64,000 nt of DNA from Pelagibius litoralis. Lineage in GTDB: Bacteria > Pseudomonadota > Alphaproteobacteria > Kiloniellales > Kiloniellaceae. Below are positions 1 through 64,000 of this stretch, one piece after another (the first letter of the stretch is position 1; every line of letters begins with the position of its first letter). A program made the translations under genes and the position numbers. The stretch covers positions 1 to 64,000 of the forward strand of contig NZ_JAAQPH010000005.1 in the NCBI RefSeq assembly GCF_011683915.1, in the 5' to 3' direction. The notes beneath the pieces were generated by a model. It was not told the DNA's origin, did no database searches, and saw only the letters and a list, made by a program, of their open reading frames with translations.

Positions 1-1
1 C

Positions 2-106
2 CTCGTCCGCGCCAATCTCATGCACCGAAAGCGCATCGACCGCCTGATCCAGTCCGATCCAGAGCCTCCGATCAACCCCGATCAGATGGTCCTCCAGTGG
101 GCCTAG
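2..106 (+). CDS. C-terminal fragment of an unidentified protein (cut by window edge)
   Basis: An open frame enters from the left edge and ends in TAG at 104-106. It gives 34 residues rich in charged and proline residues and ending MVLQWA. There is too little sequence to assign a family, and no start is visible. The next gene faces the opposite way, so the stop marks the end of a transcription unit. It could also be a chance open frame. Confidence 0.3.
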   Translation, partial: LVRANLMHRKRIDRLIQSDPEPPINPDQMVLQWA

Positions 107-176
107 TCTTAACCGGACACCAGTGGGTCAAGCCCGAGTATGACGGTGGAGGGTGTGGCGCGGGGCCGTGTAGCGG

Positions 177-401
177 CTAGTCCTTCAGACGCACGCCGAT
201 ACCGCCGCCATTGGCCTCGATGAAGACGATGCCGCCGGATTCGAGGGCGGCCTTCAGCGCCGCCAAGTTGGCGCGGATCGGCTGGCTGGCGCCGCGTTCG
301 AAATTGCGCACCGACGTCATGGAAACACCGGAGGCTTCTACCAGTTCTTGTTGGGTCCAACCCAGGAGGCTGCGCGCCGCACGGCACTGTCGAGGAGTCA
401 T
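177..401 (-). CDS. small XRE-family DNA-binding protein
   Basis: This 74-residue protein is almost entirely one Cro/C1-type helix-turn-helix. The core reads CRAARSLLGWTQQELVEASG, then VSMTSVRNFERG as the recognition-helix region. The C-terminal tail GGIVFIEANGGGIGVRL recurs in the XRE proteins at 609 and 36988, so the three are paralogues. The ATG at 401 is preferred over an in-frame TTG at 428 because the paralogues start at the equivalent place; no clear ribosome binding site is seen. It is divergent from the second XRE gene, suggesting a shared control region. The regulon is unknown. Confidence 0.75.
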   Translation of the reverse strand: MTPRQCRAARSLLGWTQQELVEASGVSMTSVRNFERGASQPIRANLAALKAALESGGIVFIEANGGGIGVRLKD

Positions 402-548
402 GAGGCGGATTGTAGGAAGCGATACCAAACCTTCAAGGCTGTATCAAAAATATCGCCTCAAAAAACAAACCGGGCGTTGAGGATTTGAGTTGGAAAGAAG
501 AACCTAAGGTATTAGGATGAACCTCAGGTATCGAATTAAGCGGCGCGA

Positions 549-592
549 ACGGGTGGTATAAACACCCGCCCGCGCCTGACCACAACCCGACT
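549..592 (+). promoter_or_regulatory. structured 5' leader element, copy 1
   Basis: A short hairpin with stem CGGGTG (550-555) / CACCCG (563-568) is followed by a conserved tail, GCGCCTGACCACAACCCGAC, ending about 17 nt before the ATG at 609. The same arrangement precedes an otherwise unrelated gene at 37412. The loop sequence differs while the stem is kept. It may be a 5' UTR element or a shared promoter/operator block; which one cannot be told from sequence. Confidence 0.5.
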
Positions 593-608
593 ACACTAGG
601 AGTCAGGC

Positions 609-965
609 ATGGCTGAGCACAGCTTTATCATGGATTCGCCAGAAAACAGCGCCCTCCAAAACGACACCCCGGACCACACCACCGCCGACATTCACAAGAC
701 CGGCACCCCGCCGCCGGAGCCCGCCCGGATCACCGGCCAGCAGTGCCGGGCGGCCCGGGCGATGTTGGGATGGAGCCGCGAGGAACTCGCCGAGCGCTGC
801 GGCATCCACTACATCACGCTCTGCAATTTCGAACTCTGCCACTGCGCAGTGAAGCCAGTCATGGCCCGGCTGCTGCGCCTCACCTTCATTTCCGCCGGCG
901 TGCTGCTGATCGACGGCGACAGCAGCGGCGGCCCCGGCGTCTGCCTCGCCATGCCGCCCCGGTAG
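609..965 (+). CDS. XRE-family DNA-binding protein with N-terminal extension
   Basis: This 118-residue protein has about 40 polar, apparently disordered residues followed by one XRE helix-turn-helix (QQCRAARAMLGWSREELAERCG) and the tail SAGVLLIDGD...GGPGV shared with its two paralogues. Compared with them the recognition segment is unusual (HYITLCNFELCHC), so DNA specificity probably differs. The start is supported by AGGAG at 598-602. The gene is divergent from the XRE gene at 177-401 and lies directly behind leader element copy 1. Function beyond DNA binding is not recognisable. Confidence 0.7.
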   Translation: MAEHSFIMDSPENSALQNDTPDHTTADIHKTGTPPPEPARITGQQCRAARAMLGWSREELAERCGIHYITLCNFELCHCAVKPVMARLLRLTFISAGVLLIDGDSSGGPGVCLAMPPR

Positions 966-984
966 CGCCGTCGGAGCCGAGACG

Positions 985-1079
985 ACCCCCCTCACCCCGG
1001 CCCTCTCCCGCGCTGGGGAGAGGGGGAAACAACAAAGCTGCTCCAAACCCCTCGTCCCTTGCGGGAGAGGGAGGGTGAA
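985..1079. repeat. GC-rich intergenic palindrome pair (CCCTCTCCC type)
   Basis: Two adjacent inverted repeats lie between genes: CCCTCTCCC...GGGAGAGGG, and a second arm set around CCCTTGCGGGAGAGGG, closed by CCCCTCACCC/GGGTGAAGGGG. The same word family occurs at 57078-57226. It is a non-coding REP-like element and contains no credible gene. Confidence 0.55.
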
Positions 1080-1264
1080 GGGGATGGCCTGCGCGGAGAC
1101 GATTCGAGATCAGCCGAAGCATGGACGTGCCGGTCAAGCCCGCGCGGGACGGTTGTCTGTGGAACGGGGTTCCGGGCCGGGCGGGGTTGTCGGCCATCGG
1201 CTTGGCGGTGTAGAACGGACGACCGCAATGACGCGGGGATCAGGGAAAACGGCTCCGCGACACC

Positions 1265-2896
1265 ATGAACAGCCTCGGCAATCCCTTCGAAGCGGGCCTC
1301 GACCGGGGGCCGCCGAACCATGAGGCGCTTTCGCCCTTAAGCTTCCTGCCGCGCACGGCGGCGGTCTATCCCGACCGCATCGGCGTGATCCACGGCGAGC
1401 GCCGCTACACCTGGAAAGAGGTTTACGAACGCTGCCGCCGCCTCGCCTCCGCCCTCGCCAAGCGCGGCATCGGCAAGGGCGACTGCGTCGCCGTGATGGC
1501 GCCCAACACCCCGCCGGTGCTGGAGGCGCACTTCGGCGTGCCCGCCGCCGGGGCGGTGCTGAACGCGCTCAACGTGCGCCTGGACGCGGCGACCATCGCC
1601 TTCATCCTGAACCACGGCGAAGCCAAGGTACTGATCACCGACCGGGAATTCTCAGCCACCATCAAAACCGCCCTGGCCCAGGTTGAACACGATATCCTGG
1701 TGATCGACATCGACGACCCGCTTGGCGCAGGGGGCGAGCTGCTGGGTGAAACCGACTATGAAAGCTTTCTCGCCTCCGGCGACCCGGACTTTCCCTGGCA
1801 CCTGCCGGGCGACGAGTGGGATTCGCTCTCCCTGCTCTATACCTCCGGCACCACCGGCAACCCCAAAGGCGTGGTCTACCACCACCGCGGCGCCTATCTG
1901 AACGCCCTGGGCAACATCCAGGTCTGGGGCATGGGCCCGCAGCCGGTCTACCTCTGGACCCTGCCGATGTTCCACTGCAACGGCTGGTGCTTCCCCTGGA
2001 CCATCACCGCGCTCGGCGGCACCCATGTCTGCCTGCGCCAGGTGCGCGCCGATGCGATCTACGACGCCATCGCCGATCACGGCGTCACCCACCTCTGCGG
2101 CGCGCCCATCGTCATGCAGTTGCTGCTGAACGCAGGCGGCGACGAGCGGCGCAGCTTCGATCATCAGGTGAAGTTCATGACCGCCGCCGCGCCGCCGCCC
2201 GCCGCGGTGCTGGCGGCCATGGCCGACGAAGGCATCGAGGTCACCCACGTCTACGGCCTGACCGAGGTCTACGGGCCCGCCGTGGTCTGCGCCTGGCATC
2301 CGGAGTGGGACGGGCTGAATATGGAGCAGCAGGCGGCGCTGAAGTCACGCCAGGGGGTGAACTACCCGGTTCTGGAGGGCCTGATGGTCGCCGATGCCGA
2401 AACCCTGGCGCCGGTGCCGCGCGACGGCGAAACCCTGGGCGAGGTCTTCATGCGCGGCAACATCGTGATGAAGGGCTACCTGAAAAACCCCAGCGCGACG
2501 GAGGCCGCCTTCGCCGGCGGCTGGTTCCATTCCGGCGACCTGGCGGTCTGGCATCCCGACGGCTACATCGAACTGAAGGACCGCTCCAAGGACATCATCA
2601 TCTCCGGCGGCGAGAACATCTCCTCCATCGAGATCGAGAACACGCTCTACCGCCATCCGGCGGTGGCCGCCGCCGCCGTGGTGGCGCGGCCCGACGAAAA
2701 ATGGGGCGAGACCCCCTGCGCCTTCGTGGAGCTGAAGCCCGGGGCCTCAGCCGGTGAAAGCGAGATCATCGCCTTCTGCCGCGAGAACATGGCCGGCTTC
2801 AAGGCCCCCAAGACGGTGATCTTCGGCCCCCTGCCCAAAACCTCCACCGGCAAGATCCAGAAGTTCGTGCTGCGCGATCAGGCCCGGGAACTGTAA
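1265..2896 (+). CDS. AMP-forming acyl-CoA synthetase, DmdB-like
   Basis: This 543-residue ANL-superfamily ligase would activate a carboxylic acid to its CoA thioester through an acyl-adenylate. Visible motifs are the phosphate loop YTSGTTGNPKG (192-202), the adenylate-binding THVYGLTE region, the hinge KDRSKDIIISGGENISS, and the C-terminal catalytic lysine in KTSTGKIQK (K530). The overall pattern, including LWTLPMFHCNGW, fits the medium-chain/DmdB (3-methylmercaptopropionyl-CoA ligase) clade. Substrate is an inference; medium-chain or aromatic acids remain possible. It is a stand-alone gene with no partner dehydrogenase next to it and no strong Shine-Dalgarno before the ATG. Confidence 0.85.
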   Translation: MNSLGNPFEAGLDRGPPNHEALSPLSFLPRTAAVYPDRIGVIHGERRYTWKEVYERCRRLASALAKRGIGKGDCVAVMAPNTPPVLEAHFGVPAAGAVLNALNVRLDAATIAFILNHGEAKVLITDREFSATIKTALAQVEHDILVIDIDDPLGAGGELLGETDYESFLASGDPDFPWHLPGDEWDSLSLLYTSGTTGNPKGVVYHHRGAYLNALGNIQVWGMGPQPVYLWTLPMFHCNGWCFPWTITALGGTHVCLRQVRADAIYDAIADHGVTHLCGAPIVMQLLLNAGGDERRSFDHQVKFMTAAAPPPAAVLAAMADEGIEVTHVYGLTEVYGPAVVCAWHPEWDGLNMEQQAALKSRQGVNYPVLEGLMVADAETLAPVPRDGETLGEVFMRGNIVMKGYLKNPSATEAAFAGGWFHSGDLAVWHPDGYIELKDRSKDIIISGGENISSIEIENTLYRHPAVAAAAVVARPDEKWGETPCAFVELKPGASAGESEIIAFCRENMAGFKAPKTVIFGPLPKTSTGKIQKFVLRDQAREL

Positions 2897-2996
2897 CGCC
2901 GCCACGATACCAAGGGAGAAGCTTCTCTCCATTCTGCCGTTGATGGATGGGGCGTTGCCGACGCTGAAGGCACGGCGTCCTACCGATGGCATCGGT

Positions 2997-3578
2997 CTAT
3001 CCAGCAAGATCCTTTAGGGCCGTGTCCCGGACAAGCCGAAGCCGCGGAACAGGCGTTCCTGCTTTCGCCAGAACACGCATGCCCAGATACACTGCCAGGA
3101 GATGCTCGGCCGCAGCTTTTCTGTGCTCTTCGTCCAACACTTCCCTCAGAGCCTCTTGCAAGGCGTCACGCATTTTATCCATCGCGACTTTAACGACCGC
3201 TTCGACACCCTTGTCATGAGGCGCCATGTCGACTGCGGCATTGCACAGAAAACACCCCCGGCGATCACCCCGTTTTTCAACCGCCGCAATGACCACGTCG
3301 AGGAACATTCTGATCCGATCGATTCCCGAGAGAGGGCTTTCCTCTTCTTCCGCCGTCAGAACGAGCGCAACTGCCGCGACCTCACGCGCAATGTATGTAT
3401 CGAGGGCCCTTAAATAGAGCGCGTGTTTGTTCCCGAAGGCAGCATACAAACTGCCTTTACCAAGGCCGGTCACCTTCATCAGATCGGCATAGGACGTCCT
3501 CTCGTAACCGCAGCGCCAGAAGACATCCTCGACCGCGCTGACCGCCGCCTGATCATCGAACTCCCGCGACCTTGCCAT
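2997..3578 (-). CDS. TetR-family transcriptional regulator
   Basis: This 193-residue protein has an N-terminal TetR helix-turn-helix (AVEDVFWRCGYERTSYADL, then GLGKGSLYAAFGNKHALY) and a helical ligand domain. That domain contains RGCFLCNAA, typical of the AcrR/YxaF-like branch whose ligands are often xenobiotics or quinones. The ATG at 3578 is chosen over upstream starts because GAGGAGA sits just before it and the family begins MARSREFD. It is divergent from the DM13 gene, and the intervening region carries a long inverted repeat that is the likely operator, so it probably represses both its own gene and the DM13/MAPEG unit. Confidence 0.85.
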   Translation of the reverse strand: MARSREFDDQAAVSAVEDVFWRCGYERTSYADLMKVTGLGKGSLYAAFGNKHALYLRALDTYIAREVAAVALVLTAEEEESPLSGIDRIRMFLDVVIAAVEKRGDRRGCFLCNAAVDMAPHDKGVEAVVKVAMDKMRDALQEALREVLDEEHRKAAAEHLLAVYLGMRVLAKAGTPVPRLRLVRDTALKDLAG

Positions 3579-3609
3579 GAAGGTCTCTCCTCTCGACTTC
3601 GTGACAGCT

Positions 3610-3677
3610 TTATTCTTGACCAATCAGTCCACATTAGACATTTATATCATCATTAAGGACCGATTGGTCAAGAATAA
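3610..3677. promoter_or_regulatory. divergent TetR operator pair
   Basis: A perfect 16-bp inverted repeat has arms TTATTCTTGACCAATC (3610-3625) and GATTGGTCAAGAATAA (3662-3677). Each arm lies on a smaller imperfect dyad: GACCAATCAGTC at 3618-3629 and GACCGATTGGTC at 3658-3669. The pair lies between tetR and the DM13 gene, as expected for an autoregulated TetR operator. Confidence 0.6.
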
Positions 3678-3713
3678 AGGTTTTCGCTCTCACCCCCCTA
3701 AGGAGGACCCACC

Positions 3714-4127
3714 ATGCTCAGGAATTTCATGCTCGCGCTCGCCGTCATCGCCGGTGTCGGAACGGTTTATCTCGGCACAGCGGCGGGCCCCGCGCAGGCC
3801 GCGTCGCACACCGAGGTGCTAAAGTCCGGCAAGTTCTCGGGCCTCAGCGATCACGTCACAACCGGTGGCGTTTCCATCATCGAGACGGCGTCGGGTTACA
3901 TTGCCGTGCTGGAAACCGACTTCAGTCTCGACGGTGCGCCGGCCCCGTCGCTCGGCTTCGGTAACAACGCGACCTTCGACAAGGCGACGGAATTCACCAA
4001 ACTGGACGCCAACACCGGCCTGCAGGTTTACGCGATCCCCGCCGGCATCAACCCGGCAGATTTCAGCGAGTTCTATGTCTGGTGCGCGGATTTCACTGTC
4101 CCCTTGGGTGTCGCGAACCTCAAGTAG
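3714..4127 (+). CDS. exported DM13-domain protein
   Basis: This 137-residue protein has a Sec signal peptide (hydrophobic run FMLALAVIAGVGTVYLG, cleavage near AQAASH). The rest is a single DM13 fold: a GKFSGLSDHVTTGGVSI start, a central GYIAVLETDF strand, and the late YVWCADFTVPLG segment with the single conserved cysteine. DM13 domains are proposed to act in redox reactions; the partner here is unknown. AAGGAGGACCCACC before the ATG is a strong ribosome binding site. It is controlled from the TetR divergent region, and a decayed MAPEG gene follows it. Confidence 0.75.
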   Translation: MLRNFMLALAVIAGVGTVYLGTAAGPAQAASHTEVLKSGKFSGLSDHVTTGGVSIIETASGYIAVLETDFSLDGAPAPSLGFGNNATFDKATEFTKLDANTGLQVYAIPAGINPADFSEFYVWCADFTVPLGVANLK

Positions 4128-4149
4128 TCATCGAACATACAGCAGCGGC

Positions 4150-4170
4150 GGTGGAGAAGACCTCTCCACC
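4150..4170. terminator. hairpin behind the DM13 gene
   Basis: Stem GGTGGAGA (4150-4157) / TCTCCACC (4163-4170) lies 23 bp after the DM13 stop. There is no T-tract, so it may be an mRNA 3' hairpin rather than a true intrinsic terminator. Confidence 0.35.
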
Positions 4171-4195
4171 GTCATAACCTTTGAAGGAAGCAGCA

Positions 4196-4404
4196 ACGAC
4201 CAGCGAACTTTTCTGGCTTACGCTTACGGCTTTGATGACGGCATTGTTCTGGGCACCCTATGTACTGAACCGCATGGCCGTCCTCGGCCTGATGAAAACA
4301 CTGGGGAATCCCTCGTCCGACAACCTGGCCCTTTCACCCTGACCTTCACCGCTGGATGGATTTGCCAGATTGCCGTCGCTTTGGCGCTTCTGGGCGTTCT
4401 CTAG
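4196..4404 (+). pseudogene. MAPEG-family membrane protein remnant
   Basis: From ACG at 4196 the frame reads T-SELFWLTLTALMTALFWAPY, then VLNRMAVLGLMKTLGNPS. This is the N-terminal helix and first loop of a MAPEG (eicosanoid/glutathione metabolism) protein, and it hits TGA soon after. In another frame, up to TAG at 4402, the text TFTAGWICQIAVALALLG is the usual MAPEG C-terminal helix. The middle helices are gone, the two ends are out of frame, and the expected ATG is ACG behind a GAAGGA ribosome binding site. I infer an inactivated gene formerly co-transcribed with the DM13 gene. Confidence 0.7.
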
Positions 4405-4537
4405 AGCAGACCCGGGTTAGATGGAATCACCCGTGGCGATCGATTAACCCGGTGGATCCGTTCTGGCCATTTGATGCAGAGTCGATTCACATGCTTAGTC
4501 GGAATCACGAAAGTGGTTCCGATTAAACACGATCCGC
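4402..4537 (+). repeat. dispersed two-hairpin palindromic repeat, copy A
   Basis: This diverged copy of the element also seen at 5799, 17507 and 20813 begins TAGAGCAGA. Hairpin 1 pairs CGGGTTA with TAACCCG; hairpin 2 pairs GGAATCAC with GTGGTTCC around a GAAA loop. Stem bases differ from the other copies but remain paired. The TAG of the MAPEG remnant is its first three bases. Confidence 0.65.
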
Positions 4538-4942
4538 CCTTGGGCGGAACCGCTTCAATTTAGGTCGAGGATTGAACGTGAGGCAGCCCGTGCTTCGGCA
4601 AGTTGGAGAGACACTCCCCGTTCCCGATTGTTTCAGTCAATAAGGATCACGCTCCAGCACTTCCGACCGAGTCCGCCGACGGCACCCGCTACACTGGCCG
4701 GCATCTTCCTCCACCCAGAAACAAAAACCGCGCCCCCCGGTGCCTCGTGTCGAGGGCGGGGGACGCGGTCTTTCCCGATTTAGCCTGCTTGTCCCAGATT
4801 TGTCCGGCTTTCTGGGTCGCGCCTGGGATCGCTGCTTATCGCTCCCGAAGGGGCTATTCCCCCGGCACGCGCCTGCCTGGCGGCCGTTCTATCAGCGCCT
4901 TGATGTTAGTATTCGTGACTGAGGCTTTGTGTGGGCGTTTCG
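4538..4942. other. intergenic region with a strong GC hairpin
   Basis: No gene is recognised here. A large inverted repeat (ACCGCGCCCCC at 4727 paired with GGGGGACGCGGT ending 4769) is flanked by an A-run on its left. On the minus strand it therefore reads as a stem followed by TTTTTGTTT, a plausible terminator for the DUF465 gene transcribed towards it. The remaining open frames show no family resemblance. Confidence 0.45.
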
Positions 4943-5113
4943 CTAGACATGGCTGTCGTGACCCGCGATTTCGTCCTTGATCCGGAGCTTCTCGCGTTTA
5001 AGTTCATGAATACGCAGGTCGTCGGGATGCGGCCGTTGGTTTTCCTCGTCAATTGCGTGATCGATAGCCGCATGCTTTGTAAGCAATGACGAGACACGCT
5101 CATCCGCTGTCAT
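4943..5113 (-). CDS. DUF465 (YdcH-like) small protein
   Basis: This 56-residue, highly charged protein matches the DUF465/YdcH pattern: a first helix VSSLLTKHAAIDHAIDEE, a turn rich in P and D, and a second helix IHELKREKLRIKDEI, which should form an antiparallel helical hairpin. The ATG at 5113 is preferred to an upstream in-frame start because GGAGG precedes it by five bases and the family is normally 55-75 residues. Function is unknown for the family. A second member is at 8983. It is divergent from ubiX. Confidence 0.75.
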   Translation of the reverse strand: MTADERVSSLLTKHAAIDHAIDEENQRPHPDDLRIHELKREKLRIKDEIAGHDSHV

Positions 5114-5204
5114 TCGGACCTCCAATGAGCCAAAGGTACGACTCCATATTAGACGCAAAAGTGTAATTTTGCAAATATCGACAACCCAAAGGGTCAGTTA
5201 ACTT

Positions 5205-5801
5205 ATGCACAACACCTCTAGGTTGATTGTTGGAATTTCCGGTGCAAGCGGCGTGCGCTACGGTATCCGCCTGCTGGAAACCCTGCGCGATCTGCCGGTG
5301 GAGAGTCATCTGGTGCTGTCCAAGGCGGCGGAACTGACCATCGCCTACGAGACCGACCTGAAGGTGGCCGACGTCACCGCCCTGGCCGACGTCAGTTATC
5401 CCGTCGGCGATGTCGGCGCGGCGATTTCCAGCGGCTCGTTCCAAACCCTGGGAATGGTGGTGGCCCCCTGCTCCGTGCGCTCGATGTCGGAGATCGCCTC
5501 CGGCGTCACCTCGAACCTGCTGACCCGCGCCGCCGACGTGGTGCTGAAGGAACGCCGCCGCCTGGTGCTCATGCTGCGCGAAACACCGCTGCACACGGGG
5601 CACCTGCGCTCCATGCTCGCCGTGTCGGAAATGGGCGCCGTGATCGCACCGCCGGTGCCGGGCTTCTACGCCAACCCGCAGTCGCTGGACGAGATGGTGG
5701 ACCACACCGTCGGTCGGGTGCTCGACCTCTTCGGCCTGGAAAGCGGCAAGGTGAAACGCTGGGGCGAGGACTCCGGCAAGGTGCGGCCGATCAGAGGCTA
5801 G
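5205..5801 (+). CDS. ubiX: UbiX-type flavin prenyltransferase
   Basis: This 198-residue flavoprotein is predicted to prenylate FMN with dimethylallyl (pyro)phosphate, making the cofactor for UbiD-type decarboxylases. It shows the N-terminal FMN loop VGISGASGVRYG (residues 9-20), the SSGSF loop, the MVVAPCSVRSMSEIASG segment and the late LRETPLHTGHLRSML stretch typical of UbiX. Length is normal. No ubiD is adjacent, so it may serve ubiquinone synthesis or an aromatic-acid decarboxylase elsewhere. The stop codon lies within the first bases of dispersed repeat copy B. No clear Shine-Dalgarno is present. Confidence 0.92.
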   Translation: MHNTSRLIVGISGASGVRYGIRLLETLRDLPVESHLVLSKAAELTIAYETDLKVADVTALADVSYPVGDVGAAISSGSFQTLGMVVAPCSVRSMSEIASGVTSNLLTRAADVVLKERRRLVLMLRETPLHTGHLRSMLAVSEMGAVIAPPVPGFYANPQSLDEMVDHTVGRVLDLFGLESGKVKRWGEDSGKVRPIRG

Positions 5802-5950
5802 AGCAGATCCCGGTCGGATGGAATCGCCGGAAGCGATCCCCTGGGATATCTGGCGACCGGGTGAATCTGCTCTAACTGTTTGATGGCGATCGGATTCACA
5901 TGTTTTGGCGCAACCACGAAGTGGTTCCGTCAAAACATGATCCGATCTAG
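5799..5950 (+). repeat. dispersed two-hairpin palindromic repeat, copy B
   Basis: Hairpin 1 is bounded by GAGCAGATCCCGGTCG and CGACCGGGTGAATCTGCTC. Hairpin 2 runs from GATCGGATTCACATGTTTTG to CAAAACATGATCCGATC around a CCACGAAGTGG core. The first three bases are the ubiX stop codon. Confidence 0.8.
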
Positions 5951-6023
5951 TCGGCGCTTCAGGGCTCTGTTTGGCGCAGCACCTCCTAAGAGAACTTAGA
6001 AAGCCAGGGTTTGAAGCTGCCGC

Positions 6024-6065
6024 TTGACTGTAATTTGCATCATGCCTATATAGTTCATATATGAA
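6024..6065 (+). promoter_or_regulatory. marR promoter with overlapping operator; leaderless start
   Basis: TTGACT (6024-6029) and TATATA (6047-6052) are 17 bp apart, a good sigma-70 promoter whose start point would fall at or next to the ATG at 6061. The palindrome TTCATATATGAA (6054-6065) covers the start codon, as expected for autorepression. There is no Shine-Dalgarno, consistent with a leaderless mRNA. Confidence 0.55.
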
Positions 6066-6504
6066 ACAAACTCGACCCAAGCGCGGCGGCCAGAAAGACA
6101 AGGATCGCCAGCTCATGTTTTCCATCGTCAATGCCGGGCGCGCCGTCGAGCAGCGCCTGGAGGAGGCTTTGGCGCCGGTCAGCCTGACACTTACGAAGTT
6201 CGGGATGCTGTTGCATCTGGTCGAGGCGGGCGAACCGCTCAGCTTGAGCGAATGTGCCAAGAAAATGAGTTGCGTGCGCTCCAACATCACGCAGCTCATG
6301 GACCGTCTCGAGGCCGATGGCCTGGTGCAACGCGTGGAAGACCCGCAGGACCGCCGGGCGATCAGGGCCGAAGTGACGCCGCTTGGGGCCGAGCGCCAGG
6401 CGGCTGGGGCGAAAGAAGTCACGAAGGTACAGGCCGAGCTGGCAAAGACCTTGAGCGGCATGGACCACGCTACGCTTCAGCGTGCACTCGCGGCGGTCAA
6501 GTAG
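6061..6504 (+). CDS. MarR-family transcriptional regulator
   Basis: This 147-residue winged-helix protein has the helix-turn-helix around LSLSECAKKMSCVRSNITQL and the wing DRLEADGLVQRVEDPQDRRA, followed by the family's EVTPLG turn and C-terminal dimerisation helices. Cys residues near the recognition helix (KKMSCVRS) could allow redox sensing, which is an inference. It has its own strong promoter with an operator over the start codon. A related half-site lies before the downstream YciI gene, so it probably controls both. Confidence 0.85.
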   Translation: MKQTRPKRGGQKDKDRQLMFSIVNAGRAVEQRLEEALAPVSLTLTKFGMLLHLVEAGEPLSLSECAKKMSCVRSNITQLMDRLEADGLVQRVEDPQDRRAIRAEVTPLGAERQAAGAKEVTKVQAELAKTLSGMDHATLQRALAAVK

Positions 6505-6522
6505 CCCGATTTTTTGCCAAAT

Positions 6523-6537
6523 ACTACATGTATGAAA
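6523..6537. promoter_or_regulatory. second candidate MarR operator
   Basis: ACTACATGTATGAAA resembles, in reverse complement, the TTCATATATGAAC word over the marR start codon. It lies in the gap before the YciI-family gene and may let the regulator repress that gene separately. Confidence 0.35.
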
Positions 6538-6653
6538 AATACAGCTAAGAACATTAACTGCTCGAAGCCGGGAGAACCCCAGATGAAGCGGCCCCTGGCA
6601 ATTCCCGTCCGCCACAACCAGTAAAACATTCCACAGAGGGAGACCCACATCAG

Positions 6654-6941
6654 ATGTTTGTCGTAGTACTCAAGTTTTCGGACAACAAAAGTGAAGCCAG
6701 CCGGTTCATGGAAGGTCACAACGACTGGATCAAGCGCGGATTTGACGATGGCGTGTTCGCGCTGACCGGCAGCCTGCAGCCCAGTCTGGGCGGTGGGATC
6801 GTGGCGCACAATACATCGCGGTCGGATCTGCAAAGCAGAGTGGCGGCCGATCCCTTTGTGGCCGAAAAGATAGTGGAAGCGGAGATACTGGAGATCACAC
6901 CATCGAAGACGGATGCGAGGCTGGATTTCCTGCTGGGTTGA
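6654..6941 (+). CDS. YciI-family protein
   Basis: This 95-residue protein of the YCII-related (dimeric alpha-beta barrel) family opens with the strand MFVVVLKFSDNK, has the conserved HNDWIKRGFDDGVFALTGSL segment containing the family histidine and aspartate, and ends with the EILEITPSKTDARLDFLL strand. Family members are small dimeric enzymes or ligand-binding proteins of mostly unknown role. A GAGGGAGA ribosome binding site precedes the ATG. It follows marR in the same direction and is likely part of its regulon. Confidence 0.75.
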   Translation: MFVVVLKFSDNKSEASRFMEGHNDWIKRGFDDGVFALTGSLQPSLGGGIVAHNTSRSDLQSRVAADPFVAEKIVEAEILEITPSKTDARLDFLLG

Positions 6942-7016
6942 ACATGAACCGCCCACAAGATGCGGCCAGGGCTGCGGTCAAACTCCAAGGACCAATCCTA
7001 TTCCGGATGTGCCGCT

Positions 7017-7553
7017 TCAGTTCCCCAGCGACCAAATCGCCTCCAGCGGCGTGACTTCTGGACAGGCACCGCGCAGGATGACGGCGAGGTCGGCGGTATC
7101 GGCGTCGCTGGGTTTGGAGACGAAACTCGCAAGATAGAGACGCATGTTGGCGGCGGCGAGGCGCGGATCGGGTTCGCCTGGCTCGATGGCCAGCGTCTGG
7201 TGCAACAGGAGCTGTTCCAGCATCTCGGCCTGCAGCTCCAGCGCCTTCACTTGTCCGCGCAGGTCCTGCCCCAGATCCTCCGGCACCTCGGCCTGCTGCT
7301 TCAGCCAGCCTCTGACCGCGCGCAACGGGCGCACCACCTCAACCTGCCAGGCCGCGGCAGCGGTAATAACCCCGGCCATTTCGTTGGCGCTGAGGCCGCG
7401 CCCGCAGTGCCCCGCCCAAGCCGCGAAAAGCAGCAGATTGACGTCGATGCCATAGCGTTCCTGCAGCGCCAGGCAGGCCGCCGCCACGCCCGTCCTGTCA
7501 TAGGCCTTGAGGGAGAAATCCCAGAACGGGTTCTCCGGCGCAGTCGCGATCAT
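7017..7553 (-). CDS. TIGR02444/DUF2390 family protein
   Basis: This 178-residue, largely helical protein begins with the family pattern NPFWDFSLKAYDRTGVAAACLALQ, followed by YGIDVNLLLFAAW and a WQVEVVRPLRAVR segment. No signal peptide or catalytic motif is visible. Proteins of this family are conserved in proteobacteria without an assigned function. The start overlaps the stop of the upstream phosphofructokinase gene (ATGA at 7550-7553), so the two are translationally coupled, which ties it loosely to central carbon metabolism. Confidence 0.7.
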   Translation of the reverse strand: MIATAPENPFWDFSLKAYDRTGVAAACLALQERYGIDVNLLLFAAWAGHCGRGLSANEMAGVITAAAAWQVEVVRPLRAVRGWLKQQAEVPEDLGQDLRGQVKALELQAEMLEQLLLHQTLAIEPGEPDPRLAAANMRLYLASFVSKPSDADTADLAVILRGACPEVTPLEAIWSLGN

Positions 7554-8665
7554 TCCCCTATCCCCTCACCGAGATAAACACCCAGCCCCCGGGCCGTATG
7601 CACCAGGGGCCCGTCGACATCGACGGCCTGATAACCGGCAATGGCATCGGCGATGGGGATGTCGACCACTTGGCGGTTGTTCCAGGCGACCATGCGGTCG
7701 AAGCGCCCGGCGGCGATCAGGTCCACCGCATAGACCCCAAAGACCGATCCCATCAGGCGGTCACGGTCGGTCGGCGGGCCGCCGCGCTGCAGGTGGCCCA
7801 ACACGGTGATGCGGGTTTCAGAGCCGGTCACGGCGGCAATGCGCTCGGCCAGGTAATGGCCGATGCCGCCATAGGTGAAGCTGCCGTCACCCTGGCGCTG
7901 GCGCACCGCCTCGCCGGTTTCGGTCTTCACCGCCTCGGCGACGATCACCAGGGCGAAGTTGCGTCCGCGCGCCTTCAGGCTTTCGATCTTGGCGGCGATG
8001 CCCTCCAGGCTGTAGCCGATCTCCGGGATCAGAATCACATCGGCGCCGCCGGCGATACCCGCCGCGATGGCGATATGGCCGGCGTCGCGGCCCATGACCT
8101 CCAGCACCATGACGCGGGAATGGCTGGCCGCGGTCGGCTGCAGCTGATCCATGGCATCGGTCGCAACCTTCACCGCCGTGTCGTAACCCACGGAAACTTC
8201 GGTATGGCCAAGATCGTTGTCGATGGTCTTGGGGATGGTGATCAGGTCGATGCCGCCCTGCTGGGCCAGGCGCTGCAGGATGGCCTGGCTGCCGTCGCCG
8301 CCGATGCCGATCAGGGCATCCAGGTCGAGGGCACGGTAGCCCTCGATCACCTCGTTGGAGCGATCCACCCGGCTGCCGTCCGGCATGGGATAGTCGAAAG
8401 GATCGCCCTTGTTGGTGGTGCCCAGGATGGTGCCGCCGCGGCGCAGCAGATTGCCGTCGAAAACATTGAGCTCCAGGGTCTCGGCCTCCACCGGCCGGGC
8501 CAGCAGGCCGGCGGTGCCGTTATGAATACCGACCACCTGCCAGCCGAAACCCTCCACCGCCCGGTGGACCACCGCGCGCAGCACCGCGTTCAACCCGGCA
8601 CAGTCGCCACCGCTGGTCAGAACCCCGATCCGCCTCGGCTTTACCATCTTTGCTGTCCCCGTCAC
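7550..8665 (-). CDS. 6-phosphofructokinase, mixed-substrate clade
   Basis: This 371-residue PfkA-superfamily enzyme phosphorylates fructose 6-phosphate. GGDCAGLN (19-26) binds nucleotide, GGDGS (122-126) is the phosphoryl-donor loop, PKTIDND (145-151) carries the catalytic aspartates, and MGRDAGHIA and PEIGY bind sugar phosphate. The glycine in GGDGS points to ATP as donor, while lysine in PKTIDND is the residue otherwise found in pyrophosphate-dependent enzymes. This combination occurs in the mixed-substrate group. Donor use is therefore likely but not certainly ATP. A second in-frame ATG lies at 8647. Confidence 0.88.
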   Translation of the reverse strand: MTGTAKMVKPRRIGVLTSGGDCAGLNAVLRAVVHRAVEGFGWQVVGIHNGTAGLLARPVEAETLELNVFDGNLLRRGGTILGTTNKGDPFDYPMPDGSRVDRSNEVIEGYRALDLDALIGIGGDGSQAILQRLAQQGGIDLITIPKTIDNDLGHTEVSVGYDTAVKVATDAMDQLQPTAASHSRVMVLEVMGRDAGHIAIAAGIAGGADVILIPEIGYSLEGIAAKIESLKARGRNFALVIVAEAVKTETGEAVRQRQGDGSFTYGGIGHYLAERIAAVTGSETRITVLGHLQRGGPPTDRDRLMGSVFGVYAVDLIAAGRFDRMVAWNNRQVVDIPIADAIAGYQAVDVDGPLVHTARGLGVYLGEGIGE

Positions 8666-8982
8666 CCCAAAAGGGGGCGATCCTTTCCGGCCAAAGTAAT
8701 CAAGACCGTGAAGTGCCCCCTAAGCCTTCCGATAGAATGCCTGATTCGGGCTTCGTTTTAACTGAATTCAAGCCCATCAGACACTGTAGGTCCTTGCCTT
8801 TCCTGATAGACTATAGCAGCTTGCAGCGGCTTGGCCGGAAGGCAATCCGGGGAGGTTCACAAGGTATTTGGCCCAGGCCCGCCCCCTAAAAACCCGATCG
8901 CCCGGCCGGATGCGTCGTCTGGGACTCCCCCAAACCTCTCCGAAGCGCTATAGTCACGGCTGGTAGAACGCCTTAGATCGCC
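8666..8982. other. intergenic region without recognised features
   Basis: These 317 bases between two divergent genes must contain the phosphofructokinase promoter (minus) and the DUF465 promoter (plus). No gene, hairpin with T-tract or family repeat was recognised. Confidence 0.4.
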
Positions 8983-9189
8983 ATGGATCAACCCGATTTC
9001 GAACAGATGCGCCGCAAGCTGTCGGAGCTCAAGACCGAGCACCGCGACCTCGACGACGTCATCGCCCATCTTTCGGATACGCTGCCCTTCGACCAGTTGC
9101 AGCTGCAGCGGCTGAAGAAGCGCAAACTCTCGCTGAAAGATCAGATCCTGAAACTGGAAGACGCCCTGCTGCCGGACATCATCGCGTAG
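8983..9189 (+). CDS. DUF465 (YdcH-like) small protein
   Basis: This 68-residue protein has two long amphipathic, charged helices (MRRKLSELKTEHRDLDDVI and LQRLKKRKLSLKDQILKLED) separated by a DTLPFDQ turn, the DUF465 helical hairpin. It is the second member in the window; the first, at 4943, is only distantly similar. The family has no established biochemical role. It is convergent with the diguanylate cyclase gene, 26 bp apart. Confidence 0.78.
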   Translation: MDQPDFEQMRRKLSELKTEHRDLDDVIAHLSDTLPFDQLQLQRLKKRKLSLKDQILKLEDALLPDIIA

Positions 9190-9215
9190 GCCGCGACGGC
9201 GGTGTTGGGGACCGT

Positions 9216-9950
9216 TCAATCCCGCGGGTTGCTGCGCTTGTTGACGTACATCGCCCGATCCGCGGCTTCCAGGGCCTCGTCAACCTTCTGACCCGCGCTC
9301 AGGGGATGGACGCCATAGGCCGCCGACAGGCTGAGGGTGCCGCCGTTCCATTCGATCTCCTCGGCGGCAATCGCCTGGGCCAGGCTCTCGGCCTTTGCAT
9401 TGGAAACCTCCAGATCGGATTGGGCCAGGATGACGCCGAACTCGTCGCCCCCCAGACGCCCTACCACATCGGAGGCCCGGACGTTGCGCAGCAAAACCTC
9501 GGCAATCCGCTTCAGGGCAGCGTCTCCGGCGGCGTGGCCGTGGCCGTCGTTGATCTGTTTCATGCCGTTGACGTCGAAATAGAGCACGCTGCCGGCGGCG
9601 CCATAGCGTTCGGCAAAGGCCGACATGCGGGTCAACTCGCGGATAAAGGCGCGGCGGTTCAGGACCGGCGCCAGGGTATCCTGATCGGCAAGCTGTTCCA
9701 GATAGCCGACGCGCTGCTTGGCCTCGTCCAAATCCTGGCGCAACTGATAGACCTCGACCATCAACTGCTGGAGCGCCTGGCGAACTTTGGGCGTCAGCTC
9801 GGCTTCCGGTATGCCCATGACGGTCGCCACGTCCTCAGGCGCCGCCGCAGGGCGCACGGCGGCCGCATCGGCCTTGCGATAGGCGTTCTCCGCCTGCACC
9901 GCCGAGGCGCCGGCCACGGGGGCCGGAGAACCTGTGTTACGGACCTTCAT
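9216..9950 (-). CDS. GGDEF-domain diguanylate cyclase
   Basis: This 244-residue soluble protein would make c-di-GMP from two GTP. The N-terminal third is alanine-rich with a coiled-coil-like stretch (VRQALQQLMVEVYQLRQDLDEAKQRV) that could dimerise it. The GGDEF domain follows, with DTLAPVLNRRAF, FDVNGMKQINDGHGHAAGD and the intact catalytic motif RLGGDEFGVIL. No RxxD inhibitory site, EAL, receiver or membrane segment is seen, so activity is probably controlled through the N-terminus. The ATG at 9950 (GGAAG upstream) is preferred to one at 9962. Confidence 0.9.
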   Translation of the reverse strand: MKVRNTGSPAPVAGASAVQAENAYRKADAAAVRPAAAPEDVATVMGIPEAELTPKVRQALQQLMVEVYQLRQDLDEAKQRVGYLEQLADQDTLAPVLNRRAFIRELTRMSAFAERYGAAGSVLYFDVNGMKQINDGHGHAAGDAALKRIAEVLLRNVRASDVVGRLGGDEFGVILAQSDLEVSNAKAESLAQAIAAEEIEWNGGTLSLSAAYGVHPLSAGQKVDEALEAADRAMYVNKRSNPRD

Positions 9951-10200
9951 CACGCCTTCCAATACTGCTGGTCAGGCCCCTGAAGGCAGCCCGACACCTG
10001 ATTCTAGCACGAAGCTTATCCTGTGATGGTAAACGCTTCCTTCATAAGGGGCTTTTGGCGGATTTCAGCCCTCTGCGGTGGCCGGGATCGCTTGCCTCAC
10101 CGGGGGAGAGCCCGGATAATGCCCGGCCTTTCGGGGCGTTCAGGCAGCAGGACAGTCGTGGCAGCGCTGCCGCATCAGAAGACGGGGGACAGTCGAGACA

Positions 10201-10713
10201 ATGGCCGAAACTGCGGCAGAGGCCGGGATTGCAGAGGTCGGGATCATCATGGGCAGCCAGTCGGACTGGCCCACCATGAAGCACGCGGCAGAGGTTCTGG
10301 ACCTCTTGGGCGTGTCCTACGAGAAGCGGATCGTTTCCGCGCACAGAACCCCTCAGCGGCTCTACGACTATGCCGCCGGCGCGCGTGAGCGCGGCCTGAA
10401 GGTCATCATCGCCGGCGCCGGCGGCGCCGCCCATCTGCCGGGCATGGCCGCCGCGATGACCCCCCTGCCGGTCTTTGGCGTACCGGTCGAAAGCCGGGCC
10501 TTGAGCGGCCAGGATTCCCTGCTGTCGATTGTCCAGATGCCCGGCGGCATCCCGGTGGGTACCCTTGCCATCGGCAAGGCCGGAGCGACCAACGCCGGCC
10601 TGCTGGCTGCCGCGGTGCTGGCCCTTTCAAACCCCGTGCTTGCCGCCGCCCTGGACGACTGGCGGGCCAAACAGACAGCGGCGGTTGCCGAGATTCCCAA
10701 AGACGAAGCCTGA
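10201..10713 (+). CDS. purE: N5-carboxyaminoimidazole ribonucleotide mutase
   Basis: This 170-residue class I PurE converts N5-CAIR to CAIR in de novo purine synthesis. It carries the family landmarks [15 protein letters not shown] (residues 15-29), [12 protein letters not shown] with the catalytic histidine, [13 protein letters not shown] and [29 protein letters not shown]. Length is typical. purK follows after 25 bp on the same strand, giving the usual purEK operon, and the pair together replaces the class II AIR carboxylase route. Confidence 0.96.
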
Positions 10714-10738
10714 TCAACCAAACCGAAGGAAGCCCCCC

Positions 10739-11833
10739 TTGCCCGACCTTGACGGACCGCTCGCCCCGGGTGGCAGCATCGGCATTCTCGGCTCCGGCCA
10801 GCTCGGCCGGATGGCGGCGCTTGCCGCCGCGCGCCTGGGCTATCGCTGTCACGCTTACGGGCCGGACGAGAATGCACCCGCCAACCAGGTCTGCGATGCG
10901 GCAACCGTGGCCGCCTACGACGACCGCGAGGCGCTGACCCGCTTTGCCGGCGCGGTCGATGTCGTCACCTTCGAATTCGAGAACATTCCCCTGGCGACCG
11001 TCGAACTGCTGGAGGGCCTGGTGCCGCTGCGGCCGGGAACGAAGGTGCTGAGCATCTGCCAGCATCGCCAGCGCGAGAAGGATTTCTGCCGCAGCGTTTC
11101 AGTGCCCACCGCCGACTATCGCCCGGCGAACGACCTGGCCGGGCTGAAACAGGCGGTGGCCGAGATCGGTACGCCCTGCATCCTGAAATCCGCCGAGCTG
11201 GGCTACGACGGCAAAGGCCAGGTGCGGATCGAAGCCGACAGCGACCTTGACGCAGCCTGGGCCGCCATGCGCGGCCATGCCGCAGAAGCCGCCGGCATCG
11301 TCGAGGCCCTGGTCCAGTTCCGCATGGAGATCTCGGTCATCGTGGCGCGTGGCAGCGACGGGACCATGCGGACCTACGTGCCGGTGGAGAACCGTCACCG
11401 TGACCACATTCTTGACGAAACCATCGTGCCGGCGAACCTGCCCCAGGACGTCTCCGACCGGGCCGAAGCCATCGCCCGCCACCTGGCGCAGGAAATGGCG
11501 CTGGTCGGCCTGCTGGCGGTGGAGATGTTCGTCACCCACGACGGTAAGGTGCTGGTCAACGAGATGGCGCCGCGGCCGCACAACTCCGGCCACTGGAGCA
11601 TCGACGCCTGCATCACCTCACAGTTCGAGCAGTTCATCCGCGCCGTCGCCGGCCTGCCCCTGGGTTCGACCGAGCGGCTCTGCGACGCAGTGATGAAGAA
11701 CCTGTTGGGCGACGAGGTGGCGGACTGGCGCAAGATCCTGGCCGACCCCGGCAACAAGCTTCATCTCTACGGCAAGGCAGCCCCGCGCCCGGGCCGCAAG
11801 ATGGGCCACGTCACCCGCCTCATCCGGCGTTAG
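10739..11833 (+). CDS. purK: 5-(carboxyamino)imidazole ribonucleotide synthase
   Basis: This 364-residue ATP-grasp enzyme carboxylates AIR using ATP and bicarbonate to give N5-CAIR, the substrate of PurE. Visible are the N-terminal dinucleotide-like loop GILGSGQLGRM, the ATP-grasp lysine region CILKSAELGYDGKGQ, the VEALVQFRMEISVIVAR strand, and the metal-binding tail VNEMAPRPHNSGHW. The start is an unusual TTG at 10739, chosen because GAAGGA lies ten bases upstream and the family starts just before GSIGILG. Longer in-frame starts would run deep into purE. Confidence 0.94.
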   Translation: MPDLDGPLAPGGSIGILGSGQLGRMAALAAARLGYRCHAYGPDENAPANQVCDAATVAAYDDREALTRFAGAVDVVTFEFENIPLATVELLEGLVPLRPGTKVLSICQHRQREKDFCRSVSVPTADYRPANDLAGLKQAVAEIGTPCILKSAELGYDGKGQVRIEADSDLDAAWAAMRGHAAEAAGIVEALVQFRMEISVIVARGSDGTMRTYVPVENRHRDHILDETIVPANLPQDVSDRAEAIARHLAQEMALVGLLAVEMFVTHDGKVLVNEMAPRPHNSGHWSIDACITSQFEQFIRAVAGLPLGSTERLCDAVMKNLLGDEVADWRKILADPGNKLHLYGKAAPRPGRKMGHVTRLIRR

Positions 11834-11886
11834 GTCTTTCTCGACTTACGTCGAGGCGGTTCCAGCCCGCTGTAAGTTCCAAAAAA

Positions 11887-12498
11887 CTAATCAGGCGCGT
11901 CGAACACCGGTGCCTTGGGTGTGTAGTTGAAAACCTCCAGGCGCACGTCGGCCTTGCCGTTGGGCGGGCCGAGGCGCAGCACGGTCATGCTGGCCGGGCC
12001 GACCGGTACGATGCGCGCGGGACTGAGATCCAGCAGGCTTTCCAGCAAGGCACGAATGACCCCGCCATGGGCAACCATCAGCACCGTTCCCGCAGCGGGC
12101 CGTTGCAGTTTGGAGACCACACCGGCGGTGCGGTCCTTGAACAGACCCCAGCTTTCGCCGCCGGGCGGCGTATAGGTTCCCGCGCGCCAGCCTTGATAGG
12201 CCTCGACATCGGCAGCGACCAGATCGTCGATGTACTGCCCCGTCCAGTCGCCGACGTCGATCTCGCGCAGGCCGCTTTCCACTTCATGCTCGGGGAAACC
12301 CAGCAGTTCGGCTGTTTCGCGCGTGCGCTTGAGATCCGACACCAGAATCCGCTGCGGGCGAAGCCCCTGAACCGTGTCCGAAAGGGCCGCGGCCTGTTCG
12401 CGGCCGAGGTCGCTCAGCGGTATGTCCGCCTGCCCCTGCAGGATGCGGCCAGCGTTCCATACCGACTGTCCGTGACGCACCAGCAACAACCGCATCAT
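11887..12498 (-). CDS. histidine phosphatase family protein (phosphoglycerate mutase-like)
   Basis: This 203-residue branch 1 histidine phosphatase has the phospho-accepting histidine in LLLVRHGQSVWN (residues 4-15), the second arginine in SDLKRTRETA, the glutamate region LREIDVGDWTGQ and the late catalytic histidine in VLMVAHGGVIRALL. It overlaps the stop of the ABC ATPase gene (ATGATGA), so it is the last gene of the transporter operon. That position suggests it removes phosphate from the imported compound or a product of it. The true substrate is not deducible. Confidence 0.85.
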   Translation of the reverse strand: MMRLLLVRHGQSVWNAGRILQGQADIPLSDLGREQAAALSDTVQGLRPQRILVSDLKRTRETAELLGFPEHEVESGLREIDVGDWTGQYIDDLVAADVEAYQGWRAGTYTPPGGESWGLFKDRTAGVVSKLQRPAAGTVLMVAHGGVIRALLESLLDLSPARIVPVGPASMTVLRLGPPNGKADVRLEVFNYTPKAPVFDAPD

Positions 12499-13556
12499 GA
12501 GAGCCGTTCCCCGCTGGTGGCAAAGACCGCCGCCGGCTTGTCCGGGATTTTGAAGTGCAGGGTATCGCCCGGGGCCAGATGGGGGGCCCGGTCGACAATC
12601 GCCGTCAAACGCAGGTCCCCGACGATGCCGGTGACCATGTAGCGGCCGGCAATCGGGCTGGCCTCGGCGAACTCCAGGGCCAGGGTTCGGCCGTTGGCGG
12701 CCTCGGCAAGGCTCAGGTCCTCCGCCCGGTACATGAAATTGACCGGCCGCTCCAGGGCGAAGCCCGGCAGCAGGCTCCCGCCCGCCAGGCGCGCACCGCC
12801 CTCCCAGGGTTCCACGGCGATCATGTTGTTGGGCGGTGTCCCCAGGAAGGTGGCGACGAAGGATGTCGCCGGCTCCGCAACCAGATCCTCCGGCGCACCG
12901 AACTGCTCGACAAGGCCGTGGTTCATGACGGCGACATGGCTGGCCATGGTCATCGCCTCCACCTGATCGTGGGTCACGTAGACCGAGGTTGCCGCGGTTG
13001 CCCGGTGGATCTTCAACAGCTCCGTGCGCATCTCCACCCGCAGCTTGGCATCCAGGTTCGAAAGCGGTTCGTCGAACAGCAGGATGCCGGGCTTCGGCGC
13101 GATCATGCGGGCGATGGCGACACGCTGCTGCTGGCCGCCGGAGATCTCGTTCGGGAAGCGGTTGGCAAGGTCGTCGATGGCCAGCAGCGAGAGCACCTCG
13201 GCCACCCGTGCGGCGCGCTCGGCCGTTGCCCACTTCCCCACCTTCAGCGGCCATTCGACATTGCCGGCGACGGTCATGTGCGGCCAGAGGGCATAGGACT
13301 GAAACACCAGGCCGGCGTTGCGCCGGGACGCCTCGACGGTCCATTCGCGGCTGCCGTCGGAAACCATCTTGCCGTCGAATTCGATGGTGCCGCCGCTCGG
13401 CGCCTCGAGGCCGGCAAGCATCCGCAGCATGGTCGACTTGCCGCAGCCCGACGGCCCGACAAGAACCAGAAAGGCGCCCTGGGGAACCTCCAGGCTGACG
13501 CCGCGGACCGCTTCCACGGCACCGAAGCGCTTTGTGAGATCGGATATTCTGATCAT
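12495..13556 (-). CDS. ABC transporter ATP-binding protein, Fe3+/FbpC type
   Basis: This 353-residue ATPase has Walker A GPSGCGKST, Q-loop FQSYALWPHM, signature SGGQQQRVAIARM, Walker B ILLFDEPLSNLD and H-loop VTHDQ. A roughly 110-residue C-terminal TOBE-like extension follows, as in the FbpC/PotA/AfuC group. It energises the adjacent fused permease. Gene order is regulator, binding protein, permease, ATPase, phosphatase, all minus strand with short gaps. Homology to iron importers does not fix the substrate, since the group also moves sugar phosphates, phosphonates and polyamines. Confidence 0.9.
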   Translation of the reverse strand: MIRISDLTKRFGAVEAVRGVSLEVPQGAFLVLVGPSGCGKSTMLRMLAGLEAPSGGTIEFDGKMVSDGSREWTVEASRRNAGLVFQSYALWPHMTVAGNVEWPLKVGKWATAERAARVAEVLSLLAIDDLANRFPNEISGGQQQRVAIARMIAPKPGILLFDEPLSNLDAKLRVEMRTELLKIHRATAATSVYVTHDQVEAMTMASHVAVMNHGLVEQFGAPEDLVAEPATSFVATFLGTPPNNMIAVEPWEGGARLAGGSLLPGFALERPVNFMYRAEDLSLAEAANGRTLALEFAEASPIAGRYMVTGIVGDLRLTAIVDRAPHLAPGDTLHFKIPDKPAAVFATSGERLS

Positions 13557-13572
13557 CGTTGGCAGGCCTTCC

Positions 13573-15318
13573 TCAATTCTTCAGCCAGGGCTGGGATTTC
13601 GCCTGAAGCTTGTTCGCCAACAGCGACATGGTGATCGAAATCAACAGGATCACCACCGTAATCGCGTTGGCGAACTGGGCGAAACCCTCCGATGCATAAC
13701 GAAAAGCAACGACACTCAAGACCGGCATGGTCGGGGTGAACAGCAGGACCACCAGCGAGAGGTCGCGCACGATCTTGACGAAAACCAGCAGCCCCCCCGC
13801 CGTCAGCCCGCGCAGCGAAAGCGGAACCGTGATCGCCATCAAGCGGCGCAGAAAACCGGCACCGGTAAGGCGCGCGCTTTCCTCGAGGTCGCCACTGACC
13901 TGCTGGATGACCGCACGCCCGGTCTGCACGGCAAACGGAATGAGAAAGGCCGTGGCCGCCAGCACCAGCAGGGCAAAGGTGCCGTAAAGCGCCGGCAAAG
14001 GACCGATGGGCGCGCCGTAGAGCGCGATATAGGCGGCACCAAAGGCAATGCCGGGCACAAACAGCGGCAGGAAGCAAAGCTGGCTGACCACGGTCGGCAC
14101 GACACCGCGTTTGGCCCGGACAAGGCTGTAGGAAATCAACAGCCCGAGCGCAGTGCCGCAGACCGCCACGGTCAACCCAAGCCCAACGGTAATGCCGATC
14201 GCCGACAGGATATCCGGGTTGTGGGCGACACCGGCGAGACCCTGGGCAATGGTCGGCGTCGATTCGCCGGACCAATAGTGCAGCGTCCAGTTCGAGAACA
14301 ACTCGGCGGACGAGGGTGCGAAGCTGGAGGCGATCAACACCAGCACCGGTACGATGGTGGAGAACACGCTGACCGCAATGGCGAGCACACAGAGCGGCCA
14401 GCGCAGACCGCCGAGATCGAAGCGTTTGGCGCGGCCGCCCTTGCCGGTGATGGTGGCATAGGAACGCCGGCCGGTGATCAGCCGGTTGCCGAGCCAGAGG
14501 AAGAACGCGGAGATCAGCACCAACAGGATGGCGATGACATATCCGCGCGCGGTCTGACCGACCTCCATCATCCCGTAGATGCGCGTCGAGAGGGTCTGCA
14601 TGCGTACCGGAAGGCCGAGCAGCGCCGGCACCGCGAAGTTCGACACCCCGCCCGCGAAAGACAGCGAGCCGCCCGCGATCACCGCTGGCAGCGTAACCGG
14701 AAGGATAATACCGAAAAAGATCTTACGGCGTTTGGCGCCAGCCATCTGCGCCGCCTCGACAAGGTCGGAGTTGACCGTTGCCAGGGCGGCGGCGATCACC
14801 GTGAAGGTCAGGGAATAGTAGTGGGTGATGAGCACGATCAGCGAGGGCACCATGCCCCAGGCCAGCCAGTTCGGAATATCAAAGCCGAGGCCCTCGAGAT
14901 AGCCGACCTGTCCGCCGATGCGGTCGTTGCGAAACAGAACGCCCCAGGCCAGCGCCGCGGCAAAGCTGGGGATCATGAACGGCAGCGTCGACAGCACGGC
15001 GATGGTGCGGCGGAAGGGCACATCCGTCATCACGACGAGCCAGGCCAGGAAACCGCCGATGAGAACGCAGCCGCCGGCAACGCTGGCGCCGATGGTCATG
15101 GTGTTGCCGAGCGGCTTGTAGAACAGATTGGGCGACAGCCGGCTCCACAAGACGTCGCGCCAGGCAACGATCGTCTCCGGCGCCAGGGTGATCAAGGTGA
15201 TCTTGAACAGCGGCGCCGCAATCAGGATCACCGTGATCGCCAGAACGAAGAGCATGAGGGGCCGCCCAGGGGCGGCGAAGAAACGCCGCCCCGACCGGCC
15301 GATGGCGAAATCAGCCAT
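13573..15318 (-). CDS. ABC transporter permease, fused FbpB type
   Basis: This 581-residue inner-membrane protein is made of two similar permease halves of about 280 residues, each with roughly six hydrophobic segments. Each half has an EAA-like loop: EAAQMAGAKRRKIFFGIILP in the first and EESARLTGAGFLRRLMAITVP in the second. This fused layout is characteristic of FbpB/AfuB-type importers. It forms the channel for the operon's binding protein and ATPase, with 16 bp separating it from the ATPase gene. Confidence 0.9.
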   Translation of the reverse strand: MADFAIGRSGRRFFAAPGRPLMLFVLAITVILIAAPLFKITLITLAPETIVAWRDVLWSRLSPNLFYKPLGNTMTIGASVAGGCVLIGGFLAWLVVMTDVPFRRTIAVLSTLPFMIPSFAAALAWGVLFRNDRIGGQVGYLEGLGFDIPNWLAWGMVPSLIVLITHYYSLTFTVIAAALATVNSDLVEAAQMAGAKRRKIFFGIILPVTLPAVIAGGSLSFAGGVSNFAVPALLGLPVRMQTLSTRIYGMMEVGQTARGYVIAILLVLISAFFLWLGNRLITGRRSYATITGKGGRAKRFDLGGLRWPLCVLAIAVSVFSTIVPVLVLIASSFAPSSAELFSNWTLHYWSGESTPTIAQGLAGVAHNPDILSAIGITVGLGLTVAVCGTALGLLISYSLVRAKRGVVPTVVSQLCFLPLFVPGIAFGAAYIALYGAPIGPLPALYGTFALLVLAATAFLIPFAVQTGRAVIQQVSGDLEESARLTGAGFLRRLMAITVPLSLRGLTAGGLLVFVKIVRDLSLVVLLFTPTMPVLSVVAFRYASEGFAQFANAITVVILLISITMSLLANKLQAKSQPWLKN

Positions 15319-15351
15319 GAGTTTTAGGTCTTTTCCCGAGATTTCGCGTGA

Positions 15352-16473
15352 CTACTGCAACGTCAGAACCAGATCGGCGATCTCGGCGCGGATACCGGCA
15401 GTCTTCTCGGGATTCACCCGCCAGGCCGCAAACTCCGAAAGCGGCACGGCGTCGGGATGCGGCACGATGTCGGTCCGCGTGGCGTAGTCGCCGGGCACGT
15501 AGAAGGGCTTGAAGCCCGCGCCGCCGGTGGCCGTCTCGTCACCCATCAGAAAGTCGATGACCAGACGCGCCGCGGCCGGGTTCTTGGCCCCCTCGGCAAT
15601 CCCGATAACAGCCGGGAAGACAATGCCCGGCGAGGGCGTCACAGAATTGGCAAGCTGCAGCGCCCAACCCTCTTCCGCGTTGTCGCGCCTGTCGGAATAG
15701 CTGGTGAAGCCGAGCGGCGGATTGGCCTGCCCGAGCTTGCCGACCGCCGCATTCACATCGTCCGTCGAACCAACGAGGATAAGGTCGTTGGCGAAGAGAT
15801 CAGTGATGAACTGCTCACCGGCGTTCCGGACACCGGAAGAGAGTTGGATCTTCTTGCCGAATTGCGCTTCATAGGCTGCGGCCATCGCGTCCGACTGCAG
15901 GACGATCTCGGTCATGAGATCGAGGTAGTCGCCACGCTGCAGCGGATCGACCATGACAACACGCCCGTTCCAGGCCACCGTCGTCAATTCCCAGAGATTG
16001 TCGATAGGCGGGCCGTCCGGATTGGCTTCCTCGTTATACATCAACACCTTGGTCGAAAGGCGTTGTGCCAGCAACGGCGACTTGAACTCGGCCGGCACCC
16101 GGTCCGCAACCCTTGGCGGGATGTAGGGCGTCACGATGCCGGCGCCGAGAAGTTTGTCGAACACGACCGGCGCGTCGGAAACGTAGATCACATCGGCGTT
16201 GACCACACCGGCCTGGTGTTCGGCCTGAAGGCGGGTGATCTGTTCGGTGGAGGAAATGTCGTAGCCGACAAGGTCGATGCCCGGATAGGCGGCTTCGAAG
16301 GCCGCCTCGACCTTCTTGATCCGGCTGGTGAAGGAATAGACAACCACCTGGCCCTCAGCCTTGGCGGTCGCCAGCAATTCTTCCGGCGACTTCGTGTTCA
16401 TATCGTCGGCCAGTGCCGGCAATGCGAGCGTACCGGCCGTCAAAAAAGCGGCCGCTTGAAACAGTCTCTTCAT
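15352..16473 (-). CDS. periplasmic ABC substrate-binding protein, Fe3+/AfuA-like
   Basis: This 373-residue exported protein has signal peptide MKRLFQAAAFLTAGTLALPA with cleavage near LADD. The mature part has the class F extracellular solute-binding pattern: EGQVVVYSF, FEAAYPGIDLVGYD, DVIYVSD, the YNEEAN hinge and NPAAARLVIDFLMG. Iron-binding FbpA proteins have two adjacent tyrosines late in the sequence; I see no clear equivalent pair, which favours an organic ligand as in AfuA. The ATG at 16473 is chosen over 16530 because GGGGAGA precedes it and the signal peptide starts there. Confidence 0.88.
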   Translation of the reverse strand: MKRLFQAAAFLTAGTLALPALADDMNTKSPEELLATAKAEGQVVVYSFTSRIKKVEAAFEAAYPGIDLVGYDISSTEQITRLQAEHQAGVVNADVIYVSDAPVVFDKLLGAGIVTPYIPPRVADRVPAEFKSPLLAQRLSTKVLMYNEEANPDGPPIDNLWELTTVAWNGRVVMVDPLQRGDYLDLMTEIVLQSDAMAAAYEAQFGKKIQLSSGVRNAGEQFITDLFANDLILVGSTDDVNAAVGKLGQANPPLGFTSYSDRRDNAEEGWALQLANSVTPSPGIVFPAVIGIAEGAKNPAAARLVIDFLMGDETATGGAGFKPFYVPGDYATRTDIVPHPDAVPLSEFAAWRVNPEKTAGIRAEIADLVLTLQ

Positions 16474-16519
16474 GTTCCGGTCTCCCCTATTGGTTTGAGG
16501 CTCAGTGCCTCTGTCATCA

Positions 16520-17359
16520 TCAGGCGTCAAAGCGTTTGATCAGCTCACCAAGAGATTCCAAGACGCGGAGCGAGCGATTCTCGTCGCGCCGCGCCAGTTG
16601 CAGAACCAAGGCGTTGCAGATCGTCATGGGAACGATCAGCGATTGAAATCCTTCGCGGCCGCCGCTGCGCGGCGCGGACAAAAGGTGGTCCACGGCCGGG
16701 CTCAAAGTCGGCCCGACAGTCCCGGCAATCGCGATGGTCGCCGCCCCGCGAAGCTGCGCGTATTCGACAACGGCGCCGTAGTGGCGCGGCTGGCGGCGGA
16801 AGGCAAAGGCGAGCACGGTATCGGCCGATGTCAGTTCGACCATCTGTTCGGCAAGGTCGCGGCCGTCGCCGCGCAGGCGCACAACACTCATGCCGAAACG
16901 GCGCAGGCGACGCTCCATCATCACGGCAAGCGTCTCGGCATTGCCGCGGGCGAAGATAAAGATCTTTCGGGCGCTGTGAAGGGCATCGGCAATCTGCGCG
17001 ATGCGCTCGATCGACAGGTACTCCGGCAAGGCCCCCAGGGCCGCCGTTTCCTGGGCCACCAGTTCGGCAATCAGGTCGGCGCCACGGGTCTCTTCAAGGG
17101 TGTTGCGCACCCGAACGGCCGGATCGGTGCGGGCGATGAATTCGTCGCGCAGGGCAGCGCGGAAACCGGCATAGCTGTCGAACCCCAGCTTGCGGGCCAG
17201 CCGCGATGCGGTGGCTTCGTGTACCCCGATCGATTGGGCCAGGTCAGCAGCCGTTCCCAGAGCCGCATCGCGCGGTTTGGCAACGATTTCCTGGACCATC
17301 TTGCGCTCGGACGGCGTCAGCCGGCCGGCCGCATCTTTCATGCGGACGACAATGGACAT
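16520..17359 (-). CDS. MurR/RpiR-family regulator with SIS domain
   Basis: This 279-residue protein has an N-terminal RpiR helix-turn-helix (LTPSERKMVQEIV, then AADLAQSIGVHEATASRLAR). The C-terminal SIS sugar-phosphate-binding domain shows IADALHSARKIFIFARGNAETLA, VVRLRGDGRDLAEQM and VLAFAFRRQPRHYGAVVEYA. RpiR regulators normally sense phosphorylated sugars. As first gene of the importer operon it is the obvious local controller, which supports a sugar-phosphate-like substrate for the transporter. It is 46 bp upstream of the binding-protein gene. Confidence 0.88.
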   Translation of the reverse strand: MSIVVRMKDAAGRLTPSERKMVQEIVAKPRDAALGTAADLAQSIGVHEATASRLARKLGFDSYAGFRAALRDEFIARTDPAVRVRNTLEETRGADLIAELVAQETAALGALPEYLSIERIAQIADALHSARKIFIFARGNAETLAVMMERRLRRFGMSVVRLRGDGRDLAEQMVELTSADTVLAFAFRRQPRHYGAVVEYAQLRGAATIAIAGTVGPTLSPAVDHLLSAPRSGGREGFQSLIVPMTICNALVLQLARRDENRSLRVLESLGELIKRFDA

Positions 17360-17506
17360 CGCGGTGCTTCCTCCCCAGTCCCGTTTGGCACGAGAGCTAT
17401 CTTATGCGGGTTATATTGCATGAAGATGACACAAATGCAAGAAATCTTGCAATTCATGTAAACAGCGGCCTCTCCTGCCGCCCCGTCTGGGGAAAGCCGT
17501 CTTCGT

Positions 17507-17646
17507 CTAGATCGGATCATGTTTTGACGGAACCACTTCGTGGTTGCGCCAAAACATGTGAATCCGATCGCCATCAAACAGTTAGAGCAGATTCACCCCG
17601 TCGATGGATCGCCTCCGGCGATTCCATCCGATCGGGATCTGCTCTA
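17507..17646 (-). repeat. dispersed two-hairpin palindromic repeat, copy C
   Basis: In reverse orientation to copies A and B, it opens CTAGATCGGATCATGTTTTG and ends GATCGGGATCTGCTCTAG. It lies between the RpiR promoter region and the 3' end of the COQ9 gene. It is nearly identical to copies B and D in hairpin 2, with scattered paired changes in hairpin 1. Confidence 0.8.
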
Positions 17647-17757
17647 GGCAAGAATGTATCCGCCGGAGCGATGGCGGAAAAGTCGCCGAATCCCGCCCTT
17701 GGTTACCGCGGCTTTGCTTGCCGGGCGCGTGGCGCGCCCTTGGCTTCAGTGCTGGAT

Positions 17758-18438
17758 TCAGCGCCGGGTGCTGCGCAGGCGACCGCTCCTGCTGCGGGTG
17801 AGGCCGCCCCCCGCTTCGGCAAAGCGCTCAAACAGGCGGTCCGGCAGGTTCATGGCGGCGCTCACCCCCTTGCCGAGGCGGCCGGCGACCTTCAGCACCT
17901 CAGCGATGCGGCGGTCCAGAAAGGCCCAGCTGGCGGTGTAGTCGTCCGACTTGTCGTTCAGCCAGTACAGGAGGGTCGAGGTGTAGACCCCGGAGAGCAG
18001 TGCCCGCTTGGTATAGAAGTTGTAGTCGGTCGCGGTGTCACCGGCCGCATACCAGATGGCATCCACGGTGCGATAGAGACAGCGCAGACCGCCCGCCGCA
18101 TTCTGGGGCATGGCAAAGAAGGCCAGGGCGCGGCGCGCCGCCTCGCGATGGGCGGCCAGAGCTTCCAGGCGCAGCCGCACACCGGCCGTCACTTTCTCGC
18201 GCACCTTCATGGAGGCCAGATCCAGGCGCTCCAACCCGGCCATCATCTGGCGATCCGCCTCGTTGCTGAAGGTCCTGATCATCTCCTCCGGGCCGCCGGG
18301 ATAAAGCCGCCGGGCTTCCGCAAGATCCATTTCCAGGTCGCGGGCGGCAGCATCGATGGCCTGCCACGTCCAACCGTCGAAAGGCACATGGCGCAGCGTC
18401 TGATCGAGCAGCGCCAGTCTTTGCTTGTCATCGGTCAT
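17758..18438 (-). CDS. COQ9 family protein
   Basis: This 226-residue helical protein has the COQ9 hallmarks: an N-terminal segment LDQTLRHVPFDGWTWQAIDAAARD and the C-terminal lipid-binding region RTVDAIWYAAGDTATDYNFYTKRALLSGVYTST. In eukaryotes COQ9 presents ubiquinone intermediates to COQ7; a similar accessory role in alphaproteobacteria is an inference. The basic C-terminus (TRSRSGRLRSTRR) could contact membranes. The ATG at 18438 overlaps the end of the deformylase gene by 11 bases, so the two are co-transcribed. Confidence 0.88.
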   Translation of the reverse strand: MTDDKQRLALLDQTLRHVPFDGWTWQAIDAAARDLEMDLAEARRLYPGGPEEMIRTFSNEADRQMMAGLERLDLASMKVREKVTAGVRLRLEALAAHREAARRALAFFAMPQNAAGGLRCLYRTVDAIWYAAGDTATDYNFYTKRALLSGVYTSTLLYWLNDKSDDYTASWAFLDRRIAEVLKVAGRLGKGVSAAMNLPDRLFERFAEAGGGLTRSRSGRLRSTRR

Positions 18439-19039
18439 GGCTTTGCAAAACCTCATCTTCGCTTGGGGGTTCTCCGCCGGAGGTCTCCGGCAGGTTTTCA
18501 CCGGGCTGGCGCCGCGATCCCTCGCTGGTGAAGGCCAGGAGCGACAAGTCTGTCATCCGCTGGGGATAGAGAATACCGTCCAAATGGTCGCACTCGTGCT
18601 GGACGACCCGGGCATGGAAACCCGTGGCTTCGCGTTCAACCGGCTCACCCTCCAGATCATAGCCGCGGTAGCGAATCCATCTCGGCCTTGGCACCTGGCC
18701 GATCAGGCCGGGCACCGAGAGGCAGGCCTCCGGCCCCAGAAATGGGGTGTCATCGAGAACCTCAATCTCCGGATTGACCAGGATTGTCAGAGGCACCGCA
18801 CGCTCGTCCGGGCTGTCGTCGCCCTCCCGGGCGGCACGGGTGCCGGTGACGAAAAACACGACCACCCTGAGCGGTGCATGGACCTGCGGCGCAGCCAGGC
18901 CGGTACCGCCGGCATCGTCCATGGTTTCCAGCATATCGCGCACCAGGCGGTGAATTTCCGGCGCCGTCGGATCGCCTACGGGCTTGGCCCGGCGGCGTAG
19001 GATCGGGTGCCCCATGCGGGCAATCTTCAAAATGGCCAT
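18428..19039 (-). CDS. def: peptide deformylase
   Basis: This 203-residue metalloenzyme removes the formyl group from nascent proteins. It has motif 1 GTGLAAPQ (45-52), motif 2 EACLS (104-108, alanine where most members have glycine) and motif 3 HECDH (148-152); the cysteine and two histidines bind the metal. The start MAILKIARMGHPILR is the normal family N-terminus, so the ATG at 19039 is used rather than the longer frame to 19132. The acidic tail after residue 170 is longer than usual. It is not next to fmt, the usual partner; COQ9 follows. Confidence 0.93.
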   Translation of the reverse strand: MAILKIARMGHPILRRRAKPVGDPTAPEIHRLVRDMLETMDDAGGTGLAAPQVHAPLRVVVFFVTGTRAAREGDDSPDERAVPLTILVNPEIEVLDDTPFLGPEACLSVPGLIGQVPRPRWIRYRGYDLEGEPVEREATGFHARVVQHECDHLDGILYPQRMTDLSLLAFTSEGSRRQPGENLPETSGGEPPSEDEVLQSHDR

Positions 19040-19357
19040 GAGGCTAATATGGCACAGCACACGAAGGGGTAAAGGCGCGCCGCGCCCTAGCCGGGAAAGT
19101 AGGAAATTCCGGCACTTTTCCCAAATATCCACCAGGAAGGACTCCCGGGAGAGTTCCGGACGGTTTCGGCAGAAAAAAGGGCCAAAACCCTTGAGAAAAG
19201 CCTTCCTTTTCGCGCTTCCCTATGATACCAACCGCTCATCACTCGCAGCACAGATGCCGCGAGAGAGTTAGTTTTGCCTCAATATCCAAGAAAATCAGCC
19301 CGAAGGTTCGCCGGGATGCGAGCTTTTCGCGGCTTCAGATAGGAGCACTGAGCGTCT

Positions 19358-19561
19358 GTGCAAGTTCAGGTTCGAGACAACAACGTTGATCAAGCCCTTC
19401 GTGCGCTGAAGAAGAAGTTGCAGCGCGAGGGTGTCTTCCGCGAGATGAAACTCCGCCGCAATTTTGAAAAGCCCTCCGCCCGCAAGAAGCGCGAGCGCGC
19501 CGAAGCCGTGCGCCGTTACCGCAAGCTTCTGCGCAAGCGGATGGAGCGCGAAGGCTTCTAG
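19358..19561 (+). CDS. rpsU: 30S ribosomal protein S21
   Basis: This 67-residue, very basic protein begins [20 protein letters not shown], carries the conserved [16 protein letters not shown] segment, and ends in an Arg/Lys-rich helix; this is bS21, which helps mRNA docking at the small-subunit platform. The start codon is GTG at 19358 with AGGAG 12 bases upstream. It is a single-gene unit with an intrinsic terminator behind it. Confidence 0.97.
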
Positions 19562-19648
19562 AAAGCGGTTGCCCGCGGCGCGCTTGTGTTGAAAACAGCG
19601 CGCCTGCGGGGGGAACGTAGAGCGCGGACGGCATCGCCGTCGCGCCGA

Positions 19649-19680
19649 AAAAGCGGGCGTCCTGCCCGCTTTATTGCTTT
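19649..19680 (+). terminator. intrinsic terminator after rpsU
   Basis: Stem AAGCGGGC (19651-19658) / GCCCGCTT (19664-19671) is followed by TTATTGCTTT. Confidence 0.65.
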
Positions 19681-19771
19681 CTGAAGAATCCCAGGGATCA
19701 TTGCCGACCGGCTTTGCTAAGGGCGAGCCGCGCGGGGACCTGTCCGGCGCGATAGGCAGTGACGCCAAACG

Positions 19772-20356
19772 TCAGGCGGCGCTTATCTCTGGCGCGTCGA
19801 CGGACAGCGGCTTGGCCATATGCACGGAAACCAGGGGCGCAACATCCGGCGCCTCCAGAGCCACACGCCCGACCTCCTCATAGCCAAGACTGAGATAGAG
19901 CGGCACCCCGGTGAGGGTCGCCCAGAGCTCCAGAAGGCAACAGCCGGCAACCGCCGCCTGCTCCTCCGACAACCGGACAAGGCGCGACGCCAGCCCCCGG
20001 CGGGTGTGCTGCGGGTGGACGAATATCGAGCGGATCTTCGCCGAGTCCGGCGATAAGCCGAAGCCCCCTTCGCCTTTACCCCCGTCACCTTTGCCGGCGC
20101 CCGCCGCTTCGAACTGAGGCAGGCGCCAGGACCAGCCCCCACTGGCAATAACGGCGCCCTCCTGCTCGATCACGAAGTAAGTGCCGTCATTGATCAAGGA
20201 GGGGTCGTAGGTGCCGAGGTGGCTGACAAAAGCGTCGATTTGGTCGGGGCTGTAGTCGCGGCTGACCAGCTTCTGAACCGAGAGCAGGTGCATGGCCTCG
20301 ATGGCGGCAATGTCGTCGCGTTTCGCCACGCGAATGTGAGGCACGTCACGCTTCAT
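19772..20356 (-). CDS. GNAT-family N-acetyltransferase
   Basis: This 194-residue protein has the GNAT acetyl-CoA fold: IRVAKRDDIAAIEAMH at the N-terminus, GTYFVIEQEGAVIASGGWSW, and the pyrophosphate-binding motif A IRSIFVHPQHTRRGLASRLV. A later segment, LWATLTGVPLYLSLGYEEVG, is typical of the family. A glycine/lysine-rich insert (GAGKGDGGKGEGGFG) lies before motif A. The ATG at 20356 is used because AGGAG precedes it; the frame remains open upstream without family similarity. Acceptor unknown. Confidence 0.82.
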   Translation of the reverse strand: MKRDVPHIRVAKRDDIAAIEAMHLLSVQKLVSRDYSPDQIDAFVSHLGTYDPSLINDGTYFVIEQEGAVIASGGWSWRLPQFEAAGAGKGDGGKGEGGFGLSPDSAKIRSIFVHPQHTRRGLASRLVRLSEEQAAVAGCCLLELWATLTGVPLYLSLGYEEVGRVALEAPDVAPLVSVHMAKPLSVDAPEISAA

Positions 20357-20759
20357 GACAGGACTCCTGCAGACTCCGCCGCGCCGGGCGGCAATGGATG
20401 CAAGGAACTTGCGCGTGCAGTGCAGGATACAGGACAGCAGTGAATCCTGGTCATATCCCCACGACGGAGTCGCCGCATGAACCGCCGCAGGAGCATGGAA
20501 CCCACTACAAACCTGGTTCCCAGCACCGCACGCAGGAGGGACTGTGGCAGCGTTATGTTTCAGGCTGTTTTCGCAAAGCAGGGGAAATTGTATTGATTGT
20601 TTCTGGCACAACGCCCTCAAAGCCCCCTTCGACCGATCTGCAGCGTATCCTGTCGATGGCTTCGGGAACCCGCCAACGCCGTGTTAAGGTCGCAGCGATC
20701 CGGGCCCGGAGTCCGGTGAAGCAAAGTTCGGATTCAAAACGACGGGTGCCGATTCATGC

Positions 20760-20794
20760 GTTTGGCCGGGACCACAAAGTGGTTCCGGCCAAAC
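20760..20794. repeat. isolated hairpin related to the dispersed repeat
   Basis: GTTTGGCCGG (20760-20769) pairs with CCGGCCAAAC (20785-20794) around ACCACAAAGTGGT. It keeps the ACCAC/GTGGT core of hairpin 2 of the dispersed element but has a different, fully paired outer stem. Confidence 0.6.
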
Positions 20795-20812
20795 GTGATT
20801 CGTTCTGGAAGG

Positions 20813-20953
20813 CTAGATCGGATCATGTTTTGACGGAACCACTTCGTGGTTGCGCCAAAACATGTGAATCCGATCACCATCAAACAGTTAGAGCAGATCC
20901 TGGTCGGATGGAATCGCCGGAGGCGATCCATCGACCGGGTGAATCTGCTCTAG
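20813..20953 (-). repeat. dispersed two-hairpin palindromic repeat, copy D
   Basis: Same orientation as copy C, from CTAGATCGGATCATG to CTGCTCTAG. Hairpin 1 pairs CTGGTCGGATGG-side bases with ATCGACCGGG-side bases; hairpin 2 matches copies B and C. It lies 18 bp beyond the isolated hairpin. Confidence 0.8.
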
Positions 20954-21014
20954 AAAGCCCGGAAGGCCCCGAACGCGCTGTGAGAAGCCTGTGTGCCCCC
21001 TACGCGCGCCGTGT

Positions 21015-22619
21015 TCAGGCAACCAGCACCTGGTGCATCCGCTGCAGGGCCGAAGCCCGGTCGCCCTCACGCCCGGTCTCCGCAAAGAGCGCCGCCGCCC
21101 GGCGATAGTCATCCGCTGCCGCCATCACCTCACCGAGACGCGCCCGGCAGTCACCGCGCCCCATATAGGCCCAGGGCTCCGTCGGGTTCAGGGCGATATC
21201 CTTTTCGAAGTCGCGCTGCGCCGCGTCGAGGCTGCCCTGACGCAGCAGATAGCGGCCACGAAGGTTGAAAACCCGGGGATGGTCGCCGTCCAGATCCACC
21301 ACCCGGTCAAGATCGGTCAGGGCACCCTTGGTGTCACGCAGCCGCTCACGCCAACGGGCGCGTTCCAGCAGGGCCGCGATGCAGCGCGGCGCGCGCTCCA
21401 AAGCCTCATCGCAGTCGGCAACGGCCCGGGAGAAATTCTTCAGGGCGCCGTAGCACTGGGCCCGCTCAACGAAAAGAAAGGCCTTCCCGTCCTCTCGCGC
21501 CAGGGCGGCGTTGAGGTCGAGCACCGCCCGGCGCGGTTCGCCAAGGCGGGCGTAGCACTGCCCCCGGCGTCCATGCGCCTGCCAGGAGCCGGGCTCGAAC
21601 TCCAGTTCACGGGTGTAGTCGTCGATGGCACCGCGATAGTCCGCCCGGCGCTGTCGCAGGCGGGCACGGTTGGCGTAGCCCGGCGCGAGTGTCGGATCGA
21701 GCGCGATGGATCTGTCGTAGTCTTCCAGCGCCAGTTCAAGCTTGCCCTGGCCTTCGCGCGCAACGCCACGACGGTTCAGGATACTCGCCTCATCGGGGGC
21801 CTGGGCTTCGGCACGGGTCAGATCCGCCTCAGCCTCGGCATAGCGCTTCAGGCGGCAAAGCGCTGCAGCCCGATGATAGAGCGTGACAACCTGCTCGCCC
21901 GCCAGATCGATCGACATGGTGAGATCGGCAATGGCTTTCAGATAGTCATGCCGTTCCAGATGGCACAGCCCGCGATTGGAATAGGCGGCGGCGAAGCGGG
22001 CATCGCTGCGAATGGCAGCGTCGAAATCGCAGAGCGCGCCCGTGAGATCGCCCTTCTCCCGGCGCACCATGCCCTTGCCGTTGTGGGCGGCGGCCCAGCT
22101 GGCGCCATGAATACCGGCCTGCTCGAAGTCGTCGATGGCCAGGTAGGTGTAGCCCAGGTGGCGATAGCTGTAGGCACGCTCCAGGAAGTACTGACCCCGG
22201 TGCGGATCGCCGGCCAGGGCCGCGGAAAACTCCACGACCGCCCCCTGATGGTCCCCGGCTTCGGCCCGGGCGAGGCCACGGTGGAAACAGTCCTCCGCGT
22301 CTTCATGCTGTTGCCGGCCGGCATCTTGGCCGGCAGCGGGCGAGGCCCCCAGAGACCCGAGATCAGCGGCAAGCTGACGGTTCTGGAATTCGCAGTCCTC
22401 GGCCATGTCCATGGCTCCGGCTTCCGCACACTGCCCGTCAGCGGGGTCGTTGGAGGGGTGCAGGTTCTCGGCATCCAGCAGGGTAAAGCCCTCCAAGCCG
22501 ATCAGGCGCCGCGAACGGCCGTCCAACGGCACATCTGTGGGAAATAAATCACAAGGAAAATTCACGGAATGCCGCAAATCACTTTCAGCTTTCGCACCAT
22601 CTTGCCGGCCAGCCATCAT
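21015..22619 (-). CDS. tetratricopeptide-repeat protein
   Basis: This 534-residue protein is built mainly of about a dozen 34-residue TPR units, for example FHRGLARAEAGDHQGAVVEF, AYSNRGLCHLERHDYLKAIA and NRRGVAREGQGKLELALEDY. The first 100 residues are acidic and low in structure. No signal peptide or enzymatic domain is visible, so it is probably a cytoplasmic scaffold; partners are unknown. The ATG pair at 22616-22619 follows GAGGGGAGC. The open frame extends further upstream but without TPRs. Confidence 0.8.
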   Translation of the reverse strand: MMAGRQDGAKAESDLRHSVNFPCDLFPTDVPLDGRSRRLIGLEGFTLLDAENLHPSNDPADGQCAEAGAMDMAEDCEFQNRQLAADLGSLGASPAAGQDAGRQQHEDAEDCFHRGLARAEAGDHQGAVVEFSAALAGDPHRGQYFLERAYSYRHLGYTYLAIDDFEQAGIHGASWAAAHNGKGMVRREKGDLTGALCDFDAAIRSDARFAAAYSNRGLCHLERHDYLKAIADLTMSIDLAGEQVVTLYHRAAALCRLKRYAEAEADLTRAEAQAPDEASILNRRGVAREGQGKLELALEDYDRSIALDPTLAPGYANRARLRQRRADYRGAIDDYTRELEFEPGSWQAHGRRGQCYARLGEPRRAVLDLNAALAREDGKAFLFVERAQCYGALKNFSRAVADCDEALERAPRCIAALLERARWRERLRDTKGALTDLDRVVDLDGDHPRVFNLRGRYLLRQGSLDAAQRDFEKDIALNPTEPWAYMGRGDCRARLGEVMAAADDYRRAAALFAETGREGDRASALQRMHQVLVA

Positions 22620-22792
22620 GCTCCCCTCACTGCACATTGCATGCTGGCAAGATGCCCCGGGCGCCTGATCCGGCTCTGTGAGGAAAATCACACCGGCGGA
22701 GAAAGATCGCGATTCAGGGGTAATCCGGTCTTCCCAGGGGCCTGCGGACAGCGCTCTGCGGTCGAAACCGAAACGCCAGAACAACCATTCGG

Positions 22793-22825
22793 ACCAAAAG
22801 AAAGGGGCGGCCGAAGCCGCCCCCC
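22793..22825 (-). terminator. intrinsic terminator after phoX
   Basis: On the minus strand GGGGCGGC-TTCG-GCCGCCCC is followed by TTTCTTTT, 26 bp beyond the phoX stop. Confidence 0.8.
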
Positions 22826-22850
22826 ATGTCATCCAAACGATCGTCGGTGG

Positions 22851-24845
22851 TCAGGTGCCGATCTCGCCGCCGTCGTCCTTTCGAACCACCACGACCGAGG
22901 GCCGGGGCGGCATACCTTCGGTGAAGTCCGGCCAGCGGGTGGCGGGGTCCTCGAAGGTCGAGTTGCGCTCGAAGCCGGGGAAGTCCTTCGTTCCGTCGGT
23001 CGCCGGATGCTGGACCGCCAGAAACAGCGACTTCACATCCGGGGTGAAGCGCGGACCGCAGAGTTCCGCACCGATCGGCGTGCGGAAGAACATCTTGCTG
23101 TAGCCGCGCATCTCACCCTCGGTCTCCAGCCCGTAGAGACCGTCGGCATTGCCGGTCTTCGACCAGCCGGAGCCCTGGTCGGTGGAAATCCACAGCCGCC
23201 CCGCCGCATCGACGGTGCAGTTGTCCGGCGAACCGAACCAGCCGTTTTCCGAGGTGGCCTGATGGTACTTCGCGCCGACCTCCGGCTTGCTGGGATCGCC
23301 GGCGACCACCAGCAGGTCCCAGGTGTACTGCAGGGCATCGTGGTCGCCATTGGGCGGGACCATCTCAACGATCTGGCCAAAGTCGTTGGGCCCGCGCGGG
23401 TTGGCCGCGTCGACCGCATCGGCCTTGCGCTTGGAGTTGTTGGTCAGCATCACGTAGACCTTGTTGGTCTGCGGATTGGGATCGATGTCCTCCGGCCTGT
23501 CCATCGGGGTCGCGCCCAGAAGGTCGGCGGCAATGCGCGCCTCGATGACAACGTCGGCCTGGCTGTGGAAGCCGTTTTCGGCGGTCAGGGGGCCGCTGCC
23601 GTAGATCAGCGGCAACCAGTCGAGCTTGCCGTCCTCGTTGAAGCGCGCGACGAAAAGCGTGCCGTCATCGAGGATATCCATGTTCGCTGCGCGGTCGTCC
23701 GGATTGTAGCGGCGCTCGGAGACGAACTTGTAGACGTAGTCGAAGCGCTGGTCGTCGCCCATGTAGACCACCACCCGGCCGTCGCCGTTCACGATCGGCT
23801 CTGCGCCCTCGTGCTTGAAGCGGCCCATGGCGGTGCGCTTCTTGGGCGTGGAGGTCGGGTCCATGGCGTCCACTTCGACCACCCAGCCGAAGCGGTTGGC
23901 CTCATTCGGCTCGGCATTGATGTCGAAACGCTTGTGGTATTTCGACCAGGCGTACCAGCCGCCGGGCACGCCATAACGCTTGTAGTTGCGTTCTTCCGGA
24001 TGGCCATCGACGGCACCGCCGAAGTAGCCGTGGAAGTTCTCTTCCGCCATCAGATAGGTGCCCCAGGGCGTGATCCCGCCGGCGCAGTTGTTGAAGGTAC
24101 CGATACAAGTGGTCCCGTTTTGATCGACCGAGGTCTTCAGCCGATCGTGGCCGGCCGCAGGGCCTGTCAGCTCCATATAGGTGGTATTGGCGGTGATGCG
24201 GCGGTTGTACTGGCTGTCCTTCACGACCGACCACTTTTCGCCTTCACGCTTCACTTCGATGACCGAGCCGCCGTGGGCCGCCATCTCGATGTCGACCAGC
24301 TCTGCGGTCATGTCCGGGAAGCCCTTGTTGTCCTGGCGCCCGATGCCGGGGAACATGACCTCCTCACTGGTGTATTCGTGGTTCACGCAGAGCAGGCCGT
24401 TGTCCGGGTTGTCCGAGCCGAAGGGCAGGCCGACATAGCCGAGAAAATCGTTGTTGTAGCCGAACTGCCTGGCCTGGGCCGCGGCGGTCTGCTTCATCGG
24501 ATCGAATTCCGGGGAATCCGCGAAAATCGGATCGCCCCAGCGAATCAGAATGTCCGCCGTATGGCCCGGCGCGACATGATGGGTCTCGTCGACACCATGC
24601 TCGATTTCGGTCCAGACATAGCGGCCGTCGGCGGCTTCTGCCGTCTTGATCCCACCCAGGGTCCCCAGCGTACCGCTCAGCGCCGTGGTCGCGGCCAGCC
24701 CGAGGGCCCCGCGCATCACGTCGCGGCGGCCGTAGCGCCGCTCTGCGATCTTGCCGAAGGTATTGGCCAGATTGGTATTGGTGGGGACGTCCTCGGAAGC
24801 TTCGAAGGCTGCTCCCTTCGAAGCAAATTCGTCGTTTTTCTGCAT
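22851..24845 (-). CDS. phoX: PhoX-type alkaline phosphatase (Tat-exported)
   Basis: This 664-residue protein of the PhoX family comprises Ca2+/Fe3+-dependent periplasmic or secreted phosphomonoesterases that scavenge phosphate. The N-terminus has a twin-arginine signal (RRYGRRDVMRGALGLAATTA, arginines 40-41). Family landmarks include LLCVNHEYTSEE, FNNCAGGITPWGTYLMAEENF, YMGDDQRFDYVYKFVS and SPDNCTVDAAGRLWISTDQG. Length is normal. A Pho box of three half-sites lies about 95 bp upstream, predicting PhoB control under phosphate starvation. The open frame continues far upstream antisense to the kinase gene, but the family start is here. Confidence 0.92.
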   Translation of the reverse strand: MQKNDEFASKGAAFEASEDVPTNTNLANTFGKIAERRYGRRDVMRGALGLAATTALSGTLGTLGGIKTAEAADGRYVWTEIEHGVDETHHVAPGHTADILIRWGDPIFADSPEFDPMKQTAAAQARQFGYNNDFLGYVGLPFGSDNPDNGLLCVNHEYTSEEVMFPGIGRQDNKGFPDMTAELVDIEMAAHGGSVIEVKREGEKWSVVKDSQYNRRITANTTYMELTGPAAGHDRLKTSVDQNGTTCIGTFNNCAGGITPWGTYLMAEENFHGYFGGAVDGHPEERNYKRYGVPGGWYAWSKYHKRFDINAEPNEANRFGWVVEVDAMDPTSTPKKRTAMGRFKHEGAEPIVNGDGRVVVYMGDDQRFDYVYKFVSERRYNPDDRAANMDILDDGTLFVARFNEDGKLDWLPLIYGSGPLTAENGFHSQADVVIEARIAADLLGATPMDRPEDIDPNPQTNKVYVMLTNNSKRKADAVDAANPRGPNDFGQIVEMVPPNGDHDALQYTWDLLVVAGDPSKPEVGAKYHQATSENGWFGSPDNCTVDAAGRLWISTDQGSGWSKTGNADGLYGLETEGEMRGYSKMFFRTPIGAELCGPRFTPDVKSLFLAVQHPATDGTKDFPGFERNSTFEDPATRWPDFTEGMPPRPSVVVVRKDDGGEIGT

Positions 24846-24939
24846 TTCAGGTGCCTCTCCTAATGCGGGTGGACACCGCTTTCGCGGCTGTTTTTGGCTG
24901 GCGGGTTGCGAGACCCTACAACAGCATGATGCCTTAACT

Positions 24940-24968
24940 ATGACAGATTTATTACAAGTCTGCGACAG
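24940..24968 (-). promoter_or_regulatory. Pho box (three half-sites)
   Basis: On the minus strand CTGTCGC, TTGTAAT and CTGTCAT are separated by exactly four bases each, so the 7-bp units repeat every 11 bp, the arrangement bound by PhoB dimers. It lies upstream of phoX and in the region shared with the divergent histidine kinase. Confidence 0.75.
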
Positions 24969-25262
24969 CCTAAACCGCGCCGCCGAAAGAGCCGACGACA
25001 CCTCGACCGTCTTGAAAAAGCAATGCTTTTCAGCACCTAAGCATGACGCCGCAACCCGAAGCCGGTTTTTTACGTAGGTCAGCAGTGTGAACAATCGAAA
25101 CCAATTTCCCGCCGCCGCCACATGCGATTGAAACAATCCCATAGCAGGGTCATGCCAGCCGAAGACAGCCGCGAAATCGGCCTGCGGACGGCGCAGGATC
25201 CGGGCTTGCGCCCGCCGTCCGGGCGGGGTCACTCTATCGACTGGTTCAAGCAAGTTGCCGTG

Positions 25263-27962
25263 ATGTCCAACCCTCTGCGCCCAAACAACCGCTTTGCGCG
25301 GAACCTTGACGCCATCCTGGAGGCGCTTCAGGGGGCCGTCGCCATCGCCACCGCTGCTGACGATACGGCCGAGCCGACCCTGCTGGGCGCCAACCAGGCC
25401 TTTGTCCTGGCCAGCGGCTGGGCCAAGGCGGATGTGAAAGGCAAGCGCCTGTCGGACTGCAACAGCGAGCGCATCGACATCCGCCCGCTGTTCGACCGGA
25501 AAGGGCAGCAGCAACATTGGCTGGTGATCCATCAAGCAGCGCCTCAAGACACCGCCTCGGAAAAACCCGGGAAGCGTCGTCGTAAGACGAGCCCCGGTCG
25601 ACCGGGTACCAAGGGGCTGGGCATAAAAGAACCGGATACCGGAGAAGAGGCCGACTTCAGGGCCTTGGTCGAAGGCTTCCCCAATGGCGTCCTTGTCCAC
25701 CGCGATTTCAAACCGCTCTATGCCAACGAAGCCTGTGCCCGGCGGATCGGCTTTGACGGCAGCGCGGGCCTGCTGGCGGAACCGACACTGCTGCCCTTCC
25801 TGCCCGTCGAGTTGCACAACCGCGCCCTGCGGCGACAGCGGCGCATCCTGGCGGAGGGCGCAGCCGGCCCGGCCAGGGTGCTGCGCTGCCTGACCGCCAA
25901 GGGCGAGCCCTTCTGGGTCGAAGCCGCGGAAAAGCGCATCCTCTGGCGCGGTGAGGCGGCGGTTCTGGTTTCCTTGAGCGACGTGACCGAACAGGTGCAG
26001 ATGCGCCGCTCGGAACTGATGCTGCGCGAAGCGGTCGACAATCTGTCGGATAGCTTCGTTCTCTATGATTCCGACCTGAAGGTGGTGCTGACCAACCGAC
26101 GCTTTCACGAGCTGTTCCCCTTTCTGCCGACCCAGCAGGCCATCGCCGGCAAACCGATGCAGGAACTGGTGGAGGCCAGTGTCGCCAACAACGTCGTGAC
26201 CGACCCGCGCGTCTGGCGCGACCGGGAGCAATTCATTGCCGACTTCATCGCCGACCGGCTGAGCAACGAAGCCTGCGTCAGCGAGGATGCCTGGCCCGAC
26301 GGGCGCTGGGACACGGTGAAGGAACAGCACACCCGCTCCGGCGGTTTCGTCAGCGTGCGCAGCGACATCACAGAGCGCAAGCGCGCCGAGTTTGCCCTGC
26401 GCGACCAGGAAAGCCGGCTGGAGCAGGCGCTTGCCGAGCGCTCGGCCCAGCTGAAGGGCATTCTCGCCAACATTGCCCAGGGCGTTACCGTGACCGCACC
26501 CGACATGAGGGTCCTGCTGGTCAATCAGGGCTTCCTCGACATCTTCAGTATTCCCGGGGAACTCGGCCGCCCCGGCGTTCATGTTTCCGAGTTCGTGCGC
26601 CAGGGTCTGCGCAACGAGCACTATCCCCGTGCCGAGGTGGAAGCGGCCGGTGGCGAAGACGCCTTCGTCGAGCAACGGCTGGCCGTTATCGCGCGGGTCA
26701 CCCGCAGCGTGGACCAACGCACCCTGGCGGACGGCCGGGTGATCGAAATACGCCAGCAGCGCCTGCCCGACGGCTGCATCGTGTCGACCTACAACAACAT
26801 CACCGACCGGGTTCATACCGAACGCGAGCTGCAGCGCCAGCGTGAGAAAATCTATCAGAATGAAAAGCTGACCGCCCTGGGCGGCCTGCTGGCCGGCGTT
26901 TCCCATGAGTTGAACAATCCGCTCTCCGTGGTCATCGGCCAGGCGGCCCTGTTGGAAAGCATGGCCCCCGACAGCGCCCTGGCCGAGCGGGCCATGAAGG
27001 TGCGCAACGCCGCCGACCGCTGCGCCAAGATCGTGAAGACCTTCCTGTCCATGGCGCGCCAGCGGCCGGCGGCGCGCTCGGCGATCCAGATCAACGACTT
27101 GATCGCCGACGTCCTGGACCTGGTGACCTATCAGTTGAACACCACGGATGTGACGATCACCTGCGATCTGGCCCCCGACCTGCCGTTGGTCGCCGGCGAC
27201 TCGGACCAGTTGAGCCACATCCTGGTCAACCTCTTCATCAACGCGCAGCAGGCGATGCTCAACACGCCGCTGCCACACCGCCTCGTCATCACCACCTCCT
27301 ATCTGGCCGCCAGCCGGCAGATCCGGATTCTGGTGCGCGACAGCGGTCCCGGCATCCCCGAGGAAATCCGCTCCCGCATTTTCGATCCTTTCTTCACCAC
27401 CAAACCGGTGGGCCACGGTACCGGCGTCGGGCTTTCGGTCTGCCACGGCATGGTCACCGCCCACGGCGGCAGTATTTCGGTTGAGAACGCGGCCAGCGGC
27501 GGCGCGGCCTTTACCGTGCTGCTGCCCGCCGGCGGCATGATCCAGACAGAGGAGCCGGAGGTGGCCGCGCCTCGGCTCCACAGCCAGGAGCGCCAGATCC
27601 TGGTGGTCGACGACGAACCCGACATCACCAGTTTCCTGGTCGAGGTTCTGGAAGCGGCGGGTCACAGCGTCGATGTGGCATCCAGCGGCCAGGGGGCGCT
27701 GACCAACCTGGCCGGCCAGGACTATGCCGCCATCATCTGCGACCTGCGCATGCCGCATCTGGACGGACCGGGCCTCTATGGCGCGGTCAGCGAAACCAAG
27801 CCCCACCTGCTCGACCGCTTCGTCTTCATCACCGGCGACCTGCTGAACGAACGCACCGGCCGCTTCCTGAAAAAGACCGGCCGGCCCTGCATCGAGAAAC
27901 CCTTCATGCCGGATCAGATCCGCAGCCTGGTCGAAGAGATCGCCGCCCGGGGCGAAGCCTAG
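25263..27962 (+). CDS. PAS-domain hybrid sensor histidine kinase
   Basis: This cytoplasmic hybrid kinase is about 899 residues from the ATG at 25263 (earlier in-frame ATGs at 25122 and 25152 are possible). Several PAS-like domains come first, with recurrent segments such as LVEGFPNGVLVHRDFKPLYAN and LREAVDNLSDSFVLYDSDLK. A short coiled linker is followed by the HisKA H-box SHELNNPLS (His codon 26904-26906), an ATPase with DSGPGIP and GTGVGLSVCHG, and a C-terminal receiver with VVDDEPDITSF and phospho-acceptor Asp at 27741-27743. There are no membrane segments or DNA-binding output. It is divergent from phoX; whether it senses phosphate is unknown. Confidence 0.9.
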   Translation: MSNPLRPNNRFARNLDAILEALQGAVAIATAADDTAEPTLLGANQAFVLASGWAKADVKGKRLSDCNSERIDIRPLFDRKGQQQHWLVIHQAAPQDTASEKPGKRRRKTSPGRPGTKGLGIKEPDTGEEADFRALVEGFPNGVLVHRDFKPLYANEACARRIGFDGSAGLLAEPTLLPFLPVELHNRALRRQRRILAEGAAGPARVLRCLTAKGEPFWVEAAEKRILWRGEAAVLVSLSDVTEQVQMRRSELMLREAVDNLSDSFVLYDSDLKVVLTNRRFHELFPFLPTQQAIAGKPMQELVEASVANNVVTDPRVWRDREQFIADFIADRLSNEACVSEDAWPDGRWDTVKEQHTRSGGFVSVRSDITERKRAEFALRDQESRLEQALAERSAQLKGILANIAQGVTVTAPDMRVLLVNQGFLDIFSIPGELGRPGVHVSEFVRQGLRNEHYPRAEVEAAGGEDAFVEQRLAVIARVTRSVDQRTLADGRVIEIRQQRLPDGCIVSTYNNITDRVHTERELQRQREKIYQNEKLTALGGLLAGVSHELNNPLSVVIGQAALLESMAPDSALAERAMKVRNAADRCAKIVKTFLSMARQRPAARSAIQINDLIADVLDLVTYQLNTTDVTITCDLAPDLPLVAGDSDQLSHILVNLFINAQQAMLNTPLPHRLVITTSYLAASRQIRILVRDSGPGIPEEIRSRIFDPFFTTKPVGHGTGVGLSVCHGMVTAHGGSISVENAASGGAAFTVLLPAGGMIQTEEPEVAAPRLHSQERQILVVDDEPDITSFLVEVLEAAGHSVDVASSGQGALTNLAGQDYAAIICDLRMPHLDGPGLYGAVSETKPHLLDRFVFITGDLLNERTGRFLKKTGRPCIEKPFMPDQIRSLVEEIAARGEA

Positions 27963-28114
27963 ACTCTTTCACGTTTTGACGGCGCCTCTGCGCGCACCGA
28001 TGGCTGCATTCGTTTTTTCGCAGGGGAGCGTTCTCTTTTGAATATCTGATAGCGAGCGAGAGAAGTGAGGCTGGGCGAGATCGTTATCGAGTCGATCCCG
28101 CCCTCACCGCCTCG

Positions 28115-28594
28115 TCAGTTAACGCCGCAGATTTCGCCGCCATATGACAGCGTGACCAGGCCCTCGCCCGCGACGACCTCACCGTGGTTTTGGAAAGAGC
28201 CATGTGCTTCGGCGAAGCGGCCCGTCCCCGAGACAACGGTATAGGTTGTCTGCATCCGAAACACGCCCTCGTGCCCTGGCACAGGTGTCCAGATGACGAC
28301 GTCTTTTGTGGTGAGAGAGGATCGATCGTCTGTTACGAAGTCGTGTGTGACGTCAAGCTTGATGGTCCCGTCGCCCTGTTGCTCCTGGGACAGAACAGTC
28401 GCTTGCGTGGCACCTGAGAGTGTGCCCGTCACCGGACCAAGCACGCGCAGCGGTTCTGAGTCGACGATGGTGACATTGATGCCGCCGGAAACCGGCAGGC
28501 AGTTTTCCTGCGCATGGGCGGGGGCAACGGCAGTGGTACCGGCAGCAGCGATAGTGACGAGACCGGCCGCGATGACAGAGAGTGAAGTTTTCAT
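28115..28594 (-). CDS. secreted beta-rich protein of unknown function
   Basis: This 159-residue protein has a clear Sec signal (SLSVIAAGLVTIAAAGTTA, cleavage after AHA-QEN). The mature part is mostly predicted strands with Gly/Thr-rich turns (GTLSGATQATVLSQEQQG, TYTVVSGTGRFAEAHGSF) and two cysteines, near its start and end (ENCLPV, GEICGVN), that could form a disulfide. The pattern ending in a SGTGRFAxAxGSF hairpin is reminiscent of small beta-barrel secreted proteins, but I cannot name a family. It is divergent from the LysR gene, its likely regulator. Confidence 0.65.
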   Translation of the reverse strand: MKTSLSVIAAGLVTIAAAGTTAVAPAHAQENCLPVSGGINVTIVDSEPLRVLGPVTGTLSGATQATVLSQEQQGDGTIKLDVTHDFVTDDRSSLTTKDVVIWTPVPGHEGVFRMQTTYTVVSGTGRFAEAHGSFQNHGEVVAGEGLVTLSYGGEICGVN

Positions 28595-28679
28595 AGCTTC
28601 TTCCTTTTCGCACGAGATTGCGCAGGCCCATATTTCTTGAAAAATGAAGACTTCACCAATTCCGAAACTCTATATTACG

Positions 28680-28699
28680 ATAGACATAGACTATGCTAT
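28680..28699. promoter_or_regulatory. candidate LysR binding site
   Basis: ATAGACATAGACTATGCTAT is an interrupted dyad (ATAG-CATAG / CTATG-CTAT) located between the divergent secreted-protein and lysR genes, 58 bp before lysR. Confidence 0.45.
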
Positions 28700-28757
28700 T
28701 AGATGTATCGGGGCCGCATCACAGGTGTCCGGACTTTCACGCAGCAAAGGTATTTGA

Positions 28758-29624
28758 ATGGAGATGAACCAGATTCGATACTTCCTCGCCGTCTGTGAGC
28801 ATCGCAATTTCACTCACGCGGCGCGGGCGTCGAACGTCTCACAGCCGTCGCTTACGACGGCGATCAAAAAGCTGGAAGATGAACTTGGCGGTCCACTCTT
28901 TCTTCGGGACCGCGCAGGTTGCCGACTGACGCCTCTGGGCAATCTTGTGCGTCCACGTCTGGCAAAGGTGCACGAAGAAGCGCGCGAAGCGAAAGCGGAG
29001 GCCATCCGGCATATTCGATTGGATCGCGTCCCGATCAGCGTAGGGATTGGAGAGACGATTGGGCAGGGGAAGATTACAGCAATCATTTCGCGCTATCGCG
29101 AACGCTTACCGCAGGCGGATATCGAGCTGATCATAGACGATCAGCAGGCTCTGCTCGCAGGGTTACGGGAAGGGCGCTTCGATATTGCAATCATGTCTGC
29201 AGAGGTGAGCGCCGATCTTTACCGGATCGATCCACTCTACAACGAGAATTATCGGGTAGTCGTAGCGGCTGATCACCCTCTCAGCGTTCGAGCGACTGTC
29301 CCGCTGGAACTTCTTGCCGGCACCGACTTGCTGGACAGGCCAAACTGCGAAATGCGCGATGTGCTGCACGGGACCTGCGCTGAGCGGGGACACGCGCTCT
29401 ACGCGGCCTATCGTTCGAACCGTGTGGACTGGCTGCTTGAACTCGCACGGCGCGGTGCTGGTGCGGTGGTGCTGCCTGCTACGGCGATCCCAAACGATGC
29501 CGGTCTCGTATCGCGCCCACTTGATGGCGTTGGGATAGCACGACAGGTTGTTGCCATTCGGTTCCGACATCAGCCGTCACGTCCGGAGTCAGACGAACTC
29601 GTGCGAGAGCTAGCCCGGGGTTGA
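28758..29624 (+). CDS. LysR-family transcriptional regulator
   Basis: This 288-residue protein has the N-terminal LysR winged helix (MNQIRYFLAVCEHRNFTHAA, then SQPSLTTAIKKLEDELGGPL) and a two-lobed effector domain (VGIGETIGQGKITAIISRYRERLPQADIEL). It ends in a short C-terminal arm. Base composition is slightly lower in GC than its neighbours. It is divergent from the secreted protein, with a dyad between them. Effector unknown; the N-terminal text resembles the OxyR/CynR-like group that starts MEMxQIRYFLAV. Confidence 0.88.
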   Translation: MEMNQIRYFLAVCEHRNFTHAARASNVSQPSLTTAIKKLEDELGGPLFLRDRAGCRLTPLGNLVRPRLAKVHEEAREAKAEAIRHIRLDRVPISVGIGETIGQGKITAIISRYRERLPQADIELIIDDQQALLAGLREGRFDIAIMSAEVSADLYRIDPLYNENYRVVVAADHPLSVRATVPLELLAGTDLLDRPNCEMRDVLHGTCAERGHALYAAYRSNRVDWLLELARRGAGAVVLPATAIPNDAGLVSRPLDGVGIARQVVAIRFRHQPSRPESDELVRELARG

Positions 29625-29761
29625 CGCTCAACATGTTCATACTCCCGCCCGGCACCTCTCCCGTCCTTTCTGGGTCACACCACCCACAGCGGTTTCACAA
29701 AGAAGACATTTTCAGTTGGCGGGCGTTGGAAACGGGACGCCAAGGTTTCCGGGACTGGGAT

Positions 29762-30679
29762 TTAACCCTTACCGCGCGGCTGTTCCAGTTCCTCGATGCT
29801 GCGCGGCCAGTCCTTTTTCAGCAGCGCCGAGAGCGAGCGGTCGGCCAGCAGCTTGCCGCCGGTCTGGCAGCGCGGGCAGTAGTTGGTCTCGTTGCTGGCA
29901 TGGCGGATGCGCTGCACCTTGGTGCCGCAGACCGGGCAGGGCTGGCCGTAACGTCCGTGCACCGCCATCTCCTTGCGAAAGGCGGTTACCTTTTTGGGGA
30001 AGTCCGCCCCCGCCTCGTCGCGCAGGCGCCGGGTCCAGTCATCCAGGGTCGCACAGACCGCCGCGTGCAGGCGTTCGATGTCCGCCGCGCCCAACTTCGA
30101 TGTCATGACCACCGGCGACAGGCCGGCGCGGTGCAGGATCTCGTCGGAATAGGCATTGCCGATCCCGCTGAAGATGCGCGGATCGGTCAGCGCCCGCTTG
30201 ACGGTATGGTTCCGCGCCGTCAGCGCCGTGGTGAAGGCCGCCAGATCGGCCTCCAGCACTTCCAGCCCGCCGGGGTCCAGCGTCGCCAGGGCCTCCGCGC
30301 CTTCCAGCAGGTGCAGGGAGGCGCGCTTCTTGGAGCCGGCCTCGGTCAGGGTCAGGCTGCCGCCAGATCCGTCACTGTGGGCGAAGTCAAAGGCGGCAAG
30401 CCCCACCTTGCCCTGCAACGCCGCGCCCGGCGGCTTCCACTGCAGGCGCCCGGCGATCATCAGGTGCAGCACCAGCCAGAGATCGCCTTCCAGCCCGAAG
30501 ACGATGCGCTTGCCCAGGCGCCTGAGCGACACCACCTTGCGTCCCTCCGCCGACTTGATCGGCGGCACGGCGGTGCGCAGCAGGAAGGGACTGGCGAGAC
30601 GCACCTTCTCCAGCCGCTGATACAGCACCCGGCTTTCCAGCGCCTCGATGTAAACCATGATGTCAGGCAGCTCGGGCAT
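29762..30679 (-). CDS. Fpg/Nei-family DNA glycosylase
   Basis: This 305-residue base-excision repair enzyme begins [15 protein letters not shown], with the catalytic proline 2 and glutamate 3 exposed after Met removal. It contains the LHLMIAGRL strand, the helix-two-turn-helix [20 protein letters not shown], and a C-terminal zinc finger with CPVCGTK and CPRCQ cysteine pairs. The true start is the ATG at 30679; the longer frame to 30727 would add residues before the essential N-terminus. It lies beside the oldest end of the CRISPR array, 48 bp from the first repeat. Fpg versus Nei specificity is not resolved. Confidence 0.88.
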
Positions 30680-30727
30680 GATCGCCAGCTTGGCATGCGG
30701 GGCGGCGGCGCGGCAACATGGAGGCAC

Positions 30728-32212
30728 AATGCGGCTGGATCGCGATTCTCTGAGTGCTACACTTGTCGCAAGCCGAGGCGGCCGCCCGGCAAGTTGCGGC
30801 TGGATCGCGATTCTCTGAGTGCTACACTGGCTGGCGTTTGGAAGCCAAAGATGACAAAGTTGCGGCTGGATCGCGATTCTCTGAGTGCTACACTACCGGA
30901 ATAAGGGTCGCCAAGACATCTTTGGTTGCGGCTGGATCGCGATTCTCTGAGTGCTACACTTTGCCGGGGAACACCCGCGAAGAGACCATGTTGCGGCTGG
31001 ATCGCGATTCTCTGAGTGCTACACTCGATCCTCGGCTTCACCGACCCGATGACCGGTTGCGGCTGGATCGCGATTCTCTGAGTGCTACACTGGCCGGCGC
31101 CGACGGTGCGAGCGGTGCAGGTTGCGGCTGGATCGCGATTCTCTGAGTGCTACACTGCCGCGGTTCAACTGGCATAAGAGCAACACGTTGCGGCTGGATC
31201 GCGATTCTCTGAGTGCTACACTCTTCTGTGGAATAGCCAGCAGTGAAGTTGAGTTGCGGCTGGATCGCGATTCTCTGAGTGCTACACTGATATCGCCCGT
31301 AACCTGCCGGGTATACTGGTTGCGGCTGGATCGCGATTCTCTGAGTGCTACACTTCAACGCAGTCTGCGGACCCGATCAAGTTCGTTGCGGCTGGATCGC
31401 GATTCTCTGAGTGCTACACTAGGCTACCGGCGCGCACTTGGAGGCCTTGCGTTGCGGCTGGATCGCGATTCTCTGAGTGCTACACTTGACGCCGTCAGCG
31501 GAAGCAACGCTTCCGTGTTGCGGCTGGATCGCGATTCTCTGAGTGCTACACTCTCGCAACGCATCTGGACCATCCGGTAAGTTGCGGCTGGATCGCGATT
31601 CTCTGAGTGCTACACTGCCTCGCACCCCCGACGGTGAACCGTCAGAGTTGCGGCTGGATCGCGATTCTCTGAGTGCTACACTCCGGCTGATCCTGGCGAA
31701 GGGTTTTCGCCCGTTGCGGCTGGATCGCGATTCTCTGAGTGCTACACTCCATATCGATGCCGGCCGCACCGCAAAGGGGTTGCGGCTGGATCGCGATTCT
31801 CTGAGTGCTACACTGATTGGCTACATCACTTACGCGACGGGCAGGTTGCGGCTGGATCGCGATTCTCTGAGTGCTACACTTTCTGGAATCCGAAAGGCCT
31901 TGACGTATCAAGTTGCGGCTGGATCGCGATTCTCTGAGTGCTACACTTTCTGGTGGGTGCTATGCGGGAGGGCATACAGTTGCGGCTGGATCGCGATTCT
32001 CTGAGTGCTACACTCCTTGTTCTTCATGGCCCCATGAAAGCGCCGTTGCGGCTGGATCGCGATTCTCTGAGTGCTACACTTTTGGCGAAGCATCGGCACA
32101 AGGCGAACAGGTTGCGGCTGGATCGCGATTCTCTGAGTGCTACACTACGGGATTGAGACTGGTGTGACGCTGCGTCGTTGCGGCTGGATCGCGATTCTCT
32201 GAGTGCTACACT
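30728..32212 (+). CRISPR. type II-C CRISPR array, 23 repeats and 22 spacers
   Basis: The 36-bp repeats begin GTTGCGGCTGG, have GATCGCGATTCTCTGAG in the middle and end TGCTACACT. They start at 30728, 30793, 30859, 30925, 30990, 31056, 31121, 31187, 31253, 31319, 31385, 31451, 31517, 31581, 31647, 31713, 31779, 31845, 31912, 31979, 32045, 32111 and 32177. Spacers are 28-31 bp and all different. All repeats look identical except the first, which has AA for its leading GT. The GTTG start and GCTACA-T end match the crRNA-sense form of Neisseria II-C repeats, so crRNA is read on the plus strand. The degenerate repeat marks the old end, so acquisition is expected beside cas2. Confidence 0.98.
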
Positions 32213-32213
32213 A

Positions 32214-32259
32214 GATAACCGCTCAATCCCTTGAAATTCATGGGAATTGAGCGGTTATC
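32214..32259. other. long hairpin at the leader end of the array
   Basis: GATAACCGCTCAATCCC (32214-32230) pairs with GGGAATTGAGCGGTTATC (32242-32259) with one bulged base. It starts two bases after the last repeat and fills most of the 73-bp gap to cas2. It may end convergent array and cas transcripts, or be part of the leader used in spacer integration. There is no T-tract. Confidence 0.65.
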
Positions 32260-32285
32260 GTTCATGCCGAAATGCTCCACTACAC

Positions 32286-32639
32286 TTAGAAAAGGGCTAG
32301 CTGACCAGGGTTTTTCCGCGTGGCTGCCCGGGTTCTTCCGTTGAATCGAACGATATTCTCGTACTGCTTGTCGGTGAAGGCAAGGATGTGAACCTTGCCG
32401 AACTCAGGCAGATTCCGCTCAATCCGGCGCGAGAAGGCTTCGAACTGCTCCCTGCCGCTGCAAAATCGCAGATAAATCGAGAACTGGCTCATCTCGAACC
32501 CCTGATCCAAGAGGAACTCGCGGAATTTAGCCGCAGCCTTGCCCCGTTCCTTGGTATCGACCGGCAGATCGAACATGACCATTATCCACATAAGGCGGTA
32601 TCCACTCAAATATCCACCATCAAGCGTTCGGGCCGTCAC
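32286..32639 (-). CDS. cas2: CRISPR-associated endonuclease Cas2
   Basis: This 117-residue protein with a ferredoxin-like fold is a subunit of the Cas1-Cas2 spacer integrase. The first strand is MWIMVMFDLPV with the conserved aspartate, followed by KAAAKFREFLLDQGFEMSQFSIYLRF, and the VHILAFTDKQYENI strand typical of type II Cas2. The GTG at 32639 overlaps the cas1 stop (GTGA), giving coupling; a start nearer SGYRLMWIM is also possible, since the family begins about there. It is last gene of cas9-cas1-cas2, next to the array. Confidence 0.95.
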   Translation of the reverse strand: MTARTLDGGYLSGYRLMWIMVMFDLPVDTKERGKAAAKFREFLLDQGFEMSQFSIYLRFCSGREQFEAFSRRIERNLPEFGKVHILAFTDKQYENIVRFNGRTRAATRKNPGQLALF

Positions 32640-33562
32640 TTGACCTGCCAGCCGGTCACCAAAGAGCCGAGATCGAGCGACTTGGGCGGCAGTGGAAATT
32701 CGAGCGAGGCCTTGCCTTCCTCAAAGGATTGTCCAACGGCGGTCGCGAGCCGCTGGATGCAGACTGCAAGCGGGCTCACCCCGTCCTTGGTCGGAACATC
32801 AAAGGCCGTCAGTGAAACCAGGGCCTGTTTTACTTCGGGAGTAACCTGCGAAGCCCCCTGCTCGACAAGGCGCTTGACACAGACATCGACAAAAGGCCGG
32901 AAAGGCTCCATCAGATCGTCGGCCAGGGCCATGTCATTGCCCCGATTGCGGTGGTGCAGGCCAATAGTCGGATGCAGCCCGGCAGCAACAACCGCACGGG
33001 CCGTAACCGCCCGTATAACCGTGTAGCCGTAATTCAACATCGCGTTCGGCGCCCCGCCCGTCCGGTCACGCCGGAAATCAACCCCGAGAAGCAAGGGCCA
33101 ATATCGTCGCGCCGCCTGGGCCTCAACGTTCTCTGGATCGCCGGACCGGACCTTGGCCGCCAAGGCGGCAACGCCACCGGAACGGCCGCCAACAGCTTCA
33201 AGTATCGCCGCCTGATTTTCGATTTTGGCGACTACGATACGCTGCCAGAGTTGTTTCTGCAGCGGTTTGCCAGCAAGCCACTGTGCACGCATGCGCGCGC
33301 CCTGCCGGTGGTGCCCATTCAAGGGCCAAGCAACCGATACAGGTGCGTGATTGCGGCCGCAGACAACGAGGCAGCAGTTCTTTTCCGCCAATGCCACCAG
33401 AAGACTGTTGGAATAAGTAATGCCGTGGGCATGGATCACCACAGCCGCGATATCGTCCAAGGGGATGCGGCCGACTTCCCGGCCACCCTCCTCCACCTTC
33501 AGAAAGCCGCGATAGGCCGATAGGTGACGGCCATCAGTAGCAATATCGACAATTCGATCCAT
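32636..33562 (-). CDS. cas1: CRISPR-associated endonuclease Cas1, type II
   Basis: This 308-residue metal-dependent integrase inserts new spacers together with Cas2. The likely catalytic residues are E147 in NVEAQAARRYWPLLLG, H203 in GLHHRN and E219 in ADDLMEPFRP. The N-terminal beta domain (GRHLSAYRGFLKVEE) and GITYSNSLLVALAEKN are typical of the type II branch. It is 27 bp downstream of cas9 and overlaps cas2. No csn2 or cas4 accompanies it, which defines subtype II-C. Confidence 0.97.
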   Translation of the reverse strand: MDRIVDIATDGRHLSAYRGFLKVEEGGREVGRIPLDDIAAVVIHAHGITYSNSLLVALAEKNCCLVVCGRNHAPVSVAWPLNGHHRQGARMRAQWLAGKPLQKQLWQRIVVAKIENQAAILEAVGGRSGGVAALAAKVRSGDPENVEAQAARRYWPLLLGVDFRRDRTGGAPNAMLNYGYTVIRAVTARAVVAAGLHPTIGLHHRNRGNDMALADDLMEPFRPFVDVCVKRLVEQGASQVTPEVKQALVSLTAFDVPTKDGVSPLAVCIQRLATAVGQSFEEGKASLEFPLPPKSLDLGSLVTGWQVK

Positions 33563-33589
33563 GGCACCCGCGCTTGGCGGGCATCGGCT

Positions 33590-36500
33590 TCAGCCGCGCG
33601 GACCGGGGTCGAACAGGCGCCCGGTCGCGTCCACGCGCACTTGCCGCGCCCGCAACTTCTTCAACCCTGACGCGGAAGTGTTAATATATTTGAAATAGTC
33701 CTCCGCCGGCGGCTTGACGTCGCGGGCCTTGAGGTTTCCCGCCTCGTTGTGGGCCGCCAACTGGATGGAGCCGTTGGCCGAAAACTTCACCACCCGGCGG
33801 ATCACGCGATCCTTGCCCGTCTCCGTCGCCAGCAGGTCGCCCTTGTGCAGCCGTAGAACCTTGCGGGCCGTCGGGGACTCGTCTTTCACTGTCGAGCGCC
33901 AGTCCGGCTGATGCGCCTGGAACATGGAAACGGCCTCGCCTTTCCATCGTCCGTCCTGCAGCTCCCATACATCGAAGCGATAGTTGGCGTCGCCCTTGTA
34001 GGCCTTGTAGGGCCGGCCGGCCTTGTCGCAGACGGGAATGACCTTCAGCCGTTCCAGCACGCGCACACGGCGCAGCCCCTTGTAGATGCCGTCGCGCGCC
34101 GCAAAGGCCGCCAGGGCGGCGGCGAAGTCCTTGCCGGACAAGCCCTCGGTCGCGTCCAGCAGGGCCTGGCGCAGGCCGGCATCGCGGACCCGTTCCACAG
34201 CCGCCCGGTCCTTGAGGCTGTCCAGGGGCACGCGGTGAACGACAAGCCGCGCGCCCCGCGCGTCCGGCGCCCCGGCCAGGCCATAGGCCGTATCGTTGTG
34301 CAGGCGCCCGGCGGAACTGCCGCGCGGATTGGCGCTGCCGGGCACCGCCGGGGTGCCGCGGTCGGGCCGGTGCGACACCGTCATGCGCTCCAGCGTCGCG
34401 CGCAGGCGGTCGCGGAACCCCTCGAAAGGCAGCGGCATGCCATCGACCAGACGGGTCAGGTCCTGTTCCTCCGCCCGCGCCGCCGCGCGCGAAACCGCGT
34501 TCAGCAGGGCGCGGTCGGTCACCCCGACGACGGCCGCATCGACCGCATGGTGCCGGTGATCCAGGCGGTTCTTCCGGTCCTGCCGCTCGACGATGTTGTG
34601 ATCGGGCAGCAGGTCGTTGAGGCCCCAACTGCGCCGCAGCAGTTCCGTCAGACGGCCCGGCGTGGCCCAGACCTTGCGGGGGTCGCAGACCGCCGTCATG
34701 TATTCCCGCGCGATCCGCGAGAGGTATTGGGTATCGGTCAGTTGACGGTCCAGGAAGTCGCGTTCCTGCGTCTCGAAACGCTCCATCGCGTCCGGCCCGA
34801 AGCGCCAGCGCTTGTTGCGCGGCAGCGCCGCGAGCCGCTCCAGGTTCTCGTCCCAGCCGGGCTGGTGCCCGAAGGCCTCAAAGGGCGTGCGGTTGCGCTT
34901 TTCCCTGTTGGCGCGGCGCAGGCCGACCGTCTTGTTGGCCGCCGAATTGTCCAGGGTGCGGGAGAACGGCAGGATGTGGTCGATCTCCACCTCGGCGGAA
35001 AACAACCGCTGCGGCGAGATCGGCTCACCCGTATAAGGACAGCGCCGGTCAAGCGGATCGTCGAAATTCAGTTCCTCCCAAAGACGCAGCCGCATCCGGC
35101 TTTCGCCCCGGTCGGGCAGGTTCAGGCCGGCCAGGATTTCGCGGTGGCGCTCGGCGCGCGCGGTGTTGTCCTTGATGCCTTTCTCGACCTCGTCGAGCTG
35201 GCGCCTGCTCAGTTTCAGTTCGCGGGCAAGCTCGACGATGATTTCCGCCGGGTGGCCATGCCGTGCGATAACAGCGTTTATCAGACGGCGGAGCTGATTG
35301 AGCGCGATATGAACCGTCGGGTTGGCGATCCTTCCGCAACGGACCTCCTCGCTGTCGCCGGGATCGCTGGAACCGAAGGCCACATGGCGTTCCAGGACAC
35401 GCCCGTAATAAGGCAGGGCATCGTGGATCACGCCGTCGCGAAAGTCGGAGTGGTGGTATCCGGCCAGTTCCGCAGCCTTGCTGTAGGGCACAACGCCGCG
35501 CTCCAGTTCGGTCAGGATCTTCCGGGTCGCCGTCAGGCCGAGTTCACCGTGACCATCCGGCAAGGCCGCGCGCACCACGCTTTCCGCCCGTTCGGCGGAG
35601 AGGCCCTGTTCGGCGGTCAACCAGGCAAGAAGGGGTTCCTCCTCTTCCTCCTCCAGCAGGTGTTCCACGACGGCGGCCTGGGTTTCGAGAGGCAGCGCCC
35701 GCCAGCCGGAACCGAAGCGGTCGTCCTTGGCGAGCGCCGCCGCCGTCTCGTCGCCTTTCAGGTCCTTGCGGGTTTCCGATTCCAGATTGAACCGGCTGTC
35801 CGGCGGCAGTTTCAAAAGACGGCGGATCTGGCCGAAGGTCCGCTTCGCGGTGGTCAGCAGGGCCAGCGCGACCTTGTCCCGTTCGTCCTGGGTCAGGCCG
35901 CGCGACGTCTGGTCCAGGCCGATGACCGCCAGGGTATTGGCGTCCTGGAAAATCCGGCGGCGCTGGAACAGGGGATGCGCCCGGGGCAGGCGCTCCTCCT
36001 CGGGATTGAAGGTGCACTTGCCGGGGCGTACGGGTTTTAGCCGGCGCTGAAAGAAAATGATGTCCCGCAGTTTCTCGCGCGCCTGCGCGGTCAGGATGGC
36101 CGGATGGTGCGGCGCCTGGGCATCCCACAGCGCCTCGAACTCCTCCAGAACCATCGCCCGGTCGGGATAGAGTTCGTAAGCCATGACCGTCTTGCCGCTG
36201 TCGGTGGATTCAGGCTTGAGGCGGACCCGGACGCTGCCGCCGCCCTGTTGCAGCCGGTGCAGGAATTCGCCCAGCGTGCGCGCGCCCTGCGCCGTCATGG
36301 CATCGCGCAGCTTGTTGACGCCCTGCCTGATCTTGCCGCGTTCGTCATCCTCGGCGCCGTCGGTCCGGCGGTTGGACTTGAAGCCCCGGCGCTGGTTCAG
36401 ATGAAACAAGGCGCGGCCCAGATGATGCAACGGAACCGCCGCGTCCAAGGCCCCGGCGCGTATCGCGTAAGGGTCCAGACCGGTCAGCGCCTTGCGGGCC

Positions 36501-36766
36501 ACCGGATCGTCCGGCATCAGCCCCGCTGCGGCAAGCGCGCTCAACAGTTTCTTCTGGCGGCGCAGATAACGGTCCCGCCGGCGCCGCATGGAACGGGCCA
36601 TACGCCGGGCCACTGCCAGAGAGGTTTTATCTTTCGGATTGCGGCCGTCGGAGAAAATCCGAACCCCGGAATCACGGATATCCACCGGGCGACCCTTGCC
36701 GTCCAGATCGACGACGCACCAACCGATAGAGTTGGTGCCAAGATCGAGGCCCAGGCGGTAATCCAT
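33590..36766 (-). CDS. cas9: CRISPR-associated endonuclease Cas9, type II-C
   Basis: This 1058-residue RNA-guided DNA nuclease is in the usual II-C size range. RuvC-I is YRLGLDLGTNSIGW with D8. An arginine-rich bridge helix (ARRMARSMRRRRDRYLRRQK, about 54-72) follows, then a helical recognition lobe from about 75 to 480. RuvC-II is IIVELARELKLS with E512. HNH has VEIDHILPFS (D596, H597) and NKTVGLRRANREK, and RuvC-III is HRHHAVDAAVVG (H740, D743). All nuclease residues are present. CPYTGEP just before the HNH is also typical. It is first gene of the cas operon, divergent from the tracrRNA. Confidence 0.98.
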   Translation of the reverse strand: MDYRLGLDLGTNSIGWCVVDLDGKGRPVDIRDSGVRIFSDGRNPKDKTSLAVARRMARSMRRRRDRYLRRQKKLLSALAAAGLMPDDPVARKALTGLDPYAIRAGALDAAVPLHHLGRALFHLNQRRGFKSNRRTDGAEDDERGKIRQGVNKLRDAMTAQGARTLGEFLHRLQQGGGSVRVRLKPESTDSGKTVMAYELYPDRAMVLEEFEALWDAQAPHHPAILTAQAREKLRDIIFFQRRLKPVRPGKCTFNPEEERLPRAHPLFQRRRIFQDANTLAVIGLDQTSRGLTQDERDKVALALLTTAKRTFGQIRRLLKLPPDSRFNLESETRKDLKGDETAAALAKDDRFGSGWRALPLETQAAVVEHLLEEEEEEPLLAWLTAEQGLSAERAESVVRAALPDGHGELGLTATRKILTELERGVVPYSKAAELAGYHHSDFRDGVIHDALPYYGRVLERHVAFGSSDPGDSEEVRCGRIANPTVHIALNQLRRLINAVIARHGHPAEIIVELARELKLSRRQLDEVEKGIKDNTARAERHREILAGLNLPDRGESRMRLRLWEELNFDDPLDRRCPYTGEPISPQRLFSAEVEIDHILPFSRTLDNSAANKTVGLRRANREKRNRTPFEAFGHQPGWDENLERLAALPRNKRWRFGPDAMERFETQERDFLDRQLTDTQYLSRIAREYMTAVCDPRKVWATPGRLTELLRRSWGLNDLLPDHNIVERQDRKNRLDHRHHAVDAAVVGVTDRALLNAVSRAAARAEEQDLTRLVDGMPLPFEGFRDRLRATLERMTVSHRPDRGTPAVPGSANPRGSSAGRLHNDTAYGLAGAPDARGARLVVHRVPLDSLKDRAAVERVRDAGLRQALLDATEGLSGKDFAAALAAFAARDGIYKGLRRVRVLERLKVIPVCDKAGRPYKAYKGDANYRFDVWELQDGRWKGEAVSMFQAHQPDWRSTVKDESPTARKVLRLHKGDLLATETGKDRVIRRVVKFSANGSIQLAAHNEAGNLKARDVKPPAEDYFKYINTSASGLKKLRARQVRVDATGRLFDPGPRG

Positions 36767-36846
36767 CTATCGCATTCCCTGAAAAACTCTTTCTTCTTAT
36801 TCAATCAGATGTTGCAGGCTGGCCCGATGCGTGTCAACGTTCAGGG

Positions 36847-36948
36847 GTAGCACTGAGAGAATCGCGATCCGGTCGTTAACAAGCCTTTCGCTTCGGCGAT
36901 TGGATTGCACAAAATCGAAGGGCAGGCTCCGGCCTGCCCTTTCATTTT
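36847..36948 (+). ncRNA. tracrRNA (predicted)
   Basis: GTAGCACT (36847-36854), one mismatch, then AGAGAATCGCGATCC (36856-36870) is the reverse complement of the repeat's 3' and middle parts. The next bases, GGTCGTTAAC, pair with the repeat 5' end GTTGCGGCT through G-U pairs and one bulged U. Behind the anti-repeat come a small GCC/GGC hairpin and the terminator AGGGCAGGC-TCCG-GCCTGCCCT (36919-36940) followed by TTCATTTTT. It lies in the gap upstream of cas9 on the opposite strand. Its promoter was not identified and its true 5' end may be earlier. Confidence 0.88.
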
Positions 36949-36987
36949 TGGCTGTGTGACGCGGCGGGCCCTGGGGCGCACCGCCCC

Positions 36988-37227
36988 CTACTCCCTTGTG
37001 CGGACGCCGGGGCCACCGCCGTTGGCGGGGATGAAGAGGACGCCGGCGGACTCCAGGGCCGCCTGGAGTTTTTCCAGGGTGTCCAGGCGGATGGCCAGCA
37101 GGCCCTCACCGGTTTCCAGGCGCTTGATGCTCCGCGACGAGATGCCAGAACGGTCGGCTAGATCTTGCTGCGTCCAGTCGAGCAGTGCCCGGGCGGCGCG
37201 CAATTGGGCCCGCGTCTTGAGGCTCAT
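36988..37227 (-). CDS. small XRE-family DNA-binding protein
   Basis: This 79-residue protein has one XRE helix-turn-helix (QLRAARALLDWTQQDLADRSG, then SSRSIKRLETGEG) and the tail SAGVLFIPANGGGPGVRT, a clear paralogue of the proteins at 177 and 609. The ATG at 37227 is favoured over an in-frame TTG at 37257. It is immediately downstream of the tracrRNA terminator, convergent with it, and divergent from the gene at 37412 across leader element copy 2. A role in controlling the CRISPR locus is conceivable from position only. Confidence 0.75.
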   Translation of the reverse strand: MSLKTRAQLRAARALLDWTQQDLADRSGISSRSIKRLETGEGLLAIRLDTLEKLQAALESAGVLFIPANGGGPGVRTRE

Positions 37228-37343
37228 AGCGGAAAAAATTCCCCTAAGGGGACACAAAGGTCTAAATTTGTGATTGATAGGCCGATCATGAAACGCTAAG
37301 GTAGTTTACGAGCCGCTATAGAGCAACTTAGCTGCTCCCCAAA

Positions 37344-37396
37344 CGGCACGAGGGGGTGCGCGAACACCCGCCCCGCGCCTGACCACAACCCGACTT
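37344..37396 (+). promoter_or_regulatory. structured 5' leader element, copy 2
   Basis: Hairpin GGGTG (37354-37358) / CACCC (37365-37369) with loop CGCGAA is followed by the same GCGCCTGACCACAACCCGAC tail as at 549-592 and an ATG about 16 bases later. The first codons of both downstream genes are also similar (MAEHSF and MAAFSF). Confidence 0.5.
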
Positions 37397-37411
37397 CAGA
37401 GGAGTCCGGTC

Positions 37412-37864
37412 ATGGCTGCTTTTAGCTTTAGCACATCCTTTTCGCGCCGCACCATGCTGGCCGCCCTTCCCGCCACCGCGCTTTCCCCCGCCACACATCC
37501 GGCCCGCACGCTGGCGGACGGCGGCGACCGCGAAGTCGCGCGGCTGGCCGCGGACTACCGCCGCGCCGCCACCGCCCTGACCGGCTGGATCGCCCTGGCC
37601 GAGGGGCGGGACGGCCCCTTCGCCTATGAGGAACCGCAGTACAGCGCGCGCTACGAAGCGCTCTGCGCCCACGAACTGCGCTGCGCCGAGGCCCTGGCGC
37701 GGGCGCGGCCCGCCGGGATGGGCGGGCTCCTGATCAAGCTGCGCGTCGCCTTTCACTGCGACGACCTCTGCGCGGCCATGATGGACAGCGACGACACCAT
37801 CCTGCGGCCCGCGCTGCGCGACCTGGAACGCCTCGCGGGGGAAGCCGCCAAAGCCTGTTTGTGA
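37412..37864 (+). CDS. hypothetical protein with Tat-like N-terminus
   Basis: This 150-residue protein begins FSRRTMLAALPATALSPAT, which resembles a twin-arginine signal with a short hydrophobic stretch. The remainder is helical and rich in Ala, Arg and Cys (DYRRAATALTGWIALAEG, CAHELRCAEALARARP), and no family is recognised. GAGGAGT precedes the ATG. It stands behind leader copy 2 and is divergent from an XRE gene, repeating the layout at the left end of the window. Export is a guess. Confidence 0.6.
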   Translation: MAAFSFSTSFSRRTMLAALPATALSPATHPARTLADGGDREVARLAADYRRAATALTGWIALAEGRDGPFAYEEPQYSARYEALCAHELRCAEALARARPAGMGGLLIKLRVAFHCDDLCAAMMDSDDTILRPALRDLERLAGEAAKACL

Positions 37865-37956
37865 AAGGTTCCGGCGGGGGAAACGAAGCGGGCACGGCTG
37901 GAGACGGAAATCTCCATGGACCCCGGCTGCGCCTTGGCTTAGGTTCTCCCCCCATC

Positions 37957-39441
37957 ATGACCGAATTGCACAGCATCCAGACTCCGGCGCCTGCCGCCCC
38001 GGAGAGCTTCACCGAACCCGAAGCCGCCTTCGAGCGGCTGTCCATGCTCTATGACGAGGCCACCAGCTTCCTCTGTACCCAGTTCGAGGCGCTGCTGGGC
38101 GGGGCCAAGCCAAGCAAGCGGCTGCGCGCCTTTTACCCGCAGGCGGCCATCACCACCTCCAGCTTCGCCCATATCGACTCGCGCCTCTCTTACGGTCATC
38201 TGCCGACACCGGGCCATTTCGCGGCCACCATCACGCGGCCGGATCTGTTCCGCGAATACCTGACGCAGCAGCTCGGCCTGCTGATGAAGAACCACGGCGT
38301 GCCGGTCACCATCGGGCCTTCCCATACGCCGATCCCGCTGCACTTCGCCTTTCCCGACGGCATGCATGTGGAAGGCGCGCTGGTCGACCGGCTGGGCCAT
38401 CCCCTGCGCGACCTCTTCGACGTGCCCGACCTCTCGGTCACCGACGATGCCATCGTCAACGGCACCTTCGAACCGGCGCCCGGCAGCCCCATGCCGCTGG
38501 CGCCCTTTACGGCACCGCGGGTCGACTACTCCCTGCACCGCCTGGCGCACTACACCGCAACGGCGCCGGCGCACTTCCAGAACTTCGTCATCTTCACCAA
38601 CTATCAGTTCTACGTCGATGCCTTCTGCAGCCTGGGCCGCGAGGCCATGGCCAGGGGCGACGGCGACTACGTGGCTTTCGTCGAGCCCGGCAACGTCATC
38701 ACGCCGCGCGGCGCCGCCGCACCCGATGCCGGCACGCCGCCGGAGCGCCTGCCCCAGATGCCCGCCTATCACCTGAAGACCGGCAACAACAGCGGCATCA
38801 CCATGGTGAACATCGGCGTCGGCCCCTCCAACGCCAAGACCATCACCGACCACATCGCCGTGCTGCGGCCCCATGCCTGGCTGATGCTGGGTCACTGCGC
38901 GGGCCTGCGCAACACCCAGGCGCTGGGCGACTATGTTCTGGCCCACGGCTATGTACGCGAAGACCACGTGCTGGATGCCGACCTGCCGAGCTGGGTGCCG
39001 ATCCCGCCGCTGGCCGAGGTCCAGGTCGCCCTGGAAGAAGCGGTCGAGGAGATTACCGGGCTGGAAGGCTACGAACTGAAATCCATCATGCGCACCGGTA
39101 CGGTCGCCACCATCGACAACCGCAACTGGGAACTGCGCGACCACCGCGAGCCGGTGCAGCGCTTCTCCCAGTCCCGCGCCATCGCCTTGGACATGGAAAG
39201 CGCCACCATCGCCGCCAACGGGTTTCGCTTCCGGGTGCCCTACGGCACCCTGCTCTGCGTTTCCGACAAACCGCTGCACGGCGAACTGAAACTGCCGGGC
39301 ATGGCGACGGCCTTTTACAAGCGCCAGGTCGACCAGCACCTGCAGATCGGCCTCCGGGCCATGGAAAAGCTGCGCGCCATGGCGCCGGAGCGGCTGCATT
39401 CGCGCAAACTGCGCTCCTTCACCGAAACCGCGTTTCAGTAG
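37957..39441 (+). CDS. amn: AMP nucleosidase
   Basis: This 494-residue enzyme hydrolyses AMP to adenine and ribose 5-phosphate. The N-terminal AMP nucleosidase domain shows FYPQAAITTSSFAHIDSRLSYG and GVPVTIGPSHTPIPLHFAF. The C-terminal nucleoside-phosphorylase-like domain shows GITMVNIGVGPSNAKTITDHIAVLRP, MLGHCAGLR and the ALDMESATIAANG motif with the catalytic acidic residue. The start MTELHSIQ is chosen inside a longer frame because similarity begins there. Regulation by phosphate is known for this family elsewhere; no Pho box was seen here. Confidence 0.93.
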   Translation: MTELHSIQTPAPAAPESFTEPEAAFERLSMLYDEATSFLCTQFEALLGGAKPSKRLRAFYPQAAITTSSFAHIDSRLSYGHLPTPGHFAATITRPDLFREYLTQQLGLLMKNHGVPVTIGPSHTPIPLHFAFPDGMHVEGALVDRLGHPLRDLFDVPDLSVTDDAIVNGTFEPAPGSPMPLAPFTAPRVDYSLHRLAHYTATAPAHFQNFVIFTNYQFYVDAFCSLGREAMARGDGDYVAFVEPGNVITPRGAAAPDAGTPPERLPQMPAYHLKTGNNSGITMVNIGVGPSNAKTITDHIAVLRPHAWLMLGHCAGLRNTQALGDYVLAHGYVREDHVLDADLPSWVPIPPLAEVQVALEEAVEEITGLEGYELKSIMRTGTVATIDNRNWELRDHREPVQRFSQSRAIALDMESATIAANGFRFRVPYGTLLCVSDKPLHGELKLPGMATAFYKRQVDQHLQIGLRAMEKLRAMAPERLHSRKLRSFTETAFQ

Positions 39442-39534
39442 ACTGCCGGCGGCCCGGGCCGCTGATGAACCCTTTCGCGCCGGCATCCGACCCAGCCATG
39501 GGTCCGCAAACCCGCGACTGATCGGAAGAAATCC

Positions 39535-39948
39535 ATGACAAAGATCTGCATGAAGGTCCTGTTCGCCGCCGCCGTCTTCGCCCTTGTCGGTCCGCAGGCC
39601 GCCACCGCCGGTGGCCCGGAACCCGAGGACGCGCCCGAAGACGCTATCTCGCAGCTTCAGCAGGACTGCGAGGCCGGCGACATGCAGGCCTGCTATCGCC
39701 TCGGTGCGCGCTACGACCACGGCTATGACGTCGACGAGGATCTCGAGCAGGCCGTCGACTACTATCGGCGGGCCTGCGAGGGCGGCTCCGCGGCGGGCTG
39801 CTACGATCTCGGCGCCAAGTACCAGCTCGGCGAGGGCATCGAGCGGGACCAGACACGGGCCAATCAGTTGATCCGGCAGGCCTGCGACGGCGGTCTTGCG
39901 GTGGCCTGCGACTCTGTTCCGGCGCCGCCACAGAAAGACGGCGGCTGA
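39535..39948 (+). CDS. exported Sel1-repeat protein
   Basis: This 137-residue protein has a signal peptide (MKVLFAAAVFALVGPQAATA) and about three Sel1-like/TPR-like repeats, each with paired cysteines: DCEAGDMQACYRLGARYDHG, ACEGGSAAGCYDLGAKYQLG and ACDGGLAVACDS. The spacing resembles the cysteine-bridged Hcp-type repeats of periplasmic or secreted proteins. It probably mediates protein-protein contacts in the periplasm; partner unknown. It is a monocistronic gene between amn and the mttB homologue. Confidence 0.8.
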   Translation: MTKICMKVLFAAAVFALVGPQAATAGGPEPEDAPEDAISQLQQDCEAGDMQACYRLGARYDHGYDVDEDLEQAVDYYRRACEGGSAAGCYDLGAKYQLGEGIERDQTRANQLIRQACDGGLAVACDSVPAPPQKDGG

Positions 39949-40142
39949 GCCGCCGCCCCGGCAAAGTGGAACGCGCCACCGCCACAGACAGGCAATAAGT
40001 CCAAAAACGACAACCTTCGGCGCGTTCAAGCCTTCCGTTCCGGTGAAAATTCTGCCTAAAATTTCAGATCCGCGTTTCGGGACAAGCCGTCGCCAGAACG
40101 GCCGCTGCGCAGAGGAAACCAACCCGAGAGGAAGTGACGGCC

Positions 40143-41723
40143 ATGACCGGATCAGCAGGCGAGACGCCCCAGAGCCCGCGGCGCAGCCGCCGCGCCGGTG
40201 GCCGCGAGGCGCGCATAGCCCTGCGCGCCGCCCCCCTGGCCGACGACATCCAGCCGATCCGCGGCGGCATGGAGGGCGGCCGCTTCAAACCGCTGGACGA
40301 CGCCGCGATGCAGCGCATCCACAAGGCGGCGCTGCAGATTCTGGCGGAAATCGGCCTGGCCGACGCCCCGCCCTCCGGCATCGAGGTCATGACCCTGGCC
40401 GGCGCCAGCCTGGGCGACGACGGGCGGCTGCGCTTTCCCGCCGCCCTGGTCGAGGACACCCTGGCCATGGCCAACCGCAGCGTCACCCTCTGCGCCCAGG
40501 ACCCCAAACAGGATATCCAGCCCGGCGGCAAGCGGGTCTACTACGGCACCGCCGGCGCCGCCGTGCATCTGGTCGACGTTGAACGACGCGAGTACCGTGA
40601 ATCGACGTTGCAGGACATCTACGACGCCGCAAGGATCGCCGGTGGCCTGGACAACATCCACTTTTTCCAGCGGCCAATGGTGGCGCGCGACCTGCCCGAC
40701 CCCACCGACCTGGACCTGAACACCGTCTACGCCTGCGTACAGGGCACGACGAAACACATCGGCACCTCCTTCACCTCGGTCGAGCGCGCCGAAAAGGCCC
40801 TGGAGATGCTGCATCTCTTCGCCGGCGGGGAAGACGCCTGGCGCGAGCGGCCCTTCGTCTCCAATACCAACTGCTTCGTGGTGCCGCCGCTGAAGTTCGC
40901 CACCGAATCCTGCGAAGTGATGGAGGTCTGCATCCGCGGCGGCATGCCGGTGCTGCTGCTCTCCGCCGGGCAGGCCGGGGCGACCGCGCCCGCCGCCATC
41001 GCCGGGGCGGTGACGCAGGCGGTGGCCGAATGCCTGGCCGGCCTGGTCTACGTGAATGCCATCGCGCCCGGCCATCCGGCGATCTTCGGCACCTGGCCCT
41101 TCGTCTCGGACCTGCGCACCGGCGCCATGTGCGGGGGCTCCGGCGAACAGGGATTGCTGACCGCGGCCTGCGCCCAGATGGCGCAGTTCTACGACCTGCC
41201 CGGGGGGTCCGCCGCCGGCATGGCCGATGCCAAGCTGCCCGATGCGCAGTCGGGTTACGAAAAGGGCATCACCGACGTCATGGCGGGCCTCGCCGGGCTC
41301 AACATGGTCTATGAATCCGTCGGCATGCACGGCTCTCTCCTGGGGTTCTGTTTCGAGAGCCTGATCATCGACAACGACATGATCGGCCAGTGCCTGCGCT
41401 GCGTGCGCGGCATCGAGGTGACCGAGGACACGGTCTCGGTCGAGACCATGCGCCAGGTCTGCCTGGAAGGCCCGGGACACTACCTGGGCCACAGCCAGAC
41501 CCTGGGCCTGATGCAGAGCGAGTACGTCTATCCCGAACTCGGCGACCGCTCCACCCCCAAGGAGTGGGAGGCCAACGGCCGCCCCGAGCTGCTGGCCCGC
41601 GCGATCGAGCAAAAACAACGCATCCTCAAAGAGGTCTTCCCGCGCCATGTGCCCGAAGACATCGACGCCGCCGTCCGCGCCGCCTTCGACGTGAAACTGC
41701 CGAAGGGCCAGATGGGCCTTTAG
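40143..41723 (+). CDS. MttB-family (trimethylamine methyltransferase-like) protein, non-pyrrolysine
   Basis: This 526-residue member of the corrinoid-dependent MttB superfamily has the family text TSFTSVERAEKALEMLHLFAGG, VLLLSAGQAGATAPAAIAGAVTQA and LPDAQSGYEKGITDVMAGLAGLNMVYESVGMHGS. There is no in-frame amber codon, so it belongs to the non-pyrrolysine branch that acts on quaternary amines such as glycine betaine. No corrinoid protein or reductive activator is adjacent, so the methyl acceptor is unclear. The ATG at 40143 is used rather than the GTG at 40134. It overlaps the convergent araD1-like gene by four bases. Confidence 0.85.
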   Translation: MTGSAGETPQSPRRSRRAGGREARIALRAAPLADDIQPIRGGMEGGRFKPLDDAAMQRIHKAALQILAEIGLADAPPSGIEVMTLAGASLGDDGRLRFPAALVEDTLAMANRSVTLCAQDPKQDIQPGGKRVYYGTAGAAVHLVDVERREYRESTLQDIYDAARIAGGLDNIHFFQRPMVARDLPDPTDLDLNTVYACVQGTTKHIGTSFTSVERAEKALEMLHLFAGGEDAWRERPFVSNTNCFVVPPLKFATESCEVMEVCIRGGMPVLLLSAGQAGATAPAAIAGAVTQAVAECLAGLVYVNAIAPGHPAIFGTWPFVSDLRTGAMCGGSGEQGLLTAACAQMAQFYDLPGGSAAGMADAKLPDAQSGYEKGITDVMAGLAGLNMVYESVGMHGSLLGFCFESLIIDNDMIGQCLRCVRGIEVTEDTVSVETMRQVCLEGPGHYLGHSQTLGLMQSEYVYPELGDRSTPKEWEANGRPELLARAIEQKQRILKEVFPRHVPEDIDAAVRAAFDVKLPKGQMGL

Positions 41724-42718
41724 AGCGGCACCACCGCAGCCGAACCGCTGTCCGTAAGAGCCAAGGGGTTGCGCAGGGGGCGGCCGAAAGGCGGTGACTC
41801 GATTTCGAAAATGTCACCCGCCTCTGCGCGGATGCCGTCGCTGAAGCTGAGGGTCGCGGCGCCGAAGTAATGTACATGGACGTCGCCGGGGCGGCGGTGC
41901 TGCGGGTACTTGAAGTGGTGGTGTTCCAGGTTGGCGATGCTGTGGCTCATGTTGGCCTCGCCGGTGCCGAAGGGCTTCTCCCAGATCACTTCGCCGCCGC
42001 GCCTGACCCGGGCCGTGCCCCGGATGTCGTCCGGCGCGGCGCCGAGCAGCAATTCCGGCCCGAAGGAACAGGGCCTGAGCTTCGAGTGCGCAAGATAGAG
42101 ATAATTCTGCTGTTCGATCACGTGGTCGGAGAACTCGTTGCCCAGGGCGAAGCCGAGGCGGCGCGGCTGCCCCTTGGGGTCGATCAGATAGAGCCCGACC
42201 AGTTCCACCTCGTCGCCGCCATCCTCGGCGAAGTCGACCATTGCCAAGGGTTGCTCCGGCGCTGCGACGATGCCGCCGTCGCCCTTGAAGAACCATTCCG
42301 GCGGCACCCCGATGCCGCCGCCTGACGGCTTGCCGCCGTCGATGCCCCACTTGAACATCTTCATGGAATCGGAGAGCGCCGCCTCGCCGCCTGCCGCGAC
42401 CTTCTTGTGCATGGAATCGCGGGCATCGGCGCTGCCGAGGTGGGTCAGGCCGGTGCCGGTGATCAGGCAGTGGGCATCGTCCGGATGATCGACAGGCGAC
42501 AGCAGGCGGCGCTCCGCCACCACGGCCTCGTAGTCCTCGCGCGCGTCGCCGGCTAAACTTTCCGCCAGCGCCGCCAGGCCCTCGCCACTTTCGGCTGCCT
42601 TCTGCGCCAGATCGTAGACTCGCCCGACGCCGTCGAGCAGCCTCAGCTGCACGCCCGCGTCGTCGGCAATCGCAACCGCGCGCTGACCCTGCCGGGAGAT
42701 AAACTGAACCAACCGCAT
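41720..42718 (-). CDS. fumarylacetoacetase-fold AraD1/GguC-family hydrolase
   Basis: This 332-residue protein of the FAH fold has TGTGLTHLGSADARDSMHKK, VPPEWFFKGDGG, VELVGLYLIDPKGQPRRLGFALGNEFSDH and the late NPLALT tail. These match the AraD1/GguC group linked to 2-keto-3-deoxy sugar-acid dehydration. It is the last gene of the minus-strand cluster, 11 bp after the RhmD-like dehydratase, and would take the 2-keto-3-deoxy acid that enzyme makes. The exact sugar is unknown. Confidence 0.85.
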   Translation of the reverse strand: MRLVQFISRQGQRAVAIADDAGVQLRLLDGVGRVYDLAQKAAESGEGLAALAESLAGDAREDYEAVVAERRLLSPVDHPDDAHCLITGTGLTHLGSADARDSMHKKVAAGGEAALSDSMKMFKWGIDGGKPSGGGIGVPPEWFFKGDGGIVAAPEQPLAMVDFAEDGGDEVELVGLYLIDPKGQPRRLGFALGNEFSDHVIEQQNYLYLAHSKLRPCSFGPELLLGAAPDDIRGTARVRRGGEVIWEKPFGTGEANMSHSIANLEHHHFKYPQHRRPGDVHVHYFGAATLSFSDGIRAEAGDIFEIESPPFGRPLRNPLALTDSGSAAVVPL

Positions 42719-42729
42719 GACCGCTTCCC

Positions 42730-43899
42730 TTATTCGATTACCGTAAAGTCGCCGAGCGAGTCCTCGGCGATCTCCAGGCCCAGACCGGGTTTGTCGTCGG
42801 CAAGGTCGATGAAACCGTTCTCCGGCTCCGGATCGCCGCGGAAGACATAGTAGAACAGCTCGTTGCCGATCTCGACGTCATGGACCGGGAAAAATTCCGA
42901 GATCGGGCAGTTCACGTTGGCCATGGTCAGGTGATAGTTGTGCATCTGCCCGGCGTGGGGAACGACCGGCACCTGATAGGCCTCGGCCAGGGCGTTGATC
43001 TTCTGTGCCGCGGTGATGCCGCCGACCCGGTTGGTGTCGTACTGGATCACGCTGACCGCGCCGAGGTCGAGCAACTGGCGAAATCCGAACAGCGTGTACT
43101 CGTGCTCGCCGCCGGAGATCGGGATGCCCATGGCGTTCAGCTCGGCATAGCCGTGCATGTCGTCGGCGATCACCGGCTCCTCCAGCCAACGCGGATCGTA
43201 GGGCGCGAGGCGCGGGATCATGCGCTTGGCGTATTCCAGGCTCCAGCCCATGTAGCATTCCAGCATGAGGTCGCAGTCGTAGCCGATCACCTCGCGCAGG
43301 GCCTCCACGCGTTTGATGTTTTCGCGCATGCCTGCCGGGCCGTCCTTGGGCCCCCAGCCGAAGCGCATCTTCATCATCGAAAAGCCCTGGTCGACATAGC
43401 TCTGAGCTTCGGCCTGCATCACCTCGATCCTGTCGGAATAGAGCTTGGAGGCGTAGACCGGGATCCGCTCCTTGGTGCGTCCGCCGAGCAGCTTGAACAC
43501 CGGCTTGCCGGTCGCCTTGCCCATCAGGTCCCAGAGCGCGATGTCGACGGCGGAAATCGCCGTCATGCCGACACCCTTGCGGCCCCAGGCCAGGGTGCGG
43601 CGGTACATCTTCTCCCAGAGATAGGCGTAGTCGAAAGGGTCTTCGCCGATCACCAGCGGCGCCAGGTAGAGATCGATGGCCTGCTTGGCCAGCTGCGGCG
43701 CCAGGGCGGCATTGCCGATGCCGACCAGGCCGTCATCGGTTTCGATTTCGCAGACCAGCCACTCGTGAAAGCGGAAGGAGCCCATGGCATCGCCGCGCTC
43801 GTAGAGCGCGTCCGAGGCATTGGTGCAGAAGTTGGCCTGCGGCGGCACGGTCTTGCCGTTCCACTGCAGCACGCGGGTGCGGACCTTGGTGATCTTCAT
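42730..43899 (-). CDS. enolase-superfamily sugar-acid dehydratase, RhmD-like
   Basis: This 389-residue mandelate racemase/enolase-superfamily protein should dehydrate an aldonate to a 2-keto-3-deoxy acid. Magnesium ligands fit [17 protein letters not shown] and SGGEHEYT, and the histidine in [12 protein letters not shown] is a likely catalytic base, as in L-rhamnonate dehydratase. The N-terminal capping domain ([20 protein letters not shown]) is of the RhmD type. The ATG at 43899 is used instead of the longer frame. It sits between the pdxA-like and araD1-like genes in one operon. Confidence 0.87.
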
Positions 43900-43913
43900 C
43901 GGGGCATCTACTC

Positions 43914-44921
43914 TCAGGCCGCGTCTTCGCGGCGGTTGGCGGCCATCTCGGCGCACATCATGAAGGCGCGGCGCGCCGGCTCGACGTTGGCCTTGTTCTG
44001 CCCGACGATGTCAAAGGCGGTGCCATGCGCCGGTGTGGTCATGGGAAACGGCAGGCCGCTCAGCACCGACACGCCCATGTGAAAGCCGAGCAGCTTGATC
44101 GCGATCTGCCCCTGGTCGTGATACATGCTGACCGCGCAGTCGTAATCGCCGTCGCGCACTTTGATGTAGAGCGTGTCGGAGGGGAACGGCCCGTCGCAGG
44201 AAATCTGCAGCGCCCTTGCCCGCTCCACCGCCGGGGCGATGATCTCGATCTCCTCGCGCCCGATCTTGCCGCCGTCGCCGGCGTGGGGGTTGAGCGCGGC
44301 CACGGCGATCTTCGGGCGGGCAAAACCGGCTGCCTTCAAGGTCTGGTCGGCCAGCTTCACCGAGGCGACGATCTCCTCCTCGGACAGGCGCCCGGAGACC
44401 TCGTTCAAAGGTACATGCGATGTCACCCGGGCATTCCACATCCCGTCGATGACGTTGAACTCGCTGACCCGGCCGCGATGACCGATGCGCGTGCGGGCCC
44501 ACTGGGTTTCGTCCTCCTCGCCCAGGCCGGCCAGGTGCATCGCCTCTTTGTTGAAGGGCATGAAGCAGAGGCCATCCGCCGTGCCCGCCTTGCAAAGATC
44601 GAGCGCAAGCCCGAAACCCTTCAGCACCGCTTGTCCGGCGATGGTTGAGACCGCCCCCGGCGTCACATCCTGCAGAGCCTCACTCGGCAGATCGAGCAGA
44701 TTGATCTCGCCTTCGGTCCAATCCGCCTCCTCCGTCGCCGTGATCCGGCGGAAGACGATGTCTTCGCCGGCCACGGCACAGCCGACAGCAAAGACCCCGA
44801 CATCCGAGAGCACCAGGATATCGGCGGCTTCGCGCACTTCCGGCCGGGCCAGCAGCTTGGCCATCAGTTCCGGGCCGATACCCGTGGCGTCTCCCTGCAC
44901 CAAGGCGATCTTGGGTTTCAT
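43914..44921 (-). CDS. PdxA-like 4-phosphate dehydrogenase (PdxA2 type)
   Basis: This 335-residue protein of the 4-hydroxythreonine-4-phosphate dehydrogenase family has [72 protein letters not shown] and [13 protein letters not shown], all typical. Placement in a TRAP/dehydratase operon, and sequence differences from biosynthetic PdxA, suggest the PdxA2 branch that oxidises four-carbon acid phosphates such as D-threonate or D-erythronate 4-phosphate. The DUF1537 kinase that usually supplies such a phosphate is absent here, which leaves its substrate open. Confidence 0.87.
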
Positions 44922-44929
44922 GTCAGGTC

Positions 44930-46213
44930 CTATCGGTAAAAGATTTCAACGAGGGTCATGGGAACGGCCGGCACGTAGGTCACCAGCAACACCATCACCA
45001 GCAAAACGCCGATGAAGGGCAGGTTGGTCTTGGTCGTCTCCCAGATGTCCGTCTTGGCGATGGAGCAGGCCGTCACCAGCACGCTGGCCACCGGCGGCGT
45101 CTGCTGCCCGATGGCGAGGTTCAGGGTCAGGACGATCCCGAAATGCACGGGATCGATGCCGACGGCGTGAATCAGCGGCAGCACGATGGGCACGACCAGG
45201 ATGATCGCCGCCGCGCCGTGCAGGAACATGCCCATCACCAGCAGCAGGATGTTCAGCAGGATCAGGACGACATACTTGTTGCTCGTCGCCTCGGTAATCG
45301 CGCGGGCCAGATTCTGCGGCAGTTCGATTTCCGTCAGATGCAACCCCAGCACGGCGGAGGTGGCGACCAGCAGCATCACCACCGCGGTCTGGGTGACGCC
45401 CTCGACGAGGGCGTTGTAAAGTTCTTTCAGTTTCAGTTCGCGGTAGATGAGGCCGCCGATCAGCAGCGCGGCGACCACCGCCAGGCCCGCCCCTTCCGTC
45501 GCCGTCACGATACCGCCGAAGATGCCGCCCAGGATGATCACCGGCAGCAGCAGGGCCCAGAAGGCTTCGCGCGCCGCCTTGCCGAGGCGCGGCAGGGAGA
45601 AAGCCTCTTCCCGCGGCAGATTGTAGCGCCGGGCAAACCAGTAACAGAGGCAGAGCATGGCAAAGCCGCCGAGCAGGCCCGGAACGACCCCGGCCACGAA
45701 GAGCTGCACGATCGAGGTATCCGCCATGGCGCCGTAGAGGATCATCGGGATCGACGGCGGAATGATGATCGCCAGCGAGGCCGAGGACGATGTGACCGCC
45801 GCCGCGAAGGCCGGCTTGTAGCGGCGTTCCTTCATCGCCGGAATGAGGACCGAGCCGATCGCCGCCACGTCGGCGACGGCAGAGCCGGAGATCTCGGCGA
45901 AGAACAGCGACACCCCGACGTTCACCATGGCCAGGCCGCCGCGGGCAAAGCCGATCAGCGCCGAGACGAAGGCGATGAGGCGGCGGGAGATACCGCCGGT
46001 GTTCATCAGAGCACCAGCCAGGATGAACAGCGGTATGGCGATCAGCGGAAAGGAGGTCGCGCCGTCGAAAAGCGTGAGCGCAGCATTGTAAAGGCCGAGC
46101 TCGCCGCTCATCGCCACCATGCCCACCAGGGCCACGGCGCAGATCGCCACGGCGATCGGCACGTTGATGAGGATCAGGCCCAGAAGCCCGATGAAAATGA
46201 GCAGCGCGGTCAT
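44930..46213 (-). CDS. dctM: TRAP transporter large permease
   Basis: This 427-residue DctM-family membrane protein has about 12-13 hydrophobic segments, such as LLIFIGLLGLILINVPIAVA and LILLNILLLVMGMFLHGAAA. It includes FAEISGSAVADVAAIGSVLIPAM and IIPPSIPMILYGAMADTSI, the characteristic TRAP signatures. It drives sodium-coupled uptake of an organic acid delivered by DctP. It overlaps the small permease gene by four bases and is followed after 8 bp by the pdxA-like gene. Confidence 0.93.
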   Translation of the reverse strand: MTALLIFIGLLGLILINVPIAVAICAVALVGMVAMSGELGLYNAALTLFDGATSFPLIAIPLFILAGALMNTGGISRRLIAFVSALIGFARGGLAMVNVGVSLFFAEISGSAVADVAAIGSVLIPAMKERRYKPAFAAAVTSSSASLAIIIPPSIPMILYGAMADTSIVQLFVAGVVPGLLGGFAMLCLCYWFARRYNLPREEAFSLPRLGKAAREAFWALLLPVIILGGIFGGIVTATEGAGLAVVAALLIGGLIYRELKLKELYNALVEGVTQTAVVMLLVATSAVLGLHLTEIELPQNLARAITEATSNKYVVLILLNILLLVMGMFLHGAAAIILVVPIVLPLIHAVGIDPVHFGIVLTLNLAIGQQTPPVASVLVTACSIAKTDIWETTKTNLPFIGVLLVMVLLVTYVPAVPMTLVEIFYR

Positions 46214-46749
46214 TGACGGGCCCCCTCCTCGGCTTTGGCGATTTCGGCTTCGATCTCCTCGGCCTCGGTATCGCGCCCGGCGAGACAGCGGGCCCAGGCC
46301 GCCGGGGTCGAGAGGATCTGTGCCAGGACGAACAGGACGCAGCCGATCGGTACCACCGACTGGGTGAACTGCAGAGGAATCCAGTCAAGGGATACCAGGT
46401 TCTCCCCGGCCATCACCTGCAGCACCACCCAGCCGGCCCAGGCCATGGCGATGAAAACGGCGTAGACGACCAGTTCGGCGAAGATGAAAAGCAGTTGGCG
46501 CGGCAACAGCGGCAGGCTCAGCACCAGGCCGGAAAAACCCAGGTGCCCGCGGCGCAGGGCCGCCAGTGCGGCGCCGTAGTAGGTGATCCAGGCCAGCAGG
46601 ACCGAGGCCACCTCGTCATACCAGGGCAGCGAGGAATTCAGGCCATAGCGGAAGGTGACCGCGGTAACCACCAGCAGCGCCAGCACAACCAGCAGGCCGA
46701 TAGTAATGATTTCAAGCAAGCGCTGCAGCGCGCGGCCAGCCAGAGACAT
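46210..46749 (-). CDS. dctQ: TRAP transporter small permease
   Basis: This 179-residue DctQ-family protein has four hydrophobic helices (IITIGLLVVLALLVVTAVTF, VLLAWITYYGAALAALRRGH, LLFIFAELVVYAVFIAMAWA, VVPIGCVLFVLAQIL) and an acidic C-terminal tail. It pairs with DctM to form the membrane part of the importer. It is separated from dctP by an intrinsic terminator-like hairpin. Confidence 0.9.
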   Translation of the reverse strand: MSLAGRALQRLLEIITIGLLVVLALLVVTAVTFRYGLNSSLPWYDEVASVLLAWITYYGAALAALRRGHLGFSGLVLSLPLLPRQLLFIFAELVVYAVFIAMAWAGWVVLQVMAGENLVSLDWIPLQFTQSVVPIGCVLFVLAQILSTPAAWARCLAGRDTEAEEIEAEIAKAEEGARQ

Positions 46750-46777
46750 GGTGCCCCTCTTTAGAGAACACTCGAGA

Positions 46778-46812
46778 GAAAAACCCCGGCCCTTTCTAAG
46801 GGGCCGGGGGCA
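46778..46812 (-). terminator. terminator between dctP and dctQM
   Basis: On the minus strand CCCCGGCC (46809-46802) pairs with GGCCGGGG (46791-46784) and is followed by TTTTTCTC. It would end most transcripts after dctP and lower expression of the membrane and enzyme genes. Confidence 0.75.
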
Positions 46813-46832
46813 ACCTCAGGGAAAAGGCTCAG

Positions 46833-47837
46833 TTATTCGGCAAGTGCCAGGGCTGCGTCGATCAGATCCTGGCCGGCAGGTACTTCCGAGGCGAACTCTG
46901 CATAGATCGGCTTCGACGCGGACACGAAAGAGGCGCGGTCGGCGACATTCATGGTCATGCCGGCCGTGACCAGCTTTTCCTGGAAATCAGCGTCGCCGGC
47001 GGCACCGGTGAAGCGGGCCCAGACCGCCACGTCCCTGGCGGTCTGCTCCAGCACATCGCGGATGGCGGGGTCCATCTTGTCATAGACGGCCTTGCCCATG
47101 GTCGGGTAGGCCGGCGAATAAACATGGCCTGTCACGGAGAGGTACTTCTGCACCTCCGACAGCTTGGCCGACCAGATGTTGGTGTAGGGATTCTCCTGCC
47201 CCTCGATCACGCCGGTCTGCAGCGCGACGAAGACTTCCGAGAAGGACATCGGTGTCGGATTGGCGCCCCACTCGGTGAACATCTTCACCCGCCACTTGGA
47301 CTTCGGCGTGCGGATCTTGGCGCCTTTCAGATCGGCCGGGGTATTGATCGGGCGCAGATTGTTGCTGATGTGGCGAATACCGTTTTCCCACAGGGCCAGC
47401 ACCTGGTAGCCCTTGGCCTCCGCCGTGGGGGCAACGTCGCTCCAGAAGACCTCGTTCTCGATGCGCGCCAGATGAGCGCGGTCCTTCACCAGGAAGGGCA
47501 TGTCGAACAACGCGAACTCGTCGGCCACCGAAGACATGATCGACGACGGCAGGGCGATGTGCACCGAACCGAGCTTCAGCTTCTGCATCAGCTCCTTGTC
47601 TTTGCCGAGCTGGGCCGAATCGAACAGCTTCACCGTCGCCTTGCCGGCCAGGCGCTTGTTGGCGAGGCGGGTGAACTCCGCGGACGTCAACTGCTGTAGG
47701 GACCCCGCGGGCGCGGAGATACCGAAGATGATCTCTTCTTCGGCCTGCGCCGGCGCGGCGTTGATAACGGTCACCAGCGCCAGGGCGGCGGCGCCCCAAC
47801 ACAGTGACTTAGGCCCAAATAGCTTGAGCGGCTTCAT
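46833..47837 (-). CDS. dctP: TRAP transporter substrate-binding protein
   Basis: This 334-residue periplasmic protein has a signal peptide ending near APAQAEEE and the DctP fold: GSLQQLTSAEFTRLANKRLAGKATVKLF, the IRTPKSKWRVKMFTEWGANPTPMSFSEVF ligand-binding region with the conserved arginine, and ALQTGVIEGQENPYTNIW. It captures a carboxylate, here predicted to be a sugar acid because the operon encodes a dehydratase. It is first gene of the cluster, with a candidate GntR operator about 45 bp upstream. Confidence 0.93.
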   Translation of the reverse strand: MKPLKLFGPKSLCWGAAALALVTVINAAPAQAEEEIIFGISAPAGSLQQLTSAEFTRLANKRLAGKATVKLFDSAQLGKDKELMQKLKLGSVHIALPSSIMSSVADEFALFDMPFLVKDRAHLARIENEVFWSDVAPTAEAKGYQVLALWENGIRHISNNLRPINTPADLKGAKIRTPKSKWRVKMFTEWGANPTPMSFSEVFVALQTGVIEGQENPYTNIWSAKLSEVQKYLSVTGHVYSPAYPTMGKAVYDKMDPAIRDVLEQTARDVAVWARFTGAAGDADFQEKLVTAGMTMNVADRASFVSASKPIYAEFASEVPAGQDLIDAALALAE

Positions 47838-47882
47838 AGCCTTCCTCCCATATTTCCGAGTGATCGGATTATTGATTTATGG

Positions 47883-47896
47883 ATGGTATACAAAAT
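47883..47896. promoter_or_regulatory. candidate GntR operator 1
   Basis: ATGGTATACAAAAT contains TGGTATAC, close to the TGGTATACCA dyad bound by FCD-type GntR regulators of sugar-acid genes. It lies about 45 bp upstream of dctP. Confidence 0.5.
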
Positions 47897-48053
47897 GATC
47901 TGGATCGTTCTGTCAACTTTCGCGGACAGCTTGGAGTCAAAATCAATGTCGATCGCCAATTTTTATATTTATTATCAATGTATTAATGACTAACGCGTTC
48001 TGAGAAAAACTGACGTGACTCGCGCTTCAAGGTATTTCCTGACATCATTCTCA

Positions 48054-48069
48054 AAATGGCATACCATTT
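48054..48069. promoter_or_regulatory. candidate GntR operator 2
   Basis: AAATGGCATACCATTT is a near-perfect dyad with the same TGG-4-CCA core, 83 bp before gntR. Together with operator 1 it brackets the divergent promoter region. Confidence 0.6.
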
Positions 48070-48152
48070 CTAAAGTCGATAGACGCCGCCGCGCCCAGCC
48101 TCTAGAACGGACGCCTGAAATCGGCGATGAGGAACCTGGCAATCGGAGGACC

Positions 48153-48887
48153 ATGAACGAGGACGACACAGCCGAATCGCTATCCCTTGAAGCGGCCCGG
48201 GACCTGCCTATGGGCGAGCCGGAACCGGCCGAACCGCTGACCAAGAGCGTCGCCAACCGCCTGCGCGATATGATCGCCCAGGACGCCTTGCCGGCAGGCG
48301 AGCGTATTCGCGAGCGCGCGCTGGCGGAGCAGTTGCAGGTCTCCCGCACGCCGCTGCGCGAGGCCTTGAAGGTGCTCGCCACCGAAGGGCTGGTGGAACT
48401 GTTCCCCAACCGCGGCGCCGTGGTCTCCGACCCTGACCCGACGGAGGTGCAGGATCTCCTCCAGGTGCTGGGGGTCCTGGAGGGTCTGGGGGGCGAGCTG
48501 GCCTGCGCCCGGGCCAAGGAAAAGGACCTGGACGAGGTTCAGGCCCTGCACTACGAGATGCTGGCCGCCTATGCGCGCAAGGACCGCCTCACCTACTTCA
48601 AGGTCAACCAGCAGATCCATAAGGCCATCGTTGCGATCAGCGGCAATGCCAGCCTGATCGAAACCCATGCCCGCATCAATGCCCGGCTCTACCGGGTCCG
48701 CTATCGCTCCAACAGCCGCAACACGAAATGGGACGTGGCGATCGAAGAGCACGAGGCGATCCTCGCCGCCCTGCGCGAGCGCGACGCCGCCGCCCTGTCA
48801 AAGATCCTGCGCAGCCACCTGGGCAGCACCTGGACCAACGTCAGCGAAGGCCTTGTGGGCGGCGGAGAAGAGACGACCGGCGGCTAG
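48153..48887 (+). CDS. GntR-family regulator, FCD (FadR) subfamily
   Basis: This 244-residue protein has a variable acidic N-terminus, the GntR winged helix (VANRLRDMIAQDALPAGERI, ALAEQLQVSRTPLREALKVL) and an all-helical FCD domain (VQDLLQVLGVLEGLGGELAC, FKVNQQIHKAIVAISGN, EEHEAILAALRERDAAAL). The aspartate and histidines in it may bind metal and a carboxylate ligand. CGGAGGA precedes the ATG. It is divergent from the TRAP/catabolic cluster and is its obvious controller, probably a repressor released by the sugar acid or its breakdown product. Confidence 0.9.
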   Translation: MNEDDTAESLSLEAARDLPMGEPEPAEPLTKSVANRLRDMIAQDALPAGERIRERALAEQLQVSRTPLREALKVLATEGLVELFPNRGAVVSDPDPTEVQDLLQVLGVLEGLGGELACARAKEKDLDEVQALHYEMLAAYARKDRLTYFKVNQQIHKAIVAISGNASLIETHARINARLYRVRYRSNSRNTKWDVAIEEHEAILAALRERDAAALSKILRSHLGSTWTNVSEGLVGGGEETTGG

Positions 48888-49046
48888 CGTAAGACCCACT
48901 CTACCGCGTCTTTTCCGCTATGCAGAAAACGCGCGGCGGCCCTGAATTTTATGGCGTTGAAGCCTGTCCGATAAAGGCGCAAATGGGCGTTGAGCGGACA
49001 GTCAAGTCAAGCTCACGGAACACTGAAAAGCGAATTGGAGAGCGAC

Positions 49047-49181
49047 ATGCTACAGGATATCAGCAAGGTATTGGGCCAGTTCGGCCTCGCTCAACGCTCG
49101 GCGCGCGCGCCGGTGCCGGCGGCCTTTGCCCGGCCCTCGATCGAAGACAGGCTCGTTGCCCTGTTTCGCCGTCTGGCCTGA
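49047..49181 (+). CDS. 44-residue small protein
   Basis: The reading frame MLQDISKVLGQFGLAQRSAR continues to a basic C-terminal helix ending LVALFRRLA. GGAG lies eight bases before the ATG, and a strong intrinsic terminator follows 26 bp after the stop, so it has the layout of an independent short gene. It is mostly helical with net positive charge; no family is recognised. It could also be an mRNA-like regulatory RNA. Confidence 0.45.
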   Translation: MLQDISKVLGQFGLAQRSARAPVPAAFARPSIEDRLVALFRRLA

Positions 49182-49207
49182 AATCCCGCAAGGGTTATCT
49201 GAGAAGC

Positions 49208-49237
49208 GGGGCGGCCTCGGGGCCGCCCCTTTTCTTT
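49208..49237 (+). terminator. intrinsic terminator after the small gene
   Basis: GGGGCGGCC (49208-49216) pairs with GGCCGCCCC (49221-49229) and is followed by TTTTCTTT. Confidence 0.85.
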
Positions 49238-49246
49238 GCCCGGACG

Positions 49247-49768
49247 CTATTGCTGGAAGGGCAGGGAAGAATGGTGAACGTTGATGCGCAGTTTGCCGTC
49301 GTCGTCCTTGATGTAACCGAAGGTGTATTCGACCTTGGTCTCTTCATCGGAATCGGCGGGCGTGAAATAATAGTTGCCCATCGCGAAGGCTGTTTCACCG
49401 TTAAGAACAATCTGCCGCTCGCCGAAGCGCACCTGCCGCCAGGGCTTGATGGCGAAGCCGCCGTCCTCCGCGATATCACCGCCGACGAAGTAGGACAGCG
49501 CCTGATCGAAGGTCTCGCGGAACTGGTCTTCTGATGCCAGGGTCGGTTTGAACAGAACCCCGCCTTGCTCGTAGGCATAGAGATCCCTGATGTGCTGTGA
49601 GGCGGCCGCCTTGTAGTCGCCTTCGTCCAGATAGGCCTGCCCGATCCCGACAATGCCGTCGGCCCAGGTTTGCTGCACCGCCAGCACTTCGTCTTCGGTG
49701 ATTGTCGCGGCCTGGGCGACCGACACGGTCATGCCCGTCACCAAAGCGGCGATAATCGTTTTCTTCAT
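49247..49768 (-). CDS. exported SnoaL/NTF2-like protein of unknown function
   Basis: This 173-residue protein has a Sec signal (TIIAALVTGMTVSVAQA-ATI). The mature domain alternates helices and strands (VLAVQQTWADGIVGIGQAYL, FAIKPWRQVRFGERQIVLNG, AFAMGNYYFTPADSDEETKVEYTFGYIKDDDGKLRINVHHSSLPF), ending in the H-H-S-S-L-P pattern of CaMKII-association-like/SnoaL domains. No catalytic assignment is safe. GGAGACA precedes the ATG at 49768, chosen over 49786. It is a single gene. Confidence 0.65.
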   Translation of the reverse strand: MKKTIIAALVTGMTVSVAQAATITEDEVLAVQQTWADGIVGIGQAYLDEGDYKAAASQHIRDLYAYEQGGVLFKPTLASEDQFRETFDQALSYFVGGDIAEDGGFAIKPWRQVRFGERQIVLNGETAFAMGNYYFTPADSDEETKVEYTFGYIKDDDGKLRINVHHSSLPFQQ

Positions 49769-49912
49769 TTCATTGTCTCCGTTCATCCAGGATCGTTAGA
49801 TACGCCCTTCGCGTTCATAAGGTAGCGACGGGGGCCGGCTTTGCAACGAACCCGCAGCAGGCGCTTTGATAGGAAATTCCTATGAAAACCGGCTTATTGC
49901 GAAGGCTCATCC

Positions 49913-50863
49913 CTAGTCTGCGTTCACGTCAATCGCATAGTCGGCAACGGTACCGGCCTCCCCGATCATGCCGTTCTCGGCCATGAAGGTGGCGAAGCGG
50001 GCGTAACGGCCCTGGTCCAGGGCAGCGGGGCGCAGGGCGAAGCGCGGCAGGGTGTCGGTCCAGGCCCGGCGGTTCAACTCATCGTCCAGGGCCTTGTCGC
50101 TGGCGATGAAAAGCGCCCAGGCTGATTGCGGATGGTTCAGCAGAAAGGTGGTCGCCTCCTCCAGCGCCAGAAGGAAACGCGCCAGCTTTGCCCGATCGAG
50201 CGTGTCGGCCTTGGCGACCAGAACCAGTTCGTCATAGGGCGGCACCCCCTCTTCTTCGGGATAGAAAGCACGGCCCGGGCGGCCGACGATGTCCATCTGG
50301 TTCAGCTCGAAATTGCGGAAGGCGCCGATTACCGCATCCACCTGGCCGGCGATCAAGGCGGGCGAGAGGGAGAAGTTCACGTTCACCAGTTCGACCTCGT
50401 CCAGTGCCACACCGGCGCCACCCAACATGGTCTGCAACAGGGTCTCCTCGAAGCCACCGATGGAGAAGCCGATCTTGCGGCCCTTCAGGTCGGCGAGGCC
50501 CTGGATCGGCCCGTCGCGCAGCACCACCAGGCTATTCAGCGGCGTTGCCACCAGGGTGCCGACCCTGAGCAGCGGCAAACCGGCAGCAACCTGCATGTGG
50601 AGTTGCGGCTGGTAGGAAACGGCGAGGTCGGCCTTGCCGGCGGCGACCAGCTTGGGCGGATCGTTGGGGTCGGCCGGAGCGATCAGTTCGACCTCCAGGC
50701 CGTGGCGCTCGAAGAAGCCGCCGTCGCGCGCCACAATCAGGGTCGCATGGTCCGGATTGACGAACCAGTCGAGCAGCACGGTCATGCGCTCCGCCGCCTG
50801 GCCGGCATCGGCGCGGGCCAGGACCAACAGGAAAACGAAGGCGGCAAGCAAAGATCTGCGCAT
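49913..50863 (-). CDS. thiY: thiamine-precursor ABC binding protein, ThiY-like
   Basis: This 316-residue exported protein has signal MRRSLLAAFVFLLVLARADAG. The mature NMT1/THI5-like domain has VLLDWFVNPDHATLIVARDGGFF, LAVSYQPQLHMQVAAGLPL, GRKIGFSIGGFEETLLQ and NFELNQMDIVG. ThiY proteins bind N-formyl-4-amino-5-aminomethyl-2-methylpyrimidine, a thiamine breakdown product. It is last gene of the riboswitch-controlled operon and its start overlaps the permease stop. Confidence 0.88.
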   Translation of the reverse strand: MRRSLLAAFVFLLVLARADAGQAAERMTVLLDWFVNPDHATLIVARDGGFFERHGLEVELIAPADPNDPPKLVAAGKADLAVSYQPQLHMQVAAGLPLLRVGTLVATPLNSLVVLRDGPIQGLADLKGRKIGFSIGGFEETLLQTMLGGAGVALDEVELVNVNFSLSPALIAGQVDAVIGAFRNFELNQMDIVGRPGRAFYPEEEGVPPYDELVLVAKADTLDRAKLARFLLALEEATTFLLNHPQSAWALFIASDKALDDELNRRAWTDTLPRFALRPAALDQGRYARFATFMAENGMIGEAGTVADYAIDVNAD

Positions 50864-51654
50864 CAGGAAGGCCCCTTTTCAGGCAACAGGGAAAAGCCGG
50901 CGGCGGAAACCGAATCGCTTTCCGGCTGCCAGGCGGTGAGGCGGCGCAGGGCCGCATCGAGGGTGAAGTAGAGAGTGAGCGAAAAGAGCGCGAGCAGCGC
51001 CAGGGCGGCAAACATCAGATCGACCTGCAGCCGTGCGTTGGCATGCAACATGAGGTAGCCAAGGCCCCGGCTGGAGCCCACCCACTCCCCCACCACCGCG
51101 CCGATCGGTGCGGTCGCCGCAGCGACCCGCAGGCCGGACGCCAGCGCCGGCAAGGCGCCGGGCAAGCGCAGGTTCAGCAGGATGGCCAGAGGGCTTGCGC
51201 CCATTACCCGCGCCAGGTCGATCAGGCCGGGATCGGCACGGCGCAGTCCGTCGACAAAGGCCGCTGCGACCGGGAAATAGATGATCAGGCTGGCCATCAC
51301 GACCTTGGATGCCAGGCCGTAACCGAACCAGAGCGTGAGCAACGGTGCCAAAGCGAAAACCGGCAAGGCCTGGCTGATCACCAGCAACGGCATCAACCAG
51401 GCGCGCGCCGGGCGCGAGGCCACGATCAGCAACGCCGAGGCCATGCCCATCAACGTGCCGCAGAAGAGGCCCAGCAGGATCTCCACGGCGGTGACCCAGC
51501 CGTGATGCAACAGCAGATCGAACTGCGCCAGAAACCGCAGGGCGACGGCCAGGGGACCGGGCAGGATGAAGGGTGGCACCGCCGTCAGGCGCACCAGCGC
51601 TTCCCAGAGCAACAGCAACCCTGCCGCGACGACGAGAACCCGGAACAGCTTCAT
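50863..51654 (-). CDS. thiX: thiamine-precursor ABC permease, ThiX-like
   Basis: This 263-residue permease has six hydrophobic segments and the EAA-loop LIDLARVMGASPLAILLNLRLPGALP. N-terminal VAAGLLLLWEALVRLTAVPPFILPGP resembles the SsuC/TauC/ThiX family. It overlaps both neighbours, so it is translated with ThiZ and ThiY as one importer for pyrimidine precursors. Confidence 0.88.
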   Translation of the reverse strand: MKLFRVLVVAAGLLLLWEALVRLTAVPPFILPGPLAVALRFLAQFDLLLHHGWVTAVEILLGLFCGTLMGMASALLIVASRPARAWLMPLLVISQALPVFALAPLLTLWFGYGLASKVVMASLIIYFPVAAAFVDGLRRADPGLIDLARVMGASPLAILLNLRLPGALPALASGLRVAAATAPIGAVVGEWVGSSRGLGYLMLHANARLQVDLMFAALALLALFSLTLYFTLDAALRRLTAWQPESDSVSAAGFSLLPEKGPS

Positions 51655-52409
51655 GCCGCCCTCGCACCATCGCCGAGGACGATCATCAACCGCCCGGCCT
51701 GCTGGGCAAGGGCAGGATCGTCAAGGGGCCGCGGCGCCTGCCCCGCCGGTTCAAAGACCGGGCGAAGCTGCGGCGGCAATCCGGCCAGGACTTCGATCCG
51801 GTCGGCCAGACGCAGCGCCTCCAGCGGATCGTGGGTCACCATGAAAACCGTGCAGCCGCGCAGCAGGTCTGACGCCAAGGCCTGCAAGCGATGCCGGGTC
51901 ACCGCATCGAGGGCCGAAAACGGCTCATCCATCAGGACAACGGGACAGTCCTCAAAGAGTGTCCGGGCCAGCGCGACGCGCTGGCGCATCCCGCCGGAAA
52001 GGCTGCCCGGCAAGTCTTCCTCCCGGCCTGCCAAACCTACGGCCCTCAGCAGCGCCGCCGCCCGCCCTTCGGTTTCCCGTGCCGCCGCGCGGCCGCCGCG
52101 CAGGCGCGCACCCAGGACCACGTTCTGCAGCACCGTCGTCCAGGGCAACAGCAGATCGCGCTGGCCCATGTAAGCCACCCGGCCCGCGAGCGGCAGCCCG
52201 TCGCTGCAGCTCAGATGCCCCCGCGTCTCGTCAGCCGAACCGAGACCGGCGATCAGCCGCAGCAGGCTCGTCTTGCCGATCCCGCTTTCACCCAGCAGAC
52301 AGGTCCAGCGCCCCGCCGGCAGATCCAGGTCGAGATCGGAGAAAACCGCGCGCCCGCCGAAACGCAAGGCCGCGCCGCGCAGCCGGACCGATGGCGCCTG
52401 CCCCGTCAT
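51651..52409 (-). CDS. thiZ: thiamine-precursor ABC ATPase, ThiZ-like
   Basis: This 252-residue ATPase has Walker A LLGESGIGKTS, Q-loop MGQRDLLLPWTTV, signature LSGGMRQRVALARTL, Walker B VVLMDEPFSALD and H-loop VTHDP. It powers ThiX/ThiY. The glutamate in the Walker A loop (GESGIGKT) is a mild deviation seen in this subfamily. It overlaps thiX and follows the TRAP-type binding protein gene after 24 bp. Confidence 0.88.
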   Translation of the reverse strand: MTGQAPSVRLRGAALRFGGRAVFSDLDLDLPAGRWTCLLGESGIGKTSLLRLIAGLGSADETRGHLSCSDGLPLAGRVAYMGQRDLLLPWTTVLQNVVLGARLRGGRAAARETEGRAAALLRAVGLAGREEDLPGSLSGGMRQRVALARTLFEDCPVVLMDEPFSALDAVTRHRLQALASDLLRGCTVFMVTHDPLEALRLADRIEVLAGLPPQLRPVFEPAGQAPRPLDDPALAQQAGRLMIVLGDGARAA

Positions 52410-52433
52410 CGTTTTTGGGTCATCGTCTTTGGC

Positions 52434-53537
52434 TCATCCGTCACGCGCGGCCAGATAGGCACCGCGCCCGACCCGGCTCCACTCTTTCGCCCGGGCCAGC
52501 GCAGTACGGTAGGACGGCAGAATCTTTGCAGACATGAGATCGCGCGCCGCGAGATCGTCCAACACCGCCGACGTCTCCATCCGGGCCCTGTCGACAACAT
52601 CGGGCGGGAAAGCGCGAAGCTGAACGCCCTTTTCTTCCACCAGCCATTTCAGGCGTTGGGCGTTCTGCCAGTCCGCCTCGGCCAGCGCAAAGGCCGCTTC
52701 AGCCGCACAGGCAACCGTGACGATGGCCTGGAGGTCCGGCCGCAGCGCGTCAAAGGCCGCCTTGTTGATCAGGCATTCCCCGGTGCCGTTGGGCTCGTGG
52801 AATCCGGGCCAGTAATAGTAGGGCGCGACCTTGTAGAAACCGAAGGCGGCGTCGCTCCACGGCCCCAGGAACTCCGCCCCGTCCACCAGGCCCGACTGCA
52901 GCGCGGCAAAGATCTCGCCCGGCGGCACCACCACCGCGGTCGCCCCAAGACGCCGGTAGACTTCGCCGCCAAGGCCGGGAATACGGAACTTCAAACCTTG
53001 AAGGTCGGCGAGCGAGCCGATCTCGCGCGTGAACCAGCCGCCCATCTGGATGCCGCTATTGCCGGCCATGAAGGGCTTCACGCCCGATGCACCATAGAGT
53101 TCGTCCCAGAGCCCCTGACCACCGCCCTGGGTAATCCAGGCGGCATGCTCATCCGGTGTCAGGCCGAAAGGCACAGCGGTGAAAAACACACTGGCCGGCA
53201 TCTTGCCGCGCCAGAAGAAGGCGGCGCTGTGCCCCATCTCCACGGTTGCCCCGGCAACGCCGTCAAAAACTTCAAGCGGCGGCAGCAGGTCACCCGCACC
53301 GAAGACCTCGACCCGCAGCGCAGCGCCACTCATCAGGGTGATGCGTTCGGCCAGACGCTCGGCGCTCCTGCCCGGGCCGGGGCTGTTCTTCGGCCAGGAG
53401 GTCGCCATGCGCCAGAGCCGGGCCGAGCGGGCGACAGCCGGCGCAGACAACCCCCCAGCCGACAAGCCTGCAGCCGCGCCCGCCAGGCCCGCAGCCCCCG
53501 TCAGGATCTGCCGCCGGCTGTTCTTCAAGGGTTTCAC
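52434..53537 (-). CDS. orphan TRAP-type (DctP/TakP family) binding protein in the thiamine operon
   Basis: This 367-residue protein has a Tat-like signal (SRRQILTGAAGLAGAAAGLS). The mature domain carries TRAP signatures: WRMATSWPKNSPGPGRSAERLAERI, GKMPASVFFTAVPFGLTPDE, LKFRIPGLGGEVYRRLGATAVVVPPGEIFAALQSGLVDGAEF and PGFHEPNGTGECLINKAAFD. The start is GTG at 53537, overlapping the thiD stop (GTGA), with GAGGAG nine bases before it. No TRAP permease genes are in the operon, so it either borrows one from elsewhere or serves another role, perhaps capturing a thiamine-related carboxylate. Confidence 0.85.
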   Translation of the reverse strand: MKPLKNSRRQILTGAAGLAGAAAGLSAGGLSAPAVARSARLWRMATSWPKNSPGPGRSAERLAERITLMSGAALRVEVFGAGDLLPPLEVFDGVAGATVEMGHSAAFFWRGKMPASVFFTAVPFGLTPDEHAAWITQGGGQGLWDELYGASGVKPFMAGNSGIQMGGWFTREIGSLADLQGLKFRIPGLGGEVYRRLGATAVVVPPGEIFAALQSGLVDGAEFLGPWSDAAFGFYKVAPYYYWPGFHEPNGTGECLINKAAFDALRPDLQAIVTVACAAEAAFALAEADWQNAQRLKWLVEEKGVQLRAFPPDVVDRARMETSAVLDDLAARDLMSAKILPSYRTALARAKEWSRVGRGAYLAARDG

Positions 53538-54355
53538 GATGCCTGCTCCTCGTCGGGCCACAGCGCGTGGAAGTGATGGACCGGCCCGTGCCCGGCGCCG
53601 ACACCCAGGCTGTCGGCAGCGGCCAGGGCCCGGGTCAGATAGGCCTTGGCGTCCGCCACCGCCTGCGCCAGGGGCCGGCCCTTGGCGAGTCCGGCTGCGA
53701 TGGCGGCGGAAAGTGTGCAGCCGGTGCCGTGACTGTTTTTGGTGGCGATCCGCGGCGCCGCAAAACGGTGCAGCGTCTCGCCGTCAAAAAGCAGGTCGAT
53801 GCTCTCGTCGCCCGACAGGTGCCCACCCTTCAACAGAACCGCGCGGGGGCCGAGGCTGTGCAGCGCCCGCACCACCGCAGCCATGGCGACTTCGTCCTCC
53901 GGCACCGGGCCGTCGAGCAGGGCGGCGGCTTCCGGCAGGTTGGGCGTGATGACATCGGCGAGCGGCAGCAGTTCCCGCCGCAGGCTCGCCATGGCCGCCG
54001 GCGCCAGCAGAACATCGCCGCTCTTGGCCACCATGACCGGGTCGAGCACCAGCGGGATTGTTGGTTTCTGCCGAAGCTTGGCCGCGACCGCCGTGATCGT
54101 CGCCGCGCCGCCGAGCATGCCGATCTTCGCGGCATCGATGCGCAGATCGTCGAGGACGGCATCGAGCTGGGCGACGATAAAGCCGGGCGGCGGCGCATGA
54201 ATGGCCGTCACCGCCTTCGTGTTCTGCGCGGTCAGCGCGGAAATCACCGAGGCGCCGTAGACCCCCAGTGCCGAAAAGGTTTTGAGGTCCGCCTGAATGC
54301 CGGCCCCGCCACCGGAATCGGAACCGGCGATGGTCAGTGCGATGGGAATGGTCAT
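53534..54355 (-). CDS. thiD: hydroxymethylpyrimidine/phosphomethylpyrimidine kinase
   Basis: This 273-residue ribokinase-fold enzyme phosphorylates HMP to HMP-P and then HMP-PP. It starts IALTIAGSDSGGGAGIQADLKTF and has GVYGASVISALTAQNT, IPLVLDPVMVAKSGD, ITPNLPEAAALLDG, LLKGGHLSG and the late KNSHGTGCTLSAAIAAGLAKG with the catalytic aspartate position replaced as usual by the C of GTGC. It overlaps thiE by four bases and the TRAP-type gene by four, showing tight coupling. Confidence 0.96.
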   Translation of the reverse strand: MTIPIALTIAGSDSGGGAGIQADLKTFSALGVYGASVISALTAQNTKAVTAIHAPPPGFIVAQLDAVLDDLRIDAAKIGMLGGAATITAVAAKLRQKPTIPLVLDPVMVAKSGDVLLAPAAMASLRRELLPLADVITPNLPEAAALLDGPVPEDEVAMAAVVRALHSLGPRAVLLKGGHLSGDESIDLLFDGETLHRFAAPRIATKNSHGTGCTLSAAIAAGLAKGRPLAQAVADAKAYLTRALAAADSLGVGAGHGPVHHFHALWPDEEQAS

Positions 54356-55041
54356 GCCCGCGCCCTCCGCTGCCCGAGAGCCCGGTCGACGGCAGCCCCC
54401 AGGCCCCGCGCCGCCGCCGCAGGATCGGGCGCCGCGGCAATGGCGGAAACGACGGCCACCCCGTCACAACCGGCGGCGATGACCGCCCCCGCGGTTTCCG
54501 CCGTGATTCCGGCAATGGCGCAGACCGGCAGGCCCGGGGCCTTCTCGGCGGCGGCCACCGCCAAACGCGCCAGGCCGTCCAGGCCGATCGGCGGATGAGG
54601 GTTCTGTTTGCTGGCGGTGGCAAAGACGCCGCCGATGGAAACATAGTCCAGGATGTCCGGGTCCATCGCCGCGATCTCGGCGGCGGACTGCACGGTGAGG
54701 CCGAGGATACGATCCGGCCCCAGCAGGCGCCGCGCATCGGCAGCGGCCATGTCGCGCTGGCCGATGTGGACGCCGTCGGCCTCCGCCGCCAGGGCGACGT
54801 CGACGCGGTCGTTCACGATCAGGGGAACGCCAAGCGGCGACAGCACAGCCTTCAACGCGCGGGCCCGCGCCACCAACGCGGCCGTATCGCCGGCCTTGTC
54901 GCGCAGTTGCACGGCGGTCGCGCCGCCCTCTGCCGCCTGCCCTGCCAGATCGACGACCGGGCGGTCGCCCGCGTGGCCCGGACCGATCACGAAATAGACC
55001 CTGAGGTCCAGAAACCCGGAATAAACCGAATCCGAAGTCAT
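54352..55041 (-). CDS. thiE: thiamine-phosphate synthase
   Basis: This 229-residue TIM-barrel enzyme joins HMP-PP to thiazole phosphate. Family landmarks are AAEGGATAVQLRDKAGDT, VPLIVNDRVDVALAAEADGVHIGQRD, DYVSIGGVFATASKQ and AIAGITAETAGAVIAAGCDGVAVVSAI. It starts at MTSDSV (55041); the longer frame reaches into the riboswitch and is rejected. It is first gene of the operon, directly behind the TPP riboswitch. Confidence 0.95.
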   Translation of the reverse strand: MTSDSVYSGFLDLRVYFVIGPGHAGDRPVVDLAGQAAEGGATAVQLRDKAGDTAALVARARALKAVLSPLGVPLIVNDRVDVALAAEADGVHIGQRDMAAADARRLLGPDRILGLTVQSAAEIAAMDPDILDYVSIGGVFATASKQNPHPPIGLDGLARLAVAAAEKAPGLPVCAIAGITAETAGAVIAAGCDGVAVVSAIAAAPDPAAAARGLGAAVDRALGQRRARA

Positions 55042-55119
55042 CACGCCTGCAGCCCTTCCTTCTCCGCCGGTTCGTAGTGGCGAAGATCGGGAAGCTTTTG
55101 GCGCTGTTCGCGGAAGGCT

Positions 55120-55210
55120 TCTCAAATCCCTACGCCGGTACAAACCGGATCAGGTTCCGCGGGTTGGCGGTGCGACCGCCTCTCAGCCCCTTTCGGGCAC
55201 CCCGTTGAGA
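55120..55210 (-). promoter_or_regulatory. TPP riboswitch (THI element)
   Basis: On the minus strand the P1 stem is TCTCAA/TTGAGA. Between lie ACGGGGTGCC, GGGGCTGAGAGG with the conserved CUGAGA, an optional stem GGCGGTCGCACCGCC, and AACCTGATCCGG with the conserved ACCUGAUC, closing with GGCGTAGGGA. It precedes thiE by about 80 bases and should shut off the operon when TPP is plentiful. Confidence 0.97.
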
Positions 55211-55276
55211 TATGCGGGAAGAATGGGCGCTGGGGACCGGCCCTGTCAAGCCCAGCCCGGTCAAGCAGTGCCCGAC

Positions 55277-55879
55277 TTAGCCTGTAATCAAGCGGGTCAG
55301 CAGCAGCACCTCGGTGCTGTAGGGATAGCAGGGATGGGCGACGATCGGCCGGCGGTCCACGACACCATAGCCGTGGCGCAGATAGAAAAGGCGGGCTCGT
55401 TCATTCTCCGCGAAGACTTGGAGGCTCAAACTGTCGCAGCCGGCGGCCCTGGCGCGTTCTTCGGCAGTGGTCAGCAGGGCGCGGCCGATGCCCCGCCCCC
55501 TGTATTGCGGGAAAACCGCCAGGGCGTTGACATAAAAGCTGCCGGGCACCTGATACTCAAGCTCCACCAGGGGGCGCAGAAGCGCCGGTATCTCCGGCAA
55601 AGCGGCGAGATCCCCGGCATCGGGCCGGGGCAGCCGGTAGGCCAGCAGCATGCCCGCCACCGCATCGCCAAGCCGGGCCAGGACGACATTGCGGTAGGAA
55701 AAATTGCCGTCCTCGCGGGCGGCCCGCGCCGTGCCGACATCCAAGGGGGCCTGGCCGGCTTCAGCGTTTTGCGACCAGAGGAAACTCGGGATGCCTTCGC
55801 CGGCAATCTCGATAAGCTGGGCCACGGCGCGCGCATCGTCCCGGCGCGCGGCGCGGTAAAACGGAAGAGAAGGGTTCAA
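55277..55879 (-). CDS. GNAT-family N-acetyltransferase
   Basis: This 200-residue GNAT protein has YRAARRDDARAVAQLIEIAG, a long VVLARLGDAVAGMLLAY strand, the acetyl-CoA loop VNALAVFPQYRGRGIGRALL and SLQVFAENERARLFYLRHGYGVVDRR, which is close to the RimI-like branch. A variable insert lies between residues 83 and 110. Acceptor unknown; it is not part of the thiamine operon because it lies upstream of, and points toward, the riboswitch. Confidence 0.83.
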   Translation of the reverse strand: MNPSLPFYRAARRDDARAVAQLIEIAGEGIPSFLWSQNAEAGQAPLDVGTARAAREDGNFSYRNVVLARLGDAVAGMLLAYRLPRPDAGDLAALPEIPALLRPLVELEYQVPGSFYVNALAVFPQYRGRGIGRALLTTAEERARAAGCDSLSLQVFAENERARLFYLRHGYGVVDRRPIVAHPCYPYSTEVLLLTRLITG

Positions 55880-56065
55880 GATTTGTTTCCAATGCTTTCA
55901 AGCGGCATATGACGATATACGGGACATTCCATCCGGAGGATGCAGATCCGGAAGGGCAGCAACGCCGAAAATTAGATTGAACCCGGCGCTCGCCGGAAAC
56001 GACAAAGAGGGCGGATCGCATACCTACACCCGGAACAAAACCCGGCGCCTGGAGAAAAGCCCGAG

Positions 56066-57043
56066 ATGCAAGACTTGCTGAGAAACCTGTCCCCCCTTCT
56101 CATCCTCTGCCTCGCCCTGCTGGGATCGGTTCAGGCCGTGGCGGAGCCGGCGGTACCCGCCCCGGGTTTCACTATTGCCCAGCTCATCAAGACGCTGGAG
56201 AAACATTTTCCTGCGATCCGCAGCGGCGAAGGCTCGTTGCGGTCCAGCGACAATCTGCAAAGCGACCTGCTGGCCTCCACCAACCCCAACACCGTGCTGG
56301 AAACGCTGGGACCGCCGGAGGCATTGCGCAGCTTCGTCTTTTCCTACGACCCCGGCGAGGAGCGGAAGCTCAGCAACAACCGGCATTGGGCCGGGAAAAT
56401 CATCCGCAATGCCCTGCCCGACTGGCGCGAGGGCAAACGATGGACGCATCGCGCCACCCTGCAGGCCGAAAAGGCCCCCGGCGGGCCCGAGATCAGCGAA
56501 ACCGCCGAAGGTTACCGGATCGCCGTCAGCAACGCCGACGGCCGGGTGACGATCACGGTGCGCCCCGCCGCCTTCACCGACACCGACCCGGAGAGCCTCG
56601 GCATCAGCCTGTCGCAGCTTCTGGCCGGATTGAAGGACGCCTTCCCGGAGCGCGACGAAGGCATGGGTTCCCTCATCGGCGGCGAAAGCGGCTGGATCAG
56701 CGACCGCTTCTTCTCGGACAACGCCCACGCGGAACTGGAAACCCTGGGCCCGGCCGACGATCTGGTCGGCCTGCGCTACCTCTATGCCCTGCGCGACGAT
56801 CACCCGGAGGCCACGGCGGACAACCGCCGCTACGCCCTCACCCTGGTGCGCAATGTCTTTCCCGACTGGGCCGGGGCCGATGACTGGATGAACGCCACCA
56901 TCGACAAGGTGGCGGCGGAAGCCGATGACGGCGCCTCGCATGTCGTCATCGATCACGGGCCGATCCGCCTGCGGGTGCGTTACTTCGTCGGCGCCACCGC
57001 CGCGATCGAAGTCCTGATCCATCCCAGGGACACATTTATCTGA
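56066..57043 (+). CDS. exported protein with two similar halves, unknown function
   Basis: This 325-residue protein has a signal peptide (LSPLLILCLALLGSVQAVA). The mature part contains two related units of about 130 residues. Unit 1 (about 35-165) has FTIAQLIKTLEKHFPAIRSG, ETLGPPEAL, NNRHWAGKIIRNALPDW and GYRIAVSNADGRVTITVRP. Unit 2 (about 180-322) has ISLSQLLAGLKDAFPERDEG, ETLGPADDL, DNRRYALTLVRNVFPDW and GPIRLRVRYFVGATAAIEV. The alignment indicates an internal duplication. No known family is recognised, and there is no operon partner. Confidence 0.75.
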   Translation: MQDLLRNLSPLLILCLALLGSVQAVAEPAVPAPGFTIAQLIKTLEKHFPAIRSGEGSLRSSDNLQSDLLASTNPNTVLETLGPPEALRSFVFSYDPGEERKLSNNRHWAGKIIRNALPDWREGKRWTHRATLQAEKAPGGPEISETAEGYRIAVSNADGRVTITVRPAAFTDTDPESLGISLSQLLAGLKDAFPERDEGMGSLIGGESGWISDRFFSDNAHAELETLGPADDLVGLRYLYALRDDHPEATADNRRYALTLVRNVFPDWAGADDWMNATIDKVAAEADDGASHVVIDHGPIRLRVRYFVGATAAIEVLIHPRDTFI

Positions 57044-57077
57044 GAACAGCGGCACACAGCGCATCTGCGCCTGCCGC

Positions 57078-57226
57078 CCTCACCCCCTCCCCGACCTTCC
57101 CCCATCAAGGGGGAGGGAAAAGGAAAAGGTCGCGACCACCTGTCACCGTAAACTTCCGTGGAAGGGAATGACCGTGCTGCCGTTATCCCCTCCCCCCTTG
57201 CGGGGGAGGGTTAGGGTGGGGGGAAC
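57078..57226. repeat. GC-rich intergenic palindromes (CCCTCTCCC type, second locus)
   Basis: Two inverted repeats, CCTTCCCCCATCAAGGGGGAGG and CCCCTCCCCCCTTGCGGGGGAGG-like arms, lie between the tandem-domain gene and the convergent antiporter gene. They share words with the element at 985-1079. Confidence 0.55.
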
Positions 57227-57241
57227 GGCTGCAACAGCCTG

Positions 57242-59890
57242 CTAACCATCGCCGTCGCGGTTCTTCAGCAGACCCTGCAGCTTCAGCACCGGGGCGGGTG
57301 ACTCCTCGCCCGCGTCGCCGTCTATCTCCTCCGGCTGTGCCTCACGCAGTTCCTCGGGTGTCTCCTTTGGCGGATCTTCCGCGGGCTTCTCCGCCGACTC
57401 TTCCTTTTCGCCCTCGTTCATGCGGCGGCGGGCGGCGGCGACCTCGGCCAGCTGCGAGCGCCACTCAGGCACCAGGACGCTGATCTCATCAAAGGCCGCG
57501 CGCGGCAGGAACAGCAGGTGGGAATAGCTGATGGAGCGCACCTCGGCGGAGCGGCGGCGCTGGTCCAGCATCGCCATCTCGCCGAAGAAGTCGCCGCGCC
57601 CGAGGCGGTGCTGCTCCTCGCCGATGCGGATTTCCACCGCCCCGGAGGCGATGAAATACATGCCGTCGCCCGGGTCGCCCCGTCGGAAGACGTGGGCATC
57701 GTCGGCCACCACACGGGTCTGCAGTTTCTTGGCGACCCGCTCCAGATCGGCTTCCGACAGCGCGGCGAAAACCGGAAAGGCGTGCAGCAGTTCCGGTGTC
57801 GTCGCCTTGAAATCGACCTTGGCGCTGCGCCGGCTGCTGGCGTGCACGCTGCCGGCCTCGACCCGCAGGTCGCGGGCCAGGTCCTCACCGATAATCCCGG
57901 CGTCGCGCAGCTGGGCGACCTGCTCCAGCTCCTCGCGGTAGGCGTAACGTTCCAGCACCTCGTGATCCAGTTCGCGGGCGTAGTTGGGGTACTGCAGGCG
58001 CAGCGCAATCAGATGGCGCTCGACCTCCTCCAGGCGCAGATTGACGATCTCCCCCAGCACCTCGGTCAGGCGGTCGCCGAGCAGGCCGGCAAGGCGGAAC
58101 TCAAGGAAGTAGATCAGCTCCAGAATGATGATCCGGTTGATCAGCAGGAACTGGAAGCGCTGGCCGAGATAGATCGCGAGCGGGCGGTTCACCCCGCAGC
58201 GGAAATGCAGCCAGGCGATGAAGCGGAACCAGCGGCTCTGCCGGTAGGGACGCCGTGCGGCGCGCAGATAGCCCAGGCGGCCGTCGCTGCGCACCGCATC
58301 GATCATCGATTCGACCGACAGCAGATAGCGGTCGACCAGGGCGGAGCGCAGGCCGCCGCTCCAGCCCTGCTGCAGCAGCAGGGATTTTTCCTGGTTGGCC
58401 AGGGCGATCAGGCCGACGGTCAGGCGGTCCCGGTCGGAAATCGCCTCGGCAAAGGAGTCGTCCTCGGCCACCCGGGACAGGCGTTCGTTGTAGGGCCGGA
58501 TCGCCTGATCCACCAACTCGTCCTCCAGCTCGTAGCGCCCGGCAAAGCTGCGCAGGCTGCTGCCGACGCTGGACAGCGACTGCTGCAGCACCTGGCTGCG
58601 AAAGGCGCGGTCGATGGGCGACAACTGGTCGAGGCCGAGGCGGCGCATCAGGGTACTGAGGGTGGTGCCCTGGACCAGCAGGGTAAAGAGCGCGAAGCCG
58701 GTCGCCTGGATGGCGATGAAGCGCTTCACCTCCGGATCGACGAGAAAGTTCTCACTGACCGCCAGCACCAGCGCCAGGGTGACCGAGCCGCGCAGGCCGC
58801 CCCAGATGATCACCGTCTTGGTCTGGGTCGTGACCTTCTGGGTCACCCGCGCGAGGGACAGCAACGGGAAAATCCCGAACAGGATCACCGCCCGCGCCGC
58901 CAGCGCGGCCACCACCGCGACCAGCAGATAAAGCAGGTCCAGCAGCGTGACATCGGCCAGCAGCCGCGGCGCCAGCAGCGCCGCCAGCAGAAAGATCAGG
59001 CTGGTGGCCCAGAAGGCGAGTTGTTCCAGGGTCTCCTCGAAGAAGCGGAAAGTCTCCGCCTGAAAGCGCGAACGGCCGACGGCGCTCAACACCAGGCCGC
59101 TGATGACCACGGCGGTGACGCCGGAAACGCCGATGTAGTGGTCCGAGATCACATAGACCGCATAGGGCAGCGCGACCGCGATGGTGAGCTGCGCGGCGCG
59201 GTAGAAGCGCAGTTGCTCCAGCATCCAGGCGGCGGCCCGCCCGGCGAGGAGGCCCGCCAGCGCTCCGCCCAGCAGGCCCACGACGATGTTCTCCGAGACC
59301 ATCCAGAAGTCGAGATCCTGCCCGGTGATGACAACCGCGAGAAAGGCGCTGAAGGCGGCGATGGCGGTGGCGTCGTTCAGCAGGGACTCGCCCTCCACCA
59401 GCCGGGTGAGCCGCGCCGGGGCGCCGAGATCGCGGAACAGGGCGATCACCGCCGAGGGATCGGTGGTGGCGACGATGGCCCCGAACAACAGGCAGACCGC
59501 CAGGGGCATGGGCGCGACCAGCCAGACCGCCCCGCCAATGATGCCCAGGGCGACGATCACCGCCAGCACCGCCAGCAGGATGACCGGCGCGATATCCTGC
59601 ATCAGGCGGCGCGCATCGATGGTGACGGCGCCCTGGAACAGCAGGATCGGCAGCAGCACGGTGAGGAAAAGCGAGGACGACACCGGGATATCGATCACCG
59701 CGGAGGCGACCTGACTGACCTGGTCGGCGACGCGGTGGCTCTGCAGCCAGGCCGCCGCCAGGCCGATGGCGACCCCGGCCAGCGCCAGCACCACGGTAAA
59801 GGGCAGCCCGCTGCGCCGCGCCAGAGGCTGCACACTGGCCACCACGATCAGCAGCGCCGCCGTGGTCAGAACGATCTCCGCTATGCCCAT
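57242..59890 (-). CDS. CPA1 sodium/proton antiporter with cyclic-nucleotide-binding domain
   Basis: This 882-residue inner-membrane protein has residues 1-420 as the NhaP/CPA1 antiporter, with about 12 helices and the signatures FGAIVATTDPSAVIALFRDLGAP, RLVEGESLLNDATAIAAF and TVIIWGGLRGSVTLALVLAV. A long cytoplasmic helical region follows. Around residues 695-810 lies a cNMP-binding fold with ELLHAFPVFAALSEADLERVA, RGDPGDGMYFIASGAVEI and LGRGDFFGEMAMLDQRRRSAEV. The tail is acidic and Pro-rich. Ion exchange gated by a cyclic nucleotide is the natural reading; the nucleotide is not known. Confidence 0.9.
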   Translation of the reverse strand: MGIAEIVLTTAALLIVVASVQPLARRSGLPFTVVLALAGVAIGLAAAWLQSHRVADQVSQVASAVIDIPVSSSLFLTVLLPILLFQGAVTIDARRLMQDIAPVILLAVLAVIVALGIIGGAVWLVAPMPLAVCLLFGAIVATTDPSAVIALFRDLGAPARLTRLVEGESLLNDATAIAAFSAFLAVVITGQDLDFWMVSENIVVGLLGGALAGLLAGRAAAWMLEQLRFYRAAQLTIAVALPYAVYVISDHYIGVSGVTAVVISGLVLSAVGRSRFQAETFRFFEETLEQLAFWATSLIFLLAALLAPRLLADVTLLDLLYLLVAVVAALAARAVILFGIFPLLSLARVTQKVTTQTKTVIIWGGLRGSVTLALVLAVSENFLVDPEVKRFIAIQATGFALFTLLVQGTTLSTLMRRLGLDQLSPIDRAFRSQVLQQSLSSVGSSLRSFAGRYELEDELVDQAIRPYNERLSRVAEDDSFAEAISDRDRLTVGLIALANQEKSLLLQQGWSGGLRSALVDRYLLSVESMIDAVRSDGRLGYLRAARRPYRQSRWFRFIAWLHFRCGVNRPLAIYLGQRFQFLLINRIIILELIYFLEFRLAGLLGDRLTEVLGEIVNLRLEEVERHLIALRLQYPNYARELDHEVLERYAYREELEQVAQLRDAGIIGEDLARDLRVEAGSVHASSRRSAKVDFKATTPELLHAFPVFAALSEADLERVAKKLQTRVVADDAHVFRRGDPGDGMYFIASGAVEIRIGEEQHRLGRGDFFGEMAMLDQRRRSAEVRSISYSHLLFLPRAAFDEISVLVPEWRSQLAEVAAARRRMNEGEKEESAEKPAEDPPKETPEELREAQPEEIDGDAGEESPAPVLKLQGLLKNRDGDG

Positions 59891-60147
59891 AGGAAGACAA
59901 CCTTACACCGAAATACGGCGGATTTGGGGGCCCGCGCCGCCAGGGAAATCCGGCAGAGCCAAAAACATCCGTGAAATAATAAGCAGAGTCTAAAGCACCG
60001 CACAGAAAATGCACAGATAGAGACCTGAACAGGCAGGAGTGCCGTGTAGGGTCCAATCGTTGTCCCTTGCCAGCCTCCGGGGTGCTGGGGAAAGTGCCCC
60101 CGAAAGCGAGGGGCCGCTTTGAGTGAACAGCTGGGACTGGGCGCGAT

Positions 60148-61059
60148 ATGACTGAGGCGACGGAGCGGTTACCGATCCTGGTGCTGGGGCTGATGCCGCG
60201 CACCGGCACCAACCTGCTGGGCCGCCTGCTGGGCCTGCACAACGACTGCACACCAGGGGCGACGCTCTACGAGGACTGTCTGGTGCGCGGGCTGCCGCAG
60301 ATGCAGGCCTATATAGAAAGCGTCGCCGAGAGCTGGCAACCGCACTGGCCCTCTCACGACCGGCTGGACGACCTTCGCCGCCATCTGGGTGACGGCTTGG
60401 TGTCGTTCCTGCGCTCCGACGCCAAGATGCCCGGCAAGCGCCCGGTCTTCAAAACCCCCTTCGTCATCGGGCTCGAGCTGGTCGACCGCTTCATGCCGCA
60501 ACTCGAACTGCTCATCGTGGTGCGCCAGGGGCCAGCAGTGGTCGAGTCGGGCATGCGCTCCTTCGACTGGGACTTTGAGACCGCCAGCCGCCGCTGGGGC
60601 AACGCCGTCGCGGCCGTGCTGGCGGTCTCGCAGCGGCGTGAGGCGCAAGGGCAGCCCCCGCTCACCCTGGTGCGCTACGAGGACCTGGTGACCAACACCA
60701 AGGCGGTGCTGCAGCGGGTCTTCGGCAAGCTGGCGCTTGATCCGGCAGGCTTCGACTTCGACAAGCTGGCGGACTTCCCGGTCTATGGAAGCTCCGAGCA
60801 GAAGGCCGCGGAGAAGAATGTCCACTGGAAACCCGTCGCCAAGAGCGCGGACTTCGATCCGCTGGCGCGCGCCGCCCACTGGCCCGCTTCCGCCTACGAA
60901 CGTTTCGACCACCTGACCCAGGGACTGTCGACAGAGCTGGGCTATCACTTGCCGCACCGCTACAGCGGCGCGGGTATCGCAGCGGCGCGCCAGGGCATTC
61001 ACGACGCCAAGCAGTGGCTGCCCTGGCGGCTGCAGAACCTGCTGCGCTACAGACCCTGA
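60148..61059 (+). CDS. sulfotransferase family protein
   Basis: This 303-residue protein has the PAPS 5'-phosphosulfate loop as PILVLGLMPRTGTNLLGRLL (R18-T-G-T) and the 3'-phosphate region LELLIVVRQGPAVVESGMRSF, with LTLVRYEDLVTN later. This is the usual order of the sulfotransferase_3 group. It would move sulfate from PAPS to an unknown acceptor, plausibly a surface glycan or lipid given the downstream polysaccharide genes. It is only distantly related to the sulfotransferase on the other strand. Confidence 0.82.
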   Translation: MTEATERLPILVLGLMPRTGTNLLGRLLGLHNDCTPGATLYEDCLVRGLPQMQAYIESVAESWQPHWPSHDRLDDLRRHLGDGLVSFLRSDAKMPGKRPVFKTPFVIGLELVDRFMPQLELLIVVRQGPAVVESGMRSFDWDFETASRRWGNAVAAVLAVSQRREAQGQPPLTLVRYEDLVTNTKAVLQRVFGKLALDPAGFDFDKLADFPVYGSSEQKAAEKNVHWKPVAKSADFDPLARAAHWPASAYERFDHLTQGLSTELGYHLPHRYSGAGIAAARQGIHDAKQWLPWRLQNLLRYRP

Positions 61060-61113
61060 AAGCGGGCCCGCCTCCCCGACAGCTCTTCGCGGCTACAGCC
61101 GCCGGGGCGGCGC

Positions 61114-61836
61114 TCAGGCAGCCTCGAACCGATAACCGAAACGATCGATATCCGGGCGATAGAGCCGGGCCACCAGGTCACGGGTTTCGGCGTCGTAGTA
61201 TTCCCGGAAATTCTTGAAGGTCGGGAACACCTGATTCCCGGGCCGGCGCCAGAAGCGCTTCAGCTTGGAAAGCGCGGTGCCTTCCGGCTGGTCCTGCGAT
61301 GCGGCGGGCCGGGTCTGCGAAACGTTCACGCGCGGGACGTCGATGGGCGGCAGCCCGACATGCGCGCAGATTTTTTTGAAGTCGCTTTTCAGGTTCTCGA
61401 AACGGCCCAGAAAATCGACCGCAAGCTTGCCGTCGCGATCGCAGATGAAGTCCGTCTGCGGGCCGACGAACCAGTGCCTGTCCTGCCACATCGAACCCGG
61501 CAGATGGTTGTGCACGAAGTCCCGGAAGCTGCACTTTTTGTGGTGCCCGGAATACTTGTAGATCGACACCGCCCGGTCCCAGGGGTTTCGCACGATGGCG
61601 AACTTGAAGTAGCTGTCGAACTGTTCCTGGGTCATGTATTTGCAGCCGACGTATTCGTGCCACTTGAGGTGGGCAAGCCGGGGCGGCCCCAGTTCCGGCT
61701 TGTCGTTGGGCCGCATCAACAGCGGCGCCCTTGTCTCATAGGTCAGCCCCAGCAACTCCAAGAAGACATGCTCGATGCTCTGCCCGGCATTCTTGGGGAT
61801 GTGAACGAAAACGCACTTGTGGTGATGAGAGATCAT
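61114..61836 (-). CDS. sulfotransferase family 2 protein
   Basis: This 240-residue carbohydrate-type sulfotransferase has HHHKCVFVHIPKNAGQSIEH, where KNAGQS is the 5'-phosphosulfate-binding loop, and FAIVRNPWDRAVSIYKYSG as the 3'-phosphate-binding segment. The family (Sulfotransfer_2) modifies glycans. It is convergent with the first sulfotransferase gene, and its neighbourhood leads into exopolysaccharide genes, so sulfated surface polysaccharide is a reasonable inference. Confidence 0.85.
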   Translation of the reverse strand: MISHHHKCVFVHIPKNAGQSIEHVFLELLGLTYETRAPLLMRPNDKPELGPPRLAHLKWHEYVGCKYMTQEQFDSYFKFAIVRNPWDRAVSIYKYSGHHKKCSFRDFVHNHLPGSMWQDRHWFVGPQTDFICDRDGKLAVDFLGRFENLKSDFKKICAHVGLPPIDVPRVNVSQTRPAASQDQPEGTALSKLKRFWRRPGNQVFPTFKNFREYYDAETRDLVARLYRPDIDRFGYRFEAA

Positions 61837-62053
61837 GGAGCTATCCGTTGCAGGAGAAAACAGGAGCCGCGCTTTGGTGGGTCGCCGGCGCGCCTCGCGG
61901 CCCTCGGACCCACCCGGTCACGCTTTCCAGGGGGGCACCGCAACGCCCTGGATTTAAGGGTATTTTTCTGATTTTCCTCGGGAAAAGAGGCGCGAAACCG
62001 CCACCCGGAGGCGGGCGCTCATAGCGCATCAATGTCACAGCAGCAGGCTTGGT

Positions 62054-62263
62054 CCCAAGGTATTGTCCGACATAGTGCGCGTGGGGAAAGACACGCGTTT
62101 TCATCGCTGGCGGAAGCACATATTTGCGCTCTAACAATCCGGGCCGCGTCTGGCCGTGTACGAAGCATCCACCCACCCGTCGGGCCGCCCGGCGGATGAG
62201 GCGCAACCCCCACCGCACATTCTTGCCGTTACGGGACACAGAATTATGGGCCGCCTCGAAAGT
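62054..62263 (-). pseudogene. glycosyltransferase family 4 fragment
   Basis: Within a longer junk frame, about 70 residues read TFEAAHNSVSRNGKNVRWG, then LRLIRRAARRVGGCFVHGQT, then YVLPPAMKTRVFPHAHYVGQ. This follows the GT4 N-lobe pattern: a histidine-asparagine after a strand, a helix, ivHg, then a strand ending pHghY. The nucleotide-sugar-binding C-lobe is missing and no ribosome binding site fits, so I read this as a degraded relic of an exopolysaccharide glycosyltransferase. Confidence 0.4.
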
Positions 62264-62559
62264 GCGGATACCGCTCAGGCCGCAGGCCCGGAGATCGATG
62301 ATGAGTGGAAATAGTCTGATGAGGTGTTTCACCGGGATTACAGAATGTGGACGCTGTCCATGTCACGAATCGGTCGAACCGGAACCAAGAATCATGAAGT
62401 CCGGACCCAGGAGAAGCGGCTACGATAGTATGTCACTACACCACAGCCGGCGGTCACGCGAAGTGACAATCTTGAGCGACGCATGACCCGGCAGATGTCT
62501 CAATTTTGTCCTTGCATTCATCCGGGCATTCATTCGCGCGGAATAACGGAGGCGGCGGT

Positions 62560-64000
62560 TTGACGATCCGGAAATCAATCGCCTGGACCTTCAGCGAACA
62601 GACCTTTCAATACGGTCTGCAGTTCGCCGCTTCGGTCATTATCGCCCGCCTCCTCACCCCCGACGAAATGGGTATCTTCGTCCTGGCGATGTCGGCGGCG
62701 GCGGTGCTGACGTCGCTGCGCACCTTCGGCGTGGGCAACTACCTGCTCAGGGAAGCGGACCTGAACAGCGACAAGATCCGCTCGGCCTTCGGGGTCATGC
62801 TGGTCATCTCCTGGACCCTGGGCTTGATGCTGTTTCTTGGCCGGCACTGGATCGCGGCGCTTTACGAGCGGCCCGGAATCGCCGAGGTGATGACGCTGCT
62901 GTCGATCAACTTCATCATCGCGCCCTTCGGCGCGCCCGCCGCTGCCCTGCTGACACGCGAGATGCGCTTCCAGGCATTGCACAACATGGGCCTCGCAGCG
63001 AGCATCGGGGGTGCTCTGGTCAGCGTATCGCTCGCCTACGCAGGCTTCAGCTACATGGCGCTGGCCTGGGGCATGCTGCTTTCCAGCACCCTCTCCGCCG
63101 TCCTGCCCATGCTGGTCCTGCCGCGACACGCCCTGATGCTTCCGTCGTTCGTCTACTGGCGCGACATCACCAAGTTCGGCGGCCTCCTTTCACTGGCCAC
63201 CTTGATCGGCACGATGAACGCGCAGGGAACGAAGTTCATCCTCGGCGGTTTTACCGGCCCGGCCCTGGTGGCGCAGTTTACCCGCGCGACCCAGGTCCCC
63301 GCCCTTTACCGGCAGGGCATTTTCGGGCCGGTCGGCCGCGTGCTGACCCCGGCCTGGATGAAAAGAATTCGCGATGGACAGTCAATCGGCCCCGGCGTCG
63401 AAAAACTGGTGGCACTCAACACCGTGCTGGTCTGGCCCGTCTTTCTGGCGCTGAGCCTGATCGCCGTTCCCTTCATCACCCTCGTGTTCGGCCAGAACTG
63501 GCGCCCGGCGGGCGAGATCTTTGCGTGGATCCTTCTCGCCCAGGGCCTCGTCGCCACCCTGCCGCAACCCGAACAGATTCTGGTACCGCACGGAAAGGTC
63601 GGCCGCGTGCTGGGCGTGCGCAGCCTGACGGCGGCGTTCTCCCTCTCCACCGCAGCCTACAGCGCGTCCCTTGGCCTTGAGGCCTTTGCCATTTCCCGCG
63701 TGCTGGCAGCCGGCTTTTTCATCGTCGTCACCTTCCTCGCGATCAAGGGCTCCATCGATTTCCGGCCGCTGCGTTTCGGGGCGATCTATCTTCGATCGGC
63801 GCTTGTCGCCGCCATCGTGTCCGTACCGGCAGCGGTCTATCACTTCAGGGATCAGGATACGATGAGCCTTTTGGAGTTGCTGATCGTGATCGGCAGCAGC
63901 GCGCTGCTTTGGGTCGTCGGCGCCGCGGCGACCAGGCACCTGGTCTGGCTTGAGGGCATGGCTGTGTGGCGACGATTCTGGGGCGAGAAGAGACTGTCAT
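62560..64000 (+). CDS. polysaccharide flippase, Wzx/MATE-like (cut by window edge)
   Basis: A reading frame starts at TTG 62560 behind GGAGG and runs off the right end with no stop, about 480 residues so far. It begins LTIRKSIAWTFSEQTFQYGL, then ASVIIARLLTPDEMGIFVLAM, the standard opening of the polysaccharide_synt/lipopolysaccharide flippase family. About twelve hydrophobic helices follow, with GTKFILGGFTGPALVAQFTRA in the middle. It should flip lipid-linked glycan units across the inner membrane. It is nearly complete; the family is usually 450-510 residues. Confidence 0.88.
   Translation, partial: MTIRKSIAWTFSEQTFQYGLQFAASVIIARLLTPDEMGIFVLAMSAAAVLTSLRTFGVGNYLLREADLNSDKIRSAFGVMLVISWTLGLMLFLGRHWIAALYERPGIAEVMTLLSINFIIAPFGAPAAALLTREMRFQALHNMGLAASIGGALVSVSLAYAGFSYMALAWGMLLSSTLSAVLPMLVLPRHALMLPSFVYWRDITKFGGLLSLATLIGTMNAQGTKFILGGFTGPALVAQFTRATQVPALYRQGIFGPVGRVLTPAWMKRIRDGQSIGPGVEKLVALNTVLVWPVFLALSLIAVPFITLVFGQNWRPAGEIFAWILLAQGLVATLPQPEQILVPHGKVGRVLGVRSLTAAFSLSTAAYSASLGLEAFAISRVLAAGFFIVVTFLAIKGSIDFRPLRFGAIYLRSALVAAIVSVPAAVYHFRDQDTMSLLELLIVIGSSALLWVVGAAATRHLVWLEGMAVWRRFWGEKRLS

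Follow-up and report, generated by a model that had tools for sequence, protein, structure and literature searches.

In the Neisseria-type II-C systems, the CRISPR repeat ends in a -10-like element and the crRNA sense is opposite to that of the cas operon, and Nme1Cas9 reads a longer PAM. A promoter within the repeat of these systems is described in the available text of PMC6282205, and II-C arrays are reported to gain spacers at the last repeat in that of PMC12080349. EHCas9 is a II-C nuclease (clade IX, 1070 aa) for which the available part of the report (PMC10281378) gives the order cas9-cas1-cas2-array, a tracrRNA upstream of cas9, 36-bp repeats, closest relatives in the Alphaproteobacteria and an NGG PAM, on which it is active with any fourth base, C being the least favourable; the same text states that bases beyond position 4 are read by many II-C Cas9s. 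The published acr-aca pattern consists of one regulator family, a promoter palindrome and different small ORFs upstream (PMC6282205 and PMC9410906, in the parts available).

The locus studied here lies in a 64,000-nt stretch of DNA (the window). Like the Neisseria-type systems, whose Cas9 is only distantly similar to the present one among the PDB matches, it has a -10-like repeat end and crRNAs that run against the direction of the cas operon. With EHCas9 it shares the gene order, the position of the tracrRNA, the repeat length and the catalytic residues, its Cas9 has 1058 aa and its targets are consistent with the NGG PAM, a likeness that is taken from the published description (PMC10281378). 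The EHCas9 array has two repeats, with self-targets not described in the available text, whereas the present one has 23. As the original prediction of a complete compact II-C locus had it, the array, cas2, cas1, cas9 and the tracrRNA are all inside 30728-36949. This is a complete CRISPR-Cas9 immune system of a known kind, ordinary type II-C; the presence of its parts is well above chance level and, judged from sequence, it is apparently working.

All three cas genes are on the minus strand: cas2 (32286-32639, 117 aa; TIGR01573 Cas2, 61.8 bits, cut-off 24.5), type II cas1 (32636-33562, 308 aa; TIGR03639 type II Cas1, 246.6 bits, cut-off 120) and cas9 (33590-36766, 1058 aa; TIGR01865 Cas9, 565.4 bits, cut-off 100). 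Neither csn2 nor cas4 was found adjoining the locus when the four flanking genes were compared with Pfam. These are other families (Fpg/MutM-like glycosylase, LysR regulator, AMP nucleosidase) and a family-less ORF, in line with the predicted absence of both genes, and cas9, cas1 and cas2 stand alone at the locus, which is the type II-C gene content. The RuvC and HNH residues had been predicted to be intact and they are. Six of the seven positions that we take to be catalytic (D8, E512, H597, N620, H740 and D743) are invariant in 12 of 12 aligned sequences, and the seventh, 596, is D or E. The EHCas9 paper, in its available part, agrees on this assignment (PMC10281378). The Cas1 and Cas2 reading frames are also intact. 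Against an 87 %-identical homologue, cas9 shows dN 0.076 and dS 0.81, and dN/dS is 0.04-0.10 for cas9, cas1 and cas2 in comparisons with the relatives G003 and G040; on these ratios, the cas genes evolve under strong purifying selection.

A Cas9 match was found in 12 of 57 other related genomes. Identity over the full length is 87 % in G003 (the best), 81 % in G040 (locus L014, a Kiloniellaceae MAG) and 63 % in G010, and falls to 51 % in Novosphingobium and 43 % in Pseudosulfitobacter. Cas9 is alphaproteobacterial, as expected, and is not near-identical to a solved Cas9, the best PDB match reaching 236 bits. That match aligns with residues 1-327 and 479-794, and weakly with 405-439; for the C-terminal domain, the PDB search gave no sequence alignment to solved Cas9s. 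The recognition lobe and C-terminal domain, which were predicted to diverge from well-studied Cas9s, are common, at full length, to other alphaproteobacterial Cas9s. An AlphaFold model of Cas9 made from two sequences (pLDDT 32) was discarded. The cas gene order is the same in all 12 Cas9-bearing relatives and an array is present in 11 of them. The loci of G003, G040 and G010 resemble the present locus in order and orientation, repeat ends, covarying tracrRNA and post-array hairpin, and differ from it in their spacers.

The array (30728-32212, plus strand, crRNA sense plus) has 23 copies of a 36-nt repeat, GTTGCGGCTGGATCGCGATTCTCTGAGTGCTACACT, a count that confirms the predicted 22 spacers. Spacer length is 28-31 nt, with 30 nt in 16 of the 22. 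The first repeat starts with AATGCGG where the remaining 22 copies, all exact, have GTTGCGG, and it deviates at no base beyond these two. From the degenerate first repeat, and from the growth reported for II-C arrays at their last repeat (PMC12080349, available text), the oldest end of the array is predicted to be at 30728 and the newest end near cas2. A degenerate 5' side of the first repeat was seen in 5 of 12 arrays, while two further arrays are cut by contig ends. Every repeat terminates in the -10-like TGCTACACT, and, by sequence only, a -10-like TANNNT end is present in 11 of 12 repeats compared across loci. Directly after the last repeat, between the convergent array and cas operon, lies a strong hairpin (32214-32259, no strand assigned; -30.3 kcal/mol, z -9.1), which is predicted to be a terminator or leader element. 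A hairpin is predicted at the same place in the relatives' loci too, with a T-run behind it in six of 12 (by eye).

The tracrRNA (36844 to about 36949, plus strand) is divergent from cas9 and consists of an anti-repeat (36844-36879), a tail and a Rho-independent terminator, the hairpin of which folds at 36876-36950 with -35.1 kcal/mol (z -5.8). Repeat and anti-repeat pair at 32 of 36 positions when G-U is allowed (mean 23.4 and maximum 26 in 50 shuffles), and two-sided changes were found at 21 of 36 positions among ten loci. The pairing and covariation strongly support the predicted identification of the tracrRNA, and since repeat and anti-repeat covary with relatives, the anticipated guide scaffold of its own is borne out in the ordinary sense.

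Three spacers, the newest included, exactly match prophages of the host's own genome (G000). Prophage A is P22-like and holds two of the three exact targets, both with NGG: spacer 9 (31289-31318, plus strand) matches 30/30 in the portal gene (G000:C22:412543-412572; 3' flank CGGAAT), and spacer 22, the newest by position (32147-32176, plus strand), matches 30/30 at G000:C22:406400-406429 on the minus strand (3' flank AGGCGC). The third, spacer 20 (32015-32044, plus strand), matches 30/30 in prophage B (G000:C33:117449-117478; 3' flank GAAGAG). Lesser matches were found for spacer 8 (31223-31252, plus strand; 26/30 at G000:C7:2144, where the sequence is phage-like, 3' flank GGGAGG) and spacer 5 (31026-31055, plus strand; 25/30 in a relative at G006:C32:44612, 3' flank CGGCCC). 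The self-targeted prophages lie outside the window. C7:1-10805 may be a second half of prophage A, although an att repeat common to C22 and C7 was not found.

Matching spacers to phage and plasmid databases, as the original prediction proposed, gave no good match for the whole array among annotated phages (none better than E 2) or plasmids (none better than E 0.4); the five protospacers came from the own genome and a relative. A 17-nt seed search of viral contigs covered two of the 22 spacers. Spacer 22 had no exact seed match there, and the two hits of the spacer 21 seed (9 and 11 mismatches in 30) were considered chance. In phages related to prophage A, one place homologous to spacer 9 (6 mismatches, flank CGGCAT, two contigs) was left out of the PAM count as it may merely reflect portal-gene conservation. 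The own-genome search scored 9 of 24 first-look places and the searches of other genomes at most 5 places each, so further targets may be missed. Among the relatives, a search with 12 spacers of G003, 14 of G010 and 25 of G040 gave no exact self-target; one G040 spacer matches its own genome 27/30 (C30:137740, flank GCG), and an apparent G040 self-target at C17:71817 was the remainder of its array on another contig. Exact self-targets outside recognised phage genes were observed in G046 (AGG) and G048 (CCT).

NGG follows four of the five protospacers (with NGG locally at a rate of 0.08-0.09, the chance of this is 2.4e-4) and two of the three exact targets (chance 0.02), these values being based on five targets, two with 4-5 mismatches, and on a pattern seen before testing. 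The four-in-five count excludes places with 6-7 mismatches, spacer 5 of L016 (GCG and CGG, 3 mismatches each), spacer 1 of L015 (GGC, 3 mismatches), spacer 45 of L018 (AGG, exact), spacer 19 of L021 (CCT, exact), spacer 1 of L017 (TGG; exact, in the repetitive sequence of a Salmonella-phage pentapeptide-repeat gene) and, for spacer 1 of the present array, a match over 20 nt in G050 (more than 7 mismatches over the whole spacer). Beyond flank position 3, no base is common to all five targets. From these flanks, Cas9 probably reads NGG.

The unusual part of the system is the exact self-matching of three spacers, and one targeted prophage carries a gene pair that looks like acr-aca. In prophage A, a small acidic ORF of 80 aa (G000:C22:416295-416537; L052:3296-3538) lies directly upstream of, and overlaps, an HTH gene. 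The HTH protein scores 22.0 bits with Pfam Aca2_YdiL, below the cut-off of 23.8; Aca2 proteins are four of its six PDB matches, the best included, and a profile from three HTH homologues placed an Aca2 chain first in PDB (E 7.8e-4). The module promoter is TTGAAA-18-TATGAT with the palindrome TACACCAACGGTGTA between. The same arrangement was found at four other mobile or genomic loci (L083/L084, L075, L094 and L095, the last in G141) with related regulators, palindromic promoters and overlapping small ORFs. The regulators at the five loci score far above shuffles, whereas the small ORFs are mutually unrelated: in every one of their 10 pairs, between 23 and 197 of 200 shuffles score as high. The module resembles acr-aca2 operons in the small ORF upstream of a HTH gene of about 125 aa, the mobile-element location, the palindrome in the core promoter and the one regulator with differing small ORFs (PMC6282205 and PMC9410906, available parts). 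Unlike those operons, its HTH protein is under the Pfam Aca2 cut-off and its small ORF has no recognised relative and matched no known anti-CRISPR.

Taken together, we consider it likely from the sequences that this is a II-C locus with an NGG-type PAM and an array recording now-resident phages, with prophage B probably tolerated through a missing PAM and prophage A perhaps through a candidate anti-CRISPR. Each repeat would drive its own crRNA, RNase III would trim the crRNA:tracrRNA duplex, Cas9 would cut DNA beside an NGG-type PAM, and new spacers would be inserted at the cas2 end. The target in prophage B has GAA after it and is probably spared through the lack of a PAM. Both targets in prophage A are followed by NGG, which requires another cause of tolerance, and the leading candidate is a putative anti-CRISPR from the small ORF upstream of the Aca2-like autorepressor. 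A PAM that is longer than or different from NGG, with no prophage target cut, seems rather unlikely; the reading of bases past position 4 by many II-C Cas9s, the GAA beside the exact spacer 20 target and the five flanks lacking a common base past position 3 would fit it, but NGG is present in four of five flanks and EHCas9 accepts any fourth base (PMC10281378, available text). The original prediction expected a PAM of the locus's own, unlike those of known orthologues. The unalignable C-terminal domain agrees with this, yet the NGG flanks and the NGG published for the similar alphaproteobacterial EHCas9 (PMC10281378, available text) speak against it, and we regard it as improbable.

It is also rather unlikely that the prophages are tolerated without an anti-CRISPR because the CRISPR system is silent or fails to interfere in lysogens. 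The exact AGG self-target of G046, outside recognised phage genes, indicates that self-targets may be tolerated otherwise, and G048 holds another with CCT; on the other side are the strong purifying selection on intact parts and the 30/30 match of the newest spacer to a resident prophage, from which adaptation was probably active recently. There is close to an even chance that the small ORF and HTH gene are some other autoregulated accessory module, such as a toxin-antitoxin-like or transfer regulator. The module adjoins TrbI- and relaxase-like ORFs in G056 (by eye) and in G347, both genomes without Cas9; the small ORF lacks a recognised relative; and acr genes were upstream of just 35 of 1223 (3 %) Aca2-like genes in a survey (PMC9410906, available part). 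Against this, one regulator family, a promoter palindrome and five mutually unrelated small ORFs are the published acr-aca pattern, one copy sits in a prophage targeted by its host's own spacers (G000), and G141, with another copy, has Cas9. Our tentative proposal, possible but somewhat doubtful, is that the 80-aa ORF encodes a new anti-CRISPR that shuts down an NGG-reading alphaproteobacterial II-C Cas9 and is controlled by a new Aca2-related repressor family. The palindromic promoters of this family (TACACNNACNGTGTA and relatives) would stand before interchangeable, unrelated anti-defence ORFs on phages and elements of other kinds, and the host would go on adding spacers against the resident prophage during the block on interference.

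The locus adds one more compact II-C Cas9, probably NGG-reading and with a well-defined guide scaffold. Its larger value is the natural conflict within one genome between the newest spacer and a resident prophage with a plausible PAM, which makes it testable whether the ORF upstream of the Aca2-like repressor is an anti-CRISPR. The regulator and operator offer a handle for finding more such loci in alphaproteobacterial elements. One occurrence of the operator pattern was found in the genome, but also one of its reversed control. Eight loci in viral contigs carry it: L083 and L084 are the module contigs, an HTH-like ORF is absent downstream in L085, L090 and L091, L092 has only a 14-residue match (E 0.19), and the sequences of L086 and L089 stop in less than 100 bases, too short to be judged. 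Ten proteins each were compared with Pfam, NCBIfam and PHROGs, and no anti-CRISPR family besides Aca2_YdiL was found. The HTH family search across 58 genomes gave 0 matches; an HTH match at 30 % was noted in G021, and a homologue in a Bradyrhizobium phage (31 %) is preceded, at a distance of 62 bases, by a small CDS, with no overlap and no palindrome.

The CRISPR array (30728-32212; 23 copies of a 36-nt repeat and 22 spacers) is followed on the minus strand by cas2, cas1 and cas9, each with family profile matches well above cut-offs. The original prediction of a type II-C locus was borne out. A family search of the neighbouring genes found no CRISPR genes among them, and a single Cas9 match is present in the assembly (G000; 6.03 Mb, 64 contigs, 99.5 % complete). 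The P. litoralis locus is an ordinary, complete type II-C system, and an informative natural conflict is attached to it.

When 57 other related genomes were searched, a Cas9 match was present in 12. The order and strand of cas2-cas1-cas9 were identical to those of the window in all 12 loci, and an array was found in 11 (L025 shows none). Eleven aligned Cas9 homologues share 87, 81, 63, 52, 48, 49, 47, 47, 44, 44 and 34 % identity with the window protein, the 81 % homologue coming from a Kiloniellaceae MAG; L012 (31 % over a shorter match) was omitted from the alignment. Full-length plasmid-borne homologues were found in Novosphingobium (51 %) and Pseudosulfitobacter (43 %). The best PDB chain scored 236 bits and left the C-terminal domain unaligned. 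Against the two nearest homologues, dN/dS of cas9, cas1 and cas2 was 0.04-0.10, with a partly saturated dS of 0.8-2.1.

An ungapped scan of 420 bases placed the anti-repeat at 36844-36879, upstream of cas9, where 32 of 36 positions pair with the repeat when G-U is allowed (50 shuffles: mean 23.4, maximum 26). Across ten loci, standard pairs were changed on both sides at 21 of the 36 positions; L020 (31/36), L024 (24/36, anti-repeat not found) and the arrayless L025 were omitted from this count. Such two-sided changes, together with pairing above the shuffles, are the hallmark of a genuine crRNA:tracrRNA duplex. Repeat positions 1, 3 and 34-35 are unpaired or poorly paired in many loci, and the predicted fold of the tracrRNA tail is a terminator. 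Of 12 arrays, 11 have repeats ending in TANNNT, and five have a first repeat that is degenerate on its 5' side (two others are cut by contig ends). These features are already known, since PMC12080349 describes for type II-C a promoter in each repeat, array growth at the last repeat and an extra first repeat that accumulates mutations.

Directly 3' of the last repeat, a strong hairpin is predicted at 32214-32259 (z -9.1), possibly serving as a leader or a terminator. The relatives have a predicted hairpin at the same place, followed by a T-run in 6 of 12 by eye; it is long and without a clear T-run in the four closest systems and resembles a Rho-independent terminator in six others. The post-array hairpin probably terminates transcription where the array and the cas operon converge.

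Joined spacers were searched against the own genome and the 57 relatives. Three matched at 30/30 positions outside the array, every one in the own genome: spacer 9 (C22:412543, plus strand, 3' flank CGGAAT), spacer 22 (C22:406400, minus strand, AGGCGC) and spacer 20 (C33:117449, plus strand, GAAGAG). Weaker targets were found for spacer 8 (C7:2144, 26/30, GGGAGG) and spacer 5 (relative G006, 25/30, CGGCCC). A scan of 61 genomes from the order yielded one further hit for spacer 1 (20 nt, in G050), which was excluded from use. NGG follows the protospacer in four of the five (local chance rate 0.08-0.09, P = 2.4e-4) and in two of the three exact targets (P = 0.02); as NGG was seen prior to testing, the P value is indicative. 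According to PMC10281378, EHCas9, a type II-C Cas9 that matches this one in layout and size and has its closest relatives in Alphaproteobacteria, requires NGG and accepts any fourth base, C being least favoured. From these flanks and the requirement of EHCas9, NGG was taken as the likely PAM of the window Cas9. Flanks at other loci, whose spacers serve other Cas9s, were mixed: AGG, CCT and TGG (the last a repetitive target) for exact targets, and GCG, CGG and GGC for three-mismatch targets. Within single arrays, the near-twin spacers 40/47 of L018 and 4/6 of L021 share 28 of their 30 positions, as though each pair had been acquired from two variants of one target.

The targets of spacers 9 and 22 lie in a P22-like prophage (prophage A; on C22, starting near 392 kb and running to the end of the contig at 424.7 kb) with genes for portal (phrog_156, 511 bits), major head protein, head closure and head-tail adaptor. 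Spacer 9 matches within the portal gene and spacer 22 within a gene without a PHROG match. The 23 kb element at C33:101709-125114 (prophage B) carries an integrase, a terminase and a helicase-like gene, as well as a 14-bp direct repeat, the right copy of which is inside tRNA-Ser(GGA). No portal or major head gene was recognised among 15 of its proteins compared with PHROGs, and it is possibly a satellite or reduced prophage. The two prophages have four tracts in common (81-97 % identity). A phage-like region with another integrase occupies C7:1-10805.

Prophage A also contains two small genes (C22:416.2-416.9 kb) oriented opposite to the neighbouring called genes. The first encodes an acidic protein of 80 aa (or 91 aa; pI 4.1 for the 80-aa form) and overlaps the start of the second, which encodes 124 aa. 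The latter matches phrog_955 (HTH DNA-binding protein, E 1.1e-8) and Pfam Aca2_YdiL (E 2e-4; 22.0 bits, just below the 23.8 cut-off). With two homologues added, its profile had an Aca2 chain as top PDB match (E 7.8e-4), and Aca2 chains made up four of six matches up to E 10. The small ORF gave no family match worth naming in Pfam, NCBIfam or PHROGs, no relatives in annotated phages, none confirmed in viral contigs and a best E of 0.06, in one genome, among the 57 relatives. The promoter (TTGAAA-18-TATGAT) contains the palindrome TACACCAACGGTGTA. The genome contains a single copy of the operator pattern TACACNNACNGTGTA and equally one of a reversed control, so that its location is informative but little can be read from its count alone.

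Regulator homologues with 52 % (viral contig L083; L084 is alike) and 47 % identity (G056, L075) likewise have a small ORF overlapping them and, at their promoters, the TACACNNACNGTGTA pattern; the L075 module adjoins TrbI- and relaxase-like ORFs by eye. More distant regulators with an overlapping small ORF are found in L094 (G347) and L095 (G141), with palindromes of a related kind behind TTGACA (GTACAT-caatc-ATGTAC and TGTACA-ccaacaa-TGTACA, by eye). Regulator pairs scored 95-378 against shuffle maxima of 40-59, whereas the small ORFs of the five modules (80, 106, 96, 88 and 83 aa) bear no relation to one another in any of the ten pairs (23 to 197 of 200 shuffles reach the pair score). This holds even for two members of one genus, G347 and G141, whose regulators are closely similar (378) and whose small ORFs differ. 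Published acr-aca operons share this pattern of a palindrome in the core promoter and varied small ORFs before one Aca family (PMC9410906), and AcrIIC4 and AcrIIC5 came from ORFs upstream of aca2 (PMC6282205). Few genomes carry the regulator (3 of 385 in the class), and the other modules are a hunting ground for anti-defence genes.

By this resemblance, the small ORF of prophage A is a candidate anti-CRISPR. Against this reading, acr genes were reported upstream of 35 of 1223 (3 %) Aca2-like genes (PMC9410906), and two of the four module genomes (G056 and G347) lack Cas9 in our search, G000 and G141 having it. Tolerance may also have other routes: when the ten newest spacers from four loci were examined, related II-C arrays in two relatives each had an exact 29/29 self-target lying where no phage genes were recognised by eye (G046:C92:1762-1790, L081, flank AGG; G048:C6:311264-311292, L080, flank CCT). 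A review of self-targeting spacers (PMC6990116) lists three kinds of escape: alteration of the target, the PAM or the array, lost cas function, and a prophage anti-CRISPR; prophage B would fit the first of these and prophage A the last. Our literature search, with most subscription papers outside its coverage, found no paper joining Kiloniell- with Cas9 and CRISPR and, among the papers listed, none on an anti-CRISPR against an alphaproteobacterial II-C Cas9.

Elsewhere in the window, an MttB-like methyltransferase ORF (529 aa; 40134-41723, plus strand) contains an Rfam PYLIS_3 match at 41220-41319. As the reading frame runs through with no in-frame TAG, the ORF probably encodes an MttB homologue of the non-pyrrolysine kind. 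A TPP riboswitch was found at 55109-55214 on the minus strand (76.8 bits).
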